In this document: piece after piece, positions 1 to 33,436 of the stretch | How the letters are laid out: each line of letters starts with the position of its first letter | Position numbering within the stretch: position 1 is the first letter of the stretch | Assembly (NCBI GenBank): GCA_009785345.1 | Contig: WQWL01000021.1 | Coordinates: 1 to 33,436 of the forward strand | DNA from: Oscillospiraceae bacterium | GTDB lineage: Bacteria; Bacillota; Clostridia; Oscillospirales; Oscillospiraceae | DNA length: 33,436 nucleotides | Direction: 5' to 3' | Translations under genes and position numbers: made by a program | Notes under the pieces: generated by a model | What the model was told of the DNA's origin: nothing | The model's database searches: none | The model's input: only the letters and a program-made list of their open reading frames with translations

Positions 1-13
1 AAAAATCCCATTT

Positions 14-90
14 GTCATCCCGGGCTTGACCCGGGATCTATTACAAAGCTTGATTCTATCAGATTGCGGCTCGGAGGCCGCAATGACGAT
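14..90. repeat. 77-bp double-palindrome dispersed repeat, copy A
   Basis: GC-rich element in AT-rich surroundings. It holds two palindromes, CCCGGG-CTTGA-CCCGGG and TGCGGC-TCGGAG-GCCGCA, and its outer ends are inverted (GTCAT / ATGAC). A second copy at 22784-22860 differs at only 3 of 77 positions. A 13-bp piece of the same unit (TTGCGGCTCGGAG) recurs in inverted orientation at 124-136. There is no coding potential. It looks like a REP- or MITE-type intergenic element; how it moves is unknown. Confidence 0.85.
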
Positions 91-160
91 AGGTAAAAAT
101 ATGCACTTTGTCAGCGACCTCGGCTCCGAGCCGCAACCCCATCAATTTTCAATAATTTAA

Positions 161-201
161 ACCCCTCAAGGTCTAACTTTTATAGTAAAACTTTGAGGGG
201 T
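161..201 (-). terminator. Terminator of the tRNA operon
   Basis: Nine-bp perfect stem (ACCCCTCAA / TTGAGGGGT) with a 23-nt loop, starting 9 nt beyond the 3' CCA of tRNA-Cys. On the minus strand it is followed by TTTAAATT, a weak U-tract. Position and stem strength support an intrinsic terminator for the tRNA transcript. Confidence 0.65.
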
Positions 202-209
202 CATATTTT

Positions 210-284
210 TGGAGGCGACACCCAGATTCGAACTGGGGAATGATGGTTTTGCAAACCACTGCCTTACCACTTGGCTATGTCGCC
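210..284 (-). tRNA. tRNA-Cys (GCA)
   Basis: The minus strand gives a full cloverleaf. The acceptor stem is GGCGACA / TGTCGCC, the anticodon loop reads TTGCAAA with anticodon GCA, and the T-loop is GTTCGAATC. Discriminator base U73 is typical of tRNA-Cys, and the 3' CCA is encoded. It is the last of five tRNAs in one transcript. Confidence 0.95.
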
Positions 285-317
285 AGAAATGCGTCGCGCC
301 GCAGAAGCGGCGCTTTT

Positions 318-393
318 TGGAGCGGGCGACGAGGCTCGAACTCGCTACCTCCACCTTGGCAAGGTGGCGCTCTACCAGATGAGCTACGCCCGC
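318..393 (-). tRNA. tRNA-Gly (GCC)
   Basis: Acceptor stem GCGGGCG / CGCCCGC, anticodon loop TTGCCAA with anticodon GCC, T-arm GTTCGAGCC and an encoded CCA. Fourth member of the minus-strand tRNA cluster. Confidence 0.95.
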
Positions 394-444
394 GTATTGC
401 CGTTTGCACACAGATTTAATATTCAGCACACAATAACGGCTTTT

Positions 445-520
<76 letters not shown>

Positions 521-556
521 ATGTTCTTCTTGGCAGGCATTATGCCAAGAAGAATG

Positions 557-633
557 TGGCGACCCAGAACGGACTCGAACCGTCGGCCTCCAGCGTGACA
601 GGCTGGCGTTCTAACCAACTGAACTACTGGGCC
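557..633 (-). tRNA. tRNA-Asp (GTC)
   Basis: Acceptor stem GGCCCAG / CTGGGTC, anticodon stem CCAGC / GCTGG with loop CTGTCAC (anticodon GTC), G73 as expected for tRNA-Asp, and an encoded CCA. Only 3 nt separate it from the tRNA-Val gene, so the two must be processed from one precursor. Confidence 0.95.
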
Positions 634-636
634 ATT

Positions 637-712
637 TGGTGGGAACAACTGGGCTTGAACCAGTGACCCCATGCTTGTAAGGCATGTGCTCTCCCAGCTG
701 AGCTATGCTCCC
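637..712 (-). tRNA. tRNA-Val (TAC)
   Basis: Acceptor stem GGGAGCA / TGTTCCC, anticodon stem CATGC / GCATG with loop CTTACAA (anticodon UAC), A73 and an encoded CCA. It is the first gene of the tRNA operon, about 32 nt downstream of the -10 box. Confidence 0.95.
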
Positions 713-743
713 AAATTATCCGGCTCGGTGAATTCCGTATGCA

Positions 744-772
744 ATTATACTAAATCAGCATCCGCTTGTCAA
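744..772 (-). promoter_or_regulatory. Consensus sigma-A promoter of the tRNA operon
   Basis: On the minus strand a perfect TTGACA (772-767) and a perfect TATAAT (749-744) are separated by exactly 17 bp. A GC-rich stretch (CCGAGCCGG) lies just downstream, as is common at stable-RNA promoters under stringent control; that regulation is an inference. Confidence 0.9.
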
Positions 773-897
773 ACATAAATTTTCAATTTATTTAATTTAA
801 TATTAATTACACCAACACAACACCAACTGAATACAGCGTTTACGCGTAATTTCAATTGCCGAATTTTTTTATTTTCCTGCCATCCATGCTTCACTTA

Positions 898-2262
898 TTA
901 GTAAAGCAAACTCCCTAAAAAGATGCTAACAAAAACAAAATATATCATCAACCCTGCAATATCTTTAATTGATGTAATGATTGGAGCTGATCCTGCAGCT
1001 TGGTCTACATTTAGTTTTATCAGTACGAATGGAACCAAGAACCCTAGCAACGCTGCTAATGTCATAGTTACGATTAATGCCAGAGCAACTGATAGTCCAA
1101 GTAGCGGCATGCCCGTCCAAAACGATACTATAAAGTACGCTAATATTCCAATTAGTATGCCCATACTAAATCCGACACCAATTTCTTTGACAAAATGCTT
1201 TGCAAAGTGCTTTACTTTTACATGTCCTACTACAACACCACGAGCAAATACAGTTGATGATTGTGTGCCTACATTTCCACCCATATCCATAATTAGTGGA
1301 ATGAAAAAAGCTACAATTGTGACTGACTCAAGTATTTCTTCAAAGCCCTCTATAACTAAGCCCGCAAGAAATCCAGCAACTAAGGTAATAAGTAAGAAAG
1401 GCAATCGCACCATCCAAATTGACCATAAGCTTCCTTGTACCAAAACCTCACTTCTATTAGCCTCATTATTCGTTATATCAACAAGACCTGCTTGATCAAA
1501 AATATCCTCAGTGGCTTCTTCTTCTAATATATCAATCGCATCATCAACGGTAACTATGCCCACAATACGATTTTCTTTATCAACAACAGGTATTGCCAAG
1601 AGGTCAAGTTCCTTTAATAATTGTGCGACCTCTTCCTGGTCTGTGTCTGTTGACACACTAATTGCCCTTTTTGACATAATTTCTTCGATTCGAGGATTAC
1701 CTTTCGCCAACACTAAATCTTTAAGAGAAATTACACCTTCCAGCCTTCTGCGCGGACTGGTTATATATAGTGTGTAGACAGTTTCTTTGTCATCTGCCTG
1801 ATTACGTATTTTCTCTAACGCAGATTCTACTGTCATCTCTCTGTTAAGCGAAATATACTCTGTGGTCATAATACGCCCCGCGGTTTGCGCCGCGTATCCC
1901 ATTAGCACATTCGTACTTTCTCGCTCTTCGGCAGATAGAGAGTTAATTAGTTTTTTTGCTACTTTTGCAGGGAGTTCATCCAGAAGCTTAACACGATTAT
2001 CCGGAGCAAGCTCATTGATATACTCCACCGCTTTGTCATCAGTAAATGAGCGTAGTAAGTTTTGTTGTTTATCTGTGTCCAGATTCTCAAACAACTCAAG
2101 AGCGCTGTTCTTTTTTAGCAATCTGAATACTATTACTTGCTCCTCAGGATATAATTCATAAAATGCTTGTAGAATTTCTAATTCTTCTGATTCTGAAAGT
2201 AAGGTTTTCAATGACTCAATGTTTTTGTCACTGATTTCTTTTAATATTTTTTCTTTTAACAT
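898..2262 (-). CDS. mgtE: Magnesium transporter MgtE
   Basis: A 454-residue Mg2+ channel/transporter of the cytoplasmic membrane. The family architecture is visible in order: an N-terminal helical MgtE-N superhelix (about 1-125), a CBS-domain pair (about 130-255) that senses cytosolic Mg2+ in characterised homologues, and a C-terminal domain of about five membrane helices (285-454). The helix motif MDMGGNVGTQSS is the conserved GGN-G-Q segment of the pore family. A clear AAGGAGGT ribosome-binding site sits 6 nt before the ATG. Only about 100 bp separate it from the terminator of the upstream gene, too short for a classic M-box Mg2+ riboswitch, so control is probably through the CBS domains. 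Length is typical and no defect is seen. Confidence 0.95.
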   Translation of the reverse strand: MLKEKILKEISDKNIESLKTLLSESEELEILQAFYELYPEEQVIVFRLLKKNSALELFENLDTDKQQNLLRSFTDDKAVEYINELAPDNRVKLLDELPAKVAKKLINSLSAEERESTNVLMGYAAQTAGRIMTTEYISLNREMTVESALEKIRNQADDKETVYTLYITSPRRRLEGVISLKDLVLAKGNPRIEEIMSKRAISVSTDTDQEEVAQLLKELDLLAIPVVDKENRIVGIVTVDDAIDILEEEATEDIFDQAGLVDITNNEANRSEVLVQGSLWSIWMVRLPFLLITLVAGFLAGLVIEGFEEILESVTIVAFFIPLIMDMGGNVGTQSSTVFARGVVVGHVKVKHFAKHFVKEIGVGFSMGILIGILAYFIVSFWTGMPLLGLSVALALIVTMTLAALLGFLVPFVLIKLNVDQAAGSAPIITSIKDIAGLMIYFVFVSIFLGSLLY

Positions 2263-2362
2263 GTTCTACCTCCTTATACTGCTACTCGCTAACGTAATAA
2301 TCGACAATATTTGCCAAAAACATTAATTTTCTACTTATGCTAATACCGAAACACTAATGAAA

Positions 2363-2401
2363 TATTCTCTTGCCACAGATATATCTGTCGGCAAGAGAAT
2401 A
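2363..2401 (-). terminator. Terminator of the 1151-aa gene
   Basis: Very long near-perfect hairpin: a 12-bp outer stem (TATTCTCTTGCC / GGCAAGAGAATA) enclosing the palindrome ACAGATATATCTGT. It starts about 27 nt beyond the stop codon of the minus-strand gene. The following TTTCATT is only a weak U-tract. It separates that gene from mgtE. Confidence 0.7.
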
Positions 2402-2427
2402 AGGCACAAAATGAAGTATTATACTCA

Positions 2428-5400
2428 CTATTTTCTCACTCTTACTTTTAGCTCTTCGGGCTCTTCTTCCTCAAAAATTCCCATTAGATAACGTTCTTTA
2501 TCATGCTCTTTTTTATAATACTGTACTCGCTGATTATATTGACTCTCCCAACTAGTTAATTCTTGAAGAGCTATTGTCAAAAGTCCGTAGTTATCTTGAA
2601 TTGTTAGTGTAATTTTCTGTAAAATGAGTGTTCCCACATTGTCAATTGCACTATGTCTAGCTAATTCATCAAGCCATTTATGCATATCCTGCGCAAATTC
2701 GTTTGCATTGTTAAAATTCTTGTTAATTCGAAGTAACCTAGAATTATCTACGTCTACTTTTCTTATGCGATTTACCATTATTGTAATCGCCATACCATAC
2801 AATAAATCATCGCCATTTATATAACCCAATTCTGATTGATAATACTGTTTATAAATTGGTCTGGATCTATTAATTATATCATTATGATTATCAATTGATT
2901 GCGCCATATTTTTTATTATTTGATTAAATTCTGAGCTTTCATCCATGTTTTGTATCATTCGTTCAACAAAGAGCATCTTTGTAATGCATGTACATGTCAA
3001 TAGCATATCTAAAAGATAAATCATTGCATCTTTGTAGTTTTCATTTAAATGATCAAGTTTATAACTTCTTCTGGACTCGGATATTTCCTCATTCTCAGAC
3101 AATGCGGTTATATACTTAATATTTTCAAACGTATGGATTGATTCGCAAAGCTTTTCAATGAAATTATTTTTCGTTTTTGCGGCCATATTCATAGGCGCTT
3201 TTTTAGGAAGCGAATCGCCAATTCCTCGTTTAATGAAAGTTGTTACTGTCTTCAGATATCTATTAATTTGTCGTTTGTAATATGATTTATTAAACAATTC
3301 GTTTATTTGCTCTATATCTGTGGCAAAGTAGCTATCCTGCAAGAACCGTAATAATATTATTCGTATGTCGGGTCTTTTCAATGTTTTTATGTATGGCGAT
3401 GCAGATTTTGCTTTTGTATCACTAAGCATAATGGCTACCGCACTAGTGGTGATCATGTCTAATTTATCCAGCTGCTTTTTGACATCATCAACATTGCCAG
3501 ATGTATCAAGTTTCGCTGTATCAATAGTGCTTGAACTTGCCCATCTGTCATCATTATTTGATAAACCGTTGAAAGTTATTGCTGTTTCTTGCTTCTCTCT
3601 TTTTGTTAGTTCCGGTTTTCTTTGTAAATTTACAGAGGTTATTGCATTTTTTGAATTGCTTACAACGTTAAACAATCCTCTCTTTGCACTTTCGAAATTC
3701 ATCTTTGCGCTTTTAAAGACATCTTTCGACTCATTTACCGATTTGTCAGTTCTTGATTCGCTTAATCCAACATTATGGTTACTTGACCCTCCATCATTAC
3801 CCATCATCTGCTTACCAAGTAACTCTGTTAATTTCGCATCTGCTTTTAAAATATGCTGCGCTTTGGTCTCTTTCTCTCTGGCAATGCGTAAATCTTCATT
3901 TTTTTTCTCTTCAGCAACACGCAGCTCTTCCGGCTCGCGCTCTTGTGCTATACGTAATGCTTTTTGCTCATCAGCCAAACGCAATGCCTCTGCTTTTTTC
4001 TCTTCAGCAATACGTAGCTCTTCCGATTCGCGCTCTTGCGCTACACGCAGTGCTTTTTGCTCTTCAACCAGACGTAATGCCTCTGTTTCTTGAACGACAC
4101 GTTGCGCTTCAGCTTCTTTTTCTAGAGCAACGCGTTGTGCTTCTGCCTCTTGCTCTTGAGCGATGCGTTGTGCTTCTGCTTCTTGCTCTTGAGCAACGCG
4201 CTGTGCTTCTGCTTGCGCTTTAGCAGCACTTATTGCCTTTGCTTCTTCATCTGCTGCTGCTGCACGCAAAGCTTCAGCTTCTTTTTCTTGAGCGATACGC
4301 AATGCTTCCATTTTTTGTTGTGTAATGCGCAATGCTTCCGCTTCTTCTTCCTGAGCCAGACGTAATGCTTCTGCTCTGTCATTTGCAAGTCGTAGTGCTT
4401 CGCCTTTCTCACTTGCAAGCTTCATTGCTTCTTCATGCTCTTTTGTAAGTTGTGATATCACAACTTCAGCTTCCTTATTGGTAGATTGCAACGTCTTGGT
4501 TTTCGCCTTAGCACTCTTTACAGCCTCTGTTTCATCAACAGCAAGTTGTAGTGCCTTTGCTTTTGCATTTTCATTAACAATTCTCGATGTCTCGGCTTTT
4601 TCGTTAGCGAGTCGCAACGCTTCGGCTTTTTCACTTGCAATTCGTAATGCTTCAGCCTCCTCATCAGCGAGTTTAGATGCTTTTTCTTTCTCATCAGCAA
4701 GTTGCAATGCCGTTGCTTTATCGTTTGCATGTCGCAATGCTTCTGTTTTTTCTTTATTAAGTTGCAAGACTTCCGCTTCCGCTTCCTCATTGGCATGCAT
4801 CGCTGCTTCAGCGTCCGTCTTTGCAAGTTGTAATGCTTGTGCTATTTCATTTGCAAGCTGTAATGCATCTTTTTCGGCAGTTTCATTGGCTACACGCAAT
4901 GCATCTGCTTTTTCTTTAGTAAGTCGTAACTCTTCAGCCTTTTCACTCGCAAGTTTTAGCGCTTCATCTTGTTCTTTTGCCAGTTGCAAAGCAACGGCTT
5001 CTGTTTTCGCATTTGCACGCTGCAACGCTTCGGCTCTCTTGTTTGCAGCCCGTTCTGCCTCGGCTCTCTCATTTGCAAGTCGCTCTGCATCGGTCTTCTC
5101 TTTTGCAAGTCGCTCTGCTTCGGCTCTCTCTCTTGCAATGCGCTCCGCTTCGGCTTTCTCTTTTGCGATTCGCTCTGCCTCGGCTTTCTCTTTTGCAATG
5201 CGTTCAACTTCGGCTTTCTCTTTTGTAATGCGTTCCGCTTCGGCTTTCTCTCTTGCAATTCGCTCCGCTTCGGCCTTCTCTTTTGCAATGCGTTCCGCTT
5301 CGGCTTTCTCTTTTGCAATGCGTTCCGCCTCGGCTTTCTCTTTTGCGATTCGTTCTGCTTCGGCTTTCTCTTTTGCGATTCGTTCTGCTTCGGCTTTCTC

Positions 5401-5883
5401 TTTTGCGATTCGTTCTGCTTCGGCTTTCTCTTTTGCGATTCGTTCTGCTTCGGCTTTCTCCTTCGCAATTTGCGCTGCTTTTGCCTCTTCAGTAGCAGCA
5501 TCTACTTTAACAATAGTAGCCGAATTCATTTTACTATTATTGCTAGTAGTAGCTTTGTCTAAAGTTAGACCTTCATTAATATCACTTGCTTTTTCAATTT
5601 TTATGTTATTATCAACATTTCCACTAGATACTTTTGTAATATTCATTCTCTTTGCTTGTTTTTCTCCACCATCTTTATAATTTTGTACTTGTTTTATAAG
5701 TTGCTTTACCATTGGCATGAAGTTCTTAATGAAAGTAGAAATTAACTCTCTACTCAAATAAAAGAATATTGCTGCCGGCAGTAAATAAATAAATGCCAGC
5801 GGCCAATAAATGTACACCATAACCGGAATTAAGGCAATACACATACAACCTAAATAAAAATACGCAATAATACTCTTTTTCAT
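2428..5883 (-). CDS. Membrane-anchored protein with a very long charged helical repeat domain
   Basis: Unrecognised 1151-residue protein. The N-terminus (about 5-45) has two closely spaced hydrophobic segments, so it is membrane-anchored. Residues about 140-710 are almost entirely Ala/Glu/Lys/Arg with the decapeptide period AEAERIAKEK. The first roughly 14 units are nearly identical; later ones drift (ALRLANEKAE, AQRVAQEQEAE). The 10-residue spacing does not fit a heptad coiled coil and suggests a single rigid alpha-helix (ER/K-like) or TolA-like stalk. After a linker, about 800-1151 form a mostly helical globular domain I do not recognise. There is no Shine-Dalgarno sequence before the ATG, and an extended -10 lies where a leaderless mRNA would start. 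It could be a cell-envelope spacer or scaffold; that is a guess from architecture only. A long terminator follows. Confidence 0.8.
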   Translation of the reverse strand: MKKSIIAYFYLGCMCIALIPVMVYIYWPLAFIYLLPAAIFFYLSRELISTFIKNFMPMVKQLIKQVQNYKDGGEKQAKRMNITKVSSGNVDNNIKIEKASDINEGLTLDKATTSNNSKMNSATIVKVDAATEEAKAAQIAKEKAEAERIAKEKAEAERIAKEKAEAERIAKEKAEAERIAKEKAEAERIAKEKAEAERIAKEKAEAERIAREKAEAERITKEKAEVERIAKEKAEAERIAKEKAEAERIARERAEAERLAKEKTDAERLANERAEAERAANKRAEALQRANAKTEAVALQLAKEQDEALKLASEKAEELRLTKEKADALRVANETAEKDALQLANEIAQALQLAKTDAEAAMHANEEAEAEVLQLNKEKTEALRHANDKATALQLADEKEKASKLADEEAEALRIASEKAEALRLANEKAETSRIVNENAKAKALQLAVDETEAVKSAKAKTKTLQSTNKEAEVVISQLTKEHEEAMKLASEKGEALRLANDRAEALRLAQEEEAEALRITQQKMEALRIAQEKEAEALRAAAADEEAKAISAAKAQAEAQRVAQEQEAEAQRIAQEQEAEAQRVALEKEAEAQRVVQETEALRLVEEQKALRVAQERESEELRIAEEKKAEALRLADEQKALRIAQEREPEELRVAEEKKNEDLRIAREKETKAQHILKADAKLTELLGKQMMGNDGGSSNHNVGLSESRTDKSVNESKDVFKSAKMNFESAKRGLFNVVSNSKNAITSVNLQRKPELTKREKQETAITFNGLSNNDDRWASSSTIDTAKLDTSGNVDDVKKQLDKLDMITTSAVAIMLSDTKAKSASPYIKTLKRPDIRIILLRFLQDSYFATDIEQINELFNKSYYKRQINRYLKTVTTFIKRGIGDSLPKKAPMNMAAKTKNNFIEKLCESIHTFENIKYITALSENEEISESRRSYKLDHLNENYKDAMIYLLDMLLTCTCITKMLFVERMIQNMDESSEFNQIIKNMAQSIDNHNDIINRSRPIYKQYYQSELGYINGDDLLYGMAITIMVNRIRKVDVDNSRLLRINKNFNNANEFAQDMHKWLDELARHSAIDNVGTLILQKITLTIQDNYGLLTIALQELTSWESQYNQRVQYYKKEHDKERYLMGIFEEEEPEELKVRVRK
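5041..5460 (-). repeat. 30-bp in-frame minisatellite, 14 units
   Basis: Fourteen consecutive 30-bp units inside the preceding gene. The four at 5341-5460 are identical; the others differ by a few substitutions, mostly at synonymous positions or K/R and I/L exchanges. Each unit encodes ten residues, so unit gain or loss keeps the frame. More diverged units continue on both sides (about 3840-5040 and 5461-5500). Confidence 0.95.
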
Positions 5884-5890
5884 AAGCGAA

Positions 5891-5899
5891 AGTATATCA
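5891..5899 (-). promoter_or_regulatory. Extended -10 promoter, candidate leaderless start
   Basis: On the minus strand TGATATACT (TG-n-TATACT, extended -10) ends 7 nt before the ATG of the 1151-aa gene. Transcription would then begin at or next to the start codon. No AGGAGG-like sequence lies between, in contrast to the neighbouring genes. Confidence 0.45.
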
Positions 5900-5906
5900 T
5901 ATATTT

Positions 5907-5961
5907 TATCTATTTGCTATATTAATTTGCCATAATATTTTACACTATTGCCAAATAGATA
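5907..5961. promoter_or_regulatory. Inverted repeat upstream of the 1151-aa gene
   Basis: Ten-bp perfect arms TATCTATTTG (5907-5916) and CAAATAGATA (5952-5961) separated by 35 bp, spanning the presumed promoter region. It could be a regulator-binding site; no regulator can be named. Confidence 0.3.
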
Positions 5962-6042
5962 TTTATCATACCCGCCACTTACGCTTCGCTTGGGCGCTGA
6001 TGTTTTTCGACTTTAGAAGTCTAAAGCGAACTTGAATAACTG

Positions 6043-8742
6043 CTATTGCTCATTCTTGGTTACATTAATCTTAGATAACTCGAATCCGACGATTGTTAAT
6101 GCTACCAAAATTAGGCAGATAATAAGTTGTGTTAAACTCAATGGAACAACAGAAAACAGATCGCCCAAAAACGGCACATACATGACTAGGACTAGCACAA
6201 ACAATGCAGCTAATGTAGCCAGGTTTAGTAATTTATTATTCACAAGTCTGGAACTCAATCCAACAAATCTTTCCGATTTTGACGGATAAACAACAAGAAG
6301 TTCACTCGCAACTAACGTAAAGAAGCACATACTCATTGCTACAACATGTTGACTCACACCCTCTGGTGCTACTGCAACGAAAAGCCCAAACAAGAATGCA
6401 CCAAAAGATCCGACACAAATGAATATGGATCTCATAATTACAGATTTCATCGTTCTTCGATTAACTATACCCTCTTGAGGGTTTCTCGGCTTTCTGTTCA
6501 TTACACCCGGTTCTTTTGATTCCATTCCCAAAGCAAACGCGGGCAAAGCGTCGGTTAATAAATTTACAAACAAAAGCTGCGTAGCAACGAGAGGTACCGG
6601 CAGCCCAAATATTATCCCTAGGAGGACTACGAGAATTTCTCCAATATTACATGCTAATAGATAGCCTGTAACCTTTCTTATGTTTCCATATATTGTTCTA
6701 CCTTGTTCGACAGCATTGACAATGCTTACAAAATTATCATCAGTTAAGATCATATCAGAAGCTTCTTTGGTTACATCTGTTCCCGTAATGCCCATTGCGA
6801 TGCCTATATCAGCTCTTTTTAATGATGGTGCATCATTAACACCATCGCCGGTCATTGCCACGATATTATTACTAGCTTTGATTGCTGTAACAATACGCAC
6901 TTTATGTTCGGGCGAAACTCTGGCGAATACGTTTACAGTTTTTACCTTTTCCACCAGCTCCTCATCGGTAAGCTCATTAAGTGCATTCCCATCAAGAACT
7001 TCAGCATCATCATGAATAATACCCAGTATACGAGCTATTGCTGATGCAGATGTTTTGTGGTCACCCGTTATCATTTTTACGTTAATTTTAGCATTATGAC
7101 ATTGCTCAATTGCAGCTTTTACTTCCTCACGCGGTGGATCCATAATACACATCATACCGACAAATGTTAAATCATCTTCAACATTGTCAATGGCATTCGC
7201 ACTTTCATATCTCTTATATGCAAATGCTAACACACGGAGTGCCTGAGATGCAAACAGCTCGTTTTGCTCAGTTAAATACTGCTTCATTGCCTCTGTCATA
7301 GGCACAATTACACCATCAAGATATACACTTGATGATCGACTGATAATTGCATCAGGAGCACCCTTTGTATTCATTATTACATTGTTGCCACAAAGATTAT
7401 ACGTGGACATCATCTTTCTATCTGAATCAAATGGTATTTCTTGTATACGCTTATTAGTTTCATTCATGGTTTTTCTAGATAAACCGAGTTTTGCACCAAA
7501 AACCAACATTGAGCCTTCAGTCGGGTCTCCGATTATTGTTGATTTCTTTTTATTATAAACCGCATCGTTACACAGAATGCCTATTTCTGCCATTAAAGAG
7601 ATATTTCTGGACATCATACCATCTGAAACAACTAGCCCTTTTCCCTTGTACCCAACGCCGGTCACTTCATAACTTCTTTCCGGGTCACACACTCTTACAA
7701 CTGTCATTTTGTTTTGCGTTAGTGTTCCGGTTTTATCAGAACAAATAACTGTTGTACTACCAAGGGTTTCCACAGCTCTAAGTCGCTTAACTATCACATG
7801 TGCTCTGACCATTTTTTGAACGCCAATAGCCAATATAACTGTCGCCACAATAGCAATCCCCTCCGGTACAGCTGCAACTGCAAGAGACACTGCTACCATC
7901 AGCATTTCAACTACATCACGGTGATCACCAAAACCAATCAAGTTATAAAGTATCGCAATTGCGAAAACGAGTGCACAGGTTATAATACAGAGAATCCCAA
8001 GAGATTTTGCTAATGAATTCAGTTTTTCTTGCAAAGGTGTTTTACCCTCGTCAGTACCATCCAGAAGTGTAGCAATCTTACCCATTTCTGTATCCATACC
8101 GGTGGCATAAACAACACCTGCTCCCCTACCATATGTGACTATGCAGCCCGAAAATGCCAAGTTAACCCTGTCGCCAAGAACAGCGTCAGCGTCTAAAATC
8201 TTCGCAGCATCTTTTTTTACAGGGATTGACTCACCGGTTAATGATGCTTCATCAATTCTCATATTAATAGTTTCGATAAGTCTAATATCTGCAGGAATAT
8301 AGTCACCCGCGTCTAAAATAACAATATCTCCTACTACAACATCACATGAATCAATCTTAATTACTTGCCCATCCCTTTTTACCTTTGCTTTAGGATTTGA
8401 CATATCTTTAAGCTCTTTTAGGGCATTATCAGCTTTATTTTCTTGTGTAATCCCAATGACCATGTTAATTAGTAATATCGCAGCAATTATAATAGCATCT
8501 TTTAACCCATCACCGACTATAACGGAGATAATAGCGGCAGCTATAAGAATTAAAACAAGAAAATCTTTAAATTGGTCAAGCACTCGTAGAAATATCGATC
8601 TTTTCGGAGGTGAATGGAGCTTGTTTGGACCATTTTGTGCCAAACGCTCTTCTGCTTCACCAACACTAAGACCATTTTTCCGGTCTGCTTCCAGCCCCTT
8701 TAATGTATGCTTAACATCAAGAGAGTGAACAACATCTTTCAT
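6043..8742 (-). CDS. Calcium-translocating P-type ATPase (type IIA, SERCA-like)
   Basis: An 899-residue ATP-driven cation pump of the cytoplasmic membrane, most likely exporting Ca2+. An N-terminal cation-ATPase domain (about 1-70) is followed by the actuator loop with LTGES. The phosphorylation site is CSDKTGTLTQNKM (Asp336), and the hinge motif is TGDGVNDAPSLKRADIGIAMG-like. M4 carries PEGIA and M6 carries NLLTDALPA, both typical of type IIA calcium pumps and not of heavy-metal or K+ pumps. Ten membrane helices can be placed, and the length is normal. The ATG is preceded by AAAGGA with a long 14-nt spacer. It stands alone on the minus strand between two other transcription units. Substrate (Ca2+ versus another divalent cation) is inferred from the motifs. 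Confidence 0.92.
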   Translation of the reverse strand: MKDVVHSLDVKHTLKGLEADRKNGLSVGEAEERLAQNGPNKLHSPPKRSIFLRVLDQFKDFLVLILIAAAIISVIVGDGLKDAIIIAAILLINMVIGITQENKADNALKELKDMSNPKAKVKRDGQVIKIDSCDVVVGDIVILDAGDYIPADIRLIETINMRIDEASLTGESIPVKKDAAKILDADAVLGDRVNLAFSGCIVTYGRGAGVVYATGMDTEMGKIATLLDGTDEGKTPLQEKLNSLAKSLGILCIITCALVFAIAILYNLIGFGDHRDVVEMLMVAVSLAVAAVPEGIAIVATVILAIGVQKMVRAHVIVKRLRAVETLGSTTVICSDKTGTLTQNKMTVVRVCDPERSYEVTGVGYKGKGLVVSDGMMSRNISLMAEIGILCNDAVYNKKKSTIIGDPTEGSMLVFGAKLGLSRKTMNETNKRIQEIPFDSDRKMMSTYNLCGNNVIMNTKGAPDAIISRSSSVYLDGVIVPMTEAMKQYLTEQNELFASQALRVLAFAYKRYESANAIDNVEDDLTFVGMMCIMDPPREEVKAAIEQCHNAKINVKMITGDHKTSASAIARILGIIHDDAEVLDGNALNELTDEELVEKVKTVNVFARVSPEHKVRIVTAIKASNNIVAMTGDGVNDAPSLKRADIGIAMGITGTDVTKEASDMILTDDNFVSIVNAVEQGRTIYGNIRKVTGYLLACNIGEILVVLLGIIFGLPVPLVATQLLFVNLLTDALPAFALGMESKEPGVMNRKPRNPQEGIVNRRTMKSVIMRSIFICVGSFGAFLFGLFVAVAPEGVSQHVVAMSMCFFTLVASELLVVYPSKSERFVGLSSRLVNNKLLNLATLAALFVLVLVMYVPFLGDLFSVVPLSLTQLIICLILVALTIVGFELSKINVTKNEQ

Positions 8743-8871
8743 TTTTTGAATACTTATCCTTTACAAGTACTATTTTTTCGGTTAAATATCAACAGCTATT
8801 CGCCCTCAAAACCCGAATAACAGTCAAAAAACACCCCACAAATCCTTCGGGCAGATTTAATTACTGTTTAC

Positions 8872-10266
8872 CTAGAATTCAGATGAGCCAACTGTTCTTG
8901 GGAAAGGCAATACGTCTCTTATATTCGATACGCCTGTAATATACATAAGCAGCCTTTCAAACCCAAGACCGAATCCGGCATGCTTAGTGCCACCGTATTT
9001 TCTAAGCTCAAGATACCACCAATACGTTTCCTTGTCGAGACCCATTTCCTCAATACGCTTTTCTAGTACATCCAGGCGCTCCTCACGCTGGCTACCACCA
9101 ATTATTTCACCTATTCCCGGTGCAAGTAAATCCATAGCAGCAACAGTCTTCCCATCGTCATTCAAACGCATATAAAATGCCTTTATATCCTTTGGATAAT
9201 CTGTCACAAAGACAGGTTTTTTGTAGTGCTTTTCGGTTAGATAACGCTCATGCTCTGTTTGAAGGTCACAACCCCAATAAACCGGAAACTCAAATTGCTC
9301 ACCACACTCCAGAAGTATATCTATTGCCTGGGTATATGTTACATGTGCAAACTCTGCATTAACAATCGTATTTAATCTCTCAAGCAATCCTTTATCAACG
9401 AAGTTATTCAGAAACTCTAATTCATCCTTACATTTATCAAGAACTCCGCTTATTACATATTTCAACATATCTTCAGCAAGTTGCATATCATCTGTTAAAT
9501 CCGCAAAAGCAATTTCAGGTTCAATCATCCAAAACTCAGCCACATGTCTCGGTGTATTTGAATTTTCTGCTCTGAATGTCGGACCAAATGTATATACATT
9601 ACTAAAGGCAAGGGCATATGCTTCTGCATTTAGTTGTCCTGATACAGTAAGACTCGCTTGTTTACCAAAAAAATCCTCACCATAATTAACAGCTCCATCC
9701 TCATCTTTTGGCACATCAGCTAAATCCAATGTTGTGACATGGAACATCTCCCCTGCACCTTCGGCATCGCTGCAAGTTATAATTGGAGAATGAACATTAA
9801 CAAAGTCGCGCTCTTGAAAAAAGCTGTGAATTAAATGTGAAGTAACAGAACGTATTCTGAACACGGCATTATATAAGTTTGTTCTTGGACGCAAGTGAGC
9901 AATTGTTCGTAGAAACTCCGGCGAATGTCGTTTCTTTTGTAGCGGATATTCTGGGGTAGATTCGCCTTCTACAATTATTTCATTTGCGACTATCTCAAAC
10001 GGCTGCTTCGCCCCGTCAGTAATTTTTAATGTTCCGGTAATAACCAATGCTGCACCAACATTTTGCTTGACAATATCTTTGAAGTTAGGAACATTATTTT
10101 CTTCAAGTACAATCTGCACTCCTTTGAATGAAGTCCCGTCATTTAAGTCAATAAAACCATACGCTTTCATATCACGTATCGATCTTGCCCAACCACTTAC
10201 CGTCACTTGAGAACCGGAATATTTTTCTTTATCTTGGAACAACTCTTTTATTCTTACCTTACTCAT
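8872..10266 (-). CDS. asnS: Asparaginyl-tRNA synthetase
   Basis: A 464-residue class II aminoacyl-tRNA synthetase that attaches asparagine to tRNA-Asn in the cytoplasm. An N-terminal OB-fold anticodon-binding domain (about 1-105, with [12 protein letters not shown]) precedes the class II core. Motif 2 is seen around [20 protein letters not shown], and motif 3 in [15 protein letters not shown] near the C-terminus. The ending [11 protein letters not shown] is typical of AsnRS rather than AspRS. Its ATG overlaps the nrdG stop by 8 nt (ATGAGTAA), which points to translational coupling as the last gene of nrdD-nrdG-asnS. No T-box leader is present, as expected for an internal operon gene. Confidence 0.95.
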
Positions 10267-10753
10267 ACCTTACCCCTTTTCCAGTTTTAAGACTTTTTGG
10301 AACATCAAGAACACGTTGATTCTTACTACCACACCATTTTTGTGAAAGTGTTCGTTGTGCAAATATAAATTTACCGTCTATCAAGACATTTGTCAACTTC
10401 ATTAGTTTTGCTATCGAATAATTGTCCTTTGACTCCTCTTGTAACTCTTCAAATGTTTTTCCGGTAAATATCCAAACATTCAGTCCATTGTCACGCGCAG
10501 CAGCTGCGAGACTTATACAGTCCGCAGCCTGCTCAAACGGTTCGCCACCCGATAATGTTAGCCCATCGGTAAGTGGATTAGAAAGCATATCCTTAATCAA
10601 GTCCTCAACCGATACTTCTGTTCCGCCATTTGAATCCCATGTATCAGGATTGTGACATCCCTCGCAACGAAATTGGCAACCTTGTGCAAATACGACGAAT
10701 CTTAGCCCCGGTCCATCCACAATTGAATCTTGAACTAGTCCCGCTATTCTCAT
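10259..10753 (-). CDS. nrdG: Anaerobic ribonucleotide reductase activating protein (radical SAM)
   Basis: A 164-residue radical-SAM activase that uses S-adenosylmethionine and a [4Fe-4S] cluster to install the glycyl radical on NrdD. The cluster motif is CQFRCEGC (Cys26, Cys30, Cys33, CX3CX2C), followed by HNPDTWD as in characterised NrdG. The SAM-binding [10 protein letters not shown] segment is present. I chose the ATG at 10753, because AAGGTAG lies 7 nt upstream; a TTG at 10774 would overlap the end of nrdD and lacks a site. The gene begins 7 nt after nrdD stops and overlaps asnS by 8 nt, so the three are one operon. Confidence 0.95.
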
Positions 10754-10760
10754 ATATAAG

Positions 10761-13109
10761 CTACCTTGTGTCAACAGATGTCGGCATACGATGTAATATT
10801 CTATCGTTTACCTCTGCCAGTTTGGCATCATTAAATCTATCGACCGTTCCAACGAGATATCCTGTTATTCGTCTAATTCTCTCAAATCCCGGTAGATCAG
10901 CATCATCTTCTTTTCGTCCACAGCTTGGACATTCATCTTTAATAAAACCAGTATATCCACATACAGGATCTCTATCAACAGGATGGTTGACAGAACCATA
11001 GCCTACTCCAGATTCTTGCATGAATTTAATTATTTTCTCAAATGCCTCAAGGTTGTCAAGCGGATTTCCATCCATTTCCACATAACTTATGTGTCCTGCA
11101 TTTGTTAACGCATGATAAGGTGCTTCAATCTTAATTTTATCAAATGCACTTATTTTATAATCTACCGGAATGTGGAAACTATTGGTGTAGTATTCTTTAT
11201 CCGTGATTCCAACAAGGCGACCATAACGTGAACGGTCGATTTTTACAAACCTGCCTGATAATCCTTCCGCCGGAGTCGCTATCAAAGTTATATTTAATCC
11301 GCGATCTTTTGTTTCTTTATCGCATCTTGAGCGTATATGACCTATTATTTCGAGACCAAGATTTTGTGCACGTTCACTTTCTCCATGATGTTCTCCAATT
11401 AAGGCTTTTAAGGTTTCCGCAAGACCAATAAATCCAATTGTGAGTGTTCCATGCTTCAAAATTTCACGAACTTCATCATCATGCTTTAGATTTTCTGAAC
11501 CAAGCCAAACGCCCTGTCCCATTAGAAATGGGAAGTTATATACACGTTTTCTACATTGTACTTCAAAACGCTCAAGTAACTGCTCTACAACCATATCCAT
11601 TTTATAGTCTAAATCTTCAAAAAATCTCTCAATATCTCCATTTGCCTTTATTGCAAGTCGCGGTAAATTTATAGACGTGAAGGATAGATTTCCTCGTCCA
11701 TTACAAATTTCTTGGTCAGTATCATATGCATTTGCAATTACACGAGTTCTGCAACCCATGTATGCAATTTCAGTTTCTTTGATGCCTTCTTTATAGTGTT
11801 TTAAATTAAATGGAGCATCTACAAATGCAAAGTTTGGGAATAAACGCTTCGCACTACAACGACAAGCCAATTTAAACAGGTCATAGTTTGGGTCTCCTTC
11901 TTCGAGACTCAAACCTTTTTTCACCCTGAATACCTGAATAGGATAAATTGGTGTTTCACCATTGCCAAGACCAGCTTCCGTTGCAAGCATGATGTTTTTC
12001 ATTACCATACGTCCTTCGGGAGACGTGTCCATACCGTAATTGATGCTGGAAAACGGGGTTTGTGCACCGGCTCTTGAATGCATTGTATTAAGATTGTGTA
12101 TCAATGCCTCCATTGCCTGATATGTAGAGCGATTTGTTTCTTTTTTTGCAAAGTGCATTGCGGTTTCTTGAATTTGATTAATATCGCCATTATCGCCAAA
12201 TAATTTTATGAGTTCTGGTTTTTCTAGACGTAAATATTCTTCATTATCTTCTAAGGTTGGAAGTAGCGTATTTTCATTATTTATATCTTCTATCATTTTT
12301 TTGAGATCATCTTCGGGATCGTCAATTTGCTTTGCAAGCATGAGTGCCTTTGCCAGGTTTTGGCGATAAAGTTTTACAAATGTCTTTTTAACTCCATCAG
12401 CCATACCATAATCAAAGTTTACAACACTTTGTCCGCCATGCTGATCATTTTGATTTGATTGTATGGCAATACAGGCAAGAGCAGCATATGATGCAATATC
12501 ATTAGGCTCACGGAGGTGACCGTGTCCTGTGGAAAATCCGCCCTTGAATAGTTTAATTATATCAATTTGACAGCATGTAGTCGTAAGTGTTAAAAAGTCC
12601 AAATCATGTATATGTATATCGCCTTCTGCATGAGCATTGGAATGCAATGGCTTCAATACGAACATGTTATAGAACTGCTTTGCACCCTCAGAGCCATACT
12701 TGAGCATTACGCCCATAGCAGTATCGCCATCGATATTTGCATTTTCTCTCTTTACATCACTATTGCGAGCATCAGTGTTTGTGATTTCTTCATATGTTTT
12801 CATTAATCGTGTTCTCATTTGACGAACACGATTGCGTTCATTTCTATATAGTATGTATGATCTGGCGGTAGCAATATACCCGTTATCCATTAAGACCTTC
12901 TCGACGATATCCTGAATATGTTCAACATCAGGGATTTCTTCTCCCTCTACTTCCAATATTGACACGACTTCCTCGGCTAATTTGTCAGATAGTTCTTCGC
13001 TTCCGGGTCTGTAAGTTGCTCTAAATGCTCTGCAAATTGCATTAGATATTTTACTAATATTGAATTCAGCAACTCTTCCGTCTCTCTTCTTAATGTTCGT
13101 AATAGGCAT
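10761..13109 (-). CDS. nrdD: Anaerobic (class III) ribonucleoside-triphosphate reductase
   Basis: A 782-residue glycyl-radical enzyme that reduces ribonucleoside triphosphates to deoxyribonucleotides without oxygen. Domains in order: N-terminal ATP-cone (about 3-95, KKRDGRVAEFNISKISNAI), the catalytic barrel, a zinc site (CGYTG and CPSCG near 720-735), and the glycyl-radical loop RITGY with Gly750. Length is normal with no broken motif. An AAGGGGTG ribosome-binding site precedes the ATG. The 5' leader contains an NrdR box and two hairpins. It heads the nrdD-nrdG-asnS operon and lies divergent from a deoxynucleotidase gene, so both ends of dNTP balance share one intergenic region. Confidence 0.97.
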   Translation of the reverse strand: MPITNIKKRDGRVAEFNISKISNAICRAFRATYRPGSEELSDKLAEEVVSILEVEGEEIPDVEHIQDIVEKVLMDNGYIATARSYILYRNERNRVRQMRTRLMKTYEEITNTDARNSDVKRENANIDGDTAMGVMLKYGSEGAKQFYNMFVLKPLHSNAHAEGDIHIHDLDFLTLTTTCCQIDIIKLFKGGFSTGHGHLREPNDIASYAALACIAIQSNQNDQHGGQSVVNFDYGMADGVKKTFVKLYRQNLAKALMLAKQIDDPEDDLKKMIEDINNENTLLPTLEDNEEYLRLEKPELIKLFGDNGDINQIQETAMHFAKKETNRSTYQAMEALIHNLNTMHSRAGAQTPFSSINYGMDTSPEGRMVMKNIMLATEAGLGNGETPIYPIQVFRVKKGLSLEEGDPNYDLFKLACRCSAKRLFPNFAFVDAPFNLKHYKEGIKETEIAYMGCRTRVIANAYDTDQEICNGRGNLSFTSINLPRLAIKANGDIERFFEDLDYKMDMVVEQLLERFEVQCRKRVYNFPFLMGQGVWLGSENLKHDDEVREILKHGTLTIGFIGLAETLKALIGEHHGESERAQNLGLEIIGHIRSRCDKETKDRGLNITLIATPAEGLSGRFVKIDRSRYGRLVGITDKEYYTNSFHIPVDYKISAFDKIKIEAPYHALTNAGHISYVEMDGNPLDNLEAFEKIIKFMQESGVGYGSVNHPVDRDPVCGYTGFIKDECPSCGRKEDDADLPGFERIRRITGYLVGTVDRFNDAKLAEVNDRILHRMPTSVDTR

Positions 13110-13125
13110 TGCGCCACCCCTTCAG

Positions 13126-13207
13126 TCAACCGCAGTAAAGTAACGGTTGAGATAATAATTCCTCCGAGCAACTAATACTAAGCACTGACTAAATCAGTGT
13201 TTAGTAT
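13126..13207. promoter_or_regulatory. Two hairpins in the nrdD leader
   Basis: A 7-bp stem (TCAACCG / CGGTTGA, 13126-13150) lies directly before the nrdD ribosome-binding site. A 14-position stem at 13175-13207 lies further upstream. The larger stem pairs completely only in plus-strand RNA (one G-U; the minus strand would have A-C), where it is followed by GGGTTTTTG, resembling a terminator that faces the deoxynucleotidase gene. Its role is unknown. Confidence 0.4.
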
Positions 13208-13230
13208 GGGTTTTTGTCATTTTTACCCAA

Positions 13231-13246
13231 ACACAATATATTGTGC
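13231..13246. promoter_or_regulatory. NrdR box of nrdD
   Basis: ACACAATATATTGTGC holds the 14-bp perfect palindrome CACAATATATTGTG and closely matches the NrdR-box consensus ACACWATATATWGTGT. It lies about 120 bp upstream of nrdD, between the two divergent genes. NrdR, encoded in this window at 23645, would repress here when dATP is plentiful (family knowledge). The usual second box is not clearly present. Confidence 0.85.
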
Positions 13247-13307
13247 CTCGAGTTGCCAGCAGGAACTACATTGTACAACCAATAGTTTGAGAAGTCAATA
13301 TGCAAAA

Positions 13308-13321
13308 GTGAAAATTTTCAC
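13308..13321. promoter_or_regulatory. 14-bp palindrome upstream of the deoxynucleotidase gene
   Basis: Perfect palindrome GTGAAAATTTTCAC about 105 bp upstream of the plus-strand start at 13427. Operator-like; I cannot assign a regulator. Confidence 0.3.
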
Positions 13322-13426
13322 ATTTTCGCTAACAGTTTTATGAACAAAAGTTTTAATTTCATTTTTGCAACTGTCATGATATGATTAGCGTCTAAACAAT
13401 GAGAAGAAAAGGATGAAATTGATGGT

Positions 13427-14023
13427 ATGAAGAATAAATACAGCTTTTTCGCACTCATCTCAAGGATGAAGAATATTACCCGATGGACACTTATGCGTAA
13501 TAATATAGTTGAGAATATTCAAGAGCACTCACACATGGTTGCGGTAATTGCTCATGCTCTTGCTGTAATTAGACGCGATATTTATGGATATGATATTGAC
13601 CCGGGTTTAGCTGCGTCAATTGCGTTATTCCATGACTCGTCTGAAATATTTACAGGTGACATGCCGACACCGGTTAAATACTTTGATAATGCAATTATCG
13701 AAGCATATAAAAGAGTAGAGTCTGTCGCTTCCGACAAACTCTTATCTGCCCTGCCTGCAGAAATGAGAAATACATATACAAGTATTCTTTCACCCACTGA
13801 TGAGTGTGAAACAAAAGCGCTTGTAAAAGCGGCCGATACACTTGCGGCGTACATTAAATGTATTGAGGAACTAAAAACCGGCAATATGGACTTTCGATTA
13901 GCTGCAGAGCAATCAAAAGATAAACTCGAAAAAATGGAAATGCCGGAAGTAAAGTATTTCATAGATAACTTCCTACCGGCATTTGAGTTGACGTTGGATG
14001 AGATTAATTTTGTGTTTGATTAG
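13427..14023 (+). CDS. YfbR-like 5'-deoxynucleotidase (HD domain)
   Basis: A 198-residue cytoplasmic HD-domain phosphohydrolase resembling E. coli YfbR along its whole length. YfbR removes the 5' phosphate from deoxyribonucleoside monophosphates. Metal-binding residues are visible: His34 (ENIQEHS), His69-Asp70 (LFHDSSE) and the later Asp in KAADTLAAY. The family segments TGDMPTPVKY, ISRMKNITRWTLMRN and YIKCIEEL are all present. AAAGGA lies 13 nt before the ATG, the spacing seen at other genes here. It is divergent from nrdDG, consistent with a role in balancing deoxynucleotide pools; shared control by the NrdR box between them is an inference. Confidence 0.9.
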   Translation: MKNKYSFFALISRMKNITRWTLMRNNIVENIQEHSHMVAVIAHALAVIRRDIYGYDIDPGLAASIALFHDSSEIFTGDMPTPVKYFDNAIIEAYKRVESVASDKLLSALPAEMRNTYTSILSPTDECETKALVKAADTLAAYIKCIEELKTGNMDFRLAAEQSKDKLEKMEMPEVKYFIDNFLPAFELTLDEINFVFD

Positions 14024-14153
14024 GAGTGTGTGATTTTGCTTGTGGTCATTCCCACCACTAATTTCCTCTGTGAACATATTTCGTCGCTTAACAGTATAGA
14101 TGGTGCCGAATATTTTATTAAAGTTAAACGCACCGTACTTACTAAGCAAAATA

Positions 14154-16733
14154 TTATATGTTTTCATATTTATCGAAAAATAGTTGATATGTATTCATAA
14201 AGCTAGTCATAAATTCTTTTAGGGTTTTTGCATTGGTCATGTTCATAAAAGTTGCCCTTACTTCGTTAAGATGCTTTTGTCTACGAGGATCATCAAAACA
14301 ATCTTTCCATTTTCTATTGCATTTTTGCAGATACGCTACTGTATGAGGAACCAAAGTATTATGCAGATGCAAATCACCCTGTATGGCTTCATTTATTTTA
14401 AAGACAAAATCAACCAAATCATTGTCAGCCATTTCCTCTAAAATGTTGGGCACAGTATCACAAATATTTTCTATACCAAATTGAACCTTGAGAACAGAAC
14501 AAATTCTTTGTACCGTATAATCTGGCAATAAATGTTTCACATATTCAGGACTATCTTCAAAAAATCTATTCATCTCTATCATGACACTTCTAAGATACTC
14601 GATATAATTACAATTTGATGTTTTTAGCATAATGAGATCAGAATAACTTTCTTCCATAAGGGAAACAACTCCAGTAAACGGAGATATATCATAAAGAACT
14701 GTTGTTCCCGACGATTGGTAAACTTTACAAACAAACGCACTAATCGCATTCATAAAGTAATTCATGTCATCACTAATCGGATTGTTAAGTTTATAAATCT
14801 TATCGCATATTTTCGGCAAGAACAATTCCATATGATATTGACTAACAAACTCAAGCAAAGTTTTCTCTAACGTATTTTTCATCTTGCGAGCAGTCAAGTA
14901 AAACTCGATTTCATTATTATCTAGGGGTTGTGGTTGATACTTCTCCAGGATGCTCACCATATGTTCAAATACCTGTTCATGAATAAACTGACGAACATCT
15001 CGGCAAACATCATGGGTTGGAAATAAAATGTTGCTATAATAAGTCCATTTATCATCACCTGGTGACAACATAGCTTTCACAAACACATTATCGGCAAATA
15101 GTTTACTAACGGCGAAAACAATTTGTCGCATCCTTTCGGTACGGCAACGAAACTCATTAGCACTTATGTGTGCGATTTCATGCGTTAACTGTAGCATTAA
15201 ACAGCTCGGCTTGTATAATGATGAAATTGGTATATTAATCGCAATTAAAGCACCATTGTCAAAACTCTCAGCACTATTATCGATACTAAAAAATTCATTC
15301 ATAGTTATTTGATGATGCAAACCGATGTTAAAAACAACATCGAAACCTGGATTCTTATCACTAAGCACGAGTTTAAGTTGTTTAACGTATGTCATGTAAA
15401 ATACAACGAGCTTTGATTGCAAATCAAATAATTTAATATTAAAACCAGGTGCTTGAAAAAAGACTCTTTCAGCCTGAAGTGCCCCTTGAATCAAAGACAT
15501 ATTAGCATTCAAATATTTTGTTAATGATGTATATAGCTCCATTCGATTTATCTTTAGCGAATTATAGCCAGGCTCTGAGCCAAGCATACTGTCAATACGT
15601 TTGTTTTCAGACTCCAACTCTGAGATAAATTTATTAAATGAAGAATTTATGCAACAAACAACATCCCGTGCAAAATAATTTTTTTCGAGCATTCCAACAG
15701 CTTTAAACATATCAAGTAATGCATAATCCATACAATCACTTATATGCTTATTTAGTCCTTGTTTTCTAGCGTTTTCGTATTTAGTAAAAATAGTTTCACT
15801 CAAATCTGGTTTTCGTATACGACCATCTTCAACTTTTGTGTATTCCGAATAAAACATGACGCGCGGTCTTATAATAGCATCAATATATCCATAAGAGTTC
15901 ACTTCATCAAATTTTGCAGGAGAAAGTAGACCGTCATTTAACTCAGATGCAATTTCACTCATATTTATATTATTAAAGCGTATATAGAAATCTTCATATC
16001 CAAGTTTTTCAAACACAGTAATACGGTCACTGTATCTATCTTCCCATTTTTTAATCCACTGTATAAATCTCTCAGGTGTGCTTATTGTAGCAGAAATTGT
16101 GACTTCGTCCAGTAATTCATTAGAGGTAAGCAACTGCTGTACATTTAGTCCAGCACGTGAATAACTATAAATATCATCTTCAAATGTTTTCCTGATATTT
16201 ATGATAAATTTTCGCACAGTTTTTAGATCATTCGTTTTAATAAAAATAATTAAGTCGCTGATATCGAGACTGAGATAAACAAAGTAGTCAAAGGATACAC
16301 CAATTTCTTCAAGGTCTTCTTTCTTTTTATCAAGACGAAGCTTCAATGACTTGAAGCTTTTTTCGATTGACGAGAAGTTTTGTCCAAATTGAACGAGTGA
16401 TACAAATGTGTAATTAGATTTTATATCCCAAAATTTCTTGCTGTTGTCTTCTTCGTCCATCATCGTAAAACCTAGGAGATGGTGATTTGCATCACTTTCT
16501 TTAATTACATTGCTCTTTTTAGTAATTTCATTTATTCTACTAAAGTATGCTTCGGAAGATTCAACTGAGAAGCCCTCTATCGATATCGGTGTAACAGTGA
16601 AGCGATCAAAATCTCCTAATGTCTGGAAAGACAATGTCTCGCTTGACTTCCCCCAAGATTCCGAACCCTTTTCAAAAGTAAGAACTATTCCATCAAACTC
16701 ACAATAGTCTTTACTCGTATTAAACTTAAACAT
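14154..16733 (-). CDS. Large protein with HEIAH zinc-metallopeptidase motif, family unrecognised
   Basis: An 859-residue protein I do not recognise as a whole. Around residue 518 it has LTHEIAHISANEF, an HEXXH zinc-binding motif in a helix. About 170 residues later, EESYSDLIMLK (Glu694/Glu695, Asp699) has the look of the third zinc ligand of gluzincin-type peptidases. The N-terminal half includes an alternating strand-helix stretch (about 150-190, YLSLDISDLIIFIK), perhaps a ferredoxin-like fold. The rest is mostly helical. No signal peptide or membrane helix is seen, so it is probably cytoplasmic. GGGAG before the ATG supports the start. It is the last gene after the 83-aa and membrane-protein genes on the same strand, 200 bp downstream of the latter. 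A host-defence or stress-effector role is possible but unproven. Confidence 0.75.
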   Translation of the reverse strand: MFKFNTSKDYCEFDGIVLTFEKGSESWGKSSETLSFQTLGDFDRFTVTPISIEGFSVESSEAYFSRINEITKKSNVIKESDANHHLLGFTMMDEEDNSKKFWDIKSNYTFVSLVQFGQNFSSIEKSFKSLKLRLDKKKEDLEEIGVSFDYFVYLSLDISDLIIFIKTNDLKTVRKFIINIRKTFEDDIYSYSRAGLNVQQLLTSNELLDEVTISATISTPERFIQWIKKWEDRYSDRITVFEKLGYEDFYIRFNNINMSEIASELNDGLLSPAKFDEVNSYGYIDAIIRPRVMFYSEYTKVEDGRIRKPDLSETIFTKYENARKQGLNKHISDCMDYALLDMFKAVGMLEKNYFARDVVCCINSSFNKFISELESENKRIDSMLGSEPGYNSLKINRMELYTSLTKYLNANMSLIQGALQAERVFFQAPGFNIKLFDLQSKLVVFYMTYVKQLKLVLSDKNPGFDVVFNIGLHHQITMNEFFSIDNSAESFDNGALIAINIPISSLYKPSCLMLQLTHEIAHISANEFRCRTERMRQIVFAVSKLFADNVFVKAMLSPGDDKWTYYSNILFPTHDVCRDVRQFIHEQVFEHMVSILEKYQPQPLDNNEIEFYLTARKMKNTLEKTLLEFVSQYHMELFLPKICDKIYKLNNPISDDMNYFMNAISAFVCKVYQSSGTTVLYDISPFTGVVSLMEESYSDLIMLKTSNCNYIEYLRSVMIEMNRFFEDSPEYVKHLLPDYTVQRICSVLKVQFGIENICDTVPNILEEMADNDLVDFVFKINEAIQGDLHLHNTLVPHTVAYLQKCNRKWKDCFDDPRRQKHLNEVRATFMNMTNAKTLKEFMTSFMNTYQLFFDKYENI

Positions 16734-16823
16734 GGATAATATCTCCCATTAGTATATTTTCAAAAAATCGAGTTCATTTTTAAGCCTAGATAATTATTTC
16801 ATTGATATCTTATGTGAGCTTGT

Positions 16824-16860
16824 GGTAGTTTATTCTAATTTGCACTGTTTCAATAAACTA
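16824..16860. promoter_or_regulatory. Hairpin between the membrane-protein and HEIAH genes
   Basis: Perfect 10-bp inverted repeat GTAGTTTATT / AATAAACTAC with a 17-nt loop, in the 200-bp gap inside the cassette. There is no U-tract on either strand, so it is not a typical terminator; it may be a processing or regulatory structure. A tandem GTGGTATAATA lies nearby at 16910-16930. Confidence 0.4.
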
Positions 16861-16933
16861 CAACTCATTATTTGTATTCTGTGTACACACAACAATCAAG
16901 ATACAGTGGTATAATAGTGGTATAATAATTGAG

Positions 16934-18403
16934 TCATGGTTTGATGGTTGACGGCTGTAACGAACTGTGTGCAATCTCAATTTGTGCGCGAGTGTGTGGT
17001 ACACTAGGTGGAGCATCAGGTACACTACATTTTTCATCAATTACATCAAGTATACATAATATGAATTTATTTTGCGACTTTATACGCAATTTGTTGTAAA
17101 TATATCTACGTCCGCCTGCATCTTTTATGCAAACATAGCACCATAATATCCGACTTAGTTCGTCAAGTAAATTTTTATACTTAGTTGAATCATCAATATC
17201 TCTATCAATACATTCATTAACACTATTTATTAAAAAGTCGTGTTGACTATAATTTTTAGTTATCGTCATTTCACCATTTAGTCCATGAAGGCAAATGTTA
17301 CCATGACAACTTTTATGATATTCATTTCGTATGCTAGTGCGTTCATTTATAGCTTTGAAAATGGCTGTGTAGCCAAGAATGAAGCGCTTCAACTCTCTAC
17401 TTTCACTAAATAGTTTTTGAATTGAATAGCACTTAATCATTTTTTCTTTACATTGCTTTTCTGTAAGTTCTAATGTTCTCGCACGATAGTGGTCATAATT
17501 ACTTTTTTCTACTACAGTTTTAGCAGCACCATTGACTATGGCCATAGCATGATTGTATACTCGATTATAGAATGCATCTAAAAAACCGCAACAGCATTTC
17601 GATGAAATACATTTACTAGAGCCACATTGTGCAATACAGCATTGCTTTGAAGAATTCTCACTTACACAACGTTCCATAGCAATTGCCAATTCCATCACTG
17701 CGAGAGGATAATGTCCTTCTTTAGAATCGACTACTGAAGGAGTATTAATCAATATTTCATCGAAAATATTTAATGCTAGACCATTATCATCAACATCGTT
17801 ATCCGTTTTTTGATTAATACAGAGGAATTCGTACCAAAGTTTCGTATCCTTATAAAATAGACGACGTAAAAGTGCAAACCGTAGAAATATTATAACTAAT
17901 AAGTATATAACTAACATTACTAGAGACAAAAACACACGCTCTGTCGAATAAGTTACGAGCAAAGAAACGAATGCAAAAACAAAGAATAATATTGATTTAA
18001 TGAAAACGCGTTTGTAGGATGGTAAACAAAAATGCTTTTTCAATATAGTCTTTTTATTATTATTTTGATCACTGCCATCAATACATAAACAACGCAAATG
18101 ATTGTTATATTTTTCTAATTTTATATGCATATAAGTTAGTAATAGGCTGGATAAACCTAAGTAGCCAGCAGTTATGGTCCAAAAAATAGCAGACTGCAAT
18201 CTGACTACAGACACAGGAATATTTTGAAAGCATGCATTTGCCCAGCAAATATCCAAGTTATAAAGGTAAGCCAATGCCATGGCACTTGGAGGGAAACTGC
18301 ATGTTAATGCAATGAGATACCAGTTGATGGCTCTCCTCTTTTTGCGTTTCGATATAGATATCACCCTTTTAAATACATTTTTGTGATAAGCTCGCGAAAA
18401 CAC
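16934..18403 (-). CDS. Four-helix membrane protein with Cys-rich cytoplasmic region, unrecognised
   Basis: A 489-residue protein of unknown function. A basic N-terminus (KRKKRR) is followed by four hydrophobic helices (about 27-50, 68-92, 133-153, 156-180), then about 300 residues of mostly helical, probably cytoplasmic sequence. Residues about 253-273 hold an unusual cysteine cluster (CCIAQC, then CISSKCCC), possibly a metal or redox site. The start is GTG at 18403, nine nt after the stop of the 83-aa gene; no good ribosome-binding site is visible, so it may be translationally coupled or start elsewhere. It lies between the 83-aa gene and the HEIAH gene on the same strand. The membrane-plus-cytoplasmic layout would suit a sensor or anchor for its neighbours (inference). 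Confidence 0.7.
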   Translation of the reverse strand: MFSRAYHKNVFKRVISISKRKKRRAINWYLIALTCSFPPSAMALAYLYNLDICWANACFQNIPVSVVRLQSAIFWTITAGYLGLSSLLLTYMHIKLEKYNNHLRCLCIDGSDQNNNKKTILKKHFCLPSYKRVFIKSILFFVFAFVSLLVTYSTERVFLSLVMLVIYLLVIIFLRFALLRRLFYKDTKLWYEFLCINQKTDNDVDDNGLALNIFDEILINTPSVVDSKEGHYPLAVMELAIAMERCVSENSSKQCCIAQCGSSKCISSKCCCGFLDAFYNRVYNHAMAIVNGAAKTVVEKSNYDHYRARTLELTEKQCKEKMIKCYSIQKLFSESRELKRFILGYTAIFKAINERTSIRNEYHKSCHGNICLHGLNGEMTITKNYSQHDFLINSVNECIDRDIDDSTKYKNLLDELSRILWCYVCIKDAGGRRYIYNKLRIKSQNKFILCILDVIDEKCSVPDAPPSVPHTRAQIEIAHSSLQPSTIKP

Positions 18404-18412
18404 AGTTGTTAT

Positions 18413-18664
18413 TTAATCGTCATTACTCGTCTCATCCCAAAAAGTAATTTCATTTTTTTGTACTGAATAATCAATTTCAAAAGAAAATTCGAGTCCATTT
18501 CCATATATATGGGGCACAACTCGATTACGAAAATTCAAAAAAGACGAATCACCTTTCGGCGAATCTTTCTCTGCATCATACAAAACATTTGACATTATCG
18601 AACCAATCTCTTTGATATAAGAAAAATGTTTCATCTCATCGTGATTAATATTAATTGTCCCCAT
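18413..18664 (-). CDS. Small 83-aa protein heading the HEIAH cassette
   Basis: Acidic 83-residue protein with no family I can name. It has a helical first half (HDEMKHFSYIKEIGSIMSNV) and a strand-rich second half (LEFSFEIDYSVQKNEITFW), and no membrane segment or signal peptide. A GAAGGAG ribosome-binding site 10 nt before the ATG and tight spacing to the membrane-protein gene support it as a real first gene. The region upstream is AT-rich and noncoding. It may be an adaptor or regulator for the two larger proteins (inference). Confidence 0.65.
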   Translation of the reverse strand: MGTININHDEMKHFSYIKEIGSIMSNVLYDAEKDSPKGDSSFLNFRNRVVPHIYGNGLEFSFEIDYSVQKNEITFWDETSNDD

Positions 18665-19412
18665 TATTTATTTTCTCCTTCTGATATTGCCATATCAAAT
18701 AAAATTTGTCGTATTGTTATAATTATTTATTTTATTAATTATGTCATAATTTGGTTATATCATTTTATTAGCTTCTTTTCACACAACAACTATCAGAAGA
18801 GACACTACGCCCAACGCACAATCAGACTTAGTGTCTCTTTTAATTTTGTTACTACTATGTGGTTTGTGAATGAATATCATAATATACTAATCCCTCTCAT
18901 ATTACTCGTAAAACCCCTAACTTAAGTAGGAGTAACCTTCCAACAAGCAATAAGTGATTAATTCGGATATGATACGAGAGCTTCATAAATTTACAAGTGC
19001 GATTATGTCATCTAAATGCATAAATGCAATACCTTTTTGAATTATTTTTCATATTTCGTCCACATTTGGCAATACTGTACCATATTTATGTGGTAATTAT
19101 CCCATTGGCACATGAATCACACAGTATTAGGATGATGATTTCGCAAAAATGCATATTTAAATTTCATACAGCTAACAGCTGATGTAAAGTTTTGTGAAAT
19201 ATAATTCATACTAACACACTCATATCGTTTTGTAAATAAATATTCAGTAAATTATTAATACATTTTGTGTGCCTATTTTTATTGAGCTCAGCGGGCGGCG
19301 TTTAATATCAACCACAAAACGTTTAATTTTCTACACTTCTCCCCTGCAAACGATTATTGAAATGTGTAAGAAGTTTGTGTTAGCATTTTACTGATAAGCG
19401 GAGGTAAAGTGT
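18665..19412. other. AT-rich noncoding stretch with one plus-strand terminator hairpin
   Basis: About 750 bp without a credible gene on either strand. It must hold the promoter of the minus-strand cassette (18664) and that of comEC (19413). For comEC, TTGAAA-18-TAGCAT at about 19357-19386 is a weak candidate. The only strong structure is an 11-bp hairpin at 18797-18839. The composition is unusually AT-rich between 18700 and 18770. Confidence 0.6.
18797..18851 (+). terminator. Orphan plus-strand terminator-like hairpin
   Basis: An 11-bp perfect stem, AAGAGACACTA / TAGTGTCTCTT, with a 21-nt loop, followed on the plus strand by TTAATTTTGTT. No plus-strand gene lies upstream, so it may end a small RNA that starts between 18665 and 18797, or block antisense transcription into the intergenic region. 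Confidence 0.5.
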
Positions 19413-21698
19413 ATGCGCAAACTTGCTATAATATCATTTTATTTTGCAGTTGCTATTTTTCTTTCAAAATATTTAGCAGCACATGAGTGGCTATTGATTT
19501 GTGGAGGCATAGCGGCTGTTTGTTCACTTGCTGGTTTCTTTTTTACAGGCAATAATCGAAAACGTATAATAATTGCTTTATTAGCAGTAGCAATTGGCTT
19601 TCTTTGGTTTTGGACTTACGAGACTATTTTCGTGAAACCATATTTTGCACTACACGAAGAAACTATGGCCACAACTGTTACAATAACTGATTATCCTGTA
19701 GCTAGGCGAACACGTGGATATCGTGTTGATGCATCATTTCGACTAGATGGACAACGAGCAACGAACGTGCGATTATATTTTAATAATGAAGCTGAACTAA
19801 AACCCGGAGACATCGTTGAAGTTACTGCACAATTTCAACGTACCGATATCACAAGTGATGGTGATAGATTTGATGCTCTTATCTCAAGAGGCATTCCCCT
19901 GTCCGCACGAGTATCCGGAAATCTTTCGGTAATAGATTTCGACAACAGTATTCGGTATTTACCAAAAAGAGTTGCAGAAGCGGTTGCACAGAGGATAGAT
20001 GAAATATTCCCGGAAGACATTTCCGCATTTATGCAAGCGTTACTCATGGGCAAACGTGATAAGTTATATAGTGACACCTCACTCACGTCCTCATTATCAA
20101 CATCAGGCATAATTCATATTGTATCAGTATCCGGAATGCACATTGCATTTCTGATGGGATTTCTTGCGCAAATTATCAGAAGTAAAAAGTTGTTCTCATT
20201 TTATGGCATACCTATTTTACTTTTCTTCATGGCAATGACCGGCTTCACACCCGCTGTATCACGAGCCGGCATTATGCAAATATTTCTCCTGTGCGCACCA
20301 TTGTTCCGACGTGAACGTGACAGCATAACATCTCTGTCATTTGCGCTCTTGGTTCTACTTATTCTCAATCCATTTGCTATTGCTTCTGTAGGCTTGCACC
20401 TCTCATTTAGTGCAACACTTGGTATAATTTTATTTACATCAAAAATCAGATCAACTGTACTTGACTCGTTTCGGAGTAATAGGCGATTTCGAAAAAAAAT
20501 ACCAAGAGCAACACTAAACTTTGTAACATCAAACTTAGCTACAACAATTGGTGCTCTCATATTCACAATTCCGTTAACTGCAATACATTTTGGTCATGTA
20601 TCTATTATTGCACCGCTGACCAACCTGCTTACAATTGGTGCAGTGTCACTCGTTTTTCCATTAGGATTGGTTGCAGTATTATTTAGCTTTGTAATACCGA
20701 TACTCGGTAGTATTGTCGCCTTTCCTGTTTCACAAGCAGCTCGTTATATCATATATATCGCACGCGCTTTCGCTACCATACCATTTTCTATCGTTTACTC
20801 CACGAACGCACATATAATGTTGTGGCTTGCCTATGTTTACGTTATGTTTTCTTCATTACCGCTTCTAAAAGCAAGATTTCGGCAATATATTTTGCCCATT
20901 TGCATTTCTTTGATGCTGCTATTTATTCTCATACTTGTTACCCCACTATCTTCTATCGTGGACACGAACTCTATTACTGTTGTGGATGTTGGGCAAGGAT
21001 TAAGTGTAGTTGTCACATCTGATGACTTTACTATGGTTGTTGACTGTGGAAGTATAACTGCTAATAATCCGGGTGAAATAGTGCATGAATTTTTAATGAA
21101 TATCGGGCGCACATCAATTGATTTGCTCGCACTAACCCACTTTCACTCAGATCATTCGAATGGCGTGGAGTTTTTACTTAGCAGAATGTCCATTTCAGTA
21201 CTTGCAATTCCCGATCCCCAAGGAGATTTTATTGCATATGGTATAATCGAGCTTGCAAGAAGCCGAGGAACTGATATAATATACGTAACAGAAACTCTAA
21301 GCATTGAACTTGGCGATAATAATGATACTACTATATTTCTGTATCCACCAATGGGAGTGGGAGATTCTAATGAGCAAGGAATCAGTATCCTAACCATAGG
21401 CGACGTTACAGCGTTAATCACAGGCGACATGGCATCTTCAACTGAAAGAGCACTGTTGAGATTCGCAACACTCCCGAAGCTGGATGTTTTGGTTGTCGGT
21501 CACCATGGTTCGCGGCACTCTACATCCGACGAACTCTTAGATGCATTAATGCCGGATATTGCCGTAATTCCTGTCGGACGAAATAGCTTTGGTCACCCGG
21601 CACAAGAAGTGCTGGACCGTCTCGCTCGTATTGGAGCTGTTGTTTACAGAACTGATGAACATGGACATGTAACTATTAGGGCACCTCTAAAAACCTAA
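19413..21698 (+). CDS. comEC: DNA uptake channel protein ComEC/Rec2
   Basis: A 761-residue polytopic membrane protein that forms the channel for single-stranded DNA entry during natural transformation. The N-terminus has two or three helices and a soluble OB-fold-like domain (about 80-180). The ComEC competence core follows, with VSGMHIAFL and many helices (about 230-515). The C-terminus is a metallo-beta-lactamase domain with THFHSDHSNG (about residue 575) and GHHGSRHST, so the zinc-ligand histidines are kept. GGAGGT lies 9 nt before the ATG. Length is typical and there is no sign of decay. It is followed after 9 nt by holA, the usual Firmicutes arrangement. Confidence 0.95.
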   Translation: MRKLAIISFYFAVAIFLSKYLAAHEWLLICGGIAAVCSLAGFFFTGNNRKRIIIALLAVAIGFLWFWTYETIFVKPYFALHEETMATTVTITDYPVARRTRGYRVDASFRLDGQRATNVRLYFNNEAELKPGDIVEVTAQFQRTDITSDGDRFDALISRGIPLSARVSGNLSVIDFDNSIRYLPKRVAEAVAQRIDEIFPEDISAFMQALLMGKRDKLYSDTSLTSSLSTSGIIHIVSVSGMHIAFLMGFLAQIIRSKKLFSFYGIPILLFFMAMTGFTPAVSRAGIMQIFLLCAPLFRRERDSITSLSFALLVLLILNPFAIASVGLHLSFSATLGIILFTSKIRSTVLDSFRSNRRFRKKIPRATLNFVTSNLATTIGALIFTIPLTAIHFGHVSIIAPLTNLLTIGAVSLVFPLGLVAVLFSFVIPILGSIVAFPVSQAARYIIYIARAFATIPFSIVYSTNAHIMLWLAYVYVMFSSLPLLKARFRQYILPICISLMLLFILILVTPLSSIVDTNSITVVDVGQGLSVVVTSDDFTMVVDCGSITANNPGEIVHEFLMNIGRTSIDLLALTHFHSDHSNGVEFLLSRMSISVLAIPDPQGDFIAYGIIELARSRGTDIIYVTETLSIELGDNNDTTIFLYPPMGVGDSNEQGISILTIGDVTALITGDMASSTERALLRFATLPKLDVLVVGHHGSRHSTSDELLDALMPDIAVIPVGRNSFGHPAQEVLDRLARIGAVVYRTDEHGHVTIRAPLKT

Positions 21699-21707
21699 CG
21701 CCCATAT

Positions 21708-22739
21708 ATGGAGGAAAGAATAATTAGTAAAAAAAATAATTACGATACACTTGCATCTTCGATAAGAGATGGTAATGTTGATAAACTCTATATTTTTCAC
21801 GGCGAAGAACGCTATCTGCTAGAGCATAGTCTTGGCAGCATGCGAAAATTGTTATGTCCAAATGGACTTGATGGTTTTAATTATAATTATTTCGATGGTA
21901 GCAAGCTTACAGTAGATTTGCTTGAAAATGCCATAGATACACTTCCTGTTTTTGCGGATAAAACCTTTATCGAGATACATGATTTTAATTTATTTAAGGG
22001 CGATGCTAGAGAGCGATTTTGTAAAATATTCGCCGATTTACCTGATTATGTGTGTATTGTTTTTGTGTTTAACACAATTGAGTATAAGCCTGACGGTCGA
22101 CAAAAGTTAAACAAAGAATTGCTCAAGCATATGAATGTTATAGATTTTGTCGCACAAGGTCAAGACAGGCTTGTAAAATGGATAAAGCGTCATTTTGCAG
22201 ATGCCGGAAAAAACATCAGCACACATGACGCAGAGTATCTATCATTTATTACAGGTGGATTGATGGTAAATCTTAAAGGTGAAATTGAGAAGGTCGCTGC
22301 ATATTCAAAGAGCGAAATGATAACAAAACAAGATATTGATACAGTTGTTACACCTGTTCTCGATACAGTTGTCTACAAGCTCGCAGATGCACTCGCTAGT
22401 CGTAATAGTAAACAAGCATTGCAGATACTTGATGAGCTTTTCCAAATGAGAGAAGTCCCGCACAGACTTATTTCCAGTGTATCGATAAAAATGCGTCAAC
22501 TACTAGCTGCCAGAATCTGCATTGAAAACAATCTAGATAAAGCGAAATTAATGAAACTCACCGGCATAAGGTTTGATTTTCAAGCAAAGATGCTTATGAA
22601 TACTGCTAACAAAGCCAAGCTTTCTGAATGTCGCGCAGCTGTTCTAGCTTGTGCTGCAACTGCACTAGAACTAAATAGCACTTCCACTAATCCCGAGTCA
22701 CAAATGATTGAGCTGGTAACAAAATTGGCGTTGGTGTAA
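21708..22739 (+). CDS. holA: DNA polymerase III delta subunit
   Basis: A 343-residue clamp-loader subunit that opens the beta sliding clamp. The N-terminal AAA+-like domain has the family segment KLYIFHGEERYLLEHSL, and the C-terminal helical collar (about 210-343) contains REVPHRLISSVSIKMRQLL. It follows comEC by 9 nt. The start is uncertain: the ATG at 21708 has no upstream Shine-Dalgarno sequence, whereas GGAGG lies just inside it (21710-21714) and is well spaced (8 nt) for an ATT codon at 21723. That would remove only five residues, so function is unaffected. In many Firmicutes rpsT follows; here a palindromic repeat and rnmV do. Confidence 0.92.
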   Translation: MEERIISKKNNYDTLASSIRDGNVDKLYIFHGEERYLLEHSLGSMRKLLCPNGLDGFNYNYFDGSKLTVDLLENAIDTLPVFADKTFIEIHDFNLFKGDARERFCKIFADLPDYVCIVFVFNTIEYKPDGRQKLNKELLKHMNVIDFVAQGQDRLVKWIKRHFADAGKNISTHDAEYLSFITGGLMVNLKGEIEKVAAYSKSEMITKQDIDTVVTPVLDTVVYKLADALASRNSKQALQILDELFQMREVPHRLISSVSIKMRQLLAARICIENNLDKAKLMKLTGIRFDFQAKMLMNTANKAKLSECRAAVLACAATALELNSTSTNPESQMIELVTKLALV

Positions 22740-22783
22740 TGCAGGAAATTCTTTTATCAGAGGTCACTGAAAAGTTCTCGTTC

Positions 22784-22860
22784 GTCATCCCGGGCTTGAC
22801 CCGGGATCTATTACAAAGTTTGATTCTAATAGATTGCGGCTCGGAGGCCGCAATGACGAT
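22784..22860. repeat. 77-bp double-palindrome dispersed repeat, copy B
   Basis: Matches 14-90 at 74 of 77 positions, in the same orientation, and lies in the gap between holA and rnmV. Ends are inverted (CGTCAT / ATGACGA). No target duplication is evident next to it. Confidence 0.88.
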
Positions 22861-22904
22861 GTTGTGCAGTCGGAAACTATAATAGTAAAGGAATGGTCAT
22901 TCAT

Positions 22905-23519
22905 TTGAAGCAAGTACATGAAGTAATCGTCGTTGAGGGACAATATGATAAAAATAGGGTAAGCCAGGTCGTTGATGCAACAATAATTGAGACATCAGGC
23001 TTTGGCTTTATTAAGAATGCAGATAAAGTTACGCTACTTCGTAAACTTGCAGAAAAGCGTGGCATTATTATACTTACAGATAATGATAAAGCAGGCTTCT
23101 TTATTCGTGGGCGATTGAAAGATATACTTGGAAACAAAAATATTAAGCATGCATATATCCCTGATATAAAAGGACAAGAGAAGCGAAAAAAAGTTCAATC
23201 AAAAGAAGGCAAGCTTGGGGTCGAGAGCATGAGTAAAGATGCCATTATTAAAGCTCTAACATTGGCTGGTGCTACTTTTACAGATGAAGCTCTTCCTAAA
23301 ATATCTGCAAATACGCGCATAACAAAGGCTGATTTGTTCGAACTTGGACTGACAGGACAAGTTCATAGCTCACTGAAACGAAGAGAACTATTAAAACAAT
23401 TACAGCTTCCTGAGCGTCTACCAACAAACGGGCTTTTAGATGTACTGAATATACTGTACTCAAAAGATGAATTTATCGAATATTTTTCAAATCCCGAAAA
23501 TAGTGTATACAAAGTTTAG
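22905..23519 (+). CDS. rnmV: Ribonuclease M5
   Basis: A 204-residue endonuclease that matures 5S rRNA in low-GC Gram-positive bacteria. The N-terminal Toprim domain is clear: VIVVEGQYD carries the catalytic Glu, and LTDNDKAGFFIR the DxD metal site. The C-terminal part holds the M5-specific region (KEGKLGVESM and the later LFELGLTG). I chose the TTG at 22905. AAAGGA ends 12 nt upstream, exactly the spacing at nrdR and the V-ATPase genes, and the protein then starts MKQVHEVIVVEG like other M5 proteins. An ATG at 22893 lies too close to AAAGGA. It sits downstream of the palindromic repeat and ahead of nrdR. Confidence 0.93.
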   Translation: MKQVHEVIVVEGQYDKNRVSQVVDATIIETSGFGFIKNADKVTLLRKLAEKRGIIILTDNDKAGFFIRGRLKDILGNKNIKHAYIPDIKGQEKRKKVQSKEGKLGVESMSKDAIIKALTLAGATFTDEALPKISANTRITKADLFELGLTGQVHSSLKRRELLKQLQLPERLPTNGLLDVLNILYSKDEFIEYFSNPENSVYKV

Positions 23520-23537
23520 TGCATTATGTTATACTGC

Positions 23538-23553
23538 ACACAATATATTGATA
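23538..23553. promoter_or_regulatory. NrdR-box-like site upstream of nrdR
   Basis: ACACAATATATTGATA matches the nrdD box at 13231 in its first 13 positions and holds the core palindrome CAATATATTG. It lies about 90 bp before the nrdR start. It suggests that nrdR controls its own expression. Confidence 0.65.
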
Positions 23554-23644
23554 TAGAGTACTTCATAAACAAAATAATCAGCTTTTTCTTGCGCCATTTT
23601 ATTTACGTAGTACTAAAGTTAATCTGAAAGGAATGTGCAATATA

Positions 23645-24100
23645 ATGAAATGTCCTTTTTGTGGGTATTATGAAAGCAAGGTTGTCGATTCTCGACCTGC
23701 CGAGGAAGGCGCAACTATTCGTAGAAGGCGTGAATGCCTGAGTTGTAATAAAAGATTTACCACTTACGAAATCATGGAACGGCTACCTCTTGTTGTTGTG
23801 AAAAAAGACGGCAGTAGGCAAACATTCGATAAACAAAAGGTTATTAATGGAATGCTTAGAGCATGCGAAAAGCGCCCTGTATCCCTCGCAGAACTCTCTA
23901 ATTTCGCTGATGAGATTGAGCAAGAACTACAAAATTCACTCGAACGTGAAATTAAGACAACAGATATTGGCGAAATGATTATGGGAGGTCTAAAATCTCT
24001 CGATGAAGTTGCATATGTTAGATTTGCTTCTGTTTATCGTCAATTCCGCGACATAAGCTCCTTTATGGAAGAGCTTAACAGGTTGCTATTAGAAGATTAA
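23645..24100 (+). CDS. nrdR: Transcriptional repressor NrdR
   Basis: A 151-residue repressor of ribonucleotide reductase genes that senses ATP/dATP. The N-terminal zinc ribbon uses Cys3, Cys6, Cys31 and Cys34 (CPFC and CLSC) with the conserved RRRRECLSC segment. The ATP-cone domain (about 49-139) starts [20 protein letters not shown]. The ATG at 23645 follows AAAGGA by 12 nt; an upstream in-frame codon is unlikely to be used. NrdR boxes are seen upstream of nrdD and of nrdR itself, so target and regulator are both in this window. Confidence 0.96.
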
Positions 24101-24132
24101 TAACATTTCAAAATAATATAGTGTAGCGAAAC

Positions 24133-24154
24133 GGGTCGTCAAGGATGCCGACCC
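24133..24154 (+). terminator. Hairpin after nrdR
   Basis: Six-bp GC-rich stem GGGTCG / CGACCC with a 10-nt loop, 33 nt after the nrdR stop. No U-tract follows, so it is a weak terminator candidate. Confidence 0.3.
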
Positions 24155-24194
24155 CTGCATGATGCGATTTCATTTCAAATAAATGTCTCGTATA

Positions 24195-24357
24195 TATACT
24201 CGCGAGCAAAAACATTTGCCGTCACTACACTGGTATTTTGCCGATATACGTTGCGTCAAATTCTTGAAAGGCCACTGGCATTACTGCTAATTTGCCACAA
24301 CGCCTATCAACAAAATATTCAGCGTATTAACAGCAAATGTTTTCGCTCGCGAGTATA
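24195..24357. repeat. 163-bp element bounded by 25-bp inverted repeats
   Basis: Arms at 24195-24219 and 24333-24357 are inverted copies matching at 24 of 25 positions. Each begins or ends with TATACTCGCGAG. The interior is noncoding and contains CTTGAAAGGCCACTGGCATT (24263-24282), a module that recurs in inverted form at 33386-33407. It lies in the 313-bp gap between the convergent genes nrdR and 24414. It looks like a MITE-like insertion; no flanking duplication was identified. Confidence 0.75.
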
Positions 24358-24413
24358 GTAGGAATCGGCTTCCAAACGTCCCATTATTATTGCTTTGTAG
24401 CTATTGCGCCATT

Positions 24414-25295
24414 TTACTCTATGTCTTCAACAATTTCATCAGGTGGCTGATCTAGTATTTCCGGACTTTTCAACAAGCTTTTAAAAACCTTGAAAGCCTG
24501 TGAAAAATAAAATCCGTCACATATTCGTTCATCAACAACTAACTTAAATTCAATGTACCTTTTCGAACTTACATTTCCTTTTGAGTCCATCTCATATACT
24601 TTCTTCTTTGCACCCATAGCTATAAATACCGGTAGATTACCAAAGTTATATAAATGATGATATATTGCAGGAAGCCCAATTGAACCCAAATCGGTCATTA
24701 TTACAGAACCATGAAATGGACTTCCATCAAGAATAACTTTTGGTAGCATTCCAAAATAATCTAGTAATTTTAAAAATCCAACCGTGCATCTCAGGATGCC
24801 TCTCGGAAGCTTCATGAAACTTGCCGCAAGTTTATCTGTTTTTGTTTCGTCTCCATCATTTCTTACTTTATTTATTTCTTCATTTAGTTTATGATAAACA
24901 TCAGTTATTGTTTCATTACGCTCAAATGCAATCTTAACTGATGTCTCACTTGCATCAGTTCTTAGTCGCTTTTTAATAGTCATCATGAACTCAACATTTT
25001 CTCGGGCATATATTCTTTGACCCGAACAGAATCTATTAATTCCGGGATATTGTGCAGCCGTTCTTATATACGTTGCTATAAAGAGATGCAGCATTCCCAT
25101 GCCTGGATACCCATCTATCCTTTTTTTTCTTAAGAATCGTTCAATTTCAGTTATCTCGATTGTTTCAGAAAAATAATTACTAGCTTCACTTTTCTCCTTC
25201 ATGATGAACGGAATCATTGCATTATAAGGATCGAGCTTTCGGAGACGTCTTCCATCACGTCTATCTCCGAACCTCTTCTTCCGTTTTTTTTCCAT
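24414..25295 (-). CDS. 2-oxoacid dehydrogenase E2/CAT-fold protein, probably non-catalytic
   Basis: A 293-residue protein resembling the catalytic domain of 2-oxoacid dehydrogenase acyltransferases (chloramphenicol-acetyltransferase fold), without lipoyl or subunit-binding domains. The C-terminal segment KLVVDERICDGFYFSQAF aligns with the active-site HxxxDG motif, but Glu stands where the catalytic His should be. A basic N-terminus (MEKKRKKRFGDRRDGRR) could bind nucleic acid or acidic partners. The ATG at 25295 follows AAAGGAATGGTCATT; an in-frame upstream extension to 25406 lacks a site and crosses the leader. A strong promoter lies 170 bp upstream, divergent from the V-ATPase-like operon. 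It may be an inactive homologue or a differently acting acyltransferase. Confidence 0.75.
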   Translation of the reverse strand: MEKKRKKRFGDRRDGRRLRKLDPYNAMIPFIMKEKSEASNYFSETIEITEIERFLRKKRIDGYPGMGMLHLFIATYIRTAAQYPGINRFCSGQRIYARENVEFMMTIKKRLRTDASETSVKIAFERNETITDVYHKLNEEINKVRNDGDETKTDKLAASFMKLPRGILRCTVGFLKLLDYFGMLPKVILDGSPFHGSVIMTDLGSIGLPAIYHHLYNFGNLPVFIAMGAKKKVYEMDSKGNVSSKRYIEFKLVVDERICDGFYFSQAFKVFKSLLKSPEILDQPPDEIVEDIE

Positions 25296-25405
25296 TGTAA
25301 ATGACCATTCCTTTCGTACTGCTCCAAACATGAATAAAGAATAGGCACTCTGCGCATTAATTTGCGGTTCCCCCCTGGGAGAACAAAGTGGCACATTCTC
25401 ACGCA

Positions 25406-25425
25406 AGTCTGAATTTATTCAAACT
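25406..25425. promoter_or_regulatory. 20-bp operator-like palindrome, copy 1
   Basis: AGTCTGAATTTATTCAAACT, an inverted repeat with one mismatch, in the leader of the minus-strand E2-like gene and close to its promoter. A second copy lies at 25889-25908. Confidence 0.5.
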
Positions 25426-25460
25426 CACCATTCCATATGTGATTTATTATTGCTTAACGA

Positions 25461-25489
25461 ATTTTACATTATTGACATATACTTGTCAA
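25461..25489 (-). promoter_or_regulatory. Promoter of the E2-like gene
   Basis: On the minus strand TTGACA (25489-25484), a 17-bp spacer and TAAAAT (25466-25461). Its -35 box is one arm of the palindrome TTGACA-N6-TGTCAA (25472-25489). Confidence 0.75.
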
Positions 25490-25512
25490 ATTCACTATGT
25501 ATATGTTATCAT
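25483..25512 (+). promoter_or_regulatory. Promoter of the V-ATPase-like operon
   Basis: TTGTCA (25483-25488), an 18-bp spacer and TATCAT (25507-25512), each 5 of 6 to consensus. The -35 overlaps that of the divergent promoter, so a protein bound at the palindrome would affect both. ACATATAC / GTATATGT form a further inverted pair here. Confidence 0.55.
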
Positions 25513-25574
25513 GAAAAATATATTATTTTTATGCATATTTCTATAGTTTCAATTTGAAAGGAATGTCTGGTAGT

Positions 25575-25889
25575 ATGCTAGCTGACAACTTAAAAAAAAT
25601 ACTCGCTGCTGAAGATGAAGCAAATCAATTAAAGTATATCATTCTCAACAGGTCAAAGGAAACAATTGAGCAAACAAAAATCGATGGCGAAAAAGCACTA
25701 ACTGAAGCCCGTACTCGCGCCGAGCGCGAAATTGAACAGTTAAAAAAATCAGCTGATCAAAGAGCCATGGAAGCCGCATCAGAACTAGCTTCATCAACGG
25801 CAAATCGTCTTGCTACGATGCATGCACGGTCAGAAAAGCGTATGGAAATGGTTGCTGAACGAATCTTTGAAAGGATTAAAAGCGTATAA
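25575..25889 (+). CDS. V-type ATPase peripheral-stalk subunit G/H
   Basis: A 104-residue, almost entirely helical, charged protein resembling the V-type ATP synthase H (G) subunit, which pairs with subunit E to form the peripheral stalk. It has an initial short helix (LADNLKKILAAEDEANQ), then a long Glu/Lys/Arg/Ala coiled coil to the end; length fits the family. I chose ATG 25575, 12 nt after AAAGGA, as at other genes here; ATG 25563 abuts the ribosome-binding site. It is the first gene of a three-gene operon with shortened I and E homologues, and no rotor or catalytic subunits follow. A palindrome overlaps its stop codon. Confidence 0.75.
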   Translation: MLADNLKKILAAEDEANQLKYIILNRSKETIEQTKIDGEKALTEARTRAEREIEQLKKSADQRAMEAASELASSTANRLATMHARSEKRMEMVAERIFERIKSV

Positions 25890-25908
25890 GTTTGAATAAA
25901 TTCAAACT
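25889..25908. promoter_or_regulatory. 20-bp operator-like palindrome, copy 2
   Basis: AGTTTGAATAAATTCAAACT, perfect inverted arms of nine bases, starting at the last base of the subunit G/H stop codon. It matches copy 1 (25406-25425) at 17 of 20 positions. Confidence 0.5.
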
Positions 25909-25926
25909 ATACGAGAGAATTTGCCA

Positions 25927-25950
25927 ATTGCGCTCATGAGGAAGCGCAAT
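25927..25950 (+). promoter_or_regulatory. Hairpin between the G/H and I-like genes
   Basis: Perfect 8-bp stem ATTGCGCT / AGCGCAAT with an 8-nt loop, in the 134-bp spacer. No U-tract. Just downstream, AATGACCAT (25961-25969) could pair with ATGGTCATT (26012-26020), which lies immediately after the AAAGGA of the next gene. Confidence 0.4.
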
Positions 25951-26023
25951 AGATGCACGAAATGACCATCACTTCTCAAGGTCGCTTTGTGTCTAAAGAT
26001 TTTCGAAAGGAATGGTCATTATA

Positions 26024-26452
26024 ATGGCTGCAATCAAAAAAATCAGTATGATTATTTCGCATTCAGATGTCGTTAATTTAATAAGCGAGCTAATATATTT
26101 GGAATGTTTTGAGCCTATGGAACCTGAGATAGCATTTAATCTATCTGAACTTGATAATTACATTGAACGCGAGACTATGGATCTCGAACCCTATGAAGTT
26201 AATATTGAAAGCCTTACATTGTTAACAACAAAATATACATACACGCTTATAGGATGGATGCCTGCTGAGTTTGAGTCAGAGCTTACATCAGCACTTTCCG
26301 GTCTTACGTGTGCATGGGAGATTGAAGATCCGGAGCCTGATGAGGCTGAGTATGCTCCTGTATATATAAAGCATCCGCATTTGTTTGGAAAACTTCGCAG
26401 TGCCGGTCGTAGCGTTTTCGAACCACTTGCCAAAAAACAAATTGTTTTCTAA
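26024..26452 (+). CDS. Shortened V-type ATPase subunit I (soluble part only)
   Basis: A 142-residue protein that reads like two pieces of the soluble N-terminal domain of V-type ATPase subunit I (subunit a), normally about 650 residues. The start MAAIKKISMIISHSDVVNLI matches the usual first strand and helix. The later YTLIGWMPAEFESELTSAL matches the GW-P segment, and APVYIKHPHLFGKL resembles the P-LLKNP stretch just before the membrane domain. The long coiled coil and the whole membrane domain are absent, yet the frame is open. Start at 26024, 12 nt after AAAGGA. It lies between G/H and E homologues, the usual operon order, but subunit K is missing after it. Identity as a subunit I derivative is inferred from these segments. 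Confidence 0.65.
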   Translation: MAAIKKISMIISHSDVVNLISELIYLECFEPMEPEIAFNLSELDNYIERETMDLEPYEVNIESLTLLTTKYTYTLIGWMPAEFESELTSALSGLTCAWEIEDPEPDEAEYAPVYIKHPHLFGKLRSAGRSVFEPLAKKQIVF

Positions 26453-26483
26453 AATAAGCACATCGAAAGGAATTATAAAATCT

Positions 26484-26900
26484 ATGCAGGGCTTGGAAAA
26501 AATACTTGAACATATTAAAATTGAATCTGAAAGAGAATGTAAGGAAATAGCCATTAAAGCTAATAGCGAAAACAAAAAATATATTTCTCAATATTCTCAA
26601 AAAGAAAAAGCTACCTATTCATCTCATATGGAAAAAGGGAAAAAAGAAATTGAAAACAGAGTTGAGCAATTATCGAATCTGGCTGACGAGCAATCCAAAA
26701 AGTTGATATATTCAGCCGAACAAAGTGTTCTCGATGATGTGCTTGCGCTAACAGCAAAAAAACTTTCCGCACTTCCTGCAAATGAATATAGTAATTTGTT
26801 GAAAAGACTTGGTGTTGAAGAGGGATGCAAACCGGAATATCTCGTCGAACAGTATCGAGATGAACTTACACCATCTGTCATATCTGCCCTATTCGGTTAA
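26484..26900 (+). CDS. Shortened V-type ATPase subunit E
   Basis: A 138-residue homologue of V-type ATP synthase subunit E, the partner of G/H in the peripheral stalk. The N-terminus MQGLEKILEHIKIESEREC is typical, followed by a long charged helix and VLDDVLALTAKKLSALPANEY. The ending YLVEQYRDELTPSVISALFG also matches the family's C-terminus. About 60-70 residues of the usual globular head (normal length about 200) are missing in between, without a frameshift. AAAGGA lies 12 nt before the ATG. A terminator follows, so no catalytic A/B, C, D, F or K genes are in this operon. Confidence 0.7.
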   Translation: MQGLEKILEHIKIESERECKEIAIKANSENKKYISQYSQKEKATYSSHMEKGKKEIENRVEQLSNLADEQSKKLIYSAEQSVLDDVLALTAKKLSALPANEYSNLLKRLGVEEGCKPEYLVEQYRDELTPSVISALFG

Positions 26901-26929
26901 AGTGGTACATAATTTAATAATACTGATTA

Positions 26930-26960
26930 GGGGCTATTGCATCAATTTGCAATAGCCCCC
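26930..26960. terminator. Bidirectional terminator between convergent genes
   Basis: Eleven-bp perfect stem GGGGCTATTGC / GCAATAGCCCC with an 8-nt loop, between the stop of the subunit E homologue and the 3' end of the minus-strand foldase gene. U-tracts are weak on both sides (TATGTGCTTTT on plus). Confidence 0.75.
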
Positions 26961-26987
26961 TATGTGCTTTTATGTGGATATAATTAA

Positions 26988-28565
26988 TTACACTTGAACA
27001 AAGAAGAACGCTGCATTTCTTTCAGGCACACCACGGTGCAGATTTTCTATCCATTCGCTGTGATTGTCTGTTCTCATGAGATCCGCAGCCATTGCTTCAA
27101 AGAATAAATCGTAAAACCCTGTAAAGTATACAAGATGGTAACCAAAAGCTTCTGTATAAATTAATTCCCAGTCACCAACCGTACGACTTTCATCAAATAA
27201 CCATTCTTCAATCTCAGTAACCACTCTCATTCCATTAAAACCGGTACCATGGAATGTTGCCATCGCAATATTCGGATAATAGCCACCTTCTGTATGGTCA
27301 TCAGAATGTTCATCCATAAGTTCTAATAACGCTGCTTCAGTCCCTCCAGCAGTTTCAAAGAGTGAGCGAACAAGTGCACCACGAGCATGCAGTTCTTGCT
27401 CTGCTAATTCAACAGCATCAAGATATGCAGGATCATCTTCACCATCTAGGAATTCGGATGGATCTATAAAGGGTCGTGAAAGAAGAATTTGTCTCATTCC
27501 TACCATTTGGTAGTTGTTATCATCACGAGAAATGTAGAATAGAACTGAAAAACTTTGCCCCTCATTCATTTCAATGACTACTGTGTCACCATAATCCCTC
27601 GCATCATCAATCAGCCAATCACGTATATCATCAGCTAGATTTTCTCCTTGAGTTTGGCGAATCGTGAAAACAGGATCGTGAAATGATTCATTGTATTCCC
27701 CTGCAGCTACGATGAAATCGTCTTCGTTTTCTACATCTTCTATAATATTATAAGCAGATAAACGAGCCTCATTACTTGCATTTTGTAATGCTTCACTAAA
27801 AATATCATCATTTTCAAAGTCTTCTTCAAAAATACTTTCTGCCTGAACCAGTACTTGTCTAAAATTAAAGAAATCTAAGTCATCTCTATGTTCATTATAA
27901 TAAGTAATAAGCTCTTGCTCACTATATTCAAAAGATTCACGTACATGTTCGTTATATGCTCCGGCAATAGATATAAACTCAAGTATCTCTCTGTAAACTC
28001 TTACATTCATAGCATTGCCAAACTGTATCTGAAGAAGGCTGTCCGCTGACGGGAATTGCCACATTGCAGCTTGCAATGCAATCATTTCTATATCCTCGTC
28101 GATAGCTTCTATTTGCTCTTCAGTTAGTTCAAACCCTGACGCATTTGCAGCATTATACAAAGCAACCAGCTCTGTCAACGTCGTAAGTGCTTCATCAATA
28201 AAGTAATCTGCCCAAGTCATATCTTCATCGAAAAATGATGTTTGTGTTGACAGCGGTCTCTCAGGATCAGGCAACGCTTCTTCCATTCCCATTTGAGACC
28301 ATAAGTTCACATGTTCCATGTTTTCTACGTTTACAAAATACTCAAACTCAGCAGTTGTAAAGCTTACACCATCAATTGTTACAACCGGTAGCGTGCGGCG
28401 TACAAAGTTTGAGTTCAATGTTATTGCCACCGCAGAAACAACTAATAGTACAGCAATTATAATGATTGCTGTGCGTCTCGTCTTCCGTTTTTCAGTTTGC
28501 TCTTTCTGTGTTTGCTCTAATTTTCTTTTTGCCTTGTCTGTTTTCTTATCAAACATACCACTCAT
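26988..28565 (-). CDS. Membrane-anchored SurA/PrsA-like peptidyl-prolyl isomerase
   Basis: A 525-residue extracytoplasmic foldase of the parvulin group. A charged cytoplasmic N-terminus (about 1-32) precedes one membrane helix (about 33-50) that anchors the protein outside the membrane; there is no lipobox Cys. A SurA-N-like helical domain follows (VDGVSFTTAEFEYFV-like, about 60-220). Two degenerate PPIC-type regions can be traced: FNFRQVLVQAESIF, and MVGMRQILLSR with GGYYPNIAMATFHG. The outer part is strongly acidic. Several canonical PPIC residues look weak, so chaperone rather than isomerase activity may dominate. AAAGGA lies 11 nt before the ATG, and a good promoter is found about 70 bp upstream. 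Confidence 0.8.
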   Translation of the reverse strand: MSGMFDKKTDKAKRKLEQTQKEQTEKRKTRRTAIIIIAVLLVVSAVAITLNSNFVRRTLPVVTIDGVSFTTAEFEYFVNVENMEHVNLWSQMGMEEALPDPERPLSTQTSFFDEDMTWADYFIDEALTTLTELVALYNAANASGFELTEEQIEAIDEDIEMIALQAAMWQFPSADSLLQIQFGNAMNVRVYREILEFISIAGAYNEHVRESFEYSEQELITYYNEHRDDLDFFNFRQVLVQAESIFEEDFENDDIFSEALQNASNEARLSAYNIIEDVENEDDFIVAAGEYNESFHDPVFTIRQTQGENLADDIRDWLIDDARDYGDTVVIEMNEGQSFSVLFYISRDDNNYQMVGMRQILLSRPFIDPSEFLDGEDDPAYLDAVELAEQELHARGALVRSLFETAGGTEAALLELMDEHSDDHTEGGYYPNIAMATFHGTGFNGMRVVTEIEEWLFDESRTVGDWELIYTEAFGYHLVYFTGFYDLFFEAMAADLMRTDNHSEWIENLHRGVPERNAAFFFVQV

Positions 28566-28635
28566 AAGTCTGTCAATCCTTTTTCATATAATGTTGTCGT
28601 AACTGCGGTTTGCTAGACTTTGCAAACCAGCGGTT

Positions 28636-28664
28636 ATTATACCCCAAGACAAAACCAAATGCAA
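28636..28664 (-). promoter_or_regulatory. Promoter of the foldase gene
   Basis: On the minus strand TTGCAT (28664-28659), 17 bp, then a perfect TATAAT (28641-28636). The -35 lies in one arm of the terminator hairpin. A small hairpin (GGTTTGC / GCAAACC, 28609-28630) lies in the resulting leader. Confidence 0.6.
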
Positions 28665-28693
28665 GGATAAATCGTTGCATTTGGTAATTTTTT
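28655..28693. terminator. Bidirectional terminator upstream of the foldase gene
   Basis: Ten-bp perfect stem CCAAATGCAA / TTGCATTTGG with a 10-nt loop. The plus strand continues TAATTTTTT; the minus strand continues TTTTGTCTT. On the minus strand it would end transcripts coming from the 6S-like RNA region. Confidence 0.75.
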
Positions 28694-28724
28694 GCGCCTT
28701 TTTTCACCAGTCCCATGTTAGCCG

Positions 28725-28811
28725 TAATCAAGCGGTATGTCTCGGATTTTTCGCGTATGTATGGCGATGAGACCCGTTCTAGCGAAAAATTCGGGACATA
28801 CCGTTTGATTA
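28725..28811 (+). repeat. Long hairpin element with 30-bp arms
   Basis: Inverted arms at 28725-28754 and 28782-28811 with a 27-nt loop. They differ at three positions, and all three still pair as G-U in plus-strand RNA but would be A-C in minus-strand RNA. So 30 consecutive pairs form only in the plus-strand transcript. There is no coding potential. It lies directly 3' of the 6S-like RNA (minus strand) and before the terminator. A MITE or a plus-strand structured RNA are both possible. Confidence 0.7.
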
Positions 28812-28825
28812 TGGTAGGTGTTATG

Positions 28826-28985
28826 CATGGTCTTTTCTACCCCCGCCGTGCCGTGTAAGCCCCTTAATAACCTGACCGTACGGACAGGTGGGTCGCCTCC
28901 TTCATGCTGCGCGCTTCCAACATCCAAACCGTGATATACACGGTTCGGGAGGCCTGCAATTCACGTGAAGAGTCCGGCATCCCTT
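28826..28985 (-). ncRNA. ssrS: Structured RNA, candidate 6S RNA
   Basis: A GC-rich noncoding block read on the minus strand. It contains nested pairings: GCCTCC with GGAGGC enclosing the hairpin AACCGTG / CACGGTT, then ACCTG / CAGGT, and TGCCG near the 5' end with CGGCA near the 3' end. The string AAGGAGGCGACCCACCTG and the 3' part GGGGCTTACACGGCACGGCG resemble, from memory, the 3' half of bacterial 6S RNAs, which bind sigma-70-type RNA polymerase. It lacks the 5' motifs of tmRNA and RNase P RNA and the SRP Alu/domain IV core. Ends are approximate. Confidence 0.5.
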
Positions 28986-29048
28986 ATAAGTAATGTAGGT
29001 TTAAATAGGCTTATCACTAACAAAGCAGGGATATTGTACTTATTGATG

Positions 29049-29064
29049 TATACTCGCGAGTATA
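29049..29064. repeat. TATACTCGCGAGTATA palindrome
   Basis: Perfect 16-bp palindrome two bases beyond the DUF1292 stop codon. Its first 12 bases are the outer ends of the inverted repeat element at 24195-24357. Confidence 0.6.
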
Positions 29065-29065
29065 A

Positions 29066-29338
29066 TTAGTCTTCTTCAACCATTCGCTCTATGAACCGTT
29101 CGCACAAATCATCAAGAAGTGAATCATCATCAATTGATACGAGTATCTCTTCCCCATCCTCATCGACTGCTTTTAGTATTATTAAACCATACTCATCATC
29201 TTCTTCATCCATATCTGTTGGCAAAAAGGCTAAATAATACGTGTTATCTACTTCAATAGTATCAACATGCTCTAGTACAAAATCATTACCATCTTCATCA
29301 GAAACGGTAATAAAATCACTACCAAAATCGTTACTCAT
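29066..29338 (-). CDS. DUF1292 domain protein
   Basis: A 90-residue, very acidic protein of the DUF1292 (YrzB-like) family, common in Firmicutes and of unknown function. The family pattern is seen: FITVSDEDGNDFVLEHVDTIEVDN, then YYLAFLP and GLIILKAVDEDGEE, with an acidic C-terminal helix. I use the ATG at 29338, which has GAGGTTG 6 nt upstream. It stands alone here, without the ruvX or udk neighbours often seen elsewhere. There is no signal peptide; cytoplasmic. Confidence 0.85.
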   Translation of the reverse strand: MSNDFGSDFITVSDEDGNDFVLEHVDTIEVDNTYYLAFLPTDMDEEDDEYGLIILKAVDEDGEEILVSIDDDSLLDDLCERFIERMVEED

Positions 29339-29415
29339 GATGTTCAACCTCACAATAACTTTTTAAAATCAATCAATATTCTAGCACTATTTGCTCTTTT
29401 GTGCAAGATATATAT

Positions 29416-30009
29416 TCAACTAATTGCTTCCATTATGGCGTTTTCAATTAGCTCTTCCGTATGTGTGCCACCACCTAAGAATGTATCGACGATTACGCCA
29501 TCTCTTCCTATTACCACCGTATATGGAACACCGGGTGATGGATATAGATTTATGTGAATATATGCACTTTCATCTACTCCAATTGGGTAAGTAAAACCGC
29601 GTTCATCAATAAATTCATGTATACGTTCTCCTTGTTCGCCAACATTTATTCCGACAATAATCGCATCACCCTCAAATTGCTCAGACAAGGCTTGCATTGC
29701 AGGCATTTTTGCTACACATGGACCGCACCATGTTGCCCAGAAGTCGAGAACAACTACAGTGCCTCTGTGCTCGGATAGTGTAAATGTCTCCCCTGTTAAC
29801 AATTGTACACTAAAATCCGGTGCTAACTCTTCTACCGACAGCATATCATCCTCAGAAACAGAAAATTCCTCTTCAATATAATCCCGCAATCTATCGTAGC
29901 GATATATCATAACAACGTTTACATATAAGCTAAGTGCTAATACTATAGATAAAATAATAATCGCAACTTTACTCTTCGATATTGACTTCTCTTCTTTTTC
30001 ACTTTTCAT
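29416..30009 (-). CDS. TlpA/ResA-like membrane-anchored thioredoxin
   Basis: A 197-residue thiol-disulfide oxidoreductase facing the outside of the cell. One N-terminal membrane anchor (about 14-36) is followed by a thioredoxin fold with the active site WATWCGPC (Cys95, Cys98) in VVVLDFWATWCGPCVAKMP, and the cis-Pro loop GVPYTVV. The ATG at 30009 follows GAAGGGAAG; a longer upstream reading would lie inside the preceding gene. It overlaps that gene by 11 nt and is the third gene of a redox operon with a CXXC micro-protein and a polyferredoxin membrane protein. That context suggests electron delivery through the membrane to an extracytoplasmic thiol system (inference). Confidence 0.88.
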   Translation of the reverse strand: MKSEKEEKSISKSKVAIIILSIVLALSLYVNVVMIYRYDRLRDYIEEEFSVSEDDMLSVEELAPDFSVQLLTGETFTLSEHRGTVVVLDFWATWCGPCVAKMPAMQALSEQFEGDAIIVGINVGEQGERIHEFIDERGFTYPIGVDESAYIHINLYPSPGVPYTVVIGRDGVIVDTFLGGGTHTEELIENAIMEAIS

Positions 30010-30832
30010 TTTTGCTTCCCTTCTTTCTGTATACAATAGCTTTATGTTTACATGCTGGTCGGCAGTCACCGCAACGAATGCACTCTCGGTCATTTATTTT
30101 TTGTGCATCTAGTTTGCATGAGCGCGTACAAGCATGACATCCTGTACAGTGTTCTTCATTTACTTTTATACCAAATAATGCATATTTATTGAACAGCGAG
30201 TAGATTGCTCCCAAAGGACAAAGAAAACGACAGAACGGACGGAAAACAAAGACACTTGCAATTATGATTATTCCAAGCCAAATTAGTCGCCACTGGAATA
30301 GCACTCCTGTAATCGCCCGCAAACTCTCGTTGGCAAGCACAAGTGGGATACCAGCTTGTAATGTGCCCATTGGGCACAAGTATTTGCAAAATGCAGGTTC
30401 ACTTATTCCATTAATCCACATAAAATATAATGGAAGAAATATTACGAATATGATTAATATTGCATATTTGCTGAGAGAAAGCCAGCGTGTGACTTTGCTT
30501 TTTCGTAGCTTTGGCGATGGGATTTTGTTAAGTAAATCTTGAACAAGTCCAAAAGGACAGAGAAATGCACAAATTGCTCGCCCTAACAAGACGCCGAATA
30601 AAACTAATATTCCCATTATATAAAGAGGCAGCTTCGTTCTTATATCCCCTAGCGCAGTTTGAAAACTGCCTAAAGGACAAGCGGCAATGGCTCCCGGACA
30701 GGAATGGCAGTTAAGTCCGGGTACACATAAACCTTTTGTGCGACCTGTATATATTGTACCCCGCGCAAATCCAACAAGATTGATATTATATAAAAGTGCA
30801 GATGCAAATTGAATAATTCTACGTTTAACCAA
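29999..30832 (-). CDS. 4Fe-4S membrane protein (NapH/YccM-like polyferredoxin)
   Basis: A 277-residue integral membrane iron-sulfur protein. Four or five helices are interspersed with cysteine motifs of the NapH-like family: CHSCPGAIAACPLG, then three CxxxCP motifs (FLCPFG, KYLCPMG, RFLCPLG). At the C-terminus are two ferredoxin clusters, CTGCHACTRSC and CIRCGDCRPAC. It probably carries electrons between cytoplasm and membrane. It starts with TTG at 30832, overlapping the end of the CXXC gene by 8 nt, with GGAG upstream; it ends 11 nt inside the TlpA-like gene. The three are evidently co-translated. Confidence 0.87.
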   Translation of the reverse strand: MVKRRIIQFASALLYNINLVGFARGTIYTGRTKGLCVPGLNCHSCPGAIAACPLGSFQTALGDIRTKLPLYIMGILVLFGVLLGRAICAFLCPFGLVQDLLNKIPSPKLRKSKVTRWLSLSKYAILIIFVIFLPLYFMWINGISEPAFCKYLCPMGTLQAGIPLVLANESLRAITGVLFQWRLIWLGIIIIASVFVFRPFCRFLCPLGAIYSLFNKYALFGIKVNEEHCTGCHACTRSCKLDAQKINDRECIRCGDCRPACKHKAIVYRKKGSKNEK

Positions 30833-30962
30833 TTCCGATACACTCCAAACATATAACGGTAGCTCTCTGCATGGTGTCTAGATAGCCATTTTGAACTATT
30901 CCCACAATGATAAGTAACACGGCTAACGTGAGAAGTGTATAGCTGATAATTTTCCTTTTCAT
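30825..30962 (-). CDS. CD1871A-family CXXC micro-protein (45 aa)
   Basis: A 45-residue membrane peptide: a basic start (MKRKIISYTL), one membrane helix (about 8-24), and a C-terminal CLECIGIG. This matches small clostridial proteins known as the CD1871A family with a CXXC motif, which occur next to polyferredoxin and TlpA genes exactly as here. A GAGGAG ribosome-binding site lies upstream of the ATG, with long spacing. It overlaps the next gene by 8 nt (TTGGTTAA). The CXXC may pass electrons or form a disulfide with the thioredoxin; that role is an inference. Confidence 0.8.
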   Translation of the reverse strand: MKRKIISYTLLTLAVLLIIVGIVQNGYLDTMQRATVICLECIGIG

Positions 30963-31065
30963 GGGTGTAATCGTCACTCCTCGCCCTCATTATCACTTAC
31001 TGAATTGTAATACTGATCCCCGTTTAAAAAGGCTGTCAACAGACGGTTTGAAGATCACTAATTGT

Positions 31066-31944
31066 CTAAACAATTTCAATTGTCCATGTATTTATATAAC
31101 GCTTTTTCGGCTCCAAACTAACTAAATCCGGCTGTTTTTCGATATCTTCAACAATGCCCTCTCTTGAACACAGCGAGGTCCACGGCTCTATGCAGACATA
31201 AGGTGCATCACTCTTAGGTCTGTGCCAAATACCCAGATAATCCATATCCGGATATGAAACAGTCACAGATTTTGTACCCTTATTACTTTTTAATGTAATT
31301 TTACGACAAACATCCTTCAAAATAATTGCATCATCATCAAATAAATCGTGCTGTAGCGGTATTCGCCGTCCATCTTCTAATGCATATTCTGTATCGTGAC
31401 CATTTAGAAAAACATTCTCAGAAAATCCTATACGTACCGGACTGCACTTTTCCGCAAATTCGAGGATATAATCATCAAAGCTGAGACCATCCTCAATTGG
31501 AACGCAAAATCCCGGATGCCCGCCTATGCCAAAGAACATACGTTCATCGCCGCAATTTAGCACATCATAGGTTACTTGAATCATATTGTCTTGCAATGTG
31601 TAGCTAATTCTGAGTTCAAATGGAAATGGATAATCTTTCAATGTAGCATCACTACTTTTAAGAATGTAGCAAACCATATTTTCTGAAATATGCTCCACAT
31701 CCATCTGCGTCTCAGGCAAAAAACCATGGATACTCATATTGTAGCGTTTGCCTTTATAGAGATAGCTACCTTCTGTAAGACGTGCGATATATGGGAAAAT
31801 GTTATATGCCCGTCTATTCCAATATTTGGGGTCACCCTGCCAAAGATATTCTGTTCCGCTATTGTCTTGAATAGATTGCATCTCAGCAGCACGTGGAGAT
31901 ATTACTACTTGTAATTTTGAATTGCCGATTTTTTGAAGTTCCAT
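31066..31944 (-). CDS. Aldose 1-epimerase (galactose mutarotase) family protein
   Basis: A 292-residue cytoplasmic enzyme of the aldose-1-epimerase superfamily, which interconverts alpha and beta anomers of sugars. It resembles the LacX-like branch. Visible family segments are EYLWQGDPKYWNRRAYNIFP, the substrate-loop His in NMSIHGFLPE, IGGHPGFCVP with a further His, and the late IWHRPKSDAPYVCIEPW with the catalytic Glu. I chose ATG 31944, with AAGGAG 7 nt upstream; an ATG at 31959 would place that site inside the gene. A strong promoter and a cre-like site lie upstream. The physiological sugar cannot be told from sequence. Confidence 0.85.
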   Translation of the reverse strand: MELQKIGNSKLQVVISPRAAEMQSIQDNSGTEYLWQGDPKYWNRRAYNIFPYIARLTEGSYLYKGKRYNMSIHGFLPETQMDVEHISENMVCYILKSSDATLKDYPFPFELRISYTLQDNMIQVTYDVLNCGDERMFFGIGGHPGFCVPIEDGLSFDDYILEFAEKCSPVRIGFSENVFLNGHDTEYALEDGRRIPLQHDLFDDDAIILKDVCRKITLKSNKGTKSVTVSYPDMDYLGIWHRPKSDAPYVCIEPWTSLCSREGIVEDIEKQPDLVSLEPKKRYINTWTIEIV

Positions 31945-31991
31945 TGAATTCTCCTTCATTCATATATACCTTATTCTCATATAAAAACACA

Positions 31992-32006
31992 TGATTAGCG
32001 CTTTCA
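31992..32006. promoter_or_regulatory. cre-like site upstream of the epimerase gene
   Basis: Minus strand TGAAAGCGCTAATCA: the left half (TGAAAGCGCT) matches the CcpA cre consensus, and the right half deviates. It lies just downstream of the -10 box, where a cre site would repress. Catabolite control of a sugar mutarotase is plausible but unproven. Confidence 0.4.
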
Positions 32007-32013
32007 TTCATAA

Positions 32014-32042
32014 AATATAAAGCACATTGTGGATATTGTCAA
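32014..32042 (-). promoter_or_regulatory. Promoter of the epimerase gene
   Basis: Minus strand: perfect TTGACA (32042-32037), 17-bp spacer, TATATT (32019-32014), about 70 bp upstream of the ATG. A plus-strand TATAAT at 32048-32053 with a weak -35 may drive the divergent acyltransferase gene. Confidence 0.75.
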
Positions 32043-32205
32043 CACGGTATAATCATTTCATAAATTTGTTTACAATATCACATAAGGTATGCTGCTTAAT
32101 AAAATATTACACTTTTCTTCATTTTTTCTTAGGAATTCATAAAGGAAACATTAAGAATGACCCGTTATTCTCATATTATACGAATAGGGAAAGGCGGGTT
32201 TTACT

Positions 32206-32277
32206 ATGATACATAAAATTTTTATAACTGCTGAAGAAATTATAAATGCCTCTATTGCAAGGATGGTGAGCATATGA
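32206..32277 (+). CDS. Possible 23-aa leader peptide before the acyltransferase
   Basis: Short reading frame starting MIHKIFITAEEI, with GGGAAAGGCGGG upstream. Its TGA stop overlaps the ATG of the next gene (ATGA), the typical layout of translational coupling. No homologue is recognised. It may be a real coupling peptide or chance. Confidence 0.3.
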   Translation: MIHKIFITAEEIINASIARMVSI

Positions 32278-33314
32278 AATCGTTGAGAAGTTATGGAGGA
32301 ATAGACCAATTCAGATTGATTGCTGCATTTCTGATCGTGGGTATACACACTTATCCACTCGCTTCTGTCAGCACAGAACTTAATTTTGTGTTTGTTCACG
32401 TACTTGCACGGATTGCCGTACCATTTTTCTTAATGGCTACCGGTTATTTTCTATTACCAAAAGCTTTTAATAATGACAATCATGATATGAAACCCTTGCT
32501 GCGTTTTGTTACAAAAACTGCATTGCTTTATGCCGGGGCTACCCTGCTGTATTTACCAATTAGTATCTATGCAGGTCAATACTCAAATGTGAATATTTTT
32601 ACTATTTTCATTAGAAATATTCTTTTCGATGGTACATTTTATCATCTTTGGTATTTGCCTGCAGCAATCATTGGTGCTTTATTAGTGTATGCATTATGTC
32701 GCAGATTCTCACTACGCATTGTCATTAGTATAACACTCGTTTTATATATTATCGGTTTACTCGGCGACAACTATTGGGGTATAACTTCAGAAATCCCATT
32801 TTTGAGAACGGCATATGACGCTGGATTCCAGCTGTTTTCTTTCACACGAAACGGTTTATTCTACGCACCTGTTTTCCTTGCAATGGGAGCAGTAATAGCA
32901 AAACGAGAGCATCAAATGCAACAAAGAACAAACATTATAGGGTTTGTTCTTTGTATGGCACTTATGTTGACAGAGGGTATTTTACTGAATAATTTTGGCT
33001 CTCCACGTCACAGTAGTATGTATATTGCACTATTACCCTGTATGTTTTTCCTATTCCAACTAATATGTAATCGTAATGGAAAACGTTCACTCTTCATGCG
33101 CGACGTTTCCATGTGGATTTACATTCTGCACCCATTATTCATCATTGGTGTTCGCGGGATAGGCAGAATCACAAATCTTACAAATATTTTGGTTGGAAAT
33201 AGTGTCCTATTCTATCTTGCAGTTTGTGGCTTGTCTTTCGCAGCTGCTGCCTTTATCACATCTTGGAAATTAAGGAAAAAACCTGTCGCTCGCGATGCAG
33301 TGTTGAGCAATTAA
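32274..33314 (+). CDS. Acyltransferase 3 family membrane protein
   Basis: A 346-residue integral membrane protein of the acyltransferase-3 family, which O-acylates cell-surface carbohydrates or peptidoglycan-linked groups. About ten helices can be placed. The N-terminal GGIDQFRLIAAFLIVGIHTYPL carries the family's arginine and active-site histidine, and the start also resembles the membrane domain of VanT-type serine/alanine racemases, but no racemase domain follows. FYHLWYLPAAIIGALLV is the typical second motif. The ATG overlaps a short upstream frame, with AAGGATGGTGA before it. It is divergent from the epimerase gene. Acyl donor and acceptor are unknown. Confidence 0.85.
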   Translation: MKSLRSYGGIDQFRLIAAFLIVGIHTYPLASVSTELNFVFVHVLARIAVPFFLMATGYFLLPKAFNNDNHDMKPLLRFVTKTALLYAGATLLYLPISIYAGQYSNVNIFTIFIRNILFDGTFYHLWYLPAAIIGALLVYALCRRFSLRIVISITLVLYIIGLLGDNYWGITSEIPFLRTAYDAGFQLFSFTRNGLFYAPVFLAMGAVIAKREHQMQQRTNIIGFVLCMALMLTEGILLNNFGSPRHSSMYIALLPCMFFLFQLICNRNGKRSLFMRDVSMWIYILHPLFIIGVRGIGRITNLTNILVGNSVLFYLAVCGLSFAAAAFITSWKLRKKPVARDAVLSN

Positions 33315-33361
33315 TACTGATCACTAATAGAAAACGTTGATATATTTGTGAGATTATTTTT

Positions 33362-33428
33362 CGTCATTCAAGGCGAAAATCCGAAGTAATGCCTGTGGCC
33401 TTTCAAGGATTTTCAACGATGAATGACG
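33362..33428. repeat. 67-bp palindromic repeat at the right edge
   Basis: Outer arms CGTCATTCA (33362-33370) and TGAATGACG (33420-33428), and inner arms AAAATCC (33376-33382) and GGATTTT (33407-33413). The centre (33386-33407) is the inverted counterpart of 24263-24284, matching 21 of 22. The CGTCAT ends recall the 77-bp repeat family. It lies downstream of the acyltransferase gene. Confidence 0.7.
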
Positions 33429-33436
33429 GTAAATAG

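Follow-up and report, generated by a model that had tools for sequence, protein, structure and literature searches.

A trimmed triad of stator genes at the site of a V-ATPase operon in a genus of Oscillospiraceae

What becomes of a rotary ATPase locus when only parts of the stator are still encoded, and are such parts kept for a reason? The question is raised by three genes in a 33,436-nt stretch of an Oscillospiraceae draft genome (contig WQWL01000021.1, positions 1 to 33,436), here called the window. A first-pass annotation had placed three open reading frames at 25575-25889, 26024-26452 and 26484-26900 and read them as V-type ATPase subunits G, I and E, with the last two trimmed. All three frames are present, coding for 104, 142 and 138 aa, and they run in the same direction between 25575 and 26900. 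We favor the explanation that what survives in this triad is the foot of a V/A-type peripheral stalk, acting as a soluble, non-rotary E-G-I complex with a scaffold or adaptor role, and give it a probability of about 0.72.

The window locus and the identity of its genes

The features of the locus are as follows; mini-I is our name for the short subunit I homologue.

25483..25512, + strand: sigma-70-like promoter candidate (10/12 consensus match, TG before the second hexamer)
25575..25889, + strand: subunit G homologue, full length, 104 aa (ORF call, PF03179 at E 0.0034, below cut-off, and orthology)
25890..26023, + strand: 134-bp spacer from G to mini-I (from gene ends and starts)
26024..26452, + strand: mini-I, 142 aa, corresponding to the proximal lobe of the subunit I cytosolic domain plus the C-terminal tail
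26484..26900, + strand: head-less subunit E, 138 aa, a long helix plus the C-terminal helix
26930..26959, + strand: hairpin with a 12-bp stem 3' of the triad, a possible terminator (by eye, from sequence)

The identity of E is the most direct. Its match to Pfam vATP-synt_E (PF01991) is above cut-off at 3.1e-9 and spans profile positions 2-102 of 199, which bears out the earlier reading. The G assignment also holds, on a weaker family match (V-ATPase_G, PF03179, 0.0034, below cut-off) together with orthology, by sequence and position, to G of a complete operon in genome G003 of the same genus. G proteins from 7 of the 14 genomes that carry a mini-I match PF03179 at 0.1 or better, with a best value of 2.1e-5. 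A G orthologue was found in 18 of the 19 genomes of the genus, including all 10 of good quality; the miss is G012, which is 64% complete.

Mini-I was harder to place. The profile check proposed for 26024-26452 failed in its simple form: none of the 14 members matches the Pfam subunit I families, and the NCBIfam subunit I model gave only 0.014, far below cut-off. Homology was instead recovered from split alignments. Full-length I proteins of the genus and family match mini-I in two distinct regions, one for each half. In G003, where both matches are seen, the start of full-length I corresponds to the first half of mini-I and the end of the cytosolic domain to the second. A profile search found the same two-part match to I in other genera. 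Furthermore, a profile of the 14 mini-I members matched three collinear stretches of subunit I 8wci_P (3.5e-5), the first of which is not significant alone. Since both halves match full-length I within our search of 99 genomes, we regard the sequence-based homology of mini-I to subunit I as firm, and it is predicted to adopt the fold of the I proximal lobe.

Comparison with G003 also defines what was removed. In G003 I numbering, mini-I retains residues 1-68, 283-332 and 615-641. The coiled coil and the membrane domain are excised in frame, as the first-pass annotation had described; the distal lobe is gone as well, and the C-terminal tail is retained. The in-frame loss of most of the globular head of E was likewise borne out, in 14 of 14 genomes, with the C-terminal helix kept. 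The excision points of I and E are common to all 14.

The expression signals fared less well. The promoter-like site is there, but the window contains 11 sigma-70-like sites against 6.7 +/- 2.7 in shuffled sequence, which is no clear excess. A scan of the window scored no terminator, including at 26930-26959, where a 12-bp stem can be read. No K gene lies between mini-I and E by our reading of the window locus. Of 18 loci in the genus, all but two have overlapping G and I genes; a spacer separates them in the window locus (134 bp) and in G002 (58 bp). Nested inverted repeats surround the window G gene, with arms at 25300-25316/26004-26020 (100% identity) and 25406-25425/25889-25908 (95%), and the 134-bp spacer may be an inverted, diverged copy of a stretch upstream.

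Origin of the triad from a complete V-ATPase operon

The search set held 99 related genomes, 19 of them from the genus of the window. Fourteen of the 19, the window's included, encode a mini-I-like short protein; we refer to these as stalk-only genomes. Mini-I of the other 13 is 31-54% identical to that of the window, and the triad proteins of relatives are 30-65% identical to the window's. At the equivalent locus, G003 carries a complete operon in the order G-I(641 aa)-K-E(199)-C-F-A(589)-B(460)-D(217). On one side, the window and G003 share NrdR-, HolA- and ComEC-like genes (by reading), and on the other, a PrsA-like foldase (by reading) and a DUF1292 gene. DUF1292 is the only shared neighbor confirmed by family scan; the foldase-like neighbor had no Pfam match at 1e-4. 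The triad is thus derived at the same locus from a V-ATPase operon.

A single origin of the stalk-only form is likely from the sequences, as the excision points are common to the 14 genomes and in an unrooted tree of shared columns, the split between these and the other four genomes with a triad has 99.8/100 support. The base of the genus is not settled by the RpoB tree, which neither shows nor rejects a single clade of the 14 (p-AU 0.366). In two genomes, G007 and G008 (L039 and L040, 1-1480), G starts within the end of an NrdR-like frame, and the genes next after the triad cluster with a tRNA synthetase and a P-type ATPase of the window, so the locus has been rearranged there. The seven named short-E database loci all come from MAGs labeled "Oscillospiraceae bacterium" (e.g., Emb289P3bin50 and Lab288P3bin200), bin names that we take to be those of termite-gut studies.

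We then asked whether the motor and membrane parts are encoded elsewhere. V-type A occurs in G001, G003, G011, G014 and G017 only among the 19 genomes and was not found in 13 of the 14 stalk-only ones, the window's included. Subunit D (PF01813) was detected in four of the 19 (G001, as an edge fragment, G003, G014 and G017) and subunit C (PF01992) in the same four, with neither in the window's genome. Across the genus, the I membrane domain (PF01496) was seen only in G003, G014 and on contig C69 of G001, in a search of limited power, as full-length I of G003 and G014 itself falls below the family cut-off; a sub-cut-off N-terminal match lies on G011 contig C15. None of these four parts was found in 13 of the 14 stalk-only genomes. 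The window's genome has five strong PF00006 matches, which are FliI and F-type, and one further weak match below cut-off on contig C7 (20.7 bits). The check for a complete V-ATPase elsewhere in this genome, suggested by the first-pass annotation, was negative at 86% completeness. Single absences could be gaps because the genomes are drafts, and two of the 14 stalk-only ones are below 75%.

In the exception, G001, contigs other than that of the triad carry pieces of V-type A, C and D. On contig C69 (1-6457), a divergent V-ATPase operon lies beside ruvABC-like genes (by reading), with G and I unlike those of the genus. This V-ATPase may be a xenologue or contamination, given the 7% contamination of the assembly.

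Two genomes are intermediate in content. G011 (L053) encodes G, I (350 aa), E, A and B; our searches detected neither C nor D nor the I membrane domain there. In G017 (L052/L071), two contigs together carry G, I (357 aa), K, E, C, A, B and a shortened D. In both, the I membrane domain is lost in frame with the tail kept, A retains the P-loop, and comparing G, I, E, A and B of G011 with those of G017 gives dN/dS of 0.12-0.24. They are sisters in the RpoB tree (100/100). Their reduction may be a separate event, as the I junction is a few residues off that of the stalk-only group.

A similar arrangement occurs in another genus. G027 (L116, contig C5, 7266-11205) has G, I without its membrane domain (341 aa, tail kept) and E (199). 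Its A is shortened to 375 aa, with the GSGKT core kept and much of the remainder of the catalytic domain gone, and its B is shortened to 295 aa; both frames are open. Within the 18 kb that we read, no K, C, F or D was recognized, and a genome-wide search found no C. G166, of the same genus, has a full-length I frame of 655 aa. With one genome, the reduction in G027 could be decay.

These comparisons suggest how the triad might have arisen. In an ancestor of most of the genus, the V-ATPase operon would have shrunk in place, losing K, C, F, A, B and D. I would have been cut in frame to its proximal lobe and C-terminal tail, E would have lost most of its head, the part that grips the catalytic ring, and G would have been left untouched. 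The products most likely still bind one another in the manner of the parent enzyme, G and E as a coiled-coil rod and the proximal lobe of I as its cap, so that a soluble complex of these three proteins is probable. This small G-E-mini-I complex would neither rotate nor pump. Its selected role, we infer, would most likely be that of a scaffold or adaptor for a partner already bound by the stalk foot in the parent enzyme. We put even odds on the broader proposal that stepwise, in-frame paring turned a pump into a motor-less stalk complex with its own selected function, with intermediates in the genus and a separate, similar path elsewhere.

Selection on the triad and alternative explanations

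The first-pass annotation had left the choice between a decayed operon and a repurposed stalk, with frameshifts in relatives or dN/dS near 1 as signs of decay. The triad genes are single uninterrupted frames in 42 of 42 cases across the 14 genomes. For the closest pair, G007 and G008, dN/dS is 0.027 (G), 0.092 (I) and about 0.03 (E), or 0.03-0.09 overall, and for G005 and G010, it is 0.096, 0.08 and 0.07; these values are rough owing to high synonymous divergence. The excess of synonymous change is nonetheless clear (Fisher p 6e-17 to 3e-34, from rounded counts). Over all 91 pairs, mean pN/pS is 0.43 (G), 0.51 (I) and 0.42 (E), with a highest value of 0.73, figures raised by synonymous saturation, as synonymous sites are near saturation except in the closest pairs. 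The triad is under strong purifying selection. With the test for decay negative and no complete V-ATPase found in the window's genome, repurposing is favored.

What the repurposed proteins serve is a further matter. They could be an accessory part of another rotary ATPase, such as a tether or regulator of an F-type enzyme. F-type-length matches occur in all 14 stalk-only genomes, with identity established by family scan for the window's only. Of the two F-type ATPases in the window's genome, the second (G000 contig C114, L073, 3271-5043) has a delta (OSCP) domain fused to the N-terminal end of alpha. However, b and delta subunits are already encoded in the classical F-type operon, and the E head that would grip a catalytic ring is mostly gone. 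G and E are also retained in G011 and G017 (96% and 85% complete), where no F-type or FliI match was found. We consider this role unlikely, although it is the best placed of the alternatives.

The I lobe sits near the membrane in the parent enzyme, and bacteria are not known to have lipids of the PI4P type. A membrane-surface factor, in which the I lobe binds lipid and the EG rod recruits something, seems improbable. Mini-I keeps the lobe that matches the proximal end of yeast Stv1 aNT, an end reported to bind PI4P (PMC10313074), but the three proteins have no strongly hydrophobic stretch, with a highest 19-residue hydropathy of 1.17.

Decay, with frames open by chance, is slightly less probable again. 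The progressive loss of subunits across the genus would fit it, as would the faster change of mini-I in the closest pair (dN 0.108, versus 0.020 for G and 0.046 for E). Against this, every frame is open in all 14 genomes, dN/dS is well under 1 for each triad gene, the common excision points were followed by large divergence, and the G/I gene overlap persists in 16 of 18 loci.

FliH is a distant relative of rotary stalks, and FliI, FliJ and a FliF-FliG fusion are present in the window's genome, but service to the flagellar export ATPase, in place of FliH or alongside it, is very improbable, as a 289-aa FliH-like frame (by reading) overlaps the FliI start and G004 (98% complete) has the triad and no FliI-like match. 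The FliF and FliG domains lie within one 761-aa frame (G000 contig C17, L072, 9636-11921).

Relation to known rotary ATPases

Rotary ATPases are normally viewed as all-or-nothing machines. The genus instead presents a graded series: a full pump, a pump without the membrane half of I, and the stalk foot only. That selection acts on three trimmed proteins where the operon once lay implies that the stalk foot is useful without ATP-driven rotation. If the broader proposal of stepwise paring is correct, this foot would have a general second role in these bacteria, masked where the whole pump is present. Because of the graded series, the minimal E-G-I set can be directly expressed and tested, which brings the question of a second job for V-ATPase stators within experimental reach. 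We found no report of a stator-only V-ATPase derivative in the literature searched.

The V/A-type peripheral stalk (E, G and the I/a cytosolic domain) resembles the triad in its homologous genes, in their locus and order, and in the predicted fold of the I proximal lobe and E helix. Unlike the V/A-type ATPase, the triad has no detected catalytic ring, rotor or membrane half of I, and unlike its stalk, it lacks the I distal lobe and most of the E head.

The nearest precedents are the F1-like ATPases of Mycoplasma, in which rotary-ATPase genes are reported to have been put to other use (PMC3369863, PMC11864180, PMC12994834). Types 2 and 3, of the gliding machinery and MIB-MIP, are like the triad in being repurposed from such genes. 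However, they are F-type whereas the triad is V-type, and they are reported to keep the motor, with ordinary peripheral stalk homologues absent, whereas the triad keeps the stalk foot and has lost the motor. In this genus, opposite to the situation in mycoplasmas, it is the stator that has outlasted the motor. GliD of Mycoplasma mobile is a soluble scaffold that its authors suggest to be derived from stalk b and delta (PMC11864180); unlike the triad, it involves different subunits and works with a retained F1-like motor.
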